This document shows positions 1-55,537 of a stretch of DNA of 55,537 bases, in pieces. This DNA is from Rhizobiaceae bacterium (lineage in GTDB: Bacteria > Pseudomonadota > Alphaproteobacteria > Rhizobiales > Rhizobiaceae). The notes beneath the pieces were generated by a model. That model did no database searches. It worked only from the letters and a program-made list of their open reading frames with translations, and had not been told where the DNA came from. The stretch is taken from assembly GCA_014238155.1 (NCBI GenBank), contig JABABQ010000033.1, forward strand, positions 1 through 55,537, read 5' to 3'. The position numbers were made by a program, and so were the translations under genes. Each line of letters opens with the position of its first letter. The first letter of the stretch is position 1.

Positions 1-1
1 A

Positions 2-181
2 AAATACCTTCAACCCGGCGAACCTAACGGCACAGCCGTAACGAACAATCCCCATAGTAAAAAAACCTCCGCGCTTTCCTCCTTGTCCGATTTGTCGCCG
101 CTGGATGGCAAGCATCCTGCAGCCACAAACCTTAGACAAACGGTGCATTGGAATCCAAACATTGTTGCGGTTTTTGAGTGA
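2..181 (+). CDS. possible 3' end of an unidentified coding region (partial)
   Basis: A frame is open from the first bases of the window to a TGA at 179-181, giving about 59 residues with no start visible. The translation is Pro, Asn and Ser rich in its first half and ends in the residues NPNIVAVFE. I do not recognise a family. It may be the C-terminus of a protein that begins outside the window, or chance. Nothing else in 1-295 looks genic on either strand. Confidence 0.3.
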   Translation, partial: KYLQPGEPNGTAVTNNPHSKKTSALSSLSDLSPLDGKHPAATNLRQTVHWNPNIVAVFE

Positions 182-295
182 GCCTGTTTTGCAAAAAAAT
201 GGGATTTAGAATATCATCTAAGCTTCTTAGAGTTTTCTTATGTTCACTGTCACAGAGCATCCAGATTGATTTCGAAGCAAGAGAAGGTAAATTTG

Positions 296-1207
296 ATGCG
301 GATGCTTTGCCTCACTTTGATGTTTTTCGCAGTAGCGACTTTTGAAGCAAATTCCGAACCGCTCCACGATGCGGCAAAGCAGGGCGATACAGCAAAAATC
401 GCCAAGCTTCTCGATGAAGGTGCCGACATAAACCAAATAAAATTTTTGACACCTCTCCAAATGGCTGCACTTGGTGGTCATGCGGAGGCCGTGGAACTGT
501 TCGCCTCGCGCGGTGCTGATGTTGACGCTGCTAGTTCTGCGATGGGCACTGCTCTGCATGTAGCTGCGCAACGAGGCTATGCGGACGTAGCCCTGATCCT
601 TCTGGAAGCAGGGGCCAACATAGATTCACGAAATCCGGACAAGTTCACACCGCTCATGGTCGCATCACTTTACGGGCGCCTCGACGTCGTGAATGCCTTG
701 ATTGACGCTGGCGCTGACATCGATGCAATCGGTGTTGCACGAAGCAATGGAATGGGAGGCTACGGAAATGTCAACGCGCTCCACGTAGCTTCCTTTAAAG
801 GAGACACTGAAGAATCTGCCGCTCTAATTGAAGCTGGTGCAGGCCCAAGACCGATTGTGAAAGATCGAAGTAAGTTGGCTGAAGGGGACGCAACACTAGG
901 TCAGGAATTGACCCAAAAATGGTGTAGCAATTGCCACCAGACCAGCGTTGAATCCAAACCTCTCGACAAACCACAAAACGGCCCGTCCTTGATAGGCGTA
1001 TATGGTCGTCCGATCGCATCCATATCGAGTTTCGGTTACACGCAAGCTCTCAAACGTATGACCGGAGCATGGTCATCAGAACTGCTGCATTCATACGCGT
1101 CGGAGGCCATGTTAGCAGCACCTGGCACCAGGATGCGTTGGAACGATGGTTGGACTGAAGAAGATGTAGCTCACATCGTCGCTTATTTGGCTTCTGTCTC
1201 GAAATAG
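296..1207 (+). CDS. exported ankyrin-repeat / cytochrome c fusion protein
   Basis: I chose the ATG at 296 because GAGAAGG lies eight bases upstream and because the protein then begins with a signal-peptide-like segment (hydrophobic residues 3-16). Residues 22-185 hold about four or five ankyrin repeats, with recurrent TPLQMAA, ALHVAA and TPLMVAS cores and G-A-D-I-D/N turns. Residues 195-303 form a small class I cytochrome c domain: the haem motif CSNCH is at 210-214 and a likely Met axial ligand at 280 in PGTRM. This predicts a periplasmic protein that covalently binds one haem and carries a protein-interaction module. Ankyrin repeats and cytochrome c domains are each common, but the fusion is unusual. 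The partner and electron acceptor are unknown. It stands alone, with no operon partner. Confidence 0.8.
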   Translation: MRMLCLTLMFFAVATFEANSEPLHDAAKQGDTAKIAKLLDEGADINQIKFLTPLQMAALGGHAEAVELFASRGADVDAASSAMGTALHVAAQRGYADVALILLEAGANIDSRNPDKFTPLMVASLYGRLDVVNALIDAGADIDAIGVARSNGMGGYGNVNALHVASFKGDTEESAALIEAGAGPRPIVKDRSKLAEGDATLGQELTQKWCSNCHQTSVESKPLDKPQNGPSLIGVYGRPIASISSFGYTQALKRMTGAWSSELLHSYASEAMLAAPGTRMRWNDGWTEEDVAHIVAYLASVSK

Positions 1208-1469
1208 AGAAGGCATAGCCGACATTCGTGCGAAGCGTAGCTTCGGTCAAAGAGGGCTCCAAGGAGACCTTGGGCCAGTTGCAGAATGCATTTTGCCCAG
1301 TGTCGGCAGAGCGAACCTTTTATCGTTTGGAGGACCGATGGTGATTCCGCCAACGACACGCGCTTCAACGACACTTTGTGCCAATGAACGACATTCTCAT
1401 TGCACCGCGGCCGGTTTGTTTCTTATCCAGCAGGCTGTGGAAAGGTAGCAAAGTACGTTTGGCCTGCCC
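1208..1469. other. intergenic region, convergent genes
   Basis: No convincing gene is seen. A perfect 6-bp stem with a 3-base loop (CGAAGC/GCTTCG, 1231-1245) follows the ankyrin-cytochrome gene but has no T-run, so it is at best a weak terminator candidate. Confidence 0.35.
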
Positions 1470-2318
1470 CTATGGACAAACTACCTTGACGTTCTCAAGA
1501 CCGCCCGAGATACGGAGGACCCGCAACTCAATTGACTGATCAGATTGGTGAGCTGAGATAATTCCTTGCAGCGCGAAATGAGAATCCAACTCCTGCCCGT
1601 CAGCAGCCACCACAATATCCCCAGCTCCCAGCCCAGCAACGGCAGCAGCGCTATCGGGTCTTGGCTGTTGAATGGTTACAGCCGTGTCAGTTGAAATCGG
1701 TCCCAATTCGGACCACGTATCGCTGAGAGTTCTCCTGGGAGCTTGAGCACAAAGACAAATGCCAAGACTGCAGGATGGGCAGGTGCATTGGCAAGTACCG
1801 CCTTCCCGATCCATTTCCCACACGACAACGTTGTGCAGGACCTGATTGATCTTGTGAACGGCACTGGCGTAATTCTTGGCATGCTGCTCGGCAATGTCGC
1901 CGGTGTTTCCGTCACCCGCCAGTATGCTATCTCGATTTCGCAGCGCAATTGTCCTCAGCATCGCATAGCCAACAATTGCATGATTGAGAACGACAGATGC
2001 CTGTTGAAGGGCTGATGATACGGGATAGCCAGTGCCCCCTCCCGGAATTTTCATCAAAGAAGTCTCGGGAACGGTTGTGCCCTTTGCAATTGACTGCAAA
2101 CGCCCCCGCAATGTCTGCAAGTGGGTCAGTGAGGTGTCGCGAAAACTTTCAATGAGTACCGAGGTGTCGGCATGCACAATCGCTGGTTTTACCAGCTGAT
2201 CCAATGTCTTCACCATGCTGGCTTCAAGCGCCACCATTTCCGCTACGTGATGAGCTAATCTTATTGGTTTTACCACATCATATCTCCCAACACTTGCAGT
2301 CGTTTGCGCTACAGCCAT
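1470..2318 (-). CDS. helical protein with a six-cysteine cluster and a C-terminal PDZ domain, unknown function
   Basis: The 282-residue product has three parts. Residues 15-165 are predicted largely alpha-helical and amphipathic, rich in Ala, His and Leu, with no clear signal peptide. Residues 176-190 contain six cysteines (C176, 178, 180, 183, 188, 190), a spacing suited to binding a metal ion or cluster. Residues 210-281 resemble a PDZ domain, with a GLGAGDIVVAADGQEL core typical of the carboxylate-binding region. There is no protease domain, so this is not a DegP or RseP homologue. The ATG at 2318 has a poor Shine-Dalgarno sequence, so the start is uncertain. I do not recognise the whole architecture. 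It is monocistronic. Confidence 0.65.
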   Translation of the reverse strand: MAVAQTTASVGRYDVVKPIRLAHHVAEMVALEASMVKTLDQLVKPAIVHADTSVLIESFRDTSLTHLQTLRGRLQSIAKGTTVPETSLMKIPGGGTGYPVSSALQQASVVLNHAIVGYAMLRTIALRNRDSILAGDGNTGDIAEQHAKNYASAVHKINQVLHNVVVWEMDREGGTCQCTCPSCSLGICLCAQAPRRTLSDTWSELGPISTDTAVTIQQPRPDSAAAVAGLGAGDIVVAADGQELDSHFALQGIISAHQSDQSIELRVLRISGGLENVKVVCP

Positions 2319-2620
2319 GGTTCAATTGGGGTAACTATAGCTCAAACGTTTGGAGCTGGACAATGTCCGCTTTTGGGCCATTCTTTTCGATGAAGATGCC
2401 ACACGACAATTCAATGCGCGATACCCGCCGGAAGGCGCCAAAGGGCTCGAACCGGCCATTGCCGCTGGTTATATTTATGGGTCCTGACCCTAATTTTATC
2501 TATGAGATGATCTGTCTTACGACACGGACATCATGGCCGTTCTGAGCAAGGTCCAACATTGGCTGTGTTGCGGTGATGATAGTGTTACCCTAAGCTCGAC
2601 GCGGGTTTCGGGATCAGCAT
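2319..2620. other. divergent intergenic region
   Basis: This 302-bp region separates the PDZ protein from the cyclase gene. It contains the REP-like motif at 2475-2494 and no gene I can support. A 113-residue frame at 2204-2545 mostly overlaps the PDZ gene antisense and has no family features. Confidence 0.4.
2475..2494. repeat. REP-like palindromic motif (solo copy)
   Basis: The core GGGTCCTGACCC has 5-bp inverted arms. The flanked form TATGGGTCCTGACCCTAAT differs at only about two positions from the right end of the element at 22394-22413. The same motif family, inverted, forms the left end of that element. Here only one end is seen. Confidence 0.4.
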
Positions 2621-4510
2621 ATGCAAGCAAGTAAGCGCAGATTGGTAGCCATTGTTGCGGCAGATGTTGCCGGATATAGCCGACTGATGAGCGCCAACGA
2701 AGAAGCGACTATCGCTGATCTCCGCAGCCACCGCGCGGAGGTTTTCGAGCCAGGGCTGGCCCAGTTAGGAGGAAGGATCGCCAACACTGCAGGCGACAGC
2801 TTGTTGATTGAGTTTCCCAGCGCAGTGGACGCTCTAAAATACTCAATTGCAGTTCAACGCGACCTGGCTGAACGCAATCAATCAAAACCCCGGGAAGAGC
2901 GGCTGGAATTTCGGTTTGGGATCAATGTCGGTGATGTCGTTGCCGAGGGTGATGACCTGCTGGGGGATGGTGTCAACGTTGCTGCAAGAATCGAAGGATT
3001 AGCAAACCCAGGTGAAATCTGCCTTTCACGTTCTGCACGAGATCAGGTGCGGGACCGTCTTGATGTTGGACTGGAAGACCTTGGAGAAGTCGAGGTTAAA
3101 AATATCCAGCGCCCGGTCCGGGTCTTCAGGGTTGTTGATAAGAACGCAGCTGAGGGCACGAAAGAGCTACCTAAAAAAATTCGGAAAACTGGCTGGATAC
3201 CTGTTGCTGCGGCAGCTTTAGTTTTGGTTTCTATCGGTGCCGCAGCATGGTGGTGGTTTGCGCAGCCCATTCCCCCGTCCAGCGAGCAGTCCGAAAAGGT
3301 GCTTGCCTCTGCTGCAAAGCCAACAATTGCGGTGTTGCCATTTGCAAACCTGTCGGGTGAAAAATCGGAATCCTACTTCTCAAGCGGTATTACGGAAGAC
3401 ATCGCGACTGACCTTTCGAATGTTTCCGGACTGCTCGTCACCTCAAGCTCGACCACAAAAAAATTGAAGCTGGATGACGATGATCTCGTTTCGCAAGCTG
3501 CAAAACTGGATATAGGCCATTTGGTCGCGGGTACTGTCCGCCGCTCCGACGGTAACATTCGAATTACTGCAAAGCTGATTGATGTTAAAACCGGCAATCA
3601 GGTTTGGGCAGAACGGTTCGACCGCAAATCTGAAGATATTTTTGCCATCCAGGACGAGATAACAGGCCGAGTGGTTGAACAATTGTCGGCCATTTTTGGT
3701 GCTGCGAATTTCACCAGAAAGAAACGAGGGTATACGCCCAATCCGCTGGCTTATGACTATTACCTTAGAGGTCGGGCTCAGCGCATCCCTCCGACACCGG
3801 AAAATCTAAAATCTGCGTTTGCAAATTTCAATAAAGCGGTGGAAATCGATCCAAAGTTCGCCGGGGGATATGCCGGGGCCGCATTTGCCACCGTATTGGC
3901 CGCGTCCGACAGCACAAACGGGCCATCATCGGTGAAAGAGAAATTGTCCCAGGCTCGACAACTGGCCGAAAAAGCTGTTGATCTTGATCCTGAGTTTGGT
4001 CCTGGTTGGAGCAGTCTTGCCGAAGTGTATCTGCGCACGGGGCAACACGATGATGGTCTGGAAGCAATAAAAAAGGCCATTCAATTTGCTCCCAGTGACG
4101 CGTTGATGCGGGCAAATTATGGACGTTTCCTTGGATATATCGGAAGAGCCCCCGAGGGCGTCGAACAGGTCAGTATTGCCATGCGGATGAACCCTGATGG
4201 GTTACCGCTGCTTTTCTTTCTTGGATCAAACCAAAGGGCTGCCGGTAAATATCAAGACGCAATCAACTCGTTAACTGATCATCGTAAGCGACTGGGGGGC
4301 AGGATATTGCCGGCCCCGACATTGCAACTCGCCGCAGCCTATTGGCAGGCTGGCCAATTGGATCAGGCACAACAAACAGTCGCGGCCCTTCTTGGGGTCG
4401 TTCCAAGCTTTACTGTCAGCAAAGCGATGAAAGTTCACCCTTATAAGAGCGTCGAAGATCAAAGGATATTCAAACAGGCTTTGCGCAAATCCGGGCTTCC
4501 CGAAAGCTGA
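2621..4510 (+). CDS. class III adenylate/guanylate cyclase with TolB-like and TPR regions
   Basis: The 629-residue protein starts with a class III cyclase homology domain (about residues 8-165). The metal-binding aspartates are visible in AADVAGYS and in TAGDSLLIEF, and the transition-state Asn/Arg pair in GVNVAARIE, so the domain should be active. A transmembrane helix follows at about 193-212 (Ala/Val/Trp rich). After it comes a TolB-like N-terminal fold beginning PTIAVLPFANLSG (about 235-360), then TPR-like helices (about 375-560). This architecture is common in Rhizobiales, which encode many paralogues. It would make a cyclic nucleotide at the inner membrane, with a C-terminal periplasmic sensor or scaffold. 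ATP versus GTP specificity cannot be read here. It is monocistronic. Confidence 0.85.
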   Translation: MQASKRRLVAIVAADVAGYSRLMSANEEATIADLRSHRAEVFEPGLAQLGGRIANTAGDSLLIEFPSAVDALKYSIAVQRDLAERNQSKPREERLEFRFGINVGDVVAEGDDLLGDGVNVAARIEGLANPGEICLSRSARDQVRDRLDVGLEDLGEVEVKNIQRPVRVFRVVDKNAAEGTKELPKKIRKTGWIPVAAAALVLVSIGAAAWWWFAQPIPPSSEQSEKVLASAAKPTIAVLPFANLSGEKSESYFSSGITEDIATDLSNVSGLLVTSSSTTKKLKLDDDDLVSQAAKLDIGHLVAGTVRRSDGNIRITAKLIDVKTGNQVWAERFDRKSEDIFAIQDEITGRVVEQLSAIFGAANFTRKKRGYTPNPLAYDYYLRGRAQRIPPTPENLKSAFANFNKAVEIDPKFAGGYAGAAFATVLAASDSTNGPSSVKEKLSQARQLAEKAVDLDPEFGPGWSSLAEVYLRTGQHDDGLEAIKKAIQFAPSDALMRANYGRFLGYIGRAPEGVEQVSIAMRMNPDGLPLLFFLGSNQRAAGKYQDAINSLTDHRKRLGGRILPAPTLQLAAAYWQAGQLDQAQQTVAALLGVVPSFTVSKAMKVHPYKSVEDQRIFKQALRKSGLPES

Positions 4511-4542
4511 GCGCAAGCGCTGTTAAGCGCAAGCGCTGTTAA
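4511..4542. repeat. 16-bp direct repeat, two copies
   Basis: GCGCAAGCGCTGTTAA occurs twice in tandem immediately after the cyclase stop codon, and a third partial copy (GCGCGAA) follows. Each unit contains GCGCAAGCGC, so the RNA could form small hairpins. It lies between convergent genes. Confidence 0.6.
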
Positions 4543-4597
4543 GCGCGAACCAAAACCTCGCGGCGGCTTACTCTACTTTCTGCCGCGCTGTTGCGCA

Positions 4598-7441
4598 TTA
4601 TTCAGCCGCTTCCCTTTGCACTGCTGCTTCAACTTTTGCTGCACAGAACTTGAATTCCGGAATTTTTCCGTAAGGGTCGAGCATTGGGTTGGTCAGCCGG
4701 TTGGCCGGACTTTCATTGAAGCAGAAGGGTATGAACACCATCCCGTCAGCAACCTCGCGGTCGGCCCGCAACAGGGCTTCGATTGTTCCCCTGCGGGTTG
4801 AAACGGAGATCATCTGACCCGCCTGGAAACCTTGCCTGGCAATCTCGCGCGGGTTCATCGCGGCAAAACCTTCCGGCTCAAGATCATCCAGAACGTCTGC
4901 CCGGCGGGTCATCGCCCCGGTATGCCAGTGCTCCAGAACGCGACCCGTCGTCAGCACCATTGGATAGGCTTCGTCCGGCACTTCGTCGGGCGCCCGCAGG
5001 TCAGCCGGGACAATACGACCTCGACCATCTGACGTTGGAAATCCATTGGTAAAGACCACTTCATCACCCGGCTGTCCTTCGCCGGGCACCGGATAGGTGA
5101 CCGAGCCTTCGGCCTCCAGCCGATCCCACGGCATATAATTGAGCGAAGCCATCACCTGGCGCATTTCTTCATAGACGGCTGGAACATCCGCATAGTCCCA
5201 TTTCAGACCGCAGCGATTTGCCAAGTCGACAATGATTTCCCAATCAAGACGCGCTTCACCGGGCAGCGGCAACGCGGGACGACCGATTTGCACCTGCCGG
5301 TTGGTGTTGGAATAGGTGCCGAGCTTTTCTGCATGGACCGAAGCCGGCAGCACGACATCGGCGTGCCACGCCGTCTCAGTCAGGAATATGTCCTGAACAA
5401 CAAGATGGTCGAGCTTGGCCAGCGCGCCGCGGGCATGCAGTTGATCGGGGTCGGACATGGCCGGGTTTTCGCCCATCACATACATTGCATTGATCGCCCC
5501 GTCATGGATAGCGTCGATGATTTCCACCACCGTCAGGCCCTTAACAGGATCGAGACTGCGGCCCCAGAAATCTTCCATCTGGCCGCGAATGTCGCCATTC
5601 TCCACAGACCGGTAGTCCGGGAAAAACATCGGGATCAGCCCGGCATCTGATGCACCCTGAACATTGTTCTGGCCGCGCAGCGGATGCAGTCCGGTTCCGG
5701 CCCGGCCCACATGACCGGTAATCAGCGCCAGCGCAATCAGGCAGCGGGAATTGTCGGTGCCATGGGTGTGTTGGGAAATTCCCATGCCCCAGAAAATGAT
5801 CGACCGTTCCGAGGTTGCATAGAGACGGGCCACCTGTTTCAGCGTATCGGCATCAATCCCGCAGACATCCGCCATGGCTTCCGGTGAGAAGTCTTTGACC
5901 TTTTCCTTCAACGCATCAAAGCCGGAGGCATTGGCCTGAATATATTGGGAATCGTAAAGCTCTTCATCGATGATCGTGTGGATCAATGCGTTCAGCATGG
6001 CGACATCCGTGCCAGGTTTGAAGCGCAATGAATGTTCCGCATGGCGCATCAGGTCCTGACCGCGCGGGTCCATTATTACCAGTTTGGTGCCGTTTTTTAC
6101 CGCCTGTTTGAAATAGGTTGCAGCAACCGGATGATTGGTTGTCGGGCGGGCGCCGATGACAATTACGCAGTCCGATTTCAATGCATCGGTAAACGGTGCA
6201 GACACCGCGCCAGAACCGACACCTTCCAATAGCGCCGACACTGAAGATGCGTGGCACAGACGGGTGCAATGATCGACATTGTTGGTGCCAAATCCCTGGC
6301 GAATGAATTTCTGGAACAGGTAGGCCTCTTCGTTGGAACCTTTTGCCGAGCCAAACCCGGCAATCGCATTACCACCTTTTTCATCGCGTATTTTGGTCAG
6401 ACCGGATGTCGCCAGTTCCATGGCTTCTTCCCAGCTTGCTTCGCGAAAAATGTCGGAGACTTCCATGAACCGCATGTCGATATCGGCCTGTTTGGGCGCA
6501 TCATCACGGCGGATCAGCGGCTTTGTCAGGCGCTCTTTCGACATCGCGTAGTCATAGCCAAAACGACCTTTTACGCACAGGCGATTATTGTTGGCCGGTC
6601 CGTCCTTGCCATCCACCAGCACAATTTTGTCGTCTTTTGTATAGACCGTGGTCTGGCAGCCAACGCCGCAAAACGGGCAAACGGAATCGGTGGCCTTATC
6701 AAAATCCTGCACAATTCGTTTGGTGCCGGTCTGATCCATCAGCGACTTTTCAAACAACGCTCCGGTCGGGCAGGCCTGCACACATTCGCCGCAGGTTACA
6801 CAGGTCGACAGGCCCATGGGATCATGGATGTCGAACACCGGCACAGCATGATGACCACGCCCGGCCATGCCCAACACGTCGTTGACCTGAACTTCACGAC
6901 ACGCACGAACGCACAGGTTGCAAGCGATGCAGGCATCGAGGTTGACGGCAATTGCCGGGTTCGACACGTCGTGGATGCCCGGAGTTGTGCCACTGCCGCC
7001 GCCACCGCTGCCGCTGCCGCTGCCATCGCCGTCGCCGCCATCGCCGTCAAATTTTGACGGCAATCGGTCGCTGCCGCTAATGGCGTATTCGCCTGCCCAG
7101 TCCCAAAACGACGACTGGCCGTCTGGGCCGTCATTAGGCGCGCGCATATCGGCCGCCAGCAGTTCAAACACCATTCTGCGGGATTTATCTGCACGTTCGG
7201 TATCGGTCTTGACCACCAGACCCTCAGAGGCCTTGCGCTGACAGGAGGCCGCGAGGACCCGTTCACCTTCGATCTCAACCATACAGGCACGGCAGTTTCC
7301 GTCGCTGCGATAGCCCGGCTTGTCGAGATGGCACAGATGCGGAATGCGCGTGCCTTCCCGCTTCGCCACCTGCCAGATGGTTTCATCGGCGGTTGCTGAA
7401 ACTTCCTGACCGTCGAGGGTGAATTTGATTTGGTCGCTCAT
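4598..7441 (-). CDS. fdh1A: NAD-dependent formate dehydrogenase alpha (molybdo/tungsto-pterin) subunit
   Basis: The 947-residue protein is the catalytic subunit of a soluble formate dehydrogenase (formate + NAD+ to CO2 + NADH). Residues 1-100 are a NuoG-like [2Fe-2S] domain with cysteines 37, 50, 53 and 67. Two ferredoxin-like [4Fe-4S] motifs follow (CIACNLCVRAC from 171; CVTCGECVQACP near 215). A further [4Fe-4S] motif CPFCGVGC opens the MopB domain. The active-site segment NVDHCTRLCHASS carries Cys-His at the Mo/W ligand position. The C-terminal part is the dinucleotide-binding domain. Subunit make-up and sizes match the two-subunit FDH1 of Methylorubrum extorquens. A Gly/Asp/Ser-only linker at 132-155 is unusual. 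Its ATG overlaps the cupin stop (ATGA). The delta subunit and FdhD are not in the window. Confidence 0.93.
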   Translation of the reverse strand: MSDQIKFTLDGQEVSATADETIWQVAKREGTRIPHLCHLDKPGYRSDGNCRACMVEIEGERVLAASCQRKASEGLVVKTDTERADKSRRMVFELLAADMRAPNDGPDGQSSFWDWAGEYAISGSDRLPSKFDGDGGDGDGSGSGSGGGGSGTTPGIHDVSNPAIAVNLDACIACNLCVRACREVQVNDVLGMAGRGHHAVPVFDIHDPMGLSTCVTCGECVQACPTGALFEKSLMDQTGTKRIVQDFDKATDSVCPFCGVGCQTTVYTKDDKIVLVDGKDGPANNNRLCVKGRFGYDYAMSKERLTKPLIRRDDAPKQADIDMRFMEVSDIFREASWEEAMELATSGLTKIRDEKGGNAIAGFGSAKGSNEEAYLFQKFIRQGFGTNNVDHCTRLCHASSVSALLEGVGSGAVSAPFTDALKSDCVIVIGARPTTNHPVAATYFKQAVKNGTKLVIMDPRGQDLMRHAEHSLRFKPGTDVAMLNALIHTIIDEELYDSQYIQANASGFDALKEKVKDFSPEAMADVCGIDADTLKQVARLYATSERSIIFWGMGISQHTHGTDNSRCLIALALITGHVGRAGTGLHPLRGQNNVQGASDAGLIPMFFPDYRSVENGDIRGQMEDFWGRSLDPVKGLTVVEIIDAIHDGAINAMYVMGENPAMSDPDQLHARGALAKLDHLVVQDIFLTETAWHADVVLPASVHAEKLGTYSNTNRQVQIGRPALPLPGEARLDWEIIVDLANRCGLKWDYADVPAVYEEMRQVMASLNYMPWDRLEAEGSVTYPVPGEGQPGDEVVFTNGFPTSDGRGRIVPADLRAPDEVPDEAYPMVLTTGRVLEHWHTGAMTRRADVLDDLEPEGFAAMNPREIARQGFQAGQMISVSTRRGTIEALLRADREVADGMVFIPFCFNESPANRLTNPMLDPYGKIPEFKFCAAKVEAAVQREAAE
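6977..7048 (-). repeat. in-frame low-complexity Gly/Asp/Ser-coding tract in fdh1A
   Basis: Short GC-rich units (GCCGTC, GCCGCT and variants) encode residues 132-155 of the FDH alpha subunit, made almost entirely of Gly, Asp and Ser. The tract lies between the [2Fe-2S] domain and the ferredoxin-like domain, so it should act as a flexible linker. It looks like a replication-slippage product. Confidence 0.8.
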
Positions 7442-7719
7442 TTGAATTCAATCTCCACGAATGAATAGTCAAAGTCATTGGCGTTGATCACGTTATGATG
7501 CACGCCTTTTGATCGGTAATAGGATTTTCCAGCCTGCATTTCGGCCAGGGTTTCGCCACCATCGGGGTCGACGATTTTCAAAACACCGTCCTGCAGCGGC
7601 ACAACACAATAATCGTGCCCGTGAATATGTTCGCCGGTTTCAGCCCCCGGTGCGAAATCCCAACGGGTGACGATGGTTTTTTGATTGTCCACCTGATTTG
7701 TGGGTACTGCTTTGGTCAT
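7438..7719 (-). CDS. small cupin-domain protein
   Basis: The 93-residue single-domain cupin carries motif 1 as GEHIHGHDYCVVPLQDG, with three histidines in an HxHxH arrangement, and motif 2 as KGVHHNVIN. This suggests a metal-binding beta barrel. Size and motifs cannot show whether it is an enzyme or a sensor. It starts at 7719 with an ATGA overlap to the exporter gene and ends in an ATGA overlap with fdh1A, so it is translated with the FDH operon. Its position between the two FDH subunit genes suggests a role tied to the same metabolite or cofactor; that is inference. Confidence 0.75.
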   Translation of the reverse strand: MTKAVPTNQVDNQKTIVTRWDFAPGAETGEHIHGHDYCVVPLQDGVLKIVDPDGGETLAEMQAGKSYYRSKGVHHNVINANDFDYSFVEIEFK

Positions 7720-8354
7720 GTTCTCAACTCCTTAAGCCCATCCAACAGAAGTTTTGCGCCAAACAGACCAAATAGGGAGGCAAAGGAATATTCAAACACC
7801 CGGCTGAATTTCTGATAGCTGCGGATCGCGATACTGGTCGAAAACATCCACGCATACAGGCCGTAAACCGCCAGTGCTGACAGCGCACCCAGCGGACCAA
7901 ACATCAACACGTGAATCCATGTGCCACCACCAGCGAAGATAAATGTTGCCATGGCAATCCACATCAGCGCAGCCTTGGGATTGGTGACAACAACCAGCAT
8001 TCCCATCTGCCAGTTTGATTTCAGGGATCTGGGCCGCGCATCTGCAGAAAGATTGACCGCTTCGCCCTGAATTCCGGCCCGCAATCCGCGCGCCGCCAGA
8101 TAAATCAGATAGAGGCCACCAGCAATTTTCAGCAGCAGCAACAATGCAGGTGCCAGCTGGAGCAGGCTGCCCAATCCGAACGCCACCAGGATCACCCAAA
8201 AGAACACGCCACTGGCGACACCGGCGGCCACCGCCATGCCAGCCATTCTGCCCTGCCCCAACGCGGTTGCTGCAACGGCCAGAAAATTCGGTCCCGGCGC
8301 CAGTTGAGCAGCAATCGTTGCCAGCAAAGTTAATGCGAACAATTCAACCATCAA
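7716..8354 (-). CDS. LysE/RhtB-family exporter
   Basis: The 212-residue integral membrane protein has about six hydrophobic segments. Its N-terminal region has the family pattern QLAPGPNFLAVAATALGQGR, which matches the conserved PGP motif of LysE/RhtB transporters. The family exports amino acids and related small molecules by proton antiport. The substrate is not deducible. It starts at 8354, overlapping the stop of the FDH beta gene by ATGA, and its own stop overlaps the cupin start. Transporters are not a usual part of FDH operons, so a linked small-molecule substrate is possible but unproven. Confidence 0.85.
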   Translation of the reverse strand: MMVELFALTLLATIAAQLAPGPNFLAVAATALGQGRMAGMAVAAGVASGVFFWVILVAFGLGSLLQLAPALLLLLKIAGGLYLIYLAARGLRAGIQGEAVNLSADARPRSLKSNWQMGMLVVVTNPKAALMWIAMATFIFAGGGTWIHVLMFGPLGALSALAVYGLYAWMFSTSIAIRSYQKFSRVFEYSFASLFGLFGAKLLLDGLKELRT

Positions 8355-10051
8355 AGATCATCCCTGAAATGCACCAGCAGATGATTGATCGGATTTGGTG
8401 CTGCCTGACCCAGACCGCAAATCGACGCGTCCCGCATCACCTGCTCCAGATCGCGAATGGTTTCCTCGTCGAGCTTGCCGGGCTGGCGCAGCAATTTGCC
8501 CATCTTTTCGGTCCCGCCGCGGCATGGGGTACACTGGCCACAACTTTCATGGGTGAAGAAATCGAGCAGATTGAGCGCTGCGTCCTTGATGTTGTCCTGA
8601 TCAGAAAACACGACAATCGCATGAGAGCCGACAAATGATCCGAGTTCCGCCAGACGACCACCAAAATCAAGCGGCACGTCGGCTTCGCTGGCCGGCAAAA
8701 TGCCCCCGGATGCGCCACCGGGCAAATAGGCCTTGAACGCGTGGCCATCGATCATGCCACCGCAATAATCATTGATTATCTCGTTCATGGTGACACCGGC
8801 GGGCGCAATCACAACACCGGGCTTTTTCACCCGACCGGAAACACTCCAGGACCGCATGCCGGGATGGCCTTCCTTACCTTGCGAGGTAAACCATTCAACA
8901 CCTTTTTCCAGAATGCTCGGCACCCAATAAAGGGTTTCAACATTGTTGTTCAGCGTCGGACGGCCAAACAGGCCAACTTCGGCAATATAAGGCGGCCGGT
9001 GACGCGGCAGTCCGCGCTTGCCTTCAATGCTTTCCAGCATCGCGCTTTCTTCGCCACAAATATAGGCTCCGGCCCCGCGACGCAGCTCAAAAAACCCAGG
9101 TTCGGTCAGGCCCGCTGCTTCAATTGCAGCAATTTCATCGCGCAGAATGTCGAGCACAGCGGGATATTCGTCCCGCATATAGACATAGCAGCGCTCGGCC
9201 TCCACCACATGGGCGCCGATCAGGGCACCTTCGAACATGGCGTGCGGATTGCGTTCCAGATAATAGCGGTCCTTGAACGTCCCGGGCTCGCCTTCATCAC
9301 CATTAATGGTCATCAGACGCGGTCCCTCATATCCGCGCACAAATTTCCATTTCGTGCCGGTGGGAAAGCCTGCACCTCCCAGGCCGCGCAATCCGGCATC
9401 CGACAACATCTCGATGATTTTATCGCCAGACAATTCACCACTCCTGAGCCTTTGCCAGGTCTGGTAGCCGCCTTCTGCGCGATAGGCATCCAACTTCTTG
9501 TGACTCGGTTTCATCGGTTTGGTCTGGCCGGTCGTTGCATAATTCATCAGTTTGGCGGCAGTCGCCTCACCAACTTCACGGTCACCAACACGCGCCGCCG
9601 GAGCAACATCGCAGCCTCCCATGCAGGGCGCGCGCATGACCCGGATTTCATCCGCATTGACGTTCTTGTTGAGCTGTTCGATCAGCTGTTCAGCTCCTGC
9701 CAGCATGCAGGAAATAGAGTCACAAACCCGAATGGTCAGCGGCGCAGGAACGGCTTCGCCTTCTTTGACCACATCAAAATGATCGTAGAATGAGGCAACT
9801 TCATAGACTTCGACCTGCGACAGGCGCATTTCTTCAGCCAGCGCCCGTATATGTTTGGCCTGCAAGCAACCGAATTCATCCTGAATCAAATGCAGATTTT
9901 CAATCAACAGATCGCGGCGACGCTCCCGGGTACCCAACAATCGGCGCACGTCTTCAAGTGACGTTTCTTCCAATTGCCGCCCTTTGGGCTTGGAGTTGTC
10001 GCGCTTGCGCCCCTGACCCTGAGATGGGCGGTGAGATGGACGATCCAACAT
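8351..10051 (-). CDS. fdh1B: formate dehydrogenase beta subunit, NuoE-NuoF fusion
   Basis: The 566-residue protein is the NADH-forming module of formate dehydrogenase. Residues 30-180 are NuoE/FdsG-like, with a thioredoxin-like [2Fe-2S] site: cysteines in CDSISCML and in APCMGGC. Residues 195-560 are NuoF/FdsB-like. They include the FMN/NAD-binding segment GLRGLGGAGFPTGTKW, the motif GAGAYICGEESAM, and the [4Fe-4S] ligands of ESCGQCTPCRGG plus a later Cys. FdsG and FdsB are separate in Cupriavidus but fused in Methylorubrum FDH1. It is the first gene of a four-gene run joined by ATGA overlaps (beta, exporter, cupin, alpha), which implies translational coupling and balanced subunit synthesis. 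Confidence 0.93.
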   Translation of the reverse strand: MLDRPSHRPSQGQGRKRDNSKPKGRQLEETSLEDVRRLLGTRERRRDLLIENLHLIQDEFGCLQAKHIRALAEEMRLSQVEVYEVASFYDHFDVVKEGEAVPAPLTIRVCDSISCMLAGAEQLIEQLNKNVNADEIRVMRAPCMGGCDVAPAARVGDREVGEATAAKLMNYATTGQTKPMKPSHKKLDAYRAEGGYQTWQRLRSGELSGDKIIEMLSDAGLRGLGGAGFPTGTKWKFVRGYEGPRLMTINGDEGEPGTFKDRYYLERNPHAMFEGALIGAHVVEAERCYVYMRDEYPAVLDILRDEIAAIEAAGLTEPGFFELRRGAGAYICGEESAMLESIEGKRGLPRHRPPYIAEVGLFGRPTLNNNVETLYWVPSILEKGVEWFTSQGKEGHPGMRSWSVSGRVKKPGVVIAPAGVTMNEIINDYCGGMIDGHAFKAYLPGGASGGILPASEADVPLDFGGRLAELGSFVGSHAIVVFSDQDNIKDAALNLLDFFTHESCGQCTPCRGGTEKMGKLLRQPGKLDEETIRDLEQVMRDASICGLGQAAPNPINHLLVHFRDDL

Positions 10052-10347
10052 ATTCGGCTCCCTGGCACATTCACTGCGCGACTAAACGATTGCTTTTACT
10101 ATCAAATATTTTGAAATGCGAAAACTTTGGGGCGTCCACTGAAAGGGCGACTTAGTTTCGCCGCGCACGCAACCTGTCGGGATCTCTGTCCGACTCCACA
10201 AACCTAACCAAGCCAATGCTCAGAAGCAAGACTATGCGGTCAATCAATGGTGATAAGTACGACCATTACGTGTCGCTAAGTCGATACTCAATGGCCCATA
10301 ATCCGCTATAATTGGTGCCAAGAGATATTGTCGCCAAGAGTTAAGCG
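10052..10347. other. divergent promoter region between the FDH operon and the dmdA-like gene
   Basis: This 296-bp region must hold the promoters for both directions. It contains AT-rich stretches near 10085-10115 and 10290-10325. I could not pick out a convincing sigma-70 pair, operator or small gene. Confidence 0.4.
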
Positions 10348-11451
10348 ATGTTTTCCATCACCCCGTCCGCCCGGCTGCGCCCATCGCCATTCTTTGAGAG
10401 CACAGTTGCCGAAGGTGTTACCGGCTTCACCACCTATAATCACATGCTGATGCCGACCGGCTATGGAAATCCGGAGCAGGAATACTGGCGATTGATCAAC
10501 GACGTTTCCATGTGGGATGTCGCGGTTGAGCGACAAATTCAACTGAAAGGCCCTGATGCGGCAAAACTGGCTCAGATCCTGTCTCCCCGCGATCTCTCCA
10601 GGTGTAAGATTGGTCAGGGAAAATATGTTGCGCTGTGCAATCACCAGGGAACTGTCATCAACGACCCAATTCTTCTGAAACTGGAAGAGGATTGTTACTG
10701 GCTGTCGATTGCTGACAGCAATATTTTGTTTTGGGCACGCGCAATTGCCAGCGAACGGGGGCTCAATGTTGAGATTGACGAACCGGATGTTTCGCCGCTC
10801 GCCGTTCAGGGACCAAAGGCAGAAGACGTGGTGGCGTCTATCTTTGGAGACTGGGTTCGCGAGTTACGCTATTTCTGGTTTAAGGAAACTGAAATTGAGG
10901 GAATTCCTGTCGCAATTGCCCGGTCCGGCTGGTCCAAACAAGGTGGGTTTGAGCTTTATTTGATGGATGGCAGCAAGGGCAGCCGGCTCTGGCAGATTGT
11001 CAGGGAAGCCGGCCAGCCCTTCAATATCGGCCCTGGCAATCCCAACAACACGGAGCGCATCGAAAGTGGCTTGATTTCCTGGGGGGGTGATACTGATGAT
11101 GCCACCAATCCATTCGAAATTCGCCTCGGCAAATTTGTTGATCTTGACGTTGCCGACGACGTGATTGGCATTCAGGCGTTGCGCCAGATCGATGCGCAGG
11201 GTGCCAAACGCCACCAATTGGGGGTCCAGCTGGATGTTGAAATGCCGCTTGAACAACCATTTCACTGGTTCAACATCAGCCGGGACGGCAATCCCGTCGG
11301 GCATCAAACCAACCTGACATGGTCGTACAGGTTGGAGAAAAATATTGGTTTTGCGCTGGTCTCAACCCAATGCGTTGTTGGCGACGAAGTGCAGGTTTCG
11401 GATAAAAACCTTACAATGACCGGCACCTTGTGTGAATTGCCATTCCTCTGA
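10348..11451 (+). CDS. dmdA: DmdA-like dimethylsulfoniopropionate demethylase / GcvT-family methyltransferase
   Basis: The 367-residue product belongs to the GcvT (aminomethyltransferase) fold and follows DmdA closely in order and length. Recognisable blocks are YNHMLMPTGYG, DVSMWDVAVERQI, the LSPRDLSRCKIGQ region, EPDVSPLAVQGPKA, SGWSKQGGFELY and NPNNTERIESGL. DmdA moves a methyl group from DMSP to tetrahydrofolate, giving methylmercaptopropionate and methyl-THF. Differences from characterised enzymes (Trp in SGWSKQGG; AGW-type changes near GPGNPNN) leave room for another methylated substrate, since DmdA-like paralogues of unknown function exist. No dmdBCD genes are nearby. The divergent FDH operon could oxidise the C1 unit after conversion to formate. 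Confidence 0.65.
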   Translation: MFSITPSARLRPSPFFESTVAEGVTGFTTYNHMLMPTGYGNPEQEYWRLINDVSMWDVAVERQIQLKGPDAAKLAQILSPRDLSRCKIGQGKYVALCNHQGTVINDPILLKLEEDCYWLSIADSNILFWARAIASERGLNVEIDEPDVSPLAVQGPKAEDVVASIFGDWVRELRYFWFKETEIEGIPVAIARSGWSKQGGFELYLMDGSKGSRLWQIVREAGQPFNIGPGNPNNTERIESGLISWGGDTDDATNPFEIRLGKFVDLDVADDVIGIQALRQIDAQGAKRHQLGVQLDVEMPLEQPFHWFNISRDGNPVGHQTNLTWSYRLEKNIGFALVSTQCVVGDEVQVSDKNLTMTGTLCELPFL

Positions 11452-11561
11452 TCCGACCCAACGATCTCACACTGAAAAATCTGTCAGTTGGATGGCGCTG
11501 AGGATCTTGTTGCGTCGACCCGGTGGCACCATAATATGGTTTTTCAGCCAGCCGAGTCGTG

Positions 11562-12689
11562 ATGCCCGAACCGTTCAAAAACGCATTCAACCCGACAATG
11601 ATCGCCCGAATGGGGCGACATCTGGGTCAGGCCAATAACCGCTTTGACGTTGATAATTTCGTCGAAATTGCCTGTGACGGATTGGAGACTCTTGAACTAA
11701 AGCAACGATCTAACCAGATACGCGACGCCCTGTTGCAGACTTTGCCGTCAGATCATCGTAACGCCTGTCAGACAATGGTTGATGCCCTGCATCCCGTTGA
11801 TGACAGCCAGCTTGGCAATATGGCAATGGATGACATTGGCATCCGCGGCTGGCCGATTATGCCGATGGCGGAAGTTGTTGGCGCCCGTGGGTTGAAAGAC
11901 TTTGACTTCAGCCTGGATGTGCTGGCCGAATTGACCAAGCGTTTCAGCGCCGAATTTGCCATTCGCCCGTTCTTTAACCACGACTGGAGAGCGGCGCTCG
12001 ACAAGGCGATGGTCTGGGCCGGAGATGGTAATTTTCATGTTCGCCGCCTGGCCTCGGAAGGTTCAAGGCCGCGCCTGCCATGGGGCTTGCAGATAACACA
12101 ATTTGTCGCTGACCCATCTCCGCTTCTGCCTCTGCTGGAAAGTTTGAAAAACGACCCCGAGGAATATGTACGCCGGTCCGTCGCTAACAATATCAACGAC
12201 ATTGCCAAGGATCACCCCGACATCGTCGCGGATCTTGCAGGTCGATGGATGCAGGGCGCCGACAAAAATACCACCCGCATGGTGCGCCACGCCTGTCGAA
12301 CCCTGATCAAGAAAGGCCATGCCCCCACACTTTCGGCGCTCGGCTACAGCAAGCCCGAAATTGGTGTTGATGGGTTCAACATCAAGACGCCCCAAGTCAA
12401 ATTGGGAAGCAGTCTTGAGTTTGAAGTGGATGTGACGTCAAAAAGCAAAAAAGACCAGCCACTGATCATCGATTTTGCGATTCATTATCAGCGGGCTAAC
12501 GGCCAGCTTTCACCCAAAGTCTACAAGTGGAAAGCGCTTCAACTGAAAGCCGGAAAAACCCTTTCCATGGCCAGGAAACAAACCATCAGGCAAATCACCA
12601 CCCGGGTCTTTTATGCCGGCACCCATGGGCTTGAAGTTCAGATCAACGGGCAAAAGGTAGCCGAAGGGTCGTTTGAGCTGGTTCTATAA
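11562..12689 (+). CDS. AlkC-type DNA alkylation repair protein with C-terminal Ig-like domain
   Basis: The 375-residue protein is a HEAT-like-repeat DNA glycosylase. Residues 1-255 match the AlkC/AlkD superfamily: repeated helical pairs, the block ASEGSRPRLPWG, and the repeat YVRRSVANNINDIAKDHPD typical of AlkC. The family removes cationic alkylated bases such as 3-methyladenine without base flipping. Residues 270-375 (from VDGFNIKTPQVKLG) form a beta-rich Ig-like domain, as in the AlkC-beta subgroup. I prefer the ATG at 11562 to the adjacent GTG. It overlaps the convergent Lin0512 gene by 6 bp. It may be co-transcribed with the methyltransferase gene 110 bp upstream, but I see no shared logic beyond methyl chemistry. 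Confidence 0.8.
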   Translation: MPEPFKNAFNPTMIARMGRHLGQANNRFDVDNFVEIACDGLETLELKQRSNQIRDALLQTLPSDHRNACQTMVDALHPVDDSQLGNMAMDDIGIRGWPIMPMAEVVGARGLKDFDFSLDVLAELTKRFSAEFAIRPFFNHDWRAALDKAMVWAGDGNFHVRRLASEGSRPRLPWGLQITQFVADPSPLLPLLESLKNDPEEYVRRSVANNINDIAKDHPDIVADLAGRWMQGADKNTTRMVRHACRTLIKKGHAPTLSALGYSKPEIGVDGFNIKTPQVKLGSSLEFEVDVTSKSKKDQPLIIDFAIHYQRANGQLSPKVYKWKALQLKAGKTLSMARKQTIRQITTRVFYAGTHGLEVQINGQKVAEGSFELVL

Positions 12690-13025
12690 GGGCAGGCGGA
12701 CAATGATCCCGGCATTGACGATCACGCTGGTGCGTCCGGTAACGTCGTCATGCACATTCAAACCGCCAAAACTTGCCGTCGGAGTCACTTGCCCATAGGG
12801 CAGTTCTGCAGCCACGGCGACGAGATCAATCTGATCTGGTTGCTGGGCCGCCAGATTGAGTTCGATCTGCATGGTTTGCGGATCGATTTCGAGGCTTTTA
12901 AACAGGGTGATCGACGAGTGATGGATTGCATCCTGCACGGCGCGTTTCGCCGCCTTTGTGTAATCTTCACCGTAAAGGTCATTGCCGGTACCCATTTCAA
13001 GGATAATGCGCTTGAGACTGGTCAT
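12684..13025 (-). CDS. Lin0512-family protein (copy 2), unknown function
   Basis: The 113-residue protein has the family opening LKRIILEMGTGNDLYGEDYT and alternates helix and strand. It is a paralogue of the upstream product, sharing GEDYTKAA, A-V, LPYG and a C-terminal AGIIV segment. I chose the ATG at 13025 because it overlaps the upstream stop as ATGA, which predicts translational coupling. Pairs of such paralogues suggest a heteromer. No catalytic motif is established for the family. The pair faces the DUF1989 gene divergently, which suggests co-regulation with that gene. Confidence 0.75.
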   Translation of the reverse strand: MTSLKRIILEMGTGNDLYGEDYTKAAKRAVQDAIHHSSITLFKSLEIDPQTMQIELNLAAQQPDQIDLVAVAAELPYGQVTPTASFGGLNVHDDVTGRTSVIVNAGIIVRLPL

Positions 13026-13387
13026 GCCGTCACCCCCCATTCCTTGCCCTCTGGCAGGTCGAGAAAAACGATAATCGCTGCATTCGCCATGATCGTTGTT
13101 CCGCCACCCTCTTTTGGGGTATCCATGCCGCCTGCTTCAACCCGCACTGAGCGTGACCCGTAGGGCAGCATTTTGGAAACCGCATCGACATCAACCGCAT
13201 CAGGAATTGCGACACCGATGATGATTTCGACAACCATTTCATCGCGCGACACACCAAAAGCGTCATAGACGGTGAGTGAATTCTGGCGCAGGGCGTTGTG
13301 AACCGCCCGGCAGGCCGCCTTGGTATAGTCTTCTCCCTGAAGGTCGGTCCCCATGCCGAGCTCCATCACCATGCGTTTCAGCGCCAT
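13022..13387 (-). CDS. Lin0512-family protein (copy 1), unknown function
   Basis: The 121-residue protein opens LKRMVMELGMGTDLQGEDYT and shares roughly a third of its residues with its neighbour. Conserved charged residues in the E-x-G-x-G-x-D-x-x-G-E-D-Y-T block are the best candidates for a ligand site. It is the first gene of a two-gene ATGA-coupled unit. The 110 bp separating it from the divergent DUF1989 gene (13388-13497) must hold both promoters. The function is unknown. Confidence 0.78.
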   Translation of the reverse strand: MALKRMVMELGMGTDLQGEDYTKAACRAVHNALRQNSLTVYDAFGVSRDEMVVEIIIGVAIPDAVDVDAVSKMLPYGSRSVRVEAGGMDTPKEGGGTTIMANAAIIVFLDLPEGKEWGVTA

Positions 13388-13497
13388 ACAATCGCTCCAT
13401 CATCAAGAATTTGTTTTCCGGCATCCACATTTCAGGATAAGAGGTAGTGTCGGTCTTGCCTGTCATGTAGATCGTTTCAGGTTCAAATGGAACCATT

Positions 13498-14376
13498 GTG
13501 AAGAAAGGGCATTTCTTGAAACCCAGAACCCGCCACCCTGCCCCCGAAGATGCGCAAACCCGCAAGCAGATCGAGCCCGTTGTCTGTTATCCCATTGATA
13601 CGTTTGAAGGGTTTGACCAAACTTTTTTTGACACGGCACGCCAGGATATGAAGCTGGTAGACGAAGTGATGATTGCGCCGAGGGATGCGTCAGCCTTCAC
13701 CGTCAAAGCCGGACAGTTTTTCAGGATTACCTGCCCCGACGGCCCCCAGGTTGGCGACCTCAACCTGTGGAACGCCGACAATCTCGACGAGCGGTTTTTC
13801 AGCGGCAAGACCCGCGCCCTGCACGGCACCCATCTGGGTACCGGCGACCGCATGTGGAGCAATCTGCCTTATCTGCGCCCGATGGCCACAATCACTGACG
13901 ATACGCTCGACTGGTATGGTTACGACGCGTTTGGTGGCGGGGTGCATGACGTGATCGGAACGCGGTGTGATCCCTATACCAATACCTTGTTGAACCACAA
14001 CGAATACCACTATTGCTGCCATTCCAACCTGATCCGCGCATTGGCGGCCCATACAGGCATGAGCCTGATCGAGGCTGAGCCCCTCGTGCATGATGTATTG
14101 AACGTCTTCATGTGCACCGGTTTCACCCGCGACACGCATCAATATTTCATGAAAGCAAGCCCGGTGCGTCAAGGTGACTATCTGGAGTTTTTTGCTGAAA
14201 CCAACCTGCTCGGCGCCCTGTCCGCCTGCCCCGGTGGTGACTGCAGTGCCAGCCATTCCAGCGAAGATGCCCGGTGCCATTCGCTGAAAGTGGACGTCTA
14301 CCAGCCGACAACCACCCATCTTCAGGGGTGGCAACCCGCCGAAGCCTCATCCTATTCACGTACTCATGGCGCCTGA
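13498..14376 (+). CDS. DUF1989-family (urea carboxylase-associated / carboxyguanidine deiminase-like) protein
   Basis: The 292-residue product carries the DUF1989 landmarks: GDLNLWNADNLDERFFSGKT, DVIGTRCDPY, a CCHSNL segment, LNVFM, and the near-C-terminal ETNLLGALSACPGGDCS with two cysteines likely to bind metal. Established DUF1989 members include CgdA and CgdB, the carboxyguanidine deiminase subunits, and urea carboxylase-associated proteins, all acting on C-N bonds. No guanidine or urea carboxylase is in the window and there is only one DUF1989 gene, so the substrate is probably different. The start is a GTG at 13498, and a longer unannotated leader is possible. The next gene follows after 40 bp. 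Cytoplasmic. Confidence 0.78.
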   Translation: MKKGHFLKPRTRHPAPEDAQTRKQIEPVVCYPIDTFEGFDQTFFDTARQDMKLVDEVMIAPRDASAFTVKAGQFFRITCPDGPQVGDLNLWNADNLDERFFSGKTRALHGTHLGTGDRMWSNLPYLRPMATITDDTLDWYGYDAFGGGVHDVIGTRCDPYTNTLLNHNEYHYCCHSNLIRALAAHTGMSLIEAEPLVHDVLNVFMCTGFTRDTHQYFMKASPVRQGDYLEFFAETNLLGALSACPGGDCSASHSSEDARCHSLKVDVYQPTTTHLQGWQPAEASSYSRTHGA

Positions 14377-14416
14377 TGCGCCCAACCACGCCAATATTCA
14401 AACCGGGAGACGAACA

Positions 14417-14797
14417 ATGGACGACAATTTTTTTGAAAAAGGCCTTGAAAAGCGCCGTGCCACGCTCGGTAAGGAATATGTCGATAAAAACCTTGCTGCC
14501 GCCGATGACTTCACCCGCCCCTTCCAGGAAGCCATGACGGCATGGTGCTGGGGCTTTGGCTGGGGTGACGAGGTGATCGATGAAAAGACCCGTTCAATGA
14601 TGAACCTGTCGATGATCGGTGCATTGGGGAAAATGCACGAGTGGGAAATTCATTGTCGTGGCGCTATCAATAATGGCGTCAGCAAAGAGGAAATCCGCGC
14701 CATCATCCATGTCGTTGGCATCTATTGTGGCGTACCACAAAGCCTCGAATGTTTCCGGGTGGCGCGCAAGGTGTTGGAAGAAAAGGACATGCTTTAG
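14417..14797 (+). CDS. carboxymuconolactone decarboxylase-family protein
   Basis: The 126-residue protein is an all-helical member of the AhpD-like carboxymuconolactone decarboxylase family. It has the family core RSMMNLSMIGALGKMHEWEI and the downstream helix GVSKEEIRAIIHVVGIYCGV, where the usual second helix of the active site lies. The redox CxxC of AhpD is absent, so a gamma-carboxymuconolactone decarboxylase-like acid/base role fits better. The ATG at 14417 follows GGGAGACG. It probably forms an operon with the DUF1989 gene. The substrate is unknown. Its C-terminus faces the HI0933 flavoprotein gene with a 5-bp gap. Confidence 0.82.
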   Translation: MDDNFFEKGLEKRRATLGKEYVDKNLAAADDFTRPFQEAMTAWCWGFGWGDEVIDEKTRSMMNLSMIGALGKMHEWEIHCRGAINNGVSKEEIRAIIHVVGIYCGVPQSLECFRVARKVLEEKDML

Positions 14798-14802
14798 GGC
14801 GA

Positions 14803-15993
14803 TTAAATCGCCTCACCGGCGGCCACGCCGCTGGCCCAGGCCCATTGAAAATTATAGCCGCCAAGCCAGCCGGTAACATCGACCGCTTCTCCTATGGCGT
14901 AGAGGCCGGGTGTCCGCTTTGCCTGCATGGTTTTAGACGACAATTCAGCCGTGCTGATGCCACCGACCGTGACTTCTGCTTTTGCAAAACCTTCCGTCCC
15001 GCTGGGCGAGAAGGACCAGTTATGGAGCTGTTGTTCAGCCGACAACAATGCCTTGTCTGACGTTTCAGACAGCGGGGTTTCCAGCCCAAGCCTTGCTGCA
15101 AGTATGTCGGCCAGACGGTTCGGCATTGCGGTTGCAAGCAGCGCATTGAGCCGGATTTTCGGGGACTTCTTCTTGTTGGCCAGCAACCAATTGCCGGTTC
15201 GATCAGGCAGGAAATCTACCCCGATCGCCTCGCCGTGACGCCAGTAGGAAGAGATTTGCAGCATCGCCGGACCTGAGAGACCTTTGTGGGTGAAAAGAGC
15301 TGCCTCGCGGAATTGTTGTTTGCCACAGCCAACAATAGTTTCCGTCGCGACACCGGAGAGATCGCGAAACAGCGCTTCCTCGCCGCTTAAAGTGAAAGGC
15401 ACCAAAGCCGGTCGCGGCTCGACAACTTTCAGGCCAAACTGACGCGCCAGATCATAGGCAAGACCACTGGCGCCGAGTTTCGGGATGGAAAGGCCACCCG
15501 TGGCAAGCACCAGCGATGGGGCCGAAAAGCTGCCTTTTTGCGTATTCACGACAAAATGTCCGTCCCGATGCGCAACACTGGTAATTTGCTGGCGAAATTT
15601 CAGACTGACGCTCGCCGCCGCAGCGGCGCATTCATCGAGCAGCAATTGCACAATCTGTTTGGCCGACCCGTCACAGAACAGCTGGCCCAGGGTCTTTTCG
15701 TGCCAGGCAATTTTGTGCCGCTCGACAAGTTCTATGAAATCGCCGGGCTGATATCGCGCCAGTGCAGACTTTGCAAAATGCGGGTTGGCACAGATGAAGT
15801 TATTTGCAGTTGTGCCGGTATTGGTGAAATTGCAGCGGCCGCCTCCGGAAATTAAAATTTTCTTTCCCGGCGCATCAGCATGATCAAGAACGACAACCCG
15901 ATGACCCCGTTGACCAGCCGTCAGCGCACACATCAGCCCGGCACCACCGGCCCCGAGCACAATCACATCATAGTCTGCTAATTCATTTGTCAT
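14803..15993 (-). CDS. HI0933/YhiN-family FAD-dependent oxidoreductase
   Basis: The 396-residue flavoprotein has an N-terminal dinucleotide-binding motif VLGAGGAGLMCALTAGQRG followed by the family block GKKILISGGGRCNFTNT. An ATGGLSIPKLGASG segment and a C-terminal GEAVDVTGWLGGYNFQWAW FAD-closing motif complete the family pattern. The family includes BaiN-type enzymes but its general substrate is not established. It lies 39 bp downstream of the ABC transporter ATPase gene on the same strand and may be the last gene of that operon. Cytoplasmic. Confidence 0.88.
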   Translation of the reverse strand: MTNELADYDVIVLGAGGAGLMCALTAGQRGHRVVVLDHADAPGKKILISGGGRCNFTNTGTTANNFICANPHFAKSALARYQPGDFIELVERHKIAWHEKTLGQLFCDGSAKQIVQLLLDECAAAAASVSLKFRQQITSVAHRDGHFVVNTQKGSFSAPSLVLATGGLSIPKLGASGLAYDLARQFGLKVVEPRPALVPFTLSGEEALFRDLSGVATETIVGCGKQQFREAALFTHKGLSGPAMLQISSYWRHGEAIGVDFLPDRTGNWLLANKKKSPKIRLNALLATAMPNRLADILAARLGLETPLSETSDKALLSAEQQLHNWSFSPSGTEGFAKAEVTVGGISTAELSSKTMQAKRTPGLYAIGEAVDVTGWLGGYNFQWAWASGVAAGEAI

Positions 15994-16032
15994 GCCCCGT
16001 CGCTAAACGGAGCAGCCTGATGTGGCAAGGTT

Positions 16033-16872
16033 TTAAATCGCCAGATATTCGTGGCGCAGTGCTTCGTCATCCAGCACTTCCTTGGCGGAGCCCTTAAACG
16101 CCACTTCACCGGTATCAAGGATGATGGCACGATCTGATATTTTCAACGCAGCAACGGCGTTTTGCTCAACGATAATCGTTGTGATGCCCGCCTCGCGCAC
16201 TTCCAGAAGTGCTTTTTCGATGTCTTGGCGAACCACCGGTGCGAGCCCTTCATAGGGTTCATCCAGCAGCAATAGTTTCAGGTCTTTCGCCAGAGCCCGA
16301 CCAATCGCCAGCATTTGCTGCTCGCCGCCCGACAAGGTTGTGCCTTCCTGCTTGCGCCGCTCTTTCAATCGCGGAAACAGCGAGTAGATACGCTCATACT
16401 CCCAGCCGCGTTCGCCAGCGATAACCGCGAGGTCAAGGTTTTCCTCAACCGTCAGGCCGGGAATAATGCGTCGATCTTCCGGCACCAGCGCAACGCCCGC
16501 GAGCGAAGCCTGATAGGCAGCCATTTCGTGGACAGGCTGACCCTGCAGCAAAATCTGTCCCGATCTCAGTTCTGGTTGATCAGCACGTGCAATGGCCCGC
16601 AAAGTTGAGGTTTTGCCTGCGCCATTGCGGCCCAGAAGCGCAATAATCTCGCCTTCATTGACGTCGAAAGAGACGTCCTGGACGATGTAACTGTCGCCGT
16701 AAAAGGCATTCAGACCCGCTACGGAAAAATAATCGGATGCCGATTTTGCGGCCACACTATCGGATGCACCCGCCGCGTTCGCCGTACCCGCCGTACCCGC
16801 CGCACTCGCTGCGCTCGCCGCACTCGCCGCACTCGCCGCTTGGGCGAAATCGACCACCTCTGCCGTGCTCAT
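16033..16872 (-). CDS. LivF-type ABC transporter ATP-binding protein
   Basis: The 279-residue ATPase carries Walker A GRNGAGKTST, the signature LSGGEQQMLAIGRAL and Walker B LLLLDEPYEGL. It is one of two cytoplasmic ATPases of a HAAT (branched-chain amino acid type) importer. An extra N-terminal segment of about 44 residues, nearly all Ala, Ser, Gly and Thr, precedes the normal start and is encoded by a slippage-prone repeat. The real start might lie within or after it, but the ATG at 16872 overlaps the LivG stop as ATGA, so the extension is probably translated. It is the last transporter gene of a livK-H-M-G-F order. Confidence 0.9.
   Translation of the reverse strand: MSTAEVVDFAQAASAASAASAASAAGTAGTANAAGASDSVAAKSASDYFSVAGLNAFYGDSYIVQDVSFDVNEGEIIALLGRNGAGKTSTLRAIARADQPELRSGQILLQGQPVHEMAAYQASLAGVALVPEDRRIIPGLTVEENLDLAVIAGERGWEYERIYSLFPRLKERRKQEGTTLSGGEQQMLAIGRALAKDLKLLLLDEPYEGLAPVVRQDIEKALLEVREAGITTIIVEQNAVAALKISDRAIILDTGEVAFKGSAKEVLDDEALRHEYLAI
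16753..16845 (-). repeat. tandem 9-bp-like Ala/Ser-coding repeat in the LivF N-terminus
   Basis: Repeated CGCCGCACT / CGCCGTACC units on the plus strand encode AAS and AAG/T runs on the minus strand. They add a low-complexity tail ahead of the ATPase domain. Confidence 0.8.
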
Positions 16873-17684
16873 ACTTGTTCCTCCCCAAGATAGGCTTCTC
16901 TCACCTTTGGGTTATTCTTGATTTCGTCTGGTTTGCCCTGGGCGATGATCCGACCACCGGCCAGAACCGAAATGCGGTCGGCGAGTGAGAACACCACATG
17001 CATGTCATGCTCGATGATAACTTTGGTCATGCCGCCCTGCTTGATCTGCTTGAGCAATTCTATCGTCGCATTGGTATCATGGCGCGCCATGCCAGCTGTC
17101 GGTTCGTCCAGCAGCAACAGGCGCGGATGCTGGATCAGCCCCATGGCGAGTTCCAGCCGACGCTTGTCACCGCGTGACATTGCAGCCGCCATATCTGACA
17201 ATTGTGCTTTCAGTCCGACGCTTTCGATCACGCTGACGGCCTCGTCACGGATGTGGTTTTCGCGGGCAAAGCTCTTGAAGGGGTTGAGGCGAAAATGACC
17301 ATCGCGCTTTGACAGCGCCGGCACCATGACGTTTTCCAACACTGTCAGGTCGGGAAAAACTTCGGGAGTCTGGAAGACGCGGGCAACACCGAGTTGATTG
17401 ATTTCGTGGGGCTGCTTGCCGGTTAGCACGGTGCCATCAAAAACGACAGCTCCGCGATCGGGTTTCAAACGGCCAACACAAACGTTCAGCAGGGTTGACT
17501 TGCCAGCGCCATTGGGACCGATGATCGCGTGGGTTTCACCCTGTCGGACGTCCAGATCGACATCTGAAAGCGCGTGCAGTCCTGCAAAACTCTTATGCAC
17601 ATCATCAATGTGCAGAACCGAATTGGCCACGCCCCGCTCAAAACTTCTGCCTGGTTCGTTGGCTATATCTTCAGCAACAGACAT
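16869..17684 (-). CDS. LivG-type ABC transporter ATP-binding protein
   Basis: The 271-residue ATPase has Walker A GPNGAGKSTLLN, Walker B LLLLDEPTAGM and the LivG-like H-loop VIIEHDMHVVF. The signature region reads AMSRGDKRRLELAM, where the usual LSYG is replaced. That variant is seen in some non-canonical HAAT systems and might hint at a substrate other than branched-chain amino acids. It overlaps livF by ATGA and follows livM after 9 bp. Confidence 0.9.
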   Translation of the reverse strand: MSVAEDIANEPGRSFERGVANSVLHIDDVHKSFAGLHALSDVDLDVRQGETHAIIGPNGAGKSTLLNVCVGRLKPDRGAVVFDGTVLTGKQPHEINQLGVARVFQTPEVFPDLTVLENVMVPALSKRDGHFRLNPFKSFARENHIRDEAVSVIESVGLKAQLSDMAAAMSRGDKRRLELAMGLIQHPRLLLLDEPTAGMARHDTNATIELLKQIKQGGMTKVIIEHDMHVVFSLADRISVLAGGRIIAQGKPDEIKNNPKVREAYLGEEQV

Positions 17685-17693
17685 AATCGCCCC

Positions 17694-18869
17694 CTATTCC
17701 GCAGGTTGTGGTGCAGATGCACCTTTTGAATTGTCGCCAGACTTCCGTTTGAAGATATTGGCGATCCGCTGGATACCTTCCATGATGCCTCCGGGCAGAA
17801 AAATCACGATGATCATAAACATCAGACCAAGTGTTGTGTGCCAACCTTCGCCGACAAACAACGAACCAATATTGGTCATCAGGTGCTGCAGTGTTTCGGG
17901 CAGGAACGAGAAGAAATTTTCCAAAATTCCCTCGTTCCAGGAAGACACTTTTTGCTCAGCATATTTAATCAGGCCAGCACCGAGCACCGGGCCTACCAAT
18001 GTGCCAACACCGCCCAAAATTGTCATCAGGACAACTTCACCAGAGGCCGTCCACTGCATGCGTTCTGCCCCAGCAATCGGGTCTGTGGCTGCCATCAGAG
18101 AGCCTGCAAGCCCGGCATACATGCCAGAGATGACGAAGGCCGCAATCAGGTAGGGCCTTGTGTGGATGCCGGTATAGTTGAGGCGATTCTGGTTCGACTT
18201 GATGGCTTTCAGCATCATGCCGAAATTGGAACGGGTCAGTCGCTGGGCAATAAAAAAGCAGATGATCAACAGCACGGCGCAGAAATAAAAGCCCGTGTAA
18301 CCGCTCATTGCCATACCGAAGAAATTTGTGGTCGGCACGCCAACTTCCTGAACTCCAAAAGCCTGATCGATCACCCGCAGATCGGCGTCGAGCAGAGAGG
18401 TTTCCGGGTTGGTTCGGATGGCCCGGGTCTGCAGGCCGGTCTCACCATTGGTGATTGGCGTCAGCACCGAATAGGCCAGACTGTAGCACATTTGCGCAAA
18501 AGCCAGCGTCAGAATGGAGAAATAGATGCCCGACCGACGCAGCGACACATATCCAATAAGATAGGCGAACACCCCGGCAAGCATGACTGAGAAGATGATC
18601 GCCGGCACCACATTCATGGTCAGCAGTTTAAAGCTCCACAGCGTCATGTAAGAGCCGACGCCGATAAAGGCCGCATGACCGAAGGAAAGATAACCGGTCA
18701 GGCCAAACAGGATGTTGAATCCGATCGCAAAGATGCCGAATATGGCGATTTTTTGCAGCAGATCGGGATAGTTGGCACCGATAGGCTCCAGAATAATTGG
18801 CAGACACAGAACCACCGCAGCAAAGCCAACGAACAGGATAGTATCTTTCAGGGCGGTATTCTTTTCCAT
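17694..18869 (-). CDS. LivM-type ABC transporter permease
   Basis: The 391-residue polytopic protein has the LivM pattern: an N-terminal helix pair, then [19 protein letters not shown], which is the conserved G-x-G-x-x-S-x-G-H-A segment, and a C-terminal [16 protein letters not shown]. It has about ten hydrophobic segments. It pairs with the LivH-type permease to form the membrane channel. It lies 3 bp from livH, in the same operon. The C-terminal basic cytoplasmic tail is typical. Confidence 0.9.
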
Positions 18870-18872
18870 GTC

Positions 18873-19904
18873 CTAGTCCTCCATCACGCCTTTGCGCCCC
18901 ATAAGGCCACGCGGCAGCGTCAGCAATACAATCACTGCGACCAGATAAATAATGATTTGCGAAATGCCGGGAATCAGTTCCTGTACCGCTTGCATGGAAG
19001 CAAAACTCTGCAATATGCCCAGCAGGAAACCCGCCAGAACAGCACCGCCCAGCGAGCCCATTCCTCCAACAACAACGACCACAAAAGACAGCACAAGAAA
19101 GTCCATGCCCATGTGATAATCGGGCGGTAATACGGGCGTATACATGGCACCGGCAACGCCAGCGACAACCGCAGCGAGCCCAAATACGACTGTAAATTTC
19201 TGTTCGATATTGATGCCGAGCAGACCAACCGTTTCGCGATCCTGCATCCCGGCCCGAACAACCATGCCAAATGTTGTAAACTGCAGGAAGGCAAACACGC
19301 CGAAAATGATGGCTGCCGAGAACAGGAAATAGACCAAACGCCACCATGGATAGATGACATTGTCGCCAAGACCGACCCAGGCACCAACATTGGCAGCACC
19401 AGAGACGATATCGGGCGCGGCTTGTGGAATCGGATTGGCACCAAAATAGTGGCGCACCAGTTCCTGGACAACGATTGCCAATCCAAATGTCACCAGGATC
19501 TGATCGGCATGGGGACGCTTGTAGAAGTGCTTGATCAGCCCACGTTCCATGACGATCCCGACGATCGCCATGAATATAGCGGCAAAAAGGATCGACAGCG
19601 GCACCGAATAGTCCTGCAGGAAAGCAGCCGTATCAGCTCCCAACCAGTCGACCAAATAAGAAATCTGCTCTTTTAACGGGTTGCCGAGGAAATCCTGTTT
19701 GTCGGGGTTGATGCGTTCATAGGAAACAGAAAGCATGCGCTCCAGAGCTACCGCACAAAATGCACCCAACATGAACAGGGCTCCATGGGCGAAGTTCACC
19801 ACACCCAATGTTCCGAATACAAGCGTCAGACCCAGTGCAATCAGCGCATAGGCGCCGCCCTTGTCTAAGCCGTTCAATACCTGAAGAAAAATTGCGTCCA
19901 TCAA
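18873..19904 (-). CDS. LivH-type ABC transporter permease
   Basis: The 343-residue polytopic protein has the LivH signatures LNGLDKGGAYALIALGLTLV, VNFAHGALFMLGAF and VVVVGGMGSLGGAVLAG. A soluble loop of about 45 residues after the second helix (around 55-100) is longer than in E. coli LivH. It is separated from the binding-protein gene by 199 bp with several hairpins. This spacing is usual where the periplasmic protein must be made in excess. Confidence 0.9.
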   Translation of the reverse strand: MMDAIFLQVLNGLDKGGAYALIALGLTLVFGTLGVVNFAHGALFMLGAFCAVALERMLSVSYERINPDKQDFLGNPLKEQISYLVDWLGADTAAFLQDYSVPLSILFAAIFMAIVGIVMERGLIKHFYKRPHADQILVTFGLAIVVQELVRHYFGANPIPQAAPDIVSGAANVGAWVGLGDNVIYPWWRLVYFLFSAAIIFGVFAFLQFTTFGMVVRAGMQDRETVGLLGINIEQKFTVVFGLAAVVAGVAGAMYTPVLPPDYHMGMDFLVLSFVVVVVGGMGSLGGAVLAGFLLGILQSFASMQAVQELIPGISQIIIYLVAVIVLLTLPRGLMGRKGVMED

Positions 19905-20103
19905 TTTACTCCGCCCGTGCCCTTGCGGGCCATTCGGCGGCTCTCCCCTAAATGTTCAATACAACTTGCAAGCCATTGCGCCGGTGCAGACGTCGCCGAA
20001 TGTTTGCTTGGTTGTGCAGCATCAACGGACCTGCGGGTCCGGCCAGTTCGGCAGTATAGGCTCCCCCGCAGGTGCGGGGAAGCCTGGTATTGGAATTCAG
20101 CTA
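19905..20103 (-). promoter_or_regulatory. intercistronic stem-loop cluster between binding-protein and permease genes
   Basis: Three inverted repeats are visible: 19913-19930 (GCCCG/CGGGC), 20026-20041 (CGGACC/GGTCCG around TGCG) and 20059-20084 (12-bp arms GGCTCCCCCGCA/TGCGGGGAAGCC with one mismatch). None is followed by a T-run on the minus strand. They more likely stabilise the upstream mRNA or attenuate transcription than terminate it fully. Confidence 0.6.
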
Positions 20104-21444
20104 TTAGCCGTTGTTATACGGACCCAGCTCGCCACCGAGCAGAGATGCTGCATATTCAACTTTGGCGCGTGGGGTAACTTCCACAACTTCCAGAACGTCA
20201 AATTTGGAAGACGGGTTTTCTTTACCCTTCACAACCAACACATCTTTAAAGCACTGATGGTCATCAGCGCGATATTCGGTCGGGCCATTGCCAAGGCCAT
20301 CAAACTTGAAGCCTTCCAGCGCTGCACCAACTTCTGATGGCTTGAATGTACCGGCGCGCTGACAGGCGTCTGCATACAGGAGTGCCTGACAGTAAGTCGT
20401 ATGGGCAGCCTGTGACGGCGGGAAGCCATACTTCGTGCCGAACGCCTTAACGAACGCTTTGGAACCATCGTCCTGCAACGACCAGTGCCAGTTGGTTGAA
20501 CCAAAGATGCCTTTAACGTTTTCACCAGCACCCTGCGCCATCAAACGAGAGTAAAGCGGAACAACGATGGTGAAGTCTTTACCGTTAACCTGCTTGTCAC
20601 GCAGACCGAACTGTACGGCCTGTGTCAGCGAGTTGACCATGTCCTTGCCGTAGTGGTTCAAAATCAGCGTATCTGCACCAGACGACAGAACAGGCGTAAT
20701 GAACTGTGAGAAGTCACCTGCACCAACAGGAGTTTTCACCGCAGCAACAGTTTCCCAACCATATGGCTGGGTGTATTTGATCATCGAGCCTTCTTGCGAA
20801 TAGCCCCATGTGTAGTCAGCTGTCAGGTGATAAACCTTACGGTCTTTGCCATAATTGTTGTTCAGCACGGGACCAAGAGCAGCGCCGGTCATTTCCGTGT
20901 TGAAGAAGTGACGGAAACCGTTGGCCCGCTTATCTTTGCCTGTCGTGTCGTTTGAGTGTGTCAAACCAGCCATGAAGATCACGCCGGCTTCCTGACACAG
21001 ACCCTGCACAGCAATCGCAACACCGGAAGATGAACCACCGGTAATCATGATAGCACCATCGTTTTCGATCATGCGCTTGGCAGAAGCACGCGCCGCGTCA
21101 GACTTCGTCTGCGTGTCGCCTGTTACGAACTTCACTGTTTTGCCGTTAACGCCACCCTTCAGTTCTTTTGAAGAGAAAGTGTCGAGCATTCCGCCGCCAC
21201 CAGCGTTGATGTGTTCTACGGCCATTTCGTAAGCGCGCAGTTCGTCAGCACCCTCGTCGGCATAGGCTCCGGTTTGTGGCACGTTGAAGCCGAAAGTCAC
21301 CGAATCGCCCTTTGGCGCGTTCATGTAACCATGGCCATCAGCGAAGGCCCGTGTATAGAAGTATGGTGTTGCACCAGCAGCAGCTGCTGCAGCGGCACCG
21401 CTTTTGATTACGCGACGGCGCGTAATGTCTTTGCGTTCACTCAT
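20104..21444 (-). CDS. periplasmic ABC substrate-binding protein, Liv/HAAT type, Tat signal
   Basis: The 446-residue protein begins with a twin-arginine-like signal (TRRRVIKSG then a run of alanines). The mature part is a Peripla_BP_6 / receptor-family domain starting VTFGFNVPQTGAYADEGADE. The motif GGSSSGVAIAVQGL corresponds to the ligand-contact loop. Such proteins bind amino acids, amides, urea or sulfonates. The sequence alone does not fix the ligand. Neighbouring sulfolactate genes (10 kb away) and the DUF1989 set (6 kb away) both offer candidates. The strong Shine-Dalgarno AGGGAGGAAAAC precedes the ATG. It is the first gene of a five-gene importer operon. Confidence 0.88.
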   Translation of the reverse strand: MSERKDITRRRVIKSGAAAAAAAGATPYFYTRAFADGHGYMNAPKGDSVTFGFNVPQTGAYADEGADELRAYEMAVEHINAGGGGMLDTFSSKELKGGVNGKTVKFVTGDTQTKSDAARASAKRMIENDGAIMITGGSSSGVAIAVQGLCQEAGVIFMAGLTHSNDTTGKDKRANGFRHFFNTEMTGAALGPVLNNNYGKDRKVYHLTADYTWGYSQEGSMIKYTQPYGWETVAAVKTPVGAGDFSQFITPVLSSGADTLILNHYGKDMVNSLTQAVQFGLRDKQVNGKDFTIVVPLYSRLMAQGAGENVKGIFGSTNWHWSLQDDGSKAFVKAFGTKYGFPPSQAAHTTYCQALLYADACQRAGTFKPSEVGAALEGFKFDGLGNGPTEYRADDHQCFKDVLVVKGKENPSSKFDVLEVVEVTPRAKVEYAASLLGGELGPYNNG

Positions 21445-21571
21445 GAAGTTTTCCTCCCTAGGAATTGAGCTAAATAGAGAACAACGGCCAGAATCCGGCC
21501 CGCCTCACGCGCCAAACTATGGGCTATCGAAAACCGCCGCAATCAAACTTAGGGATTAGATAGAAAGCCCC

Positions 21572-21686
21572 AAGCGGCGGTGGGCGGCTGCGAGCGGCGG
21601 TGGGTGGGCGCAAGCATCGGCGAGTCACGGCGAGTGCAACAGCGAGTGACGGCGGCGAGTGTCGGCGGCAAGTGGCGACAGGCGGC
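21572..21686. repeat. degenerate GC-rich repeat tract upstream of the binding-protein gene
   Basis: About 115 bp are built from variations of GGCGGTGGGCGG, GGCGAGTGAC and GGCGGCAAGTGGCGA. The units are 8-12 bp and imperfect, so this is not a CRISPR array or a clean tandem repeat. It sits 130 bp upstream of the binding-protein start, where the operon promoter or its leader should be. Confidence 0.55.
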
Positions 21687-21746
21687 AAAAATGATGTGGA
21701 AAAGCCCGTATCGAACGCCGACAGGTTGCAGCCGCAAGGACGATTT

Positions 21747-21766
21747 CCCGGGCAGCAACGCCCGGG
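21747..21766 (-). terminator. perfect stem-loop downstream of the 77-residue protein gene
   Basis: CCCGGGC and GCCCGGG form a perfect 7-bp stem with a 6-base loop, about 85 bp beyond the stop of the minus-strand small gene. The following minus-strand bases AAATCG are not a T-run, so intrinsic termination is only possible, not shown. Confidence 0.35.
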
Positions 21767-21851
21767 ATATCGATACTCTGCCTTACGCGTTGAAGTAAAA
21801 AAGTATAAACAAAATTTAAATATAAATTTTGGCAATTTCATCTTGATTCAA

Positions 21852-22085
21852 CTATGAATTATGTTGATCTCTCTTGGCTCCTATTTTGTTGCCAAGTACT
21901 AAACCAATTATACTCAAAACAATGGCGCCACCCATTTCTATTACTCCTCCCAATGGAGCCAAACCTGTCCCGCCAATTGCGACGCTACCCAAAATACCAC
22001 CGAAAATCGATCCACCCACGGACCATATTATTTCTTCAGGCCGCTCTTTGACGAAATTCTTTACCTGCTCTTGTATCGCTTTCAT
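21852..22085 (-). CDS. small glycine-zipper membrane protein, unknown function
   Basis: The 77-residue protein has a charged N-terminus (about residues 1-20) and a hydrophobic core (22-68) with regularly spaced glycines, for example GGSIFGGILGSVAIGG and GLVLGNKIGAKR, like glycine-zipper membrane proteins. A GAGGGTAAC sequence sits upstream of the ATG, which supports translation. It lies in an AT-rich strip unlike its surroundings, so it may have been acquired. I do not recognise the family. Colicin- or lysis-type and stress-related membrane mini-proteins share this look, but nothing here decides. Confidence 0.6.
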   Translation of the reverse strand: MKAIQEQVKNFVKERPEEIIWSVGGSIFGGILGSVAIGGTGLAPLGGVIEMGGAIVLSIIGLVLGNKIGAKRDQHNS

Positions 22086-22232
22086 GTGTTACCCTCATTA
22101 GATTTATAAAACGCGATATTTTAAAATTTATGAGCGAGAGTCAAGTATAAAAATATAGTTATATTACTGCATATTAGAATAATTTTTGAATAAAAACTAT
22201 AAGCTTAAAATATTTTTTTGGAGCTCTGTTTG
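22086..22232. other. AT-rich intergenic strip
   Basis: The composition falls sharply to mostly A and T, with runs such as AATATTTTTTT. No gene or clear terminator is visible. It continues the AT-rich character of the adjacent small gene and borders the inverted-repeat element. Confidence 0.4.
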
Positions 22233-22413
22233 CCCCAGGGTCAGGACTCATGAATCCGGTGTATTGTGTTGGTCATGGGTGGGCGGGTTGAATTTGATCG
22301 CCGGACGTCGTCGCAGAATCATGAAAACCAACAGGTTTCCGACGTCTCTGCCCTTGCCAGAAACCAAATCCGCCACCGCAGAATACATCAGATTAATGGG
22401 TCCTGCCCCTAAT
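22233..22413. mobile_element. small inverted-repeat (REP/MITE-like) element
   Basis: The left end reads AGGGTCAGGACTCAT. The right end, read inverted, is AGGGGCAGGACCCAT, so 13 of 15 bases agree. The 150 bp between has no transposase. The right end covers the TAG stop codon of the kinase gene. A matching single end is at 2475-2494. The GGTCAGGACC-type core resembles motifs seen near REP-associated tyrosine transposases, from memory only. Confidence 0.5.
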
Positions 22414-23437
22414 CCAGCTTGTAGTGATCCGCCAGTCCATCGAGCCACGGCAACAGGGTGCCAAACTCCTCGATGCCATCGGCCCAGCGGCGAATTCGCC
22501 GGACCTGACGGCCCATTTCCTGCGCGGTTACACCGACTTTGTCGCCCTGAAGGCAATAATCGCGATCCCACCACTCGTCCTTTCGGGCATGCAGTTTTTG
22601 CGCCATGCGGAGGCGCAAGATCATGTGAGTGACACCGAACAGACGCAGATAGAGTTGTCCGCCATCATGCGACAAACTGCGATTGTAAAACGGGAAATAG
22701 GTTTCCAACAGCCGTTCCTCAGCCGCCGCATCGAGGCCCGTCCATTCATCACACAGCACAAATGCCAGATCATCCAGCGCCTTGCTGCGCCCGCAATCTT
22801 CCCAGTCAAACCACAATACCCGGTCTTCGGTGACCATCGCGTTGCCGGGGCGCGCGTCCCATTTGACAAATTCGTCGCGTTTGACATCCATCAGCTCAAC
22901 CAGTTTTTCGCGATTCATTTCAGGAGGCGAAATATTGATTGTCCTGGAAATACGACCTGCAGCACCGGTGCGGTTCCACAACCAGTTTTCTGCTGTGCCA
23001 ATCCGTGGCACACGATGGTGAAGGTTGCTGGCATGTGCCTGATCATGGATATGCGCCAGGCTCTCCAGCGAATCGGCGACCAGTTTTTCCCGCTCTGCCA
23101 TGTCTGGCGTATTGTCCATGACCACAGGCAACCGTTCACCGTCAATGAATTCCTGAACCACCCAGTTATCGACCACCGCCTTCAATTTCGGCACATAGCC
23201 CGAAGGTCCAAGCGTGCGCAGCACGATGCCTTCAAGCTGAGCGTCTTCCTTGTCTTCGCGCCTGGCAAATACAAATGGGGCCTGGCCCATATCGGCAATG
23301 AAAGCACTGCGGCTGGTGCCACCGGGAAAGGCAACCCGCTCCGGAACCCTGCCAAATACTTTCTTGCTCAATGCTTCCACCTGTGTGGAGCGATCCTGAT
23401 CAAATATATCGGATACTTTGCGTGCCGCTTCGGCCAT
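22409..23437 (-). CDS. aminoglycoside phosphotransferase-fold kinase (APH family)
   Basis: The 342-residue protein has the APH/choline-kinase fold. The glycine-poor loop PGGTSRSAFIA and VVQEFIDGERL hinge are in the N-lobe. The catalytic loop appears as KWDARPGNAMV (Brenner-type D-x-x-P-x-N) and the metal site as FDWEDCG. Family members phosphorylate hydroxyls of small molecules such as aminoglycosides, choline, homoserine and methylthioribose. The substrate here is unknown and resistance should not be assumed. It lies 118 bp after the deacetylase gene, probably the end of the long minus-strand run. Its last codon overlaps the inverted-repeat element. Confidence 0.82.
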   Translation of the reverse strand: MAEAARKVSDIFDQDRSTQVEALSKKVFGRVPERVAFPGGTSRSAFIADMGQAPFVFARREDKEDAQLEGIVLRTLGPSGYVPKLKAVVDNWVVQEFIDGERLPVVMDNTPDMAEREKLVADSLESLAHIHDQAHASNLHHRVPRIGTAENWLWNRTGAAGRISRTINISPPEMNREKLVELMDVKRDEFVKWDARPGNAMVTEDRVLWFDWEDCGRSKALDDLAFVLCDEWTGLDAAAEERLLETYFPFYNRSLSHDGGQLYLRLFGVTHMILRLRMAQKLHARKDEWWDRDYCLQGDKVGVTAQEMGRQVRRIRRWADGIEEFGTLLPWLDGLADHYKLD

Positions 23438-23555
23438 GATCCATTCCCCGTGCGCCGATCCACAATCGACATTGTTGCCTTGGGGGAAACCTAGCTTCCA
23501 GACGTGATGATTAAGTTACCAGACTGTTTGGATGTCTAACTTGGCAATCAAATGG

Positions 23556-24671
23556 TTAAAATCCAGCGGCCACCGCCTGTTCGTCAATCAGTTTCAACTG
23601 CAGGTCGGTCAGAACCTGGGGCGGTTGTCGGCCTTCCAACAGCACCCTGAACGGATCTTCTACTTCGGTTTTGATCCCGGATAGCTTTTCCATCACAGCA
23701 ACACCGCAAAACGGCACAACCGCTTCGGCATATCCACCTTCATGCACCAATACCAAACGCGATCCGCATAGCTCATCTGCTGCCGTCATGATCATCTGCG
23801 TCATATCGGCAAATGTACCTGAATGGGCCAGTGTGCGCGACAGGGGATCAAACCCGTTCGCGTCAAACCCTGACGCAACGATGATCAGGTCTGGCTGATA
23901 AGCCATGAGTTTTGGCAGGACCAGTTTTTCAAACGCCGCCAGATAGGCCTCCTGCCCGGCTCCGGGAAGCAATGGTATGTTCAAATTTGCGCCGCGCCCC
24001 GCACCGTCGCCGCGCATGTCGGCAGCGCCCAGTCCCGGAGGAAAGCCCCCTTCCATATGAATGGAGATCGTCAGCACATCATTCCGCTCATAATATATGG
24101 CCTGCGTTCCGTTACCGTGATGGACATCCCAGTCGACGACTGCAATACGCTCAGCCTGATGGTTCTTGCGGGCAGCTTCGATGGCAATCGCGATATTGGC
24201 CAGCAGGCAAAAGCCCATCGCTTCGTCGGGCAGGCAATGATGGCCCGGTGGTCGCGACAGGGCGTAGGCGTTTTTGATTTCTCCGCTCAACACATCATCA
24301 ACGGCGCGCATGGCAAGGCCGGCAGAGATACGGGCAATATCAAAACTTCCCGGACCGAAGGGCGCACGTGTGCCCAATTCGCCACCGCCGGCATTCGACA
24401 ATTTTTGAAATTGTTCCAAATAGTCTCGGCCATGGACCCGCAGCAAATGATCCTGAGTTGCCGGATCTGCGCTGCGCACATCAAGTTGCGCAGTCAGCCC
24501 GGACACATCGAGCAACGACTTGAACCGCCGCTTGCTTTCTGGAGATTCTGCATGTCCACCAACCGCCAATGGTTCAACCCACCCCCCGACCGGCACAAGC
24601 AATGCGTGGGCAGCTGCGGTGTGCCACAGACATTTTTCATCAAAATAAAAGCCCGTTTTCAATTCAGCCAT
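23556..24671 (-). CDS. histone deacetylase-family / acetylpolyamine amidohydrolase-like protein
   Basis: The 371-residue zinc amidohydrolase has the arginase-deacetylase fold. The general-base pair lies in RPPGHHCLPDEAMGFC, zinc ligands Asp and His in VDWDVHHGNGT, the third zinc Asp in ASGFDANGFDPLS, and the active-site loop in VHEGGYAE. Bacterial members deacetylate polyamines, acetoin-related molecules or other N-acetyl amides. Its ATG overlaps the end of the acyl-CoA synthetase gene by 8 bp. With an amidase and a CoA ligase beside it, a role in stripping acyl groups from a nitrogen compound is plausible inference. Confidence 0.9.
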   Translation of the reverse strand: MAELKTGFYFDEKCLWHTAAAHALLVPVGGWVEPLAVGGHAESPESKRRFKSLLDVSGLTAQLDVRSADPATQDHLLRVHGRDYLEQFQKLSNAGGGELGTRAPFGPGSFDIARISAGLAMRAVDDVLSGEIKNAYALSRPPGHHCLPDEAMGFCLLANIAIAIEAARKNHQAERIAVVDWDVHHGNGTQAIYYERNDVLTISIHMEGGFPPGLGAADMRGDGAGRGANLNIPLLPGAGQEAYLAAFEKLVLPKLMAYQPDLIIVASGFDANGFDPLSRTLAHSGTFADMTQMIMTAADELCGSRLVLVHEGGYAEAVVPFCGVAVMEKLSGIKTEVEDPFRVLLEGRQPPQVLTDLQLKLIDEQAVAAGF

Positions 24672-26220
24672 GGTCGTTTTCCTGTGTCCCGTCGCGTTGC
24701 AAAATAGCTTCGCGAACCAGAATTTTGGTCACCTTGCCATAACCGCTTGTCGGCAATTGCTCAAACAGTTCAATGCGACGTGGAAGCTTGTAACTAGCAA
24801 TCTTACTTGCCATCCATGCGCTGAATTCATCCACATCAAAGCCGCTCCCAGCGACCAGCGCCAGCGCCCCAACCTCACCCCATTTCGGATCGGGCATGCC
24901 GACAACGGCACATTCGCGCACTTGCGGGTGCTCCATGATTTTCTCTTCGATTTCACGGGGATAGATATTTGAGCCACCGGAAATATACATGTCGCTTTCG
25001 CGTCCGGTGACATAGACGAACCCTTGTGGATCCATATGGCCGCGGTCCCCGGTGCGGAACCAGCCATTTCGAAAGGCTTTTTCATTGGCTTGCGGATTGT
25101 TGTAATAACCGGAAAAAACCGCCGGGCCGATGACACAGATTTCACCGGTTTCGCCGCTTGGCAGTTGAGCGCCCATGGTGTCCTGTATTTCAACCTGCAT
25201 GGCCGAGCGGGCATATCCGCAAGATCCAATATGCCCCTGCGCATCGTCGTCGATGTGATGAAGATAGCTCGGCAGAACCGTAATATTGCCGGTCACTTCC
25301 CCCAGTCCAAAATATTGCACAATGCAAGGTCCAAATTTCTCCAGCGCTTTTTGCTGGTCAACCCGATAAGTCGGTGACCCGGCATAAATCAGATGCCGCA
25401 GACTGCTGTGATCGTAACCATCGACAGCATCGCTGTCGGCCAGCGTCTTGAGGATGGTCGGCACGGTGAATGCATTGGTAATCTTGTGTTTTTCGATCAA
25501 TGCGAAGACCCGCTCAGCATCAAAGCGCTGGCCGTCCAGCAATACCGAAACAACACCGCGCGCCACCTGGGCAATCTGATGAATACCGGCGCCATGCGAC
25601 AAAGGGGCCACGACAAGTGATGCATCTGATGGGCCAAGTCCGGGGAACAAATCTGCCAGATAGTTGGTGATCACAAAACCCATCTGCCCATGGGTCAAAA
25701 CCGCCGCTTTCGGCCGCCCGGTTGTCCCCGATGTAAAAAAGAACCAGCAGGGGTGATTATGATCCACGGCACTTTCAGTATAGGCAACATCCTCGGTCAC
25801 CAGATCATTCCAGGCCAGTTCACCCGGCGACGCCTCGCCCAGCGAGATCACATGTTCCAGCTTGCCTCGCTGTTTGGCAGCATCACGATGCGGCTTGAAA
25901 ACCGGATCATAGACCAGCACCCTGGCTCCCGAATATTCAGCAATATAGGCGACTTCATCTTCCGACAGGCGAAAATTCACCGGCACCCAGACCGCCCCCA
26001 GTTTGAAAGCTGCGAACATGGTTTCAAACATCGCAAACGAATTGCGCGACTGGACCAGTATCCGGTCTCCCTTGCCAATTCCCAAACGCTCAAGCGCATG
26101 GCAGGCACTGTCGACCCGTCGGTTAAGCTCACCAAAACTGACCGTCTCATCGCCACGGACCAACGCCGGATTGTCTGCCAGCCGGTTAGCGGTCTGGGTC
26201 AGAAAATGCCCCAGATTCAT
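24664..26220 (-). CDS. acyl-CoA synthetase (AMP-forming)
   Basis: The protein of about 518 residues belongs to the ANL superfamily and activates a carboxylic acid to its CoA thioester using ATP. Motifs present are FFTSGTTGRPKAAVLTHG (P-loop), YFGLGEVTG, RTGDRGHMDPQGFVYVTGR and the C-terminal lysine in SGYGKVTK. I chose the ATG at 26220 because relatives start MNLGHFL; an in-frame ATG at 26268 is an alternative, and the frame extends further into the amidase gene. The substrate is not predictable: a medium-chain or aryl acid is possible. It overlaps the deacetylase gene and follows the amidase, so the three are probably one transcript. Confidence 0.9.
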   Translation of the reverse strand: MNLGHFLTQTANRLADNPALVRGDETVSFGELNRRVDSACHALERLGIGKGDRILVQSRNSFAMFETMFAAFKLGAVWVPVNFRLSEDEVAYIAEYSGARVLVYDPVFKPHRDAAKQRGKLEHVISLGEASPGELAWNDLVTEDVAYTESAVDHNHPCWFFFTSGTTGRPKAAVLTHGQMGFVITNYLADLFPGLGPSDASLVVAPLSHGAGIHQIAQVARGVVSVLLDGQRFDAERVFALIEKHKITNAFTVPTILKTLADSDAVDGYDHSSLRHLIYAGSPTYRVDQQKALEKFGPCIVQYFGLGEVTGNITVLPSYLHHIDDDAQGHIGSCGYARSAMQVEIQDTMGAQLPSGETGEICVIGPAVFSGYYNNPQANEKAFRNGWFRTGDRGHMDPQGFVYVTGRESDMYISGGSNIYPREIEEKIMEHPQVRECAVVGMPDPKWGEVGALALVAGSGFDVDEFSAWMASKIASYKLPRRIELFEQLPTSGYGKVTKILVREAILQRDGTQENDHG

Positions 26221-26272
26221 CACCCGATTGGATGTTCGTTGAATAATCAGCTCTCCACCGCCCGACATCGGT

Positions 26273-27721
26273 TCAGAGCCTGACAATGGGGTCAATTGGC
26301 CCCTGCCCGATATCAACAACCTGCTCAAGCGCATGGGCAACGGCGAGCACTTTGGCATCACCGCGTGGTGGGCCAATCAACTGTAACCCCACCGGCATGC
26401 CTGATTTTGTAAATCCGCAGGGTACGGAGATGGCAGGCAGGCCAGTTGTGGTCGCCAGATAGGAGAATTTGAGCCAGTCAATATAGCTGTCCATCACCTG
26501 ACCATCGACACCGGTTGGGTATTCCAGCCCGACCGGGGTTTGCTCAATGCCCACCACAGCAGTCGCCAACACGTCATGGCTTTGCAAAAAAGTCCGCATG
26601 CGTTGATACAGGGTGGTGCGGGTGACATTTGCATCCATCACCTGTTCGACGGTCAAATTGCGTCCGACCTCAATATTTTCAGCCAGGGTCTTTTTGTAAT
26701 GCTGTTGGATTTCCTGCGGCAGACGACCCGCCGTCGAAGCCCAGACCTGACCGCGCAGGGTGATATATGTATCGTTTAAGCCGTCCATACACGGACAGTC
26801 TTCATCGATCTGAGCGCCTTCACCCGCGAGCTGACCAAGTGCGGATTGCATGATGGATTCCAACTCCGATTCCACCGGAGCAAATCCACCCAGTGTCGGC
26901 GCATAGGCGACTTTGACATTGCAGTCGACGGTTTCAACCGCCTGCTGGAACGGTGCATCCGGAGCTGGCAGGCTCATCGGTGCGCGGGAATCGTAGCCAC
27001 ACATGGCGTCCAGAAACAGCGCACAATCTGCGACAGACCTGGCCATCGGTCCCGCAATACCTTCCACCGTGAACCCAATCGGCCCAGGTCCACCAAGCAC
27101 CCGACCCGGGGATGCCCGCATGCCAACCACGTTGCAATAGGCCGCAGGCGTGCGCAGACTTCCCGCGAGATCAGAGCCATGGCTCAACCAGACTTCACCA
27201 GTGGCCAGAGAAACCGCTGCGCCGCCCGACGATCCGCCGGCATTTTTGGCCGTATTCCAGGGATTGCGTGTCTTGCCGAAAACTGCGTTGAACGTATTAC
27301 CTCCGGCCCCCATTTCCGGGGTATTGGTTTTGCCAACAACCAGCGCGCCGCGATTTTCCAATATGTCGACTATCGGATCATTATCCTTACAAACATGATC
27401 GCTCATGCCAAGCGTGCCTTTGGTCATGCGAACGCCGGAAACCGCAGACAGATCTTTGATACCCACCGGCAAACCGGCGAGATAGCCGGGATGATCGGCA
27501 TCCAGATTGGCCAGACCAGCCGCCTTTTCACGTGCCCGGTCATGGCAGGTGGTGACCACCGCATTGACCTGTTCGCCGACTTGCGCGGTGCGGTTTTCGC
27601 TGGCAGCAATCAACTCTTCCGGTGACACTTGTTTGGTGCGCAGCAGCTTTACAACTTCCCGGGCTGATTTGGCGCACAAGTCAGAGCCGGTAAAGCTGGT
27701 TTCTGGACGGTTGGATTTCAT
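26273..27721 (-). CDS. amidase (amidase signature family)
   Basis: The 482-residue hydrolase has the full amidase signature: catalytic lysine in LPVGIKDL, the cis-serine in NAGGSSGGAAVSLA, and the nucleophilic serine in GSDLAGSLRTPA. The family cleaves linear amides such as indoleacetamide, allophanate and acylamides. The subfamily is not clear. It follows the flavin reductase gene by 3 bp and precedes the acyl-CoA synthetase. Amide hydrolysis followed by acid activation with CoA is a coherent two-step catabolic hypothesis for these neighbours. Confidence 0.92.
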   Translation of the reverse strand: MKSNRPETSFTGSDLCAKSAREVVKLLRTKQVSPEELIAASENRTAQVGEQVNAVVTTCHDRAREKAAGLANLDADHPGYLAGLPVGIKDLSAVSGVRMTKGTLGMSDHVCKDNDPIVDILENRGALVVGKTNTPEMGAGGNTFNAVFGKTRNPWNTAKNAGGSSGGAAVSLATGEVWLSHGSDLAGSLRTPAAYCNVVGMRASPGRVLGGPGPIGFTVEGIAGPMARSVADCALFLDAMCGYDSRAPMSLPAPDAPFQQAVETVDCNVKVAYAPTLGGFAPVESELESIMQSALGQLAGEGAQIDEDCPCMDGLNDTYITLRGQVWASTAGRLPQEIQQHYKKTLAENIEVGRNLTVEQVMDANVTRTTLYQRMRTFLQSHDVLATAVVGIEQTPVGLEYPTGVDGQVMDSYIDWLKFSYLATTTGLPAISVPCGFTKSGMPVGLQLIGPPRGDAKVLAVAHALEQVVDIGQGPIDPIVRL

Positions 27722-27724
27722 GGA

Positions 27725-28939
27725 TTATACAAAGTCCTTCAAATTGGTTTGAGCGTCAGCTGCGGCTGACTTGGGTACCGATTTCCCGGCCTCCAGAATG
27801 CGCCTTGCCATCATGAAGGACGGCGCATCATTCATCGCGTCCACCGCCAGCAATGTGTCGCCACGATAATACCAGACAGACTGGCTGCCTTCTCGTTTTC
27901 CAGGCCGCACCAGCGTATCATCATACCCGATATTCAACCCGGCAATCTGAAGTTTAACATCGTACTGGTCTGACCAGAACCACGGTGTCGCAACATAATC
28001 CAGGCTGGCACCCAATATGTTTTGTGCTGCGATTTCAGCCTGATGAATTGCATTGGGGACTGATTCAAGCCGGATGATCGCGTCGTTACGCGTGAAGCTC
28101 GCGCAATCGCCAGCGGCAAATATGTCGGGATCGGAGGTTCGGCATTTTGCGTCGACCAGAATACCATTGTTGACGGTTAATCCACAGTCTTCGGCAAGCT
28201 CGGTTTGGGGCAGAACCCCAATCCCAACCAGCACCATGTCCGCGTCGATGATTTGGCCGCCAGAAACCGCAACACCTGTGGCCCTGCCATTTTCCGAAAT
28301 AATCTTTTCCAACCCGGTCGATTCAAGAATATTAACCCCGTTGGAGCTGTGCAATTGGCGGAAAAAGTTTGATGTTTCAGGAGCGGCTACACGCTGCAGA
28401 ATGCGGTCGGCGAGTTCAACAACGGTGACGTCCATGCCCATCTGCGCAGCCACTGCAGAGACTTCCAGGCCGATATAACCACCGCCAATGACGACAAGCT
28501 TACGCCCTGCCTGCAGAATCGGACGCATGTCATCTGCATGAATGGCGGCGCGCAGATAATGGACACCCTCTGCCTTCGCCCCTGAAGCGTCCGGCAATAA
28601 GCGCGCCTTTGATCCAGTCGTCAACAACAGCTCGTCATATCCGACCCGCGAATCATCCGACAACACGACCTGTTTTTGGTTGCGATCCAGCGAAGCGACA
28701 AACTGGCCGCAATGTACTTCAATGTTTTGCTGATCAAACCAGTCCTGCGGGCGCAGGATCAGGCGTTCGAGAGGCATCTCTCCTGACAGGTATTTTTTCG
28801 ACAAGGGTGGGCGCTGGTAAGGCAGCAGTGGCTCACCGCATAACAGGGTGATTCTTATGTCACCATCCAATTCGCGCAATTTCGCTGCAGCGGACGCGGC
28901 GGCCTGGCCACCGCCGACGATGACCACACCCTTGTTCAT
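27725..28939 (-). CDS. FAD/NAD(P)H-dependent ferredoxin reductase-like protein
   Basis: The 404-residue flavoprotein has two dinucleotide-binding motifs, GGGQAAASAAAKLRE near the N-terminus and VIGGGYIGLEVSAVAA near residue 150. It also has the FAD motif DIFAAGDCASF and a C-terminal Reductase_C domain (TPWFWSDQYDVKLQIAG). It resembles rhodocoxin or putidaredoxin reductases, which feed electrons to a [2Fe-2S] ferredoxin serving a P450 or Rieske oxygenase. Neither a ferredoxin nor an oxygenase is in the window. It overlaps comC by 4 bp, so it is made with the sulfolactate dehydrogenases. Confidence 0.88.
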   Translation of the reverse strand: MNKGVVIVGGGQAAASAAAKLRELDGDIRITLLCGEPLLPYQRPPLSKKYLSGEMPLERLILRPQDWFDQQNIEVHCGQFVASLDRNQKQVVLSDDSRVGYDELLLTTGSKARLLPDASGAKAEGVHYLRAAIHADDMRPILQAGRKLVVIGGGYIGLEVSAVAAQMGMDVTVVELADRILQRVAAPETSNFFRQLHSSNGVNILESTGLEKIISENGRATGVAVSGGQIIDADMVLVGIGVLPQTELAEDCGLTVNNGILVDAKCRTSDPDIFAAGDCASFTRNDAIIRLESVPNAIHQAEIAAQNILGASLDYVATPWFWSDQYDVKLQIAGLNIGYDDTLVRPGKREGSQSVWYYRGDTLLAVDAMNDAPSFMMARRILEAGKSVPKSAAADAQTNLKDFV

Positions 28940-29934
28940 TTTCCCAGCGCCCCTATTTCTGCCAGCAGATCTGCCGGCACTTCAATTCCACTGGCCAACA
29001 GGTCCCGTTTCAATGCCTGTCGCCGCTGTCCCGGCACGCGTGCACCCGGCTGAGCAGCTATGCTCGTCGCCATCTCGGCAAAACGATCTATCGCAGCCTC
29101 ACCACCGATTTTTGTTGGATCAATGGCAATTATCGTCTGGCCAACACCGGGAGGTGAACCTTCGGCATCAAAAAATGAACTCGCCTTGTCTGCGGTATTC
29201 GCACCAATCAGGCTCGCCGCCATAATCTCCACCATCAAAGCCAGGGCCGTGCCCTTCGCATCGCCCAAAGGTACCATGGTTCCCTGCAAGGCGACAGCCG
29301 GGTCAGTTGCCGGTTCTCCATCTGGCCCAAGCGCCCAGCCTTCAGGGATAGCTTCACCAGTTTGTTTGGCAGCCATGATCTTGCCACGCGCCACTTTTGA
29401 CAGCGAGACGTCAACTACAATTGGCTCGCCGCCTGTTTGTGGAGCAGCAAATGCAATCGGGTTGGTGCCAAACAAGGCGCGGGTGCCGCCCCATGGCGCC
29501 ATCGCTGCCGGTGTATTGGCAAATAACAGCGCTACCAAGCCCTCATTGGCCAGTTTTTCAACCACGACGCCAGCAACTCCGCAGTGATGCGAGCGCGAAA
29601 TACCGGCAATGGCAATGCCGCAATCGCGCGCCATTTTCGGCAATTGGGTCTGCATCACATCCAGCGCGGGATAGGCAAAGCCATGGGCAGCGTCCACTTT
29701 TAGTGTTGCCGAAGCCGGTTTGGAGAATGATGGCGCGGCGTGACCATCCACCTTTCCGGACAATGCCTGGCCGCAATAGCTGGTAACGCGACGCAGGCCG
29801 TGGCCGGACTGACCGGCTAGTTCTGCTGCCACCAGTGCACTGGCGACGCTGTCAGCATTGGCGCTGGATGTGTTGCAGCGGATGAACGCATCACGCACCA
29901 AAGCGTGAATTTGGTCGGTGGTGAATTTATCCAT
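28936..29934 (-). CDS. comC: (R)-sulfolactate dehydrogenase (malate/L-lactate dehydrogenase family)
   Basis: The 332-residue oxidoreductase has the Ldh/ComC-family features: the N-terminal helical arm, SGHGLRRVTSYC, SRSHHCGVAG with the catalytic histidine, and the NAD(P)-binding block LFGTNPIAFAAP. In organosulfonate degraders ComC reduces 3-sulfopyruvate to (R)-sulfolactate, completing the racemisation of (S)-sulfolactate begun by SlcC. The family also contains malate and ureidoglycolate dehydrogenases; adjacency to slcC and suyAB decides the assignment. It follows slcC after 15 bp. Confidence 0.85.
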   Translation of the reverse strand: MDKFTTDQIHALVRDAFIRCNTSSANADSVASALVAAELAGQSGHGLRRVTSYCGQALSGKVDGHAAPSFSKPASATLKVDAAHGFAYPALDVMQTQLPKMARDCGIAIAGISRSHHCGVAGVVVEKLANEGLVALLFANTPAAMAPWGGTRALFGTNPIAFAAPQTGGEPIVVDVSLSKVARGKIMAAKQTGEAIPEGWALGPDGEPATDPAVALQGTMVPLGDAKGTALALMVEIMAASLIGANTADKASSFFDAEGSPPGVGQTIIAIDPTKIGGEAAIDRFAEMATSIAAQPGARVPGQRRQALKRDLLASGIEVPADLLAEIGALGK

Positions 29935-29949
29935 ATTATCGACTCGGGA

Positions 29950-30882
29950 TCAGGAAGTTAGGGTGAGTTTCTCAAGCACTTTATCGGCAATCAAGTGGCT
30001 GACGCGAATATTTGATTCCGACGTCACGCCAGCAATATGCGGCGTCGCGATAAAATTTTCCAAACTGGCGAATTTTTTACCGGCTTGCGCGGTAAGTGGT
30101 TCAACTTCAAACACATCAAGCGCTGCGCCACCGATCTGATAGTCAGCCAGTGCCCCGGCAAGTGCGGCATCGTCCACCACACCACCGCGTGCCGCGTTGA
30201 TGACAATTGCATCGGGCTTCATGGCAGTCAGAAATTCGGAATTTACCAGATGACGGGTGGAGTCGGTCAATGGTACGTGCAGGCTGATGACATCGGCGGT
30301 TGCGGCCAGTTGCGCCACCGACATATTGGCGGTTTCTCCCCATGCGGGATCATTGGCAGGCAGATAGGGGTCATAGGCCACATTTGTCATGCCAAGCGCC
30401 TTGGCACGGGTGGCGACTTCACGGGCAATAGAGCCATAGCCAATCAGTCCCATCACCTTGCCCGAAAGTTCCCGGCCAATCATTGACTGACGTGGCCATT
30501 CTCCGGCAATCACAGAAGCTGACCCATAATAGGCCCGCCGCAGCAGGATCTGGGCCGCGGTGATGACATATTCAGCCACTGAAAGATCATTGGCCCCGGT
30601 AGCCGGGTAGACGTCAATGTCGCGGGCCTGACAGGCAGCAACGTCGATATTGTCCAGCCCAACCCCGAGACGGCCAACACATTGCAAATTTTTGCCAGCT
30701 GCCAACAGAGCGCCACGCACCTGGGTTCGATTGCGGACCACCAATGCCCGCGCGTCAACGACCAGTTCGGCAAGTCCATCAGGATTATCGACCAGCGCCG
30801 GATCATAGATGCAGTCATGGTACGCCGCCATCCGTTCGACCGCCGCTTCGTCCATAAATTCTGTCACGATGATTTCGGCCAT
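29950..30882 (-). CDS. slcC: (S)-sulfolactate dehydrogenase (D-2-hydroxyacid dehydrogenase family)
   Basis: The 310-residue enzyme has a D-2-hydroxyacid dehydrogenase fold. The NAD-binding Rossmann motif is GLIGYGSIAREVA. The catalytic Arg lies in INAARGGVVDDAAL, the Glu in DVFEVEPL, and the His in ATPHIAGVTSES. SlcC oxidises (S)-sulfolactate to 3-sulfopyruvate with NAD+, as shown in Chromohalobacter. Together with ComC it acts as a two-enzyme racemase that supplies SuyAB. An SD sequence (TCAGGAGGC) precedes the ATG, just after an intrinsic terminator that follows suyB. Confidence 0.9.
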   Translation of the reverse strand: MAEIIVTEFMDEAAVERMAAYHDCIYDPALVDNPDGLAELVVDARALVVRNRTQVRGALLAAGKNLQCVGRLGVGLDNIDVAACQARDIDVYPATGANDLSVAEYVITAAQILLRRAYYGSASVIAGEWPRQSMIGRELSGKVMGLIGYGSIAREVATRAKALGMTNVAYDPYLPANDPAWGETANMSVAQLAATADVISLHVPLTDSTRHLVNSEFLTAMKPDAIVINAARGGVVDDAALAGALADYQIGGAALDVFEVEPLTAQAGKKFASLENFIATPHIAGVTSESNIRVSHLIADKVLEKLTLTS

Positions 30883-30899
30883 ATTGCCTCCTGAAATTC

Positions 30900-30932
30900 A
30901 AAAAAAAGACCCGGTGCTTAACACACCGGGTC
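30900..30932 (-). terminator. intrinsic terminator between suyB and slcC
   Basis: GACCCGGTG and CACCGGGTC form a perfect 9-bp GC-rich stem with a 7-base loop, followed on the minus strand by eight T residues. This is a textbook Rho-independent terminator, yet the next gene begins 18 bp later on the same strand with its own Shine-Dalgarno sequence. It probably reduces rather than stops transcription into slcC. Confidence 0.9.
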
Positions 30933-30957
30933 CATATCGTTTCATCGCGTCGCCAGA

Positions 30958-32124
30958 TCAGGCGCTGCGATAGAGTTTGGTCATTGAGAACTCACGATGG
31001 CCCAGCGCTTCAGCAGCCGTGTTGCGGCCATTTGCGGTGCGCTTGACCATGTCGATCAGGTCGTCACCGGCCTCATCAATGGTTTTTTCGCGGGTCAGGA
31101 TACCTGTCACATCAACATCCACGTGCTCGCTCATCGTGCGAAGGGTACGTGGGTTGGCCGTAATCTTGATCACCGGAACGATTGGGTTACCAACCACATT
31201 GCCCTGCCCTGTTGGGAAGGTGTGGATGACAGCGCCACCAGCGGCCATCAGAGTTACACATTCTGCAGCAGCAGAAGAGGAATCCATGAAATAAAGGCCA
31301 TTGCCTTTAGCAGGCGCTTCAGCAGGTTCAAGTATGTCGATATATTTGCACTCCCGGCCGATCTTCTCGAGATTGCCCAACGCTTTTTCTTCAATCGTGG
31401 TCAGCCCGCCAAGGATGTTACCTTTTGTCGGTTGGGAATCTGACAGATCATCCGTCTGGTGCGCAAAGATCACATCATCCTGATAGGCATTCCACATAGC
31501 CAGCCAGCGCTCGCCAACTTCTTCGTTGATGGCACGCTCTTTACAAATGTGCTCGGCACCGGTGATTTCCGATGTTTCACCGAAAAATCCGGTAATGCCC
31601 TGCGGAATCAACTTGTCATACATATTGCCGACAGTCGGGCATGATCCCAGGCCGGTGGTCGTATCAGACTCACCGCATTTTGTGGATATCCACAATTCGG
31701 ACATGTCGCATTCTTCGCGCTGCAGCTCAGTTGCATAATGGACGAATTCCTTGGCTTTCCAGGAAGCCTGACGAACAGTTTCCAGATCGCCCTTCTGCTC
31801 AATCGAGATGCCGAAAACCGGTTTGCCGGTTGCGGCAATGCCGTCGACGATGCGCTGTGTCCAGTCCGGTTCAATACCGATTATGACAACAGCGGCAACG
31901 TTGGGATTAGCACCGGTACCAATGATGGTACGGAAATGCACGTCCAGATCTTCACCGAATTGCAGGCGGCCATAGGCGTGTGGAATCGCCATGGTGCCTT
32001 TGATGTTGTTGGCGACCGATTCACAGGCGGCATTGGAAATGTCGTCAACCGGCAGAATGATAACGTGGTTGCGAACTCCGACCCGGCCATTATCGCGCCG
32101 GTAAGCCATAATTTTGTCTGACAT
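30958..32124 (-). CDS. suyB: (R)-sulfolactate sulfo-lyase beta subunit
   Basis: The 388-residue protein is an altronate dehydratase (UxaA)-family lyase. Conserved family blocks are [36 protein letters not shown] with likely metal-binding cysteines, and [23 protein letters not shown]. With SuyA it splits (R)-3-sulfolactate into pyruvate and sulfite in the cytoplasm, using an iron site. It follows suyA after 11 bp and is followed by a strong terminator. UxaA relatives act on altronate or galactarate, but the small partner, slcC and comC next door make the sulfolyase assignment firm. Confidence 0.94.
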
Positions 32125-32135
32125 GATGTGGCTCC

Positions 32136-32426
32136 TTACCAGCGTTTTGTTTTGAGGTTTTGAGTATGGACGTGGCAGCCCTGCTTTACGGAACCAACAA
32201 ATTTGCCGATATCTTCGCCGTATTTGATGGCCGTGTCGCCTTCAGCAATATCTTTCAGCGCGATCTTGTGGCCGATTGGCACGTCGTCATTGGCGACCAG
32301 TTTGAACGATGAATTGTCATGGGTAACCACGCACAACATTTCAGTACCGGCTTTCAGATCCTCCACCACGACAACACCAACATTGTCCTCGTGATCATGA
32401 ACCAGCAATTGGGGGATGTTGCTCAT
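32136..32426 (-). CDS. suyA: (R)-sulfolactate sulfo-lyase alpha subunit
   Basis: The 96-residue protein is a SAF-domain subunit, equivalent to the N-terminal part of altronate dehydratase. It includes the segments [11 protein letters not shown] and [16 protein letters not shown], followed by KYGEDIG. It pairs with SuyB. GTGGAGACC supplies a Shine-Dalgarno sequence ten bases before the ATG. It is the first gene of the sulfolactate operon and faces the GntR regulator across a 109-bp divergent region. Confidence 0.94.
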
Positions 32427-32455
32427 TTATATGGTCTCCACATTACAACAACTAA

Positions 32456-32469
32456 GTCTTGTATAAGAC
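32456..32469. promoter_or_regulatory. candidate GntR (SuyR) operator
   Basis: GTCTTGTATAAGAC is a near-palindrome (12 of 14 positions pair) in the suyA-suyR divergent region. It overlaps the downstream edge of the predicted suyA -10 and start site, where a repressor would block transcription. HutC/GntR operators typically have this GT-n-TA-n-AC form. Confidence 0.5.
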
Positions 32470-32496
32470 ATAAGATATAGGCATAAGGGATGTCAA
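32468..32496 (-). promoter_or_regulatory. candidate sigma-70 promoter of suyA
   Basis: On the minus strand a perfect TTGACA (-35, 32496-32491) is followed after 17 bp by TTATGT (-10, 32473-32468). The predicted start falls inside the operator candidate. A weaker plus-strand pair for the regulator (TTGTAT at 32459, CATAAG at 32482, 17-bp spacing) overlaps it. Confidence 0.45.
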
Positions 32497-32535
32497 CGAA
32501 GAATCTGAGCTAATTGACAATCGAAAGATCCCGAC

Positions 32536-33294
32536 ATGGCGGTACTTGATAACCCCACCTCCCCGACGCGACTGGAAGCCCAGCCGCTTTATGTGAAGGC
32601 GCGCAATATCATGGTCGATCGGTTGATTTCCGGACAATGGCGCCCCGGACAGATGTTGCCGTCTGAATTTGCAATCGCCGCTGAACTCGGCGTCAGCCAG
32701 GGAACCGTGCGCAAGGCGCTTGATGACATGACCACGGAAGGTCTTGTGGTTCGCAAACAGGGACGCGGCACATTTGTCGCGGAGGCTGAAGACAATTCTA
32801 TCCTGTTTCGCTTCTATCGTCTGACACCGGATGATCACCAGAATTCTTCATCGGGGCCAACTTTTCCAGAATCAAAATATCTGGCCCGGTCCCAGGGGGC
32901 AGCCACGCAACAGGAACGGGACATCTTCAACTTGCTGGCAGACGACCGGGTTTGGCGGTTCCAACGTCTGCGCAGCAATGAAGACGGACCCATTCTGTGG
33001 GAACAGCTCGTCTTGCCACTACGCTATTTTGGTGATTTTACCGAGCAGACCCAATTGCCCAATAATGTCTACCAGTTTTACAGCTCAAATTATGGCATCA
33101 TCGTTGCCAAGGTGAATGAACAGCTCAGGGCAGTTTCGGCGCCTGATGATGTCGCGGAAATGCTGCATCTGCCAACCGGAGCTCCCTTGCTCGAAATCGA
33201 TCGCCGGGCAATTGCTCTGGATGACCGTGTGGTGGAATGGCGAAGGTCTTTGTGCCGCAGCGATACCATGCATTACCGAAACGAGTTGAAATAG
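32536..33294 (+). CDS. suyR: GntR-family (HutC type) transcriptional regulator of sulfolactate genes
   Basis: The 252-residue regulator has an N-terminal winged helix-turn-helix (about 15-85) with the GntR core LPSEFAIAAELGVSQGTVRK and wing GRGTFVAE. The C-terminal part (about 105-250) is a UTRA ligand-binding domain, ending in the typical SLCRSDTMHYRNEL strand. It is divergent from suyA, so it probably represses or activates suyAB-slcC-comC in response to sulfolactate or a breakdown product. The equivalent gene in Chromohalobacter is called suyR. Confidence 0.85.
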   Translation: MAVLDNPTSPTRLEAQPLYVKARNIMVDRLISGQWRPGQMLPSEFAIAAELGVSQGTVRKALDDMTTEGLVVRKQGRGTFVAEAEDNSILFRFYRLTPDDHQNSSSGPTFPESKYLARSQGAATQQERDIFNLLADDRVWRFQRLRSNEDGPILWEQLVLPLRYFGDFTEQTQLPNNVYQFYSSNYGIIVAKVNEQLRAVSAPDDVAEMLHLPTGAPLLEIDRRAIALDDRVVEWRRSLCRSDTMHYRNELK

Positions 33295-33312
33295 AAGCCA
33301 GTTGGCTTATTT

Positions 33313-33335
33313 ATGACCTTAAGACATATGGTCAT
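33313..33335. promoter_or_regulatory. inverted repeat in the suyR-acpXL interval
   Basis: ATGACC and GGTCAT flank 11 bases that include TAAGACATA, a string also present beside the suyA operator candidate. It may be an operator of the acpXL promoter or a weak suyR terminator. The gene start of acpXL is 100 bp further on. Confidence 0.3.
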
Positions 33336-33435
33336 TTGGTAATTGCAAGATGAGTCGGAAAGCGCTAGTGAATGCGCCAATCCTGCCGCCTGTCGTGCAA
33401 CTCACCCCTTCTCATTCTCAAAGGAAACGACAACA

Positions 33436-33711
33436 GTGTCTACTTTTGACAAAGTCGCCGATATAATTTCAGAAACCAGCGAGATTCCCCGCGAGGAAAT
33501 CACTACCGATAGCCACACGATCGATGATCTGGGTATCGACAGCCTGGACTTTTTGGACATCGTATTCGCCATCGACAAAGAATTCGGCATCAAGATTCCG
33601 ATGGAAGCCTGGACCGAAGAAGTTAACAATGGCAACGCTTCAACTGAAGATTATTTCGTCATGAAAAACCTCTGCACCCGCATCGATGAACTGGCTGCTG
33701 CCAAAGCATAA
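33436..33711 (+). CDS. acpXL: acyl carrier protein AcpXL for lipid A very-long-chain fatty acid
   Basis: The 91-residue protein is a dedicated acyl carrier protein. The phosphopantetheine serine is residue 36 in [11 protein letters not shown] chose the GTG at 33436, preceded by AAGGAAA, because the product then has AcpXL length; the frame remains open upstream but that part looks non-coding. AcpXL carries the 27-hydroxyoctacosanoate-type chain that is built by the following enzymes and attached to lipid A. This long acyl chain is characteristic of Rhizobiales outer membranes. It is the first gene of a six-gene set. Confidence 0.94.
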
Positions 33712-33746
33712 TCATGGCTGTCGGTCAGCAGCATTAGGGGCAGAAG

Positions 33747-34214
33747 ATGGAACTTGAACGTTTTCAGATGATCGACCGGATCGTTTCGGTCAATGATGAC
33801 GTGACGGTGCTCACTGCCCGCTCCACAGTGCCCCAGAAAAGTCTTGTCTTTGAAGGCCATTTTCCGGGCCTGCCACTGGTTCCCGGCGTCTTGCTGATCG
33901 AAACCATGGCACAGGCTTCGGGTTTTCTGGTGCTGGCAAAAACCCGTTTTGAAGCAATGCCATTCCTGGTTGGTGTCAAACAGGGAAAACTGCGCACATT
34001 TGTTGAGCCGACCACTGAACTCGACATTGAAGCCCGGTTGGAACATGACGGGTCTGGCTTTGCGATGACCCGTGCGACCATCAGTTCGGCGGGTAAAAAA
34101 ATCTGCGATGCGCAACTGACGCTGAAAACCATGGCATTTCCAAATGACACGTTTGGCCAGATGATTATAAACCGGGCCAGACAGTTAAACTGCCCGGAAC
34201 ATCTTCTGCGCTAA
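33747..34214 (+). CDS. fabZXL: 3-hydroxyacyl-ACP dehydratase, FabZ type, VLCFA locus
   Basis: The 155-residue hot-dog-fold enzyme carries the FabZ active-site pattern GHFPGLPLVPGVLLIETMAQ, with the catalytic His and Glu both visible. It dehydrates 3-hydroxyacyl-AcpXL during chain extension. The length and FVGV-like later strand fit FabZ. It starts 35 bp after acpXL and is very likely co-transcribed with it. Confidence 0.92.
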   Translation: MELERFQMIDRIVSVNDDVTVLTARSTVPQKSLVFEGHFPGLPLVPGVLLIETMAQASGFLVLAKTRFEAMPFLVGVKQGKLRTFVEPTTELDIEARLEHDGSGFAMTRATISSAGKKICDAQLTLKTMAFPNDTFGQMIINRARQLNCPEHLLR

Positions 34215-34310
34215 ATCACTAACCTGCACTTGACCACTAGCCGAACCGGCGTTTCGGCATTAATGGTTGCTTCGCAAATCTAATTACCAACTCGCTTTGG
34301 GAGCCTTATC

Positions 34311-35498
34311 ATGGGCGATACTTCAAATCCCGTCTGGATAACTGGCATTGGCCTTCTGTCCGCATTGGGAGAAGGCACTCAATCCCATTGGCAGGCCATG
34401 AATCAGGCCAATCCGGACAATCTGGAAAACCAGCGTTTTGCCCCCTATTGCGTGCACAAGCTGGGCGAGGTTGACTGGACACAACAGATTTCCCGGCGCG
34501 ACATGCGTCAGATGGAACCCTGGCAGCAGATTGGCACCTATACGGCCGGGCTTGCTCTGGATGATGCAGACGCAAAACAAGATGCCGAACTGGTGGGCCG
34601 CATGGACATGATCGTCGCTGCTGGCGGTGGTGAACGCGACATTGAAGTTGACAGTGCCATCATGGCAGATGCGCGCGCCTCCAATGACCGCGAAGCCTTG
34701 CTGACCGAACGCCTGTCAAATGATCTGCGCCCCACCTTGTTTCTTGCCCAATTGTCGAACCTGCTGGCCGGCAATATATCCATCGTCCACAAGGTCACCG
34801 GCTCGTCGCGCACCTTTATGGGTGAAGAGGGCGCAGGCATATCGGCAATCAAAACCGCTCACGCGCGCATAGCATCAGGACAAAGCGACATCGTTCTCGT
34901 TGGTGGTGCGTTCAATGCTGAACGCGAAGACATGCTTTTGTTGTTTGAACTGGGTCAATATCTCGCCGAGGGTGACTTTCAGCCGGTCTGGAGCCGAGCC
35001 GGAGATACAGCAGGGGTAAATCTTGGATCGATTGGCGCATTTCTGGTGCTTGAATCTGCAGAACATGCACGCAAACGCGGTGCCACACCCTATGCTGAAC
35101 TGGCCGCTGTTGAGGTTGACCATGGTCGCCGTGATCCGGGTGCCGCCACCGGTCGCCTGAGCGCAGCACTGTCTGCGCTGACGGATGATAAGCCTGATGC
35201 GATCCTGTCCGGCGCCAGCGGGGTCGAAGACATTACCAATGAAGAACGCGACTGGTTGAATAAAACCCTGCCGAACACACCCTGCCGCGCCTTTGGCAGT
35301 GTGACCGGCCATGGGGTTGAAGCCCATTTTCCGCTGGGCATTGCGCTGGCGGCGATTGCCACCCGGCACGCAGCCTTCTATGACCCGCTGGAAGCAACCG
35401 AACAAGCCACGTCACAAACACCTTCAAATATTCTGGTGACGGCGGTCGGACATTACCGGGCCGAAGGCCTGGGGCTGGTCAAACCCGTCAGCCAATAA
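34311..35498 (+). CDS. fabF2XL: 3-oxoacyl-ACP synthase homologue lacking the active-site cysteine (FabF2XL)
   Basis: The 395-residue protein has the thiolase fold of KAS II but not its catalytic triad. Where FabF has TACASG, this protein has VTGSSRTFMG (about residues 162-171), with serine in place of cysteine. The histidine motifs are also altered: VTGHGVEAHFPLG keeps one His, and the usual NAHGTxTxxND block is absent. This makes it a partner subunit rather than an active synthase, comparable with the chain-length factor of polyketide KS-CLF pairs. It is followed 12 bp later by the catalytically complete FabF1XL, with which it probably forms a heterodimer. Confidence 0.9.
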   Translation: MGDTSNPVWITGIGLLSALGEGTQSHWQAMNQANPDNLENQRFAPYCVHKLGEVDWTQQISRRDMRQMEPWQQIGTYTAGLALDDADAKQDAELVGRMDMIVAAGGGERDIEVDSAIMADARASNDREALLTERLSNDLRPTLFLAQLSNLLAGNISIVHKVTGSSRTFMGEEGAGISAIKTAHARIASGQSDIVLVGGAFNAEREDMLLLFELGQYLAEGDFQPVWSRAGDTAGVNLGSIGAFLVLESAEHARKRGATPYAELAAVEVDHGRRDPGAATGRLSAALSALTDDKPDAILSGASGVEDITNEERDWLNKTLPNTPCRAFGSVTGHGVEAHFPLGIALAAIATRHAAFYDPLEATEQATSQTPSNILVTAVGHYRAEGLGLVKPVSQ

Positions 35499-35510
35499 GG
35501 AGGCCGCAAC

Positions 35511-36788
35511 ATGAGTGCTACCGATCATAAAGGTCGTCCCATCATTGCCGTCACCGGCATCGGAGTTGTTTCATCGCTGGGCAAAGGCAAGAAACAGAAC
35601 TGGGACAAATTGACCAGCGGTGAATCCGGCATTCACCGCATCAGCCGCTTCACCAATGAAGGTCTGAAGACCACCATTGCGGGCACTGTCGACTTCATGG
35701 ATCTTGCCCCCCATTCGGCCCCCGAATTGTCGCTCGCACTGGCCCGCAGCGCGGCGCATGAGGCGGTAACCGAATCCGGCATTGAACAGGGCGACTTTCC
35801 CGGCCCGCTGTTTCTTGCAGCTCCACCAGTGGAGATCGAATGGCAACACCGGTTTGAACTGGATGCAGAACTGCCAAAAGGCCAGCGTGACGGTTATGCC
35901 AGACTGTTGGAGGCCAGCCGGAAAAAACGTCATCAGGCGATGTACGAACTGTTGCAGTTTAACCGCACCGCAGATTTGCTGTCCGATGAATTTGGAACCA
36001 AAGGCCTTCCTGTTTCCTTATCGACGGCCTGCGCATCCGGCGCAACCGCAGTTCAACTGGGAGTTGAGGCCATCCGCCGGGGCGACAGCGAATGTGCCCT
36101 GTGCATTGGCACGGACGGCTCGGTGACCACGGAATCGCTGATCCGTTTTTCCCTGCTGTCTGCCCTGACCACCCAAAATGACGAACCAACCAGGGCGGCC
36201 AAACCGTTTTCCAAGGACCGCGATGGCTTTGTCATGGCCGAAGGAGCTGGAGCTCTGGTGCTTGAATCGCTGGATCACGCACGGGCACGCGGCGCCAATA
36301 TTCTGGCGATTGTGCGGGGCTGCGGCGAAAAGGCTGACCATTTCCATCGCACCCGTTCTTCGCCCGACGGATCACCTGTGATTGCCGCTGTTCATCGGGC
36401 CCTGGAAGATGCAGGCGTCAGCGCCGATGAAATCGATTATATCAATGCGCATGGCACATCGACGCCGGAAAATGACCGCATGGAGTATAATTCGCTGAAG
36501 GAAGTGTTTGGCGACGCGATCCACCAAACGCCCATCTCGTCCAACAAATCGATGATCGGCCATACGCTGACGGCTGCCGGCGCAATTGAAGCAGTATTCT
36601 CCGTGCTGACGCTACAGCATGGCCTCATCCCACCGACCATCAATTATGATACACCCGATCCGGATATTCCCCTTGATGTGGTTCCACATCAGGCACGGAA
36701 GGCCAAGGTCACCAATATCCTGTCCAATTCTTTCGGCTTTGGCGGGCAAAATGCCTGTCTTGTGCTGAGCAATGAAATTGAAGCCTGA
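35511..36788 (+). CDS. fabF1XL: 3-oxoacyl-ACP synthase II (FabF1XL)
   Basis: The 425-residue condensing enzyme has an intact triad: Cys in STACASGATAVQLG, His in NAHGTSTPENDRMEY, and His in SNKSMIGHTLTAAGA. It extends the acyl chain on AcpXL with malonyl units. An AAGGAGGCCGC Shine-Dalgarno sequence precedes the ATG. It is paired with the cysteine-less FabF2XL. A C-terminal SNSFGFGGQNACLVL segment is typical of KAS II. Confidence 0.95.
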   Translation: MSATDHKGRPIIAVTGIGVVSSLGKGKKQNWDKLTSGESGIHRISRFTNEGLKTTIAGTVDFMDLAPHSAPELSLALARSAAHEAVTESGIEQGDFPGPLFLAAPPVEIEWQHRFELDAELPKGQRDGYARLLEASRKKRHQAMYELLQFNRTADLLSDEFGTKGLPVSLSTACASGATAVQLGVEAIRRGDSECALCIGTDGSVTTESLIRFSLLSALTTQNDEPTRAAKPFSKDRDGFVMAEGAGALVLESLDHARARGANILAIVRGCGEKADHFHRTRSSPDGSPVIAAVHRALEDAGVSADEIDYINAHGTSTPENDRMEYNSLKEVFGDAIHQTPISSNKSMIGHTLTAAGAIEAVFSVLTLQHGLIPPTINYDTPDPDIPLDVVPHQARKAKVTNILSNSFGFGGQNACLVLSNEIEA

Positions 36789-36817
36789 CCGCCTCTCAAC
36801 AACTTCAAGGTTCTCCC

Positions 36818-37846
36818 ATGCGCGCATTGCAACTTGTATCCAACCGTGAAGTAAAACCGGTGGATCTGGCCGAACCGGAGGCCCCGGCTCCCGGCGAAGT
36901 CACCCTGAAAATCCGCGTTGTGGCGCTCAATCATCTCGATGTTTGGGGATGGCGCGGCATGGCCTTTGCCAAACGCAAACTACCGCTCACGATTGGTGCA
37001 GAAGCAAGCGCTGAAGTTGTTGCTTTGGGCGAAGGTGTATCGGGCCTGAAACCCGGCCAGCTGGTATCCATATTCGGCGCCCGCACCTGCGGCACCTGTC
37101 ACGATTGCCGTGCTGGGCGCGATAACATGTGCGACCATGTTGAAGGCGTTCACGGTTTTCATCTTGACGGTTTTGCCCAGGATCTGATCAATCTGCCAGC
37201 CCGCCAGTGTGTTGCAGCACCTGCCGGTTGCGATGATGTCGGCGCGGCTCTCGCCCCGATTACCTTTGGCACTTGCGAGCATATGTTGTTTGACAACGCT
37301 TTGCTGCAACCCTCTGAAACGATTCTCATTCAGGCTGGTGGCTCCGGCATCGGAACTGCTGCTATCCAATTGGCCAAGTCGATTGGCTGCACGGTCATTA
37401 CTACCGTTGGCAGCGACGACAAGATCGAGCCTGCCCGAGCACTCGGCGCCGACCACGTCATCAACTATCGCGAAGACCGGTTTGAAGGCGTGGTGCGCAA
37501 ACTGACCAAGAAGCAGGGCGTGGATGTTGTCTTTGAACATGTCGGCAAGGAAACATGGGCCGGGTCGATGCTGTGCATGAAACGCGGAGGTCGCCTTGTG
37601 ACCTGTGGTTCGACCAGCGGCATGTCCGCAGATACCAATCTGATGATGCTGTTTCAGCGCCAGTTGCGGCTTATCGGCTCATTCGGTTGCACGATGCAGA
37701 GCATGACCAGTTCAATGGACAAGATGGCGCGTGGATATGTCAAACCGGTAATTGATACCGAAATCGAATTTGGCGATCTGGCAACTGCTCTGGAACGCAT
37801 GGAAAGTCGAAAAGTGTTCGGCAAGATCATCATGCGCATGAACTAG
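36818..37846 (+). CDS. adh2XL: zinc-type alcohol dehydrogenase of the VLCFA locus
   Basis: The 342-residue medium-chain dehydrogenase has the structural zinc site GTCHDCRAGRDNMC and the nucleotide-binding motif AGGSGIGTAAIQLAKS. The catalytic-zinc Cys found in classical ADHs is not obvious near residue 40, where NHLDVWGWRG occurs, so it may act as a quinone-oxidoreductase-like reductase. Orthologues sit in the same place in rhizobial acpXL clusters; the exact step is not established. Its TAG stop is formed at the boundary of the inserted element that follows, which has separated it from lpxXL. Confidence 0.88.
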   Translation: MRALQLVSNREVKPVDLAEPEAPAPGEVTLKIRVVALNHLDVWGWRGMAFAKRKLPLTIGAEASAEVVALGEGVSGLKPGQLVSIFGARTCGTCHDCRAGRDNMCDHVEGVHGFHLDGFAQDLINLPARQCVAAPAGCDDVGAALAPITFGTCEHMLFDNALLQPSETILIQAGGSGIGTAAIQLAKSIGCTVITTVGSDDKIEPARALGADHVINYREDRFEGVVRKLTKKQGVDVVFEHVGKETWAGSMLCMKRGGRLVTCGSTSGMSADTNLMMLFQRQLRLIGSFGCTMQSMTSSMDKMARGYVKPVIDTEIEFGDLATALERMESRKVFGKIIMRMN

Positions 37847-38116
37847 AGCCGTTCATGGTTAAATGGAACCATTCTGCAGGAGCGCTTTTGTGACAGAACC
37901 AAATAAAGGATCGCCAGTCGTATCGGGCATACGTCCAAGAGCCATTGCGCCGTTTATGGTGCAAAAGCGCCCTTCCCGAAGGGTTTGCGATTGGCGGACG
38001 CCCAAAGTCGAGCAGCCCTTGCCCGATGCGAGGGCATCGCGCTGCGTGCGTCTCACCTCTGGATCATCTCGCCAATCACAAACAGAATTAGCTCCATTTA
38101 ATCGTGAACGGCTCTA
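37844..38116. mobile_element. 273-bp TA-flanked MITE inserted in the adh2XL stop codon
   Basis: The left end TAGAGCCGTTCATGGTTAAA and the right end, read inverted, TAGAGCCGTTCACGATTAAA agree closely, and the similarity continues for about 33 bp. Both ends begin with TA, the target duplication expected of IS630/mariner-like transposition. No transposase is encoded. Inner inverted repeats (GATTGGCG/CGCCAATC) make it strongly foldable. Removing one TA and the element restores a TAA stop followed five bases later by the lpxXL ATG. Confidence 0.85.
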
Positions 38117-38121
38117 AACCA

Positions 38122-39093
38122 ATGGCCCGTATCATACGTCATCCCCGGGTCGAGCGAATATTGCTGACCATCAAAACGGCAAAAGACTGGGTTGTTGCCA
38201 AACTGGTCGGACTGTTTGTGCATTTTGCCAAAAAACTGCCGGCAACAACGTCCATCAATACAGCTGAGAAACTGGCGCGTTTCCTGTCACCCGTTCTGCC
38301 GCGCACCGCCCTGACGCGCAGAAATCTGGCGCAGGCCTTTCCTGAAAAATCATCCGCCGAGGTCCGCCAGTTGGCCCGCGGGGTTTGGGGCAATGTCGGT
38401 CGTACAATTGCTGAATATATATTCCTCGATGAGTTGATCGACATCAATCTGGAAAACCCACAGGACGGGCGCATCGAAGTTCACGGGATCGATCAGTTTG
38501 TCAATCTGCGCGAAACCAACCGCCCGGTTGTGATCTTCACCGCCCATACCGGGAACTGGGAAATATTGCCGGTCGCAGCAGCGGCCTATGAACTGACTGT
38601 CACCGCCCTGTTTCGTCCGCCCAATAACCGGTTTCTGGCAAAACGTGTCTTAAAGGCCCGCAGAACTGATGGCGGACATCTTGTGCCGTCGCGTGCTGGT
38701 GCTGCATGGGCATTGGCATCCGTGCTGGAAAACAACGGTGCTGTCGGCCTGCTGTCAGATCAGGCATTTACCCGCGGCCCGCGGGTAAATTTTATGGGTC
38801 GCGAGGCGACCGCCAACCCGCTGGCTGCCAAGCTGGCACGCCAGTTTGACTGCGACATCCATCCGGCCCGCTGTGTGCGCCTGCCAAACGGAAGATTTAA
38901 GATCGAGCTGCAAGGGCCGATTGAAATTCCAAGACATGACGATGGCACGGTCGATGTGACAGCAACCACCCAGGAACTCGCGGACATTGTTGAATCCTGG
39001 GTGCGCGAATATCCCGAGCAATGGCTCTGGCTTCATGATCGCTGGAAGATCAAGACACCACCTCCCGGCAAACGCCGCCGGACGAAATTCTGA
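38122..39093 (+). CDS. lpxXL: lipid A very-long-chain acyltransferase (LpxXL)
   Basis: The 323-residue protein is a lysophospholipid-acyltransferase (HtrB/LpxL) family member. The catalytic H-x4-E is visible in FTAHTGNWEILP, and the following block LSDQAFTRGPRVNFMGREA is a family signature. It transfers the C28 hydroxy acid from AcpXL to lipid A at the inner membrane. The ATG at 38122 gives the natural N-terminus (MARIIRHPRV). The in-frame GTG at 38104 lies inside the inserted element and is unlikely. No good Shine-Dalgarno remains, so translation may depend on the altered leader. Convergent with soeC after 12 bp. Confidence 0.92.
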   Translation: MARIIRHPRVERILLTIKTAKDWVVAKLVGLFVHFAKKLPATTSINTAEKLARFLSPVLPRTALTRRNLAQAFPEKSSAEVRQLARGVWGNVGRTIAEYIFLDELIDINLENPQDGRIEVHGIDQFVNLRETNRPVVIFTAHTGNWEILPVAAAAYELTVTALFRPPNNRFLAKRVLKARRTDGGHLVPSRAGAAWALASVLENNGAVGLLSDQAFTRGPRVNFMGREATANPLAAKLARQFDCDIHPARCVRLPNGRFKIELQGPIEIPRHDDGTVDVTATTQELADIVESWVREYPEQWLWLHDRWKIKTPPPGKRRRTKF

Positions 39094-39105
39094 AATCTCT
39101 ACTGC

Positions 39106-40053
39106 CTAATCAGCAGGCATCAGCGCTTCATCACCGCCGTAATACAGACCAACTGCATGACGGGCATTGGCAAAAAACAGCCAGCGATCGACAAACACTC
39201 CGGCCATAAAGCTCAGGGCCGCGAGCATCGTGAAAACCAGCGCAACTGAAGTAATCGCCAGCGACAGGGCAAGCAGAACCATGGGCAGTACCAGTCCCAG
39301 CAACAGAGCAATCTTGTGCAGTTTCTGCGCATGTTTGCGGCCAATGCGAAACGCCATTTCATTGGTCAGATAATTATCCATCGCGTGGGGCCGCTCCAGC
39401 AACCGCACCTTGCCGATATGGCCCAGGCCGGTGGCTGTTTCCATGGTTGATTTTCCATAGCCAACTGCCTGCGCCCGGCGGGTCCAGAAATGCTTGATTG
39501 CCCATGACGCAACCAGAAATACCATTGACAGATATATCCAGATTGTCGTTGAGCGAGAGCCGACTGGCGGGCCGAAAAATGCAATATAGATCAAGGTACC
39601 TGCGGTCAGCGCAAAGGCCAGATAAAACGCTGGCGTCCACCTTGTATGCCAGCTGGCAATAGTCCGAAGCGAGGCATAAATCATTGCCGTGCAATAGACC
39701 GTGACAGCACAGCAGATCGCTCCGACATAGCCCAGTGTCAGATCAAATGAATCGTAGAAAATGCTCATCGCCGCCAACAGGCAAAGTGGCACATAGCTGA
39801 TGAAACACATGCAGCCTTCCCGCGACAGCCAGCTGGAGCGCCACTGGCTGACTGCGCGCCAGGCGCGTTGTGGATTGCCCAGATGCAAGGTCGACGACAA
39901 AAAGCCGATTGAGATCAGCGCCAGTGCAACGAGCCAGGCAATCTTGGTGCTCAACGCTGCCGGATTGCCGTGGCCAAGAGCCAAAACAATTGCCAGGCCA
40001 TACCCGGCGCCTGAAAGAGTTGTGAAGGATATAACGGAAAGCGCCGGATACAT
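39106..40053 (-). CDS. soeC: DmsC/SoeC-like membrane anchor subunit
   Basis: The 315-residue polytopic protein has about eight transmembrane segments and the DmsC-type signature LHLGNPQRAWRAVSQWRSSW. It ends in FFANARHAVGLYYGG. SoeC anchors the sulfite dehydrogenase SoeABC and passes electrons to the quinone pool. Its start overlaps the soeB stop (TGATG). The identification rests on family similarity and on its position beside xsc and a TauE exporter. Without soeA here, DMSO- or polysulfide-reductase-type relatives cannot be excluded. Confidence 0.8.
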   Translation of the reverse strand: MYPALSVISFTTLSGAGYGLAIVLALGHGNPAALSTKIAWLVALALISIGFLSSTLHLGNPQRAWRAVSQWRSSWLSREGCMCFISYVPLCLLAAMSIFYDSFDLTLGYVGAICCAVTVYCTAMIYASLRTIASWHTRWTPAFYLAFALTAGTLIYIAFFGPPVGSRSTTIWIYLSMVFLVASWAIKHFWTRRAQAVGYGKSTMETATGLGHIGKVRLLERPHAMDNYLTNEMAFRIGRKHAQKLHKIALLLGLVLPMVLLALSLAITSVALVFTMLAALSFMAGVFVDRWLFFANARHAVGLYYGGDEALMPAD

Positions 40054-40856
40054 CAGTTTGCTCCCTTCTGTCTGGTCGAGCCGGAAAGGGCGCGGTCTAT
40101 CCAGCCGAGCAACCCGTCAGCGCCTTGCGTATCGTTTTCAGGAGCCAAATTCTGCGTCCCCTCGCCGAGATCGCTGCGCGGCCTTGGTGGCAGATATTTG
40201 TTGACCGGCTTGTTATTTTGCTCCGGCATCAGATCAAAACCACCGCGCTCGGCGACCAATAGTGAAACATTCGATTGCGGATCGGCAAAATCACCAAAGT
40301 GTCGAGCGCCAGCCGGACAGGTGCGCACACAGGCCGGTTGCCGGTCAATCTCTTCGAGCTCCTCATTATAAATACGATCAACGCACAGGGTGCACTTCTT
40401 CATCACTCCGGCGGCGAGATCCATCTCGCGAGCCCCGTAAGCGCAGGACCAGGCACACAGGCCACAGCCAATACACTTGTCTTCATCGACCAGCACAATG
40501 CCATCTTCAGAGCGTTTATAGGACGCACCGGTTGGGCAGACTGTCACGCAGGGCGCGTCTTCACAATGCAAGCAGGATTTTGGGAAATGCACCACACGAG
40601 CCTCGCCCGCCGTGCCGATCACTTCACCAACGCCCTGTCCTTTTGGCCTGTCCGGGACAACTTCGAATGTGTGAATACGATTGAGCCATGCCCCGGATGG
40701 ATTGGCTCCGTAAGGGTCCTGATCCGACAACGCAGCTCCGTGGCCCGACGTGTTCCATTCCTTGCAATTGATGACACAGGCATGGCAACCGACACAGGTG
40801 TCGAGATCGATGACGAGACCAAGTTTCTTGTTGGTCGTTTGTGGCAGGCTGGTCAT
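40053..40856 (-). CDS. soeB: SoeB/DmsB-like four-cluster [4Fe-4S] subunit
   Basis: The 267-residue ferredoxin-like subunit has four [4Fe-4S] motifs: CVGCHACVINC, CLHCEDAPCVTVCPTG, CIGCGLCAWSC and CTLCVDRI followed by CVRTCPAG. This is the electron-transfer subunit of a molybdoenzyme of the DMSO reductase superfamily, sitting between the catalytic subunit and the membrane anchor. I chose the ATG at 40856 (GGAG upstream) over a GTG nine bases earlier. The TGA of a 32-codon frame overlaps this ATG. The expected catalytic gene upstream is missing. Confidence 0.85.
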   Translation of the reverse strand: MTSLPQTTNKKLGLVIDLDTCVGCHACVINCKEWNTSGHGAALSDQDPYGANPSGAWLNRIHTFEVVPDRPKGQGVGEVIGTAGEARVVHFPKSCLHCEDAPCVTVCPTGASYKRSEDGIVLVDEDKCIGCGLCAWSCAYGAREMDLAAGVMKKCTLCVDRIYNEELEEIDRQPACVRTCPAGARHFGDFADPQSNVSLLVAERGGFDLMPEQNNKPVNKYLPPRPRSDLGEGTQNLAPENDTQGADGLLGWIDRALSGSTRQKGAN

Positions 40857-40951
40857 TTGGTCCACTCCGGTCCGGTGCGCAGTTCATTATTGCTTTGTTT
40901 CAGGCGCATTTGTAACGGCATTTCAGCCTCAGCCAGTAAGCATGTTCCCAT
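40853..40951 (-). CDS. 32-codon frame overlapping the soeB start, possible leader or SoeA C-terminal remnant
   Basis: A frame from ATG 40951 ends in TGA overlapping the soeB ATG (ATGA). It encodes MGTCLLAEAEMPLQ and continues to a polar end, ELRTGPEWTK. An ATGA junction is how SoeA-type and SoeB-type genes often meet, and the polar ending could be the tail of a lost catalytic subunit. A chance frame is equally possible. No Shine-Dalgarno is seen for its own ATG. Confidence 0.25.
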   Translation of the reverse strand: MGTCLLAEAEMPLQMRLKQSNNELRTGPEWTK

Positions 40952-40956
40952 AAGAC

Positions 40957-41718
40957 TTACACCAACGCCATTCGAACCAGACCGGCAGTCGCCAGCAGCA
41001 CCAAAAGGATAAGGCAAAACGGTTTGTAGTAAGGTTCCAGTCTTGGGCGAAACAGGGCCTGTCCGGCGACCACTCCCGCCATGCAGATGGGCGCTAATAT
41101 CAATCCCCGTGTAATCGCCTGCAAATCAAACATGCCATAAATGTTCAAAGATATGAAAATCAGTAATCCGCCGATGAACAAATACATGACCAGCGAAGCC
41201 CGCATCACTGCAGCGGGCGCGTCGCGGGCCAGAACGTAAAGTGCGACGACCAGACCGCCAACCCCGGCCAGACCGGCAACAATTCCAGACGCCAGGCCCG
41301 ATAGATAGAGGCCAGGTTTGGTCGCCAGAAACGTTGCCCTTACTTTCAGCAATTGCAGAACCGCCAACACCAGGATGATGCCCAGCGCAATCGATTTCGA
41401 TGTTTCAACCGGCAGCGTCTTGGTCAGATACAATCCCGGAAGCAGGCCGATCCCGGAGCCAATTACCAGCCCAAAAACAACCGTCCTGTCCCATTGTCGG
41501 ATACCACCGCGCACCATCAACAAACTCGCCGCCATCTCAAGAAACCAGCAAACCGCGATCAGTTCGACGGGTGGCAAAATAACCACCAGACCCGCCATCA
41601 CCAGCGCTGACAAGGCAAAACCTGAAAATCCCCGCACGATGCCCGCCAGAAACACGACGGCCACACATACCCAAAACTCCCAAGCAGAAAGATTGGTTAT
41701 GCTGAGCAGGGATTCCAT
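40957..41718 (-). CDS. tauE: TauE/SafE-family sulfite/anion exporter
   Basis: The 253-residue protein has about eight transmembrane segments and the family's two internal repeats, with GIVRGFSGFALSALVMAGLV in the first and LASGIVAGLAGVGGLVVALYVL in the second. TauE/SafE carriers export sulfite, sulfoacetate or related anions. Position 61 bp downstream of xsc supports removal of the sulfite that Xsc releases. Substrate assignment is by context. On the plus-strand side the putative soe genes follow. Confidence 0.85.
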   Translation of the reverse strand: MESLLSITNLSAWEFWVCVAVVFLAGIVRGFSGFALSALVMAGLVVILPPVELIAVCWFLEMAASLLMVRGGIRQWDRTVVFGLVIGSGIGLLPGLYLTKTLPVETSKSIALGIILVLAVLQLLKVRATFLATKPGLYLSGLASGIVAGLAGVGGLVVALYVLARDAPAAVMRASLVMYLFIGGLLIFISLNIYGMFDLQAITRGLILAPICMAGVVAGQALFRPRLEPYYKPFCLILLVLLATAGLVRMALV

Positions 41719-41779
41719 TCAATTTTGCCTCGTTCAATGTCACCCTGCCCGATAGAGCCTATCAATGAAGCCGGAGCAT

Positions 41780-43561
41780 CTAGGCTCCAGCCTGTGGGCG
41801 CATGTCATCGGGGTTGATGCCCGCGACAGCGACAGGTTTCTTCATTGCATCACGGCGGAATGGTTCGCCCAGTTCCTGGTTCAGCAAGATTTCGATGAAC
41901 GTTGTTTCGCCCTTTTTCATCTGAGCATCAACCGCCTTGTCGAGTTCTGCCGTCAATTCTTCCATTGAAGAGACCTGAACACCGTTTACGCCACAGGCCC
42001 GGGCAATGGCTGCATATTCTACATCCAGATCCAGCTCGGTGCCGACAAAATTGTCTTCATACCAAAGCGTGGTGTTACGCTTCTCAGCGCCCCACTGATA
42101 ATTGCGGAAAATAACCATGGTCACGGGTGGCCAGTCATCGCGGCCACAGGCGGTCATTTCGTTCATTGAAATACCGAATGCGCCATCACCGGCAAAACCA
42201 ACAACCGGGGTATCCGGGTTACCCATTTTAGCGCCAATGATCGACGGAAAGCCGTATCCACACGGGCCAAACAGGCCGGGTGCCAGATATTTGCGGCCCT
42301 TTTCAAATGTTGGATAGGCGTTGCCAATTGCGCAGTTATTGCCGATGTCGGAGGAGATGATTGCGTCTTTTGGAAGCGCCTGCTGAATAGCCCGCCAGGC
42401 CATGCGAGGCGACATTTTTTCAGGCTCGCGTTTACGGCTGCGCTCGTTCCATGTTGTCCCCGGATCATCGTCTTCGTGATCCATCGAAGACAGGTTCTGC
42501 AACCAAGACGATCTGGTCTGATGGACAAGTGAAGCGCGTTCTTTCAATTCGCTGGCGGAAGCGCTGGGGGATACCAGTTCGATCAACTGTTCCGCGACCT
42601 TCAAAGAATCACCCTGAATGCCGACAGTCACCGGCTTGGTCAGGCCAATCCGGTCGGCATTGATATCAACCTGAATCAGCTTGGCGTCTTTTGGCCAGTA
42701 ATCGATGCCGTATCCCGGCAAGGTGGAAAACGGGTTCAACCGTGTGCCCAGCGCCAGAACAACGTCAGCCTTGGCGATCAATTCCATCGCCGCCTTTGAT
42801 CCGTTGTAGCCAAGAGGGCCGGCGAAAAGTGGATGGCCACCTGGAAACGCGTCATTGTGCTGGTAGTTGCAGCAGACCGGAGCGGATAGTTTTTCAGCCA
42901 GCTTGGCAGACGCATCAATTGCACCACCCAGAACGACACCAGCGCCGTTCAATATCACCGGAAACTCGGCGTTGGACAGAAGTTCAGCTGCTTCGGCAAC
43001 CGCGTTTGCGCCACCTGCCGGCAATTCAAACTCCACGATCTGCGGCAGCTCGATATCGACAACCTGGGTCCAGTAGTCCCGCGGAATGTTGATCTGTGCA
43101 GGTCCACATCCGCGCCACGCCTGAGCGATTACCCGGTTCAGCACTTCAGCGATACGGGTAGGATCCCGCACCTCTTCTTGATAGCAGACCATGTCCTCAA
43201 ACAGCTTCATCTGTTCGATTTCCTGGAAACCGCCCTGCCCAATAGTCTTGTTGGCTGCCTGTGGTGTAACCAGCAGCAATGGTGTGTGGTTCCAATAGGC
43301 AGTTTTAACCGGGGTGACAAAGTTGGTAATGCCGGGGCCGTTCTGCGCCACCATCATCGACATTTTGCCTGTGGACCGGGTAAACCCATCTGCCATCATG
43401 CCCGCATTGCATTCATGGGCGCAGTCCCAAAAACTAATTCCGGCCTGCGGAAACAGGTCCGAAATCGGCATCATTGCCGATCCGATAATTCCAAAAGCAT
43501 TTTCAATGCCATGCATTTGCAGCACTTTTACAAAGGCTTCTTCAGTGGTCATCTTGGTCAT
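41780..43561 (-). CDS. xsc: sulfoacetaldehyde acetyltransferase
   Basis: The 593-residue enzyme is a thiamine diphosphate-dependent member of the acetolactate synthase superfamily. It converts sulfoacetaldehyde plus phosphate into acetyl phosphate and sulfite. Visible features are the N-terminal MTTEEAFVKVLQMHGIENAF, the catalytic Glu region, and the ThDP motif GDGAFGISMNEMTAC that continues to NYQWGAEKRN. The QNGPGITNFVTPVKTAYWNHTP segment is typical of Xsc and not of acetolactate synthases. The length is normal. A TauR-type motif lies at 43673. No pta is present in the window to use the acetyl phosphate. Confidence 0.96.
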   Translation of the reverse strand: MTKMTTEEAFVKVLQMHGIENAFGIIGSAMMPISDLFPQAGISFWDCAHECNAGMMADGFTRSTGKMSMMVAQNGPGITNFVTPVKTAYWNHTPLLLVTPQAANKTIGQGGFQEIEQMKLFEDMVCYQEEVRDPTRIAEVLNRVIAQAWRGCGPAQINIPRDYWTQVVDIELPQIVEFELPAGGANAVAEAAELLSNAEFPVILNGAGVVLGGAIDASAKLAEKLSAPVCCNYQHNDAFPGGHPLFAGPLGYNGSKAAMELIAKADVVLALGTRLNPFSTLPGYGIDYWPKDAKLIQVDINADRIGLTKPVTVGIQGDSLKVAEQLIELVSPSASASELKERASLVHQTRSSWLQNLSSMDHEDDDPGTTWNERSRKREPEKMSPRMAWRAIQQALPKDAIISSDIGNNCAIGNAYPTFEKGRKYLAPGLFGPCGYGFPSIIGAKMGNPDTPVVGFAGDGAFGISMNEMTACGRDDWPPVTMVIFRNYQWGAEKRNTTLWYEDNFVGTELDLDVEYAAIARACGVNGVQVSSMEELTAELDKAVDAQMKKGETTFIEILLNQELGEPFRRDAMKKPVAVAGINPDDMRPQAGA

Positions 43562-43672
43562 GGGGATCTCTCACTTGCTTAAAAACGGGACAACAAGTCT
43601 CAATTTTTGTTCGTACCACAGATAGTACTCGCCTTCAATGGTGGTATCTTAGGGCCAAATGAATTCCTGTGG

Positions 43673-43681
43673 TGGGTCCAA
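43673..43681. promoter_or_regulatory. candidate TauR site upstream of xsc
   Basis: Minus-strand TTGGACCCA, 112 bp before the xsc start, matches the motif upstream of tpa (CTGGACCCA) and tauR (CTGGACCTA). The reported Rhodobacter TauR repeat is CTGGACYTAA, from memory. Confidence 0.45.
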
Positions 43682-43845
43682 GACTGACCAACATTCAATC
43701 ATGGCTTTTTCGGCGACGACCGCCCTACCAAAAGCGAACAATAGCTCGCAGCATTAAGCCCCAATCGCCGGTTCGTGCAAGTCGTGACGGCGACGCCAAT
43801 TTGTGCTTCAACACGGTGAGAACCTGAAAGTGGAACCCGGGGAAC

Positions 43846-44175
43846 ATGAACATAGCTACCACCCATAATCACCGGCTATTTGTACGGTGCACGTTGATTT
43901 TGGTTGTCGCAAGTATGTCCTGGCTGACCACCAATTCAGCAGCACAGGGCCGCCTGTCGACCCGAAATTACACATGTTCCGATGCCAAGGACCTGATTTT
44001 CCAACAAGGTGCGATTGTGTTGAACACCAAAAACAGCTCGGTCTACCGTCGGTTTGTAGCAGACCGAAGTTTCTGCAAACGCGATGAAATGATCAGACGA
44101 TTTAACGTCCCAACCAAGTCGGAGAAATGTCGTTTGCAATTTTGTGTGCCAAACAACAGGATGGACAACAACTGA
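43846..44175 (+). CDS. small secreted cysteine-containing protein
   Basis: The 109-residue protein has a signal peptide (hydrophobic residues 12-34, cleavage near SAAQG) and a mature part of about 75 residues with four cysteines: in NYTCSD, FCKR, KCRL and FCVP. Small proteins with this pattern (RLSTRNYTC, FVADRSFC) recur in Rhizobiales genomes without a known function. Two disulfides are likely in the periplasm. It lies on the opposite strand, between tauR and xsc, and interrupts what would be a tpa-tauR-xsc operon. A link to taurine metabolism is not implied. Confidence 0.75.
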   Translation: MNIATTHNHRLFVRCTLILVVASMSWLTTNSAAQGRLSTRNYTCSDAKDLIFQQGAIVLNTKNSSVYRRFVADRSFCKRDEMIRRFNVPTKSEKCRLQFCVPNNRMDNN

Positions 44176-44187
44176 TAAAAGGTAGTG

Positions 44188-45672
44188 TCAGGAATGGCGT
44201 CGGGCGAGAGCCGCGAGTTGTTCAAGGCCTGCATCTATTCGCCCGTGTTCGATGGACGAAAATCCCAGACGAAAACAACGGCGGTCTTCATCGCCATTGA
44301 AATAAACGCTGCCTGGTTCAATCAATATGCCCCGCTCCAGAGCGACCTCGGCCAGCCTGTCTGTATCAACACCACACTCCTCCGACAGCCTCACCCAGTA
44401 GGATGATCCGCCTGCACCCTGAATAATATCTGCGTCTGAAAAATGCTGCTCAAGCGCCGCTCCCATGGCTGCCCATCTCTCCCGATAGGCGCGGTGAAGT
44501 CGGCGCACGTAAACGTCGTAATAGCCCAACGATAAAAAGAATGCCGTGCTGCGTTGGTTGTTGGTTGGTGGATGACGAACCATCAGGCGCCGTAAGGCCC
44601 GCATCTCCCGGATCAATTCCTTGGAGGCAACCATGAAGCCAAGCCGCAGACCTGGAAACAGGGTTTTTGAAAACGAACCAACATAGATTACCCGGCCATC
44701 CTGATCGATGCTTTTTAGCGCCGGCAACGGTTTGCCAACATAGTTTGATTCAAGCTCGTAATCATCTTCAATGATGATCAGGTCCTGTTCTGATGCCTTT
44801 TTCAGCAATGCGCGACGACGGCCATTGGGCATCGTCACCGTGGTCGGCAGTTGATGACTTGGTGTTGTGTAAACCAGGTCTGCCCCATCAAGTCGCTGAT
44901 CGACCGGCAGACCGTCCTGATCGACCGGAACCGGAATGATCTGTGATTTTCTAAGGGCAAAGATGTTTCGGGCATCCGGATAACCGGGTTCTTCCATAAC
45001 AATGCGCGAATCCGGCCCGGCCAGCAGACTGGCCAGGGTGTAGAGCGCTTGCTGTGCACCCAGCGTGACCAGGATCTGATCTTCACCCACCAAAATACCA
45101 CGGCGTGGCAAAATGCGCGTGCGAATCTGTTCGACCAGCATCGGGTCGTCATGGTCCAGCGTGTCTTCGCTCCATTCATCCAGCCATTTCTTGCCCATCG
45201 CTTTATAAACACAGTCGCGCCAGTCGGTGATTGGAAACAGCGATTGATCAGGCTGACCATAAATGAACGGATAAGGCAGGCTTTGCCAGCCGCGCGGTTT
45301 GTGAATATTGCGCTGATCGCCCGGCATTTTGAGGATCTTTGATTGCCAGTCAATCGGACTGGAATCGGCTGACAGCACCGGATTTGAAGTTGGCTGCGAA
45401 GAATTATACATGCCCATTTCAAGGACGGTTTCATTGACGAAATATCCCGAACGTTCCGAGGTTCGCAAATAGCCGTCGTCGGTCAACCCCTGATAGACCA
45501 GCACGGATGTATTGCGGGAAATCCCCAGCTGCTGGGAAAGATGCCGGGTGGAAGGCAGTTTTTCTCCCGGGCGCAGGTGACCCGCCAGAATCGCCGATAC
45601 CAACACCTCGCGAAGCTGCGCCTGCAAGCTCTTGTTGGCGTTGCGATCCAGAGCAATCAGAAAGTCTCTCAT
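44188..45672 (-). CDS. tauR: MocR-type (GntR-aminotransferase) regulator of taurine genes
   Basis: The 494-residue regulator has an N-terminal GntR winged helix (about 10-80, core LPSTRHLSQQLGISRNT) joined to a fold-type I aminotransferase domain (about 120-490). The PLP lysine is in YVGSFSKTLFPGLRLGF. MocR proteins bind PLP and use it to sense amino compounds. TauR activates tpa and xsc in Rhodobacter capsulatus. Gene order tpa-tauR-xsc is conserved here except for the small gene inserted between tauR and xsc. Two candidate sites, CTGGACCTA and CTGGTGGTTAA, lie just before its start, so it may autoregulate. Confidence 0.92.
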   Translation of the reverse strand: MRDFLIALDRNANKSLQAQLREVLVSAILAGHLRPGEKLPSTRHLSQQLGISRNTSVLVYQGLTDDGYLRTSERSGYFVNETVLEMGMYNSSQPTSNPVLSADSSPIDWQSKILKMPGDQRNIHKPRGWQSLPYPFIYGQPDQSLFPITDWRDCVYKAMGKKWLDEWSEDTLDHDDPMLVEQIRTRILPRRGILVGEDQILVTLGAQQALYTLASLLAGPDSRIVMEEPGYPDARNIFALRKSQIIPVPVDQDGLPVDQRLDGADLVYTTPSHQLPTTVTMPNGRRRALLKKASEQDLIIIEDDYELESNYVGKPLPALKSIDQDGRVIYVGSFSKTLFPGLRLGFMVASKELIREMRALRRLMVRHPPTNNQRSTAFFLSLGYYDVYVRRLHRAYRERWAAMGAALEQHFSDADIIQGAGGSSYWVRLSEECGVDTDRLAEVALERGILIEPGSVYFNGDEDRRCFRLGFSSIEHGRIDAGLEQLAALARRHS

Positions 45673-45696
45673 ATGGCTCCAGATTTAACCACCAGC

Positions 45697-45705
45697 TAGG
45701 TCCAG
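45697..45705. promoter_or_regulatory. candidate TauR site upstream of tauR
   Basis: Minus-strand CTGGACCTA is followed ten bases later by CTGGTGGTTAA, giving an imperfect direct repeat 25 bp before the tauR ATG. It is the closest match in the window to the CTGGACYTAA form reported for TauR. Confidence 0.45.
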
Positions 45706-45774
45706 TGGTTTTGGGTCAGCCAAACGTTGATGTCAAGAGATGCCGGGTGCTGTTCGGGTACTGCAGACAAATAT

Positions 45775-45801
45775 CCAGTCCGACACCTGGTGCCGGACTG
45801 G
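45775..45801 (-). terminator. stem-loop after tpa
   Basis: CCAGTCCG and CGGACTGG form a perfect 8-bp stem around 11 bases that can pair further (CACC/GGTG). On the minus strand ATATTTG follows, a weak T-run. It lies 34 bp after the tpa stop and before tauR, so it may lower tauR expression relative to tpa. Confidence 0.6.
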
Positions 45802-45834
45802 CATTATTTTCGGTTCCCAAAGGCGACCTGTTGC

Positions 45835-47223
45835 TTATGCAGCGAGTACCCGGTTGATGGCCCCGTCAATCGACTCAACAACTTCGTCAAGGTCGGATTT
45901 GGTACATATCAGTGCCGGGCTGAGGCACAGGGTGTTGTTGAAACCAGCCAGCGAACGGTTGGTAACACCGATCACCACTCCGTCCTGCTTGAAACATTCG
46001 CCAACAATCGCCTGGGCAATGCCTTCAGGTACCGGTTCACGGGTTTCGCGATCGCTGACCAGTTCAGCACCGACAAACAGCCCCTTGCCGCGCACATCAC
46101 CGATTATGTCATGCTTGGACATCAGGCCGTTTAATTTTTCAACCAGATAATCGCCCATCACAGTGGTGTTTTGAAGCAGGTTTTCATCTTCCAGAATACG
46201 CATGTTCTCCAGCGCCGCCGCCGGACCTGCCGTGCAACCACCAAAGGTCGAAATATCGCGGAAATAGCTCATCGGATCATCCGGATCAGCCTTGAACATC
46301 TGGAACACTTCTTCGGTCGTCACAGTGCAGGAAATAGCCGCATAACCGGATGCCACGCCCTTCGCCATAGTGACCATATCCGGCTTGATGCCGTAATGCT
46401 GATAGCCAAACCACGCGCCGGTACGGCCCATGCCGCAAACCACTTCGTCGATGATCAGCAGAATATCGTATTTGTCGCAGATTTCCTGAACCCGTGGCCA
46501 GTAGCCCTCAGGTGGCGTGATGACACCGCCACCAGCGGTGACCGGCTCAAGGATCAATGCACCAACCGTGTCGGCACCTTCACGCAAAATAACGTCTTCA
46601 ATGGCGTTGGCGGCACGGATGCCGTAATCGTCCACCTCTCCCCACTGGGAGTGGTATTCCATGCAATGAGGCACTTCAACAAAACCCGGAGTGAACGGTC
46701 CGTAATGCCCCTTGCGCTCATCCTGCCCGCCGGAAGAAAGGGCAGTAATCGTTGTGCCATGGTAATCGCGGTTGCGGTAGAGGATCTTGTGTTTCTTGCC
46801 ACCATATTTGTTGTGCGCGATCTGACGGACAATCTTGTAGGTTTTCTCGTTGGCTTCAGAACCGGAATTGGAATAATACACCCGGCTCATGCCTGGCATT
46901 TTTTCAATCAGCTTTTCTGCAAACAGCGCTCCGGGAATCGATCCCATGGACCCTGCAAAAAAATTCATTTTTACCAGCTGATCGCGCACCGCATCGGCAA
47001 TCGACACACGGCCATAGCCAACATTAACTGTCCACACACCACCGGATACGGCATCAAGATGCTCGCGGCCCGCCTGGTTCCAGACCCGCATCCCCTTGCC
47101 TTCGACAATGATCTGCGGATCGCTAGTGTCAAACTTCTTGTGTTGTGTCAGATGATGCCAAACGTGAGCTTTGTCAGCTTCCACCACGTGGCTGATATCG
47201 TTGTCGCCTACATGCACATTCAT
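45835..47223 (-). CDS. tpa: taurine--pyruvate aminotransferase
   Basis: The 462-residue class III aminotransferase moves the amino group of taurine to pyruvate, giving sulfoacetaldehyde and alanine. The N-terminal block WHHLTQHKKFDTSDPQIIVE, the SGSEANEKTYKIVRQ phosphate-binding region, the DEVVCGMGRTG Asp for the PLP ring, and the lysine in MVTMAKGVASGYA are visible. Length and the NVGYGR and NFFAGSMG segments fit Tpa rather than omega-amino acid transaminases. It is the first taurine gene; a CTGGACCCA motif lies about 105 bp upstream. Confidence 0.95.
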   Translation of the reverse strand: MNVHVGDNDISHVVEADKAHVWHHLTQHKKFDTSDPQIIVEGKGMRVWNQAGREHLDAVSGGVWTVNVGYGRVSIADAVRDQLVKMNFFAGSMGSIPGALFAEKLIEKMPGMSRVYYSNSGSEANEKTYKIVRQIAHNKYGGKKHKILYRNRDYHGTTITALSSGGQDERKGHYGPFTPGFVEVPHCMEYHSQWGEVDDYGIRAANAIEDVILREGADTVGALILEPVTAGGGVITPPEGYWPRVQEICDKYDILLIIDEVVCGMGRTGAWFGYQHYGIKPDMVTMAKGVASGYAAISCTVTTEEVFQMFKADPDDPMSYFRDISTFGGCTAGPAAALENMRILEDENLLQNTTVMGDYLVEKLNGLMSKHDIIGDVRGKGLFVGAELVSDRETREPVPEGIAQAIVGECFKQDGVVIGVTNRSLAGFNNTLCLSPALICTKSDLDEVVESIDGAINRVLAA

Positions 47224-47327
47224 AGCTCTTCTCCATAATGAAGCGCACCAAAATCAGTGTGGCAACATTTCATCACAGACGCGTAAGATTTAACAGGGAC
47301 GCAGGGGGGCCAGTGGGAGAATTTGGA

Positions 47328-47336
47328 TGGGTCCAG
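47328..47336. promoter_or_regulatory. candidate TauR site upstream of tpa
   Basis: Minus-strand CTGGACCCA followed 23 bp later by CTGGCCCCC forms a weak direct repeat. The distance to the tpa start leaves room for a promoter downstream, as expected for an activator site. Confidence 0.45.
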
Positions 47337-47459
47337 CAATATTGCAGCCGGAATTCCATACTAAAGAGACGCCGGTGTGGGCGCCTCGCTTCCAGTAACG
47401 TGACTCTCACCAAAGTTCGCAGCTAGGTAACTTTGCTATCGCAGAAGATGCCCTGCAAG

Positions 47460-48119
47460 GATCAAGACCGCATATGAGGAACATCGCTCTTATTTCTTTT
47501 GGGTAATTTTGCAGCGATTGTTGTTGAGGGTTGTGCCACTGGTCTTCATTTCCGCTTTCGTCCCATCGGGGTCGTAGATAAACTTTGGGTTGTCCTTGTG
47601 GCAATTTTTATTGTCACCTCCGAAGATTTCAATTCTCAGCCAGATTTCGTCGCCTTCCCGCAGTACTCTATGCGTACTGTTTTTGGTCCAGCTTTCGATC
47701 TTTGCGAAATCCACGGTGGTTGATTGTCCTTGATTCAGACAGTAGTTACTGCCGATCATGGGCGTTTCTTTTTTGGCATCCCAATCGATATTTTGTTTTT
47801 TTCCATTACTGTCGTTCCAGTAGACCGCCACGCAGGCTTTGTAGTTGCCTTTGTTGAAGTATTTCATTTTGGCCGTATGATAACGCTCGATGGCGTGGGT
47901 TGTTGTGACCACTGAAGAAATAATCAGCGCCAGTGCGCAGGTGATATATTTGATAGAATTCATGTCATTCCGTCCTTTGACGATGAATAGAGATATCGTG
48001 GAGGTTCAAGGCAATTGAAACTCCTTAACCGACATTTCCCAAGTAGCCATGAGTATGGATCTATTTGTAAGTCAGTATTGGCAGCAAGGGAAGAAGTTTT
48101 TCTTCGCAGCCATCCTTCA
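47460..48119. repeat. tandem segmental duplication, copy A
   Basis: This 660-bp unit, covering the end of one 157-residue protein gene, the whole gene and 156 bp of its leader, is repeated 849 bp downstream at 48309-48968. The leader agrees at all but about four positions, while the coding cores differ far more. Confidence 0.85.
47490..47963 (-). CDS. secreted protein of unknown family, copy A
   Basis: The 157-residue protein has a signal peptide (hydrophobic residues 8-21, cleavage near THA) and a mature domain of about 133 residues that is probably beta-rich. Four cysteines (in KACVAV, NYCLN, KNCHKD and NNRCKI) are matched in copy B. The segments YWNDSN, GDEIWL and TSGTTLNNNRC are shared with copy B. 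I do not recognise the family. It begins with ATG, with AAGGA about ten bases upstream. Secretion and duplication suggest an interaction with other cells or the environment, but nothing shows a toxin or adhesin motif. Confidence 0.8.
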   Translation of the reverse strand: MNSIKYITCALALIISSVVTTTHAIERYHTAKMKYFNKGNYKACVAVYWNDSNGKKQNIDWDAKKETPMIGSNYCLNQGQSTTVDFAKIESWTKNSTHRVLREGDEIWLRIEIFGGDNKNCHKDNPKFIYDPDGTKAEMKTSGTTLNNNRCKITQKK

Positions 48120-48177
48120 TTTCCAATTCGATGAATTGGTCATGTTCGCAACGTTGCTTCTCCGTAAATTCCGACAT
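48061..48177 (-). CDS. 38-residue small ORF upstream of secreted protein copy A
   Basis: The ORF begins at ATG 48177, preceded by AGGAGAGG about nine bases upstream, a strong Shine-Dalgarno sequence. The product begins MSEFTEKQRCEHDQFIELEM and ends LLPLLPILTYK; it is charged at the start and hydrophobic at the end. It precedes copy A by 97 bp on the same strand and could be a leader peptide, a small regulator or the start of the operon. Its last third lies inside the duplicated unit. The matching frame near copy B keeps the tail but has lost the N-terminal part. Confidence 0.5.
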   Translation of the reverse strand: MSEFTEKQRCEHDQFIELEMKDGCEEKLLPLLPILTYK

Positions 48178-48308
48178 CCAGACGCACCTCTCCTGTCATT
48201 TTCGGAGTATCGTCAATCCTCCCGGCCCAGGCCTGTCAAGCCTGCCCTCGGCCGCAAAGGCCCTGGTAAGCTTGAACTCTGCAAACAATGGATAACCAGC
48301 ATGTTAAA

Positions 48309-48968
48309 GAGCAAGACTGCATATGAGCAACATCGTTCCTATTTTTTGTGGGTAATTTCGCAACGATTGTTGTTGAGGGTTGTGCCACTGGTCTTCATTT
48401 CCGCCGTGGTCCCATAGGGATCATACAGAAACTTTGGGCTGTCCTTGTGGCAGTTCCTTTTTTCGCCTTCCTTTATGTTAAGGAGCAGCCAAATTTCGTC
48501 GCCCACTTTCAGAGCTCTTTGAGTGGTTTGGGTCTCCTCAGCAACCTTTGCGAAATCCACGATTGTCGATTGGCCATTATCCAGACAGGAGTCTTTGCCC
48601 GGCAGGAGGGGTAAATTTTTTTCTGCATCCCATCTGATTTTTTGTTTTTTATCGTTGCTGTCGTTCCAATATGCGTTCACGCAGGCTGTGTAGCCCCCTT
48701 TGTTGGTGTATTTTATTTTTGCCGTGTTGAAGTATTCGGTGGCGTGGGTTGTTGTGACCACTGACGCAATAATCAGCGCCAGTGCGCAGGTGATATATTT
48801 GATAGTACTCAAGTCATTCCGTCCTTTGACGATGAATAGAGATATCGTGGAGGTTCAAGACAATTGAAACTCCTAAACCGACATTTCCCAAGTAGCCATG
48901 AGTATGAAGCTATTTGTAAGTCAGTATTGGCAGCAAGGGAAGAAGTTTTTCTTCGCAGCCATCCTTCA
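48309..48968. repeat. tandem segmental duplication, copy B
   Basis: The second copy of the 660-bp unit, in the same orientation. Beyond 48968 the sequence no longer matches copy A, which marks the junction of the duplication. Confidence 0.85.
48339..48812 (-). CDS. secreted protein of unknown family, copy B
   Basis: The 157-residue paralogue of copy A has the same signal peptide and the same four cysteines, with about 60 percent identical residues by eye. The middle (about 60-120) is the most divergent. Its start codon is TTG where copy A has ATG, so its expression may be lower. The nucleotide leader remains nearly identical to that of copy A. As with copy A, no family is recognised. Confidence 0.78.
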   Translation of the reverse strand: MSTIKYITCALALIIASVVTTTHATEYFNTAKIKYTNKGGYTACVNAYWNDSNDKKQKIRWDAEKNLPLLPGKDSCLDNGQSTIVDFAKVAEETQTTQRALKVGDEIWLLLNIKEGEKRNCHKDSPKFLYDPYGTTAEMKTSGTTLNNNRCEITHKK

Positions 48969-49059
48969 GCGCTGTGAACATAACCCGGGCGCAGTCTGTA
49001 TTTCGACCGCCTCGTCAACAATCCAGCGCATGGCAGGATCGTGTCCCAGATGGTCGACG

Positions 49060-49343
49060 TCATTTACGACTTCTTAGCCGCCAAGGCGCCACCAAGGCAG
49101 CCAAATAGCGATTGGCAGTAGCGATGTTCGGGAAATCATCCCCGGCAATTTCGGTCAGGCCAAGAGCATCATCAAGCTCGTAGTAGGCAATAAATCCACC
49201 GTCGGAAGTAGTCCTGAAACCGTGAGTTCCAATTTCAAACGGCGGTCGAAATCAACTCGCACTGGAGAGTTTGTGCGCTCACCCGCCGGGTGACTGGCGA
49301 CAGGATCACTATCATGCGCATATGCCATTGATTGCCAAAGCAC
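49060..49343 (-). pseudogene. remnant of an IS1380-family transposase N-terminus
   Basis: Two adjoining frames reproduce the N-terminal region of IS1380 transposases. One gives SPVRVDFDRRLKLEL (down to about 49215). After a frameshift, the next gives TTSDGGFIAYYELDDALGLT and stops at 49060. Only about 90 of some 450 residues remain. The family call is from memory of conserved N-terminal motifs. The remnant lies next to the tandem duplication and may have been involved in it. Confidence 0.55.
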
Positions 49344-49407
49344 AAACCACCAGGAATATCATCAAATCAATGTTTTATCTGGGAAAAGATTTGATGTTCT
49401 GGCCAGC

Positions 49408-49884
49408 CTAGCGGGTGACTTTAACGGTACCACCGCTGCGTCTGACCAGCGAGAACAATTTCCTCGCATTATCGGGATGCAGTCTTACACACCCATGAGA
49501 AGCGCGCCGCCCCAGGCGGGAAATCGAACTGGTTCCGTGCACAGCGAACCCGCGATAATAGAACATCGCATAAGGCATTGGTGCGTTGTCATATTTTCTC
49601 GAAAAATAGCGCTTGTGCATACGATGTATGCGCCACGTACCTGTTGGTGTGCCATAGCCTGATCTTCCGGTCGAAACTTTCCAGGTATAGAGCAGTCGTC
49701 CACCGCGATAGACCTTCATACGCTGTGACGACAGGTCCACCCGTGCCACGACCCGTCCATTGGAATATTCATTTGCACTGCCATTTTTTACTTTGACAGT
49801 GCCAGACGTCGAAATTTTGGCGGCCATTGCTGGTGCCATTACCAGGCCCAGAATGGACAAAGTTATCAAAATCAGTTTTTTCAT
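49408..49884 (-). CDS. L,D-transpeptidase (YkuD domain)
   Basis: The 158-residue exported protein has a signal peptide (residues 1-22, MAPAMA end). Residues 40-155 are a YkuD catalytic domain, with RVDLSSQRMKVYRGG at its start and the active-site motif in HGTSSISRLGRRASHGCVRL, where His, Ser and the nucleophilic Cys are in place. It would form 3-3 crosslinks in peptidoglycan or attach proteins to it. The ATG at 49884 is preceded by GGGGAGG. A longer frame adds five residues but lacks support. Monocistronic. Confidence 0.93.
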   Translation of the reverse strand: MKKLILITLSILGLVMAPAMAAKISTSGTVKVKNGSANEYSNGRVVARVDLSSQRMKVYRGGRLLYTWKVSTGRSGYGTPTGTWRIHRMHKRYFSRKYDNAPMPYAMFYYRGFAVHGTSSISRLGRRASHGCVRLHPDNARKLFSLVRRSGGTVKVTR

Positions 49885-50060
49885 CGGGTGCCTCCCCACA
49901 TTTTACACGTTATAAAAGTGAGCACTCCCGTGTCGATTTTAGACAATCAACCACCCACTTCATCTTCCATTATTCATGGATGCGATGAGCAAAAAGTGAA
50001 CAAAACCAGAAACACGCAGTATAGGTAAGTTTTGCGTGAACAATAGTTTAACGCACCCTC

Positions 50061-51470
50061 ATGTGCACCCGAACGTTGCCCCGGCAGAATATTACCCATA
50101 TCCTTGATGAAGTTGCCAGTCACCAGCCGTTCAATATTTGGCGAGGCTTGCAGCGTGAGCCAATCGGGGACTTTAACTTGTTTGAAATTTGCAATCGCCG
50201 CATCGACGATAAAAGAACTGAACTTGTATTGCTGACACAGGCTTTGATTCAAATTCCAACCATCAATCCACCCGGCGATGCCTATACGCCCTGCGCCGAA
50301 TTAATCGGCAACCGATTGAGAAAACGCAATTTTGATGTTCAGTATATTCGCGCGCATGACACGCCCGGCGACAGCGACGCCTTTCCGCGCACCAATGTGG
50401 TGGCCCGTCTGGAAGGAAAACGGCCGGGCAAGACAGTCCATTTTAACTCTCACATCGACGTCGTGGAAGTTGGCGATGGCTGGACGGTTGATCCGTTTTC
50501 CGCAGAGGTGCGGGACGGCAAGGTATTTGGCCGCGGTGCCTGTGACATGAAGGGCGGCCTTGCAGCGTCCATCATCGCGGTTGAGGCCTATATGGAAGCC
50601 AATCCCGGCTTTGCCGGGGCGATTGAGATATCTGGCACTGTGGATGAGGAATCCGGTGGTTTTGGCGGCGTTGCGCACCTGGCGTCAAAGGGTCTGTTTT
50701 CCAAACCGCGGGTCGACCACGTGATCATTCCCGAGCCTCTAAACAAGGATCGCGTCTGCCTCGGGCACCGGGGGGTCTGGTGGGCAGAAATTGAAACTTT
50801 TGGCACCCAGGCCCACGGATCAATGCCGTTTTTGGGCGACAGCGCAATCCGACATATGGGCTCGGTGGTCAATGCTTTTGAGACCGAACTCTATCCGCAA
50901 CTGGCCGAAAAACGCACCGAAATGCCAGTGGTGCCGGAAGGTGCCAAACAATCGACCATGAATTTCAACTCCGTCCATGGCGGGGAATCGGAAACCGGGG
51001 CCGGCGGCAAGCCCGATGATTATGACGGGCTTCCCAGTCCCAATGTGGCGGATTCCTGTCGACTGATTCTCGACCGGCGTTTCCTGATTGAAGAAGATCT
51101 TGCCACGGTGAAGGGAGAAGTCACCGCCATTCTGGACGGTTTGAAACGAGACCGCGAAGCATTCGACTATGCCATCCGCGATATTATGGAAGTGCTGCCG
51201 ACCATGACCGAACGTGACGCTCCGGTCGTTGAAGCCGTTTCCCAGGGCATTCGAGAAGTGATGGGCAAGGAGCCTGAATATGTCATTTCACCGGGCACTT
51301 ATGATCAAAAGCACATAGCGCGAATAGGCCATTTGCACGACTGCATCGCATATGGGCCGGGCATTTTGGACCTTGCACATATGGCCGATGAATATGTGGT
51401 TATTGACGACATGATCGAGTCCGCCAAGGTCATGTGCCACGCTATCCACGCTTTATTGGAAGCTCGGTAA
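50061..51470 (+). CDS. M20-family metallopeptidase (ArgE/DapE type)
   Basis: The protein, up to 469 residues, is a zinc-dependent aminoacylase. Ligands are visible as H and D in NSHIDVVEVGDGW, D in GRGACDMKGG, the base E in VDEESGG, E in IIPEPL, and the C-terminal His in YDQKHIARIG. The start is uncertain. The frame is open from ATG 50061, but family resemblance begins near RTELVLLTQALIQIPT. A TTG near 50190 with GGGG upstream would give a normal-length protein. It is followed after 86 bp by a dipeptide-type importer, which suggests that the imported peptide or acyl amino acid is hydrolysed by this enzyme. Confidence 0.88.
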   Translation: MCTRTLPRQNITHILDEVASHQPFNIWRGLQREPIGDFNLFEICNRRIDDKRTELVLLTQALIQIPTINPPGDAYTPCAELIGNRLRKRNFDVQYIRAHDTPGDSDAFPRTNVVARLEGKRPGKTVHFNSHIDVVEVGDGWTVDPFSAEVRDGKVFGRGACDMKGGLAASIIAVEAYMEANPGFAGAIEISGTVDEESGGFGGVAHLASKGLFSKPRVDHVIIPEPLNKDRVCLGHRGVWWAEIETFGTQAHGSMPFLGDSAIRHMGSVVNAFETELYPQLAEKRTEMPVVPEGAKQSTMNFNSVHGGESETGAGGKPDDYDGLPSPNVADSCRLILDRRFLIEEDLATVKGEVTAILDGLKRDREAFDYAIRDIMEVLPTMTERDAPVVEAVSQGIREVMGKEPEYVISPGTYDQKHIARIGHLHDCIAYGPGILDLAHMADEYVVIDDMIESAKVMCHAIHALLEAR

Positions 51471-51556
51471 ACGTCGCCGACACTCTACTGCTGACAGGCA
51501 CCATCCAAGGTGCTTAACTGAAAAAAATTGTTATTGGTAAAAGGGAGATATTCACG

Positions 51557-53053
51557 ATGAAAACGATGAAAAAACTGTTTGCAGCCGCTTTGGTGACGAC
51601 CGCATTGGCCCCACTTGTCCTTGCAGGTCAGGCAATCGCCGCCAAGACCAGCCTCGTTATGGGCATGGCGCTGGAGCCGCCTCACCTCGATCCTACAGCA
51701 GGTGCGCCAGCAGCCATCGATGAAGTTGTCTATGCCAACGTGTTTGAAGGTCTCACACGAATTGGTTCAAAAGGCGAAGTTCTGCCAGCTCTGGCTAAAA
51801 GCTGGGAGATATCCGCCGATGGCAAAACCTACACGTTCAATCTGCATCATGGGGTGAAATTCCACGACGGGTCGACATTTGATGCTGAAGACGCCAAATT
51901 TTCGCTTGATCGTGCCCGCGCTGAAGGCTCGACGAACGCTCAAAAAGCTCTTTTTGCGGGCATCGATTCCGTTACCGTCAAAGACGCCAATACCCTGGTC
52001 GTCCAGCTGAAAACGCCGGCCGGTAATTTCCTGTTTAACATGGGCTGGGGTGACGCCATTATGGTGGCACCGGAAACGGCAGAGGGAAACAAGGTCAATC
52101 CAGTTGGCACGGGGCCGTTCAAATTCGGCAGCTGGGTGAAGGGCGCGTCCGTCAATCTGGTCAAGAACGGCGATTACTGGGGTACGCCAATCGCGCTGGA
52201 GAAGGCAACCTTCCGGTTTATTTCCGATCCAGCCGCATCGCTTTCAGCCATGCTGGCAGGCGACGTTGATGCATTTGCCAATTTTCCTGCCCCGGAAACC
52301 ATGCCGCAATTGCGGGCTGATCCGCGCTTCAAAGTGGTGATTGGTTCCACTGAAGGTGAGACAATTCTGTCCACCAACAATACCAAACCGCCGTTCAATG
52401 ACGTGCGCGTGCGTCGAGCCATTGCTCACGCCCTGGACCGTCAGGCGATTATCGATGGTGCGATGTTTGGTCTCGGCACACCGATCGGCACTCATTTTGC
52501 CCCACACCACCCGGCATATGTTAATCTGGTTGATCAATACCCGATGGATCTTGAGGCCGCCAAAAAACTTCTGGCCGACGCCGGTCATCCAAACGGCTTT
52601 AAGGCGACATTGAAGTTGCCACCGCCCACCTATGCACGCCGCGGTGGTGAAATTGTTGCCGCGCAATTGCGCAAGATTGGCATTGACCTGGAGATTATTC
52701 CTGTCGAATGGGGCGTCTGGGTACCGGAAGTGTTCAAGGCGAAAGACTATGACCTGACCATCGTCTCCCACACCGAGCCGATGGATATCGGCATCTATTC
52801 ACGCGATGCTTATTATTTCAACTATTCCAGCGATGCCTTCAACGCCACCATCGCCAAGCTGAACGAAACAACCGGCGAAGCCGAACGCTATGCGTTAATG
52901 GCACAGGCGCAGAAGATCATATCGCAAGATGCGGTCAACGGTTTCATGTTCCAGTTTGCCAAGGCTGGCGTGTGGAACGCCAAGGTCAATGGGCTATGGG
53001 AAAACTCTCCGGTGCAGGCCAATGACCTGACCGGTGTCAGCTGGAGCGACTGA
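51557..53053 (+). CDS. dipeptide/oligopeptide-type ABC substrate-binding protein
   Basis: The 498-residue exported protein belongs to the SBP_bac_5 family. Its signal peptide spans residues 1-28 (basic start, long Ala/Leu core). The mature domain has EPPHLDPTAGAPAAIDEVVY, the ligand-cleft segment NVFEGLTRIG, and SWEISADGKTYTF. Relatives bind peptides, opines, nickel or glutathione. AAGGGAGAT precedes the ATG. It is the first gene of a transporter set that continues to the window end. Confidence 0.9.
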   Translation: MKTMKKLFAAALVTTALAPLVLAGQAIAAKTSLVMGMALEPPHLDPTAGAPAAIDEVVYANVFEGLTRIGSKGEVLPALAKSWEISADGKTYTFNLHHGVKFHDGSTFDAEDAKFSLDRARAEGSTNAQKALFAGIDSVTVKDANTLVVQLKTPAGNFLFNMGWGDAIMVAPETAEGNKVNPVGTGPFKFGSWVKGASVNLVKNGDYWGTPIALEKATFRFISDPAASLSAMLAGDVDAFANFPAPETMPQLRADPRFKVVIGSTEGETILSTNNTKPPFNDVRVRRAIAHALDRQAIIDGAMFGLGTPIGTHFAPHHPAYVNLVDQYPMDLEAAKKLLADAGHPNGFKATLKLPPPTYARRGGEIVAAQLRKIGIDLEIIPVEWGVWVPEVFKAKDYDLTIVSHTEPMDIGIYSRDAYYFNYSSDAFNATIAKLNETTGEAERYALMAQAQKIISQDAVNGFMFQFAKAGVWNAKVNGLWENSPVQANDLTGVSWSD

Positions 53054-53080
53054 GGCACAGTCACTGCTTCGTAATCTACC

Positions 53081-54031
53081 ATGATCATGTTTCTGATCAG
53101 AAAAATACTTTGGGCGACTGCCACCTTGGCGGTCGCCTCTGTTTTGGTGTTTGCCACACTGGAAATAATTCCGGGCGACCCGGCGCAAGTCATGCTGGGG
53201 ATCAATGCCACCGACGAAGCGATTGCCGCCCTGCGCCAGGATCTGGGGCTCAACAAACCGGTTCTGGAACGCTACTTCTCCTGGATATTCGGCATGCTGC
53301 AGGGAGATTTCGGCAACAGTTACACCTATTCGGTTCCAGTCAATGAACTGGTTGCAGACCGCATCACCATCAGCCTGCCGCTGGCGCTTTTGTCGCTGCT
53401 CCTTTCCACAGTTATTGCCATTCCGCTTGGCCTTTATTCTGCTTCAAGACGCGGCAGTCTGGCCGACACAAGCATTATGGCACTGAGCCAGGTGGGCATC
53501 GCCATTCCCAATTTCTGGCTGGCTCTGCTGCTCGTCTATTTTCTTGCGATCTGGCTGCAGCTGGTGCCTGCGGGCGGGTTTCCCGGCTGGGATGCCGGGT
53601 TTGTCGTCGCGTTGAAATCCCTGCTGTTGCCAACAATATCGCTGGCCTTGCCGCAAGCGGCAATCCTGTCCCGCATCACCCGTTCGGCCTTGCTGGAAAC
53701 ACTCGGGGAAGATTATATCCGAACCGCAAGGGCCAAAGGATTGAGCACAGGCGCAACGATCTGGAAGCACGGCATGCGCAATGCGATGATTCCGGTACTG
53801 ACCATTCTGGGCCTGCAATTTGCCTATCTGCTGGCCGGCACGATCATCATTGAAAATGTATTCTATCTTCCCGGCCTGGGGCGTCTGGTCTTTCAGGCAA
53901 TATCATTGCGCGATCTGATCGTCGTGGAATCCGTGGTCATGATGCTGGTGGCGACGATCATTGTCATTAATCTGATTGTTGACCTTGCCTATTTATGGGT
54001 CGATCCGCGCCTGAGGCATCGCAGCGCATGA
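53081..54031 (+). CDS. dipeptide-type ABC permease (DppB-like)
   Basis: The 316-residue permease has six transmembrane segments, an N-terminal ILWATATLAVASVLVFATLE helix, the PGDPA motif after it, and the EAA loop EDYIRTARAKGLS that contacts the ATPase. It starts 27 bp after the binding-protein gene and ends in an ATGA overlap with the next permease. Confidence 0.92.
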   Translation: MIMFLIRKILWATATLAVASVLVFATLEIIPGDPAQVMLGINATDEAIAALRQDLGLNKPVLERYFSWIFGMLQGDFGNSYTYSVPVNELVADRITISLPLALLSLLLSTVIAIPLGLYSASRRGSLADTSIMALSQVGIAIPNFWLALLLVYFLAIWLQLVPAGGFPGWDAGFVVALKSLLLPTISLALPQAAILSRITRSALLETLGEDYIRTARAKGLSTGATIWKHGMRNAMIPVLTILGLQFAYLLAGTIIIENVFYLPGLGRLVFQAISLRDLIVVESVVMMLVATIIVINLIVDLAYLWVDPRLRHRSA

Positions 54032-54867
54032 CCGGGTTTTTTCAAACGGCCATGCGCAATCGCAGTTTTGCAACCGGCTTTGTCATCACCGCCATGGTGG
54101 TCCTGATGGCGGCGGTCTCATTCCTCTGGACCCCTTATGATGTCACCGATCTGGATATCTCAGCAAAACTGAAAGCGCCGGGCTGGTCGCACTGGTTTGG
54201 CACCGACCATTTCGGGCGGGACATATTCTCAATGATTATGGTGGGTGCCCGCAACTCCATCGCCGTCGCGCTGGTTGCGGTAATCATAGGTGTCGGCATT
54301 GGTGTACCGGTGGGCTGTTGGGCATCGGCAAGGGGTGGCCTGCTGGATGAAGCCCTGATGCGTGGCAATGATGTTATATTTGCCTTTCCGGCCCTTCTAT
54401 CTGCGGTCATGATCACTGCGATTTTTGGCCCCGGTGCCATCAACGCCATCATCGCCATAGGCATATTCAACATTCCGGTATTTGCACGTCTCGCCCGTGG
54501 TGCAGCCCTGTCTCTATGGCCGCGTGACTTCATCATGGCGGCGCGGGCTGCGGGCAAGAACAAAACCCGCATCACCATTGAACACATCGTACCCAACATG
54601 GCCAATCTATTGATCGTCCAGGCGACAATTGCATTTGCACTGGGCATAATTCAGGAGGCCGGATTGGCCTATGTCGGGCTCGGCACCCAACCACCCTTGC
54701 CGAGCTGGGGCAAAATGCTCAACGAAGCGCAAACGATGATGAGTTTTGCCCCGCACATGGCGATAATTCCCGGCCTTGCAATCGTCATTACTGTTGTGGG
54801 CCTGAACCTGCTGGGCGATGGTCTGCGCGATGTTTTGGACCCACGCCTGGTGAGAAAGCGTGACTGA
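54028..54867 (+). CDS. dipeptide-type ABC permease (DppC-like)
   Basis: The 279-residue permease begins at ATG 54028, overlapping the previous stop. It has the N-terminal OppC_N-like helix, the segment HWFGTDHFGRDIFS, and the EAA loop PRDFIMAARAAGKNK. Six membrane segments are expected. The stop overlaps the ATPase start by ATGA. Confidence 0.92.
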   Translation: MTGFFQTAMRNRSFATGFVITAMVVLMAAVSFLWTPYDVTDLDISAKLKAPGWSHWFGTDHFGRDIFSMIMVGARNSIAVALVAVIIGVGIGVPVGCWASARGGLLDEALMRGNDVIFAFPALLSAVMITAIFGPGAINAIIAIGIFNIPVFARLARGAALSLWPRDFIMAARAAGKNKTRITIEHIVPNMANLLIVQATIAFALGIIQEAGLAYVGLGTQPPLPSWGKMLNEAQTMMSFAPHMAIIPGLAIVITVVGLNLLGDGLRDVLDPRLVRKRD

Positions 54868-55537
54868 TGCTGGATATTGACGGGCTCAATCTGTCGATTG
54901 GCGACACTCCAATTCTCAAGGATATCAATCTGTCCATTGAGCCTGGACAAATTTTGGGCATTGTCGGTGAAAGTGGCTCCGGAAAATCGATGACTGCGCT
55001 GAGCGCGATGCAACTTTTGCCGGAAGGGTCCAAAACATCCGGTTCCGTGCACTTCAATCAACACCAGTTGCTGGATGCTGATGATACATTGATGCAGGAC
55101 CTTCGTGGTGACGATATCGCCATGATCTTCCAGGAACCGATGACCGCACTTAATCCGGTTCACACAATCGGCGATCAGATTGCCGAAGGCATCATGCTGC
55201 ACGATCGTGCCGAACGTCGTGATGCAATGGCGCGAACGATTGGCCTGATGGAACGGGTCGGATTGCCGGTCAGCCGTTTTCCACTGACCCGCTATCCGCA
55301 CGAATTGTCAGGTGGGCAGCGCCAAAGGGTCATGATTGCCATGGCCTGTGCCCAGCATCCCGAATTGCTGATCGCTGACGAACCGACCACGGCGCTGGAC
55401 GTCACGTTGCAGGCGCAGATATTGCAACTGCTGCGCAGTCTGGTCGAAGAACAGAATATGGGACTGATCCTGATCAGCCATGACCTTGCCGTTGTCGCCG
55501 AGATGACCGATCAACTGGTCGTCATGCGCAACGGTGA
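54867..55537 (+). CDS. dipeptide-type ABC ATPase (DppD-like), truncated by the window end
   Basis: About 223 codons are present with no stop. Visible motifs are Walker [11 protein letters not shown]-loop [14 protein letters not shown], signature [12 protein letters not shown], Walker [13 protein letters not shown] and H-loop [11 protein letters not shown]. The spacing fits the first of two ATPases, or the first half of a fused one, in a Dpp-type importer. The start ATG overlaps the permease stop. The C-terminal oligopeptide-binding tail lies outside the window. Confidence 0.93.

Follow-up and report, generated by a model that had tools for sequence, protein, structure and literature searches.

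The junction between adh2XL and lpxXL in a draft Rhizobiaceae genome raises two questions: what is the 273-bp element that separates the two genes, and how could it enter a stop codon within an operon and leave the genes on both sides whole? The stretch analysed (the window) comprises 55,537 nucleotides of contig JABABQ010000033.1, and its open reading frames and family profiles identify the very-long-chain acyl operon. Genes for an AcpXL-type acyl carrier protein, a FabZ-like dehydratase and two ketoacyl-ACP synthases (33343..36788, + strand) precede adh2XL (36818..37846, + strand), an ORF with Pfam ADH domains that encodes a zinc-dependent alcohol dehydrogenase of 342 aa. Beyond the element lies lpxXL (38122..39093, + strand), encoding the lipid A very-long-chain acyltransferase (323 aa) and intact according to the ORF list and dN/dS. 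The gene names in the operon agree with the profile matches, lpxXL matching the lipid A acyltransferase model PRK06553 above its cut-off.

The insertion at the adh2XL–lpxXL junction

The element is a MITE that occupies 37844..38116 on the + strand, both TA copies included, as delimited by its inverted repeats, by 16 near-full genome copies and by a covariance model; the first-pass annotation, made from the letters of the window, had given the same boundaries and length. It had also described terminal inverted repeats (TIRs) of about 33 bp beginning with TA. Indeed, both ends carry TA, their outer 24 bp match without gaps at 92%, and a Watson–Crick-only consensus of 47 elements joins them in a 31-pair closing stem with a bulge, of which the left TIR (37844..37876, + strand) forms the 5' side and the right TIR (38083..38116, + strand) the 3' side. 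Between the TIRs, the consensus structure places hairpin 1 (hp1; 37877..37974), annotated on the + strand for its greater stability there across the family, a short central hairpin CCC-GAA-GGG (37975..37983, + strand; position also set by the coordinates), and hairpin 2 (hp2; 37984..38082), annotated on the − strand for the same reason. The longest ORF inside the element has 84 aa (37863-38117), and the ORF list revealed no transposase gene between the TIRs. The region contained no consensus promoter or terminator, the promoter scan being of the E. coli type, which may not apply to this host. An Rfam scan of 37700-38250 gave no match up to E 1, and the element had no match in the phage and plasmid collections searched. 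The element is not a chance arrangement, since its fold z-scores are −7.0 and −9.5 on its two strands, 16 near-full copies exist, and 62+63 TIR-like sites were found in the source genome against 12+16 for a reversed-pattern control.

When 15 genomes of the genus were searched at the protein level, 14 proved to have adh2XL, one of them the source genome itself; the element was absent from the adh2XL–lpxXL junction in all 13 others, where the gap from stop to start is 3-11 nt (start codons inferred by eye). This junction comparison within the genus bears out the earlier proposal of a recent, TA-targeted insertion. Because the adh2XL stop falls at the same codon in 13/13 congeners, one TA is native; from the joined flanks and the congener junctions, the target was CTAA and the duplicated TA lies at 37844..37845 and 38115..38116. 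Taking out one TA gives the sequence ATGAAC-TAA-ACCA-ATGGCC, in which four bases, not five as first counted, separate the restored stop from the lpxXL ATG. As the annotation had stated, TAA became TAG in frame (37844-37846, + strand; target TA followed by the element's first G) and adh2XL kept its length, while 275 nt now separate this TAG from the lpxXL ATG at 38122. Its claim that lpxXL lost most of a native leader holds only in part: the close spacing is gone, but the native gap was merely 4 nt and offered no long leader, so the loss consists of close spacing and possibly of translational coupling. The closest congener (G002) carries TAG-AGCCG-ATG at this junction, which equals the first eight bases of the MITE end exactly and may be the trace of a former excision or deletion, or a coincidence; the junction of G006 reads TGA-GCCG-GTG.

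The earlier annotation had gone on to suggest that the insertion could change how much lipid A receives the C28 chain. That it lowers lpxXL expression and hence the amount of long acyl chain on lipid A is an outcome that we can entertain only tentatively. The tight stop–start junction of 13/13 congeners has indeed been replaced by a 275-nt structured spacer. Set against this are the absence of a promoter inside the element in the E. coli-type scan, which may not apply here, and the state of the gene itself: LpxXL is identical to that of G002 at 294/323 positions with a dN/dS of ~0.06, intact and constrained, although much of this divergence may predate the insertion. We infer that adh2XL would gain a new 3' end and that the 275 nt of structured RNA before lpxXL would probably end translational coupling, and any effect on lpxXL is to be read in the same conditional sense. 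The ORF list also contains an in-frame GTG for lpxXL at 38104, inside the right TIR.

Distribution of the family and landing in stop codons

Other copies with matching ends had been named as a mark of such an insertion, and the source genome contains them. Besides the window copy there are 15 near-full copies with 86-95% identity to it, as well as many solo ends and copies with internal deletions. Joined flanks of 13 of the 16 near-full copies were searched in four congeners. In G002, eight of the 13 align across and all eight sites are empty, with the TA kept in five; the remaining five gave no alignment across and are uninformative. Dispersed copies, a target-site duplication and empty sites in a relative (8/13 sites, G002), all expected of a MITE, were thus found together. 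Six copies (L010-L012 and L014-L016) form a 288-bp subfamily, 15 bp longer than the rest, and the extra insert sits in hp2 of L012. L012 also has a second, reversed terminus directly adjoining the full copy (C43:45162-45181), as though one copy had inserted at the other's end.

The DNA sequence was searched against 61 genomes and gave matches in eight, the source genome included, which span several families. The matched elements are mostly 271-278 bp, two being longer, with ends of the TAGAGC...GCTCTA type, and their inner TIR sequence varies between genera yet stays self-complementary. We then used a covariance model built from 15 elements via their RNAalifold structure; the window copy, itself one of the 15, matched it with 270.8 bits over positions 1-275. 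The model detected the family in 54/249 genomes of the order, 38/215 of the good-quality ones, and in 40/112 genera, as counted with search filters that lose weak matches, and its best relatives are mostly 265-290 bp. A pattern scan of named genomes yielded at least 80 loci, and the model matches 53 of the 80 listed. Carriers among these 53 include Rhizobium oryzicola and R. lemnae as well as MAGs labelled Devosia, Tepidamorphaceae, Rhodobiaceae, Hyphomicrobiales, Rhodospirillaceae and Alphaproteobacteria; the 27 listed loci without a match include four with alphaproteobacterial labels (L249, L256, L269 and L317), the others coming from different phyla, different classes or unnamed bacteria. 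Eight elements of other genera (L119-L126) are more divergent, ~265-269 bp long (one 164) with TAGAGC-type ends, and in some of them the two strands give near-equal model scores, as though each consisted of two similar halves. Neither the order-wide spread of the family with its conserved structure nor the recurrent landing in stop codons described below was foreseen in the first-pass annotation.

The bases next to the elements define the target. At 109 flanks of 55 elements, 37 of which have exact TAGAGC/GCTCTA ends, the base outside the TA is C in 59%, T in 40% and A in 1%, a pyrimidine at 108/109, and 22 further elements have a pyrimidine at 43/44 flanks. These pyrimidine flanks point to YTAR sites with the TA duplicated, and 16/16 near-full copies of the source genome have YTAR targets. 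For 19 of 54 elements (the 55 without L122, which lies at a contig end), the first three bases of the element form the stop of a neighbouring ORF according to a simple ORF caller, 12 times at the left end and seven at the right; three of the 19 ORFs look spurious (L003, L103 and L114). A later set showed the same in 11 of 22 elements, one of which (L265) repeats the LivF-like tail of L107, so that these two are not independent. This set was drawn from 88 model-search rows after removal of rows on the reverse strand, hits truncated at contig ends, short derivatives and L310, a copy of L064. Neighbouring genes were checked in ten of the 19 cases, and each time the match to a family profile reaches the last position of the profile or stops no more than three short of it. 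These ten include IMP dehydrogenase, KDO8P synthase, succinate-CoA ligase alpha and an rRNA methyltransferase; the best NCBIfam models for the genes at L007 and L107 fall below the curated cut-off. At L008 the congeners G002, G003 and G005 end at the same codon, G005 with TGA; at L009 the same end codon is found in G002 and G005, while the alignment of G003 stops at the TA; at L010 the stop of G002 lies one codon later. Where reading continues into an element, the longest tail has a median of 73 aa (55 elements), compared with 56 for shuffled cores.

A landing in TAA or TAG regains the stop because the element begins with TAG. As YTAR can contain TAA or TAG and the element begins with TAG on both strands, a gene hit in its stop codon would be left whole from either side, and such landings would be frequent because they are harmless. 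To what extent does targeting alone account for the counts? A crude ORF caller assigned the YTAR sites in 455 kb of the source genome to 86 stops, 388 intergenic and 895 coding positions. With the tetramers actually used and coding sites excluded, seven of the 16 copies land in stops where 2.8 are expected (P 0.013), or eight of 16 with the doubtful L003 (P 0.003), which leaves a moderate excess once targeting and selection have accounted for much of the pattern. Relative to YTAR sites of the source genome, gaps between convergent genes are favoured (16/54, P 0.03) and divergent ones are less clearly avoided (8/54, P 0.11).

The fold and its two hairpins

The fold of the element is kept by covariation. 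RNAalifold on 15 elements gave 76 pairs, 42 of them with changes on both sides, and a covariation score of 0.481, compared with 0.184 for shuffled alignments; none of 500 shuffles reached it, and slid structures scored 0.064-0.102. The Watson–Crick-only consensus of 47 elements has 102 pairs, made up of the 31-pair closing stem, hp1, the three-pair central hairpin and hp2. Across 19 representatives of clusters below 80% identity, 86.8% of cells pair, and double changes occur in 69/102 pairs, against a mean of 42.5 and a maximum of 50 in shuffles and 29-39 when the structure is slid.

With each element oriented by its better-scoring strand of the covariance model, G:T and A:C mismatches are equal overall (59 vs 65), so that neither strand is favoured over the whole structure. 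A single RNA transcribed from one strand thus finds no support for the element as a whole, and the arms differ in opposite directions. Among 24 clusters, hp1 has 44 G:T against 17 A:C and hp2 19 against 40, with the three central pairs counted in both arms; under random re-pairing the G:T share is 0.51 (sd 0.07) for hp1 and 0.47 (sd 0.08) for hp2, and hp2 taken alone therefore stays within two sd. By cluster, 19 follow this direction, two are opposite and three are tied. For this test, 19 of the later 22 elements and seven of the eight more divergent ones had been added, and five clusters not used before showed the same tendency (hp1 14 vs 4, hp2 2 vs 9), although they are 74-79% identical to earlier clusters, barely under the 80% line. 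Predicted RNA energies agree: hp1 is more stable on the + strand in 22/24 clusters, by 7.7 kcal/mol on average, and hp2 on the − strand in 23/24, by 11.2 kcal/mol, of which dinucleotide shuffles account for 3.2 and 5.7, four to five tenths of the difference. Purines make up 71% of the unpaired bases in the left half and 37% of those in the right. These strand measures are interrelated and the clusters share ancestry.

Both hairpins show the preference on average over the 16 source-genome copies, whereas the window copy shows it in hp2 only (−40.3 kcal/mol on + vs −56.0 on −), the two strands of its hp1 being nearly equal (−31.4 on + vs −31.1 on −). The seven more divergent elements, whose arms align poorly, show no strand pattern (hp1 23 G:T and 27 A:C; hp2 17 and 12). 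The left half aligns with the reverse-complemented right half slightly better than shuffles do (mean z 2.3, 24 clusters), which hints that the element may have originated by inverted duplication of one hairpin module.

The simplest reading is that each hairpin may act as RNA in transcripts entering from its own end. The two ~100-nt hairpins inside the TIRs each bear what look like marks of selection at the level of single-stranded RNA, in each case for the strand that is read from the hairpin's own end inwards, and a gene running into either end would thereby acquire a stop codon followed by a folded 3' RNA. We infer this RNA role from comparison of the copies, and we consider it fairly probable that the window element belongs to an IS630-mobilised MITE family that carries such a two-sided gene-end cassette. 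A stronger version, to which we would not commit ourselves, is that the elements are order-wide mobile gene-end cassettes, with a stop codon and a strand-tuned RNA hairpin at each end, which give genes a ready-made 3' end and persist by serving or sparing both neighbouring transcripts, RNA function thus being selected from two directions within 273 bp.

Could an ordinary selfish MITE produce the same picture? Then only the TIRs would matter, the hairpins would survive through shared ancestry or as foldable DNA that joins the ends, and stop-codon landing would be the sum of YTAR targeting and purifying selection. Stop-codon sites already make up 18% of non-coding YTAR sites, so much of the pattern needs no special mechanism; the strand symmetry of the mismatches overall and the commonness of internally deleted copies and solo ends also fit. 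We nevertheless regard this explanation as rather unlikely, because compensatory changes occur in the inner hairpins across 19 clusters below 80% identity and selection on the ends alone does not predict arm preferences that are opposite and consistent. Transcription-linked mutation from genes on both sides could also produce the strand skews, with no selection on RNA structure: if the non-template strand underwent C-to-T change, G:T would become commoner on the left and A:C on the right, which is the observed pattern. Stems that are 86.8% Watson–Crick paired with many double changes imply that pairing is kept by selection, and the energy differences exceed those of dinucleotide shuffles, which makes mutation an improbable source of the skews. 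The two-sided gene-end cassette remains our preferred reading of the hairpins.

Mobilisation and relation to known repeats

IS630 elements duplicate TA and prefer CTAG. Twelve element-bearing genomes were searched for transposases of the DDE_3 and PF13340 families, and DDE_3 gave 17 hits in seven of them. Two IS630-family elements from other genera, of 1052 bp (G052) and 1048 bp (G061), have facing TAGAGC ends that agree at 15 and 16 of 26 bases; both have overlapping ORFs and are flanked by pyrimidines. A third candidate pair (L174; 544 bp, 11/26 bases alike) was unconvincing and was set aside. The source draft genome (77 contigs) has nine DDE_3 and five PF13340 hits, none with matching TAGAGC ends. 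These sequence comparisons suggest that the window element is a non-autonomous MITE that depends for its movement on an IS630-type transposase acting in trans, from an element with termini beginning TAGAGC. Another mobiliser, such as an enzyme of the IS5 type, a group in which some members likewise prefer YTAR-like targets, is the least likely of the alternatives, for although a Pseudomonas MITE thought to derive from the IS5 family has CTAG or YTAA targets in the account drawn on here (PMC3189936) and DDE_3 is missing from 5/12 element-bearing genomes, the duplication is TA and not four bases, two IS630 elements carry TAGAGC ends, and the 18 PF13340 loci in 7/12 genomes lack matching ends. 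IS5/IS427 was rejected on this last ground; the PF13340 loci include one facing TAGAGC pair 500-2000 bp apart with 8/22 bases alike, and five copies in G182 end CTAAGGCC.

Among the papers listed by the literature search, none could be identified by title or opening abstract lines as a description of this MITE family, in a collection from which subscription journals are mostly absent. By analogy, the family appears to work like RUP, ERIC and Correia, and differs in its length, its opposite-strand hairpins and the breadth of genera. As described in the parts of the sources drawn on, RUP of Streptococcus pneumoniae, related to IS630-Spn1, is likewise non-autonomous, TA-ended, folded and multi-copy with IS630-like ends, but is 107 bp long with a 9-bp TIR and belongs to streptococci, compared with ~273 bp, a 31-pair stem and two inner hairpins in Hyphomicrobiales (PMC2229807, PMC3049150). 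ERIC (127 bp) and Correia, or NEMIS (107 or 155 bp), are also TA-ended and structured, with reported roles in mRNA processing, and belong to other clades; we set them apart by description (PMC2229807). BOX of S. pneumoniae supplies stop codons as the present family does, encoding the stop in 36/58 overlapping CDSs, and is modular with ends that resemble ISSpn2, according to the passages used (PMC3049150). CIR of Caulobacter and Brucella shares an alphaproteobacterial, intergenic setting, two conserved arms and TA ends; it is ~110 bp long with GANTC, and the part of the source drawn on gives no TIR (PMC2229807). Identity with CIR was rejected for its length and because GANTC is absent from the window copy and from 32/47 elements. 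Br-REP1 of Bradyrhizobium, described in part as an alphaproteobacterial palindromic repeat of 3' UTRs with two flanking palindromes (PMC5082802), has a 14-base consensus core that occurs in 0/47 elements of the present family. MITEPsy1 of Pseudomonas syringae likewise has CTAG/YTAA targets, but in the description used it is 100 bp long, duplicates four bases and has ends like those of the IS5-family ISPsy2 (PMC3189936). MiniMdi3 of Methylobacterium, a MITE of the same order with a known autonomous parent, is ~400 bp long and related to ISMdi3 in the portion of its source drawn on, and was also set apart by description (PMC2680597).

MITEs of bacteria are commonly regarded as local debris that does not last long. 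The present family, with elements of similar length in 40/112 sampled genera, a compensated fold and recurrent stop landing in intact genes, looks instead like a transposon that is nearly harmless by design. Should its inward-facing hairpins function as RNA ends, some of the 3' UTRs in Hyphomicrobiales would be of transposon origin, and the effect of insertions within operons, such as that before lpxXL, would be directly testable.

Reduced forms of the element were also observed. Many solo termini measure 20-33 bp, the lower limit being set by the search pattern, and two palindromes of 53-54 bp (L131:736-788 and L136:737-790) consist of two termini with nearly nothing between them. The source genome also contains six copies of an IS200/IS605-like element (L147 on C26, L148 on C18, L149 on C55, and L150-L152), whose ORF, for what we take to be a Y1-type transposase, was seen in L152 only. 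The left end of this element, AGTTCCACTTATTTGG, lies directly against the outer end of a solo MITE terminus in three of the six copies, and two further copies follow TCTA.
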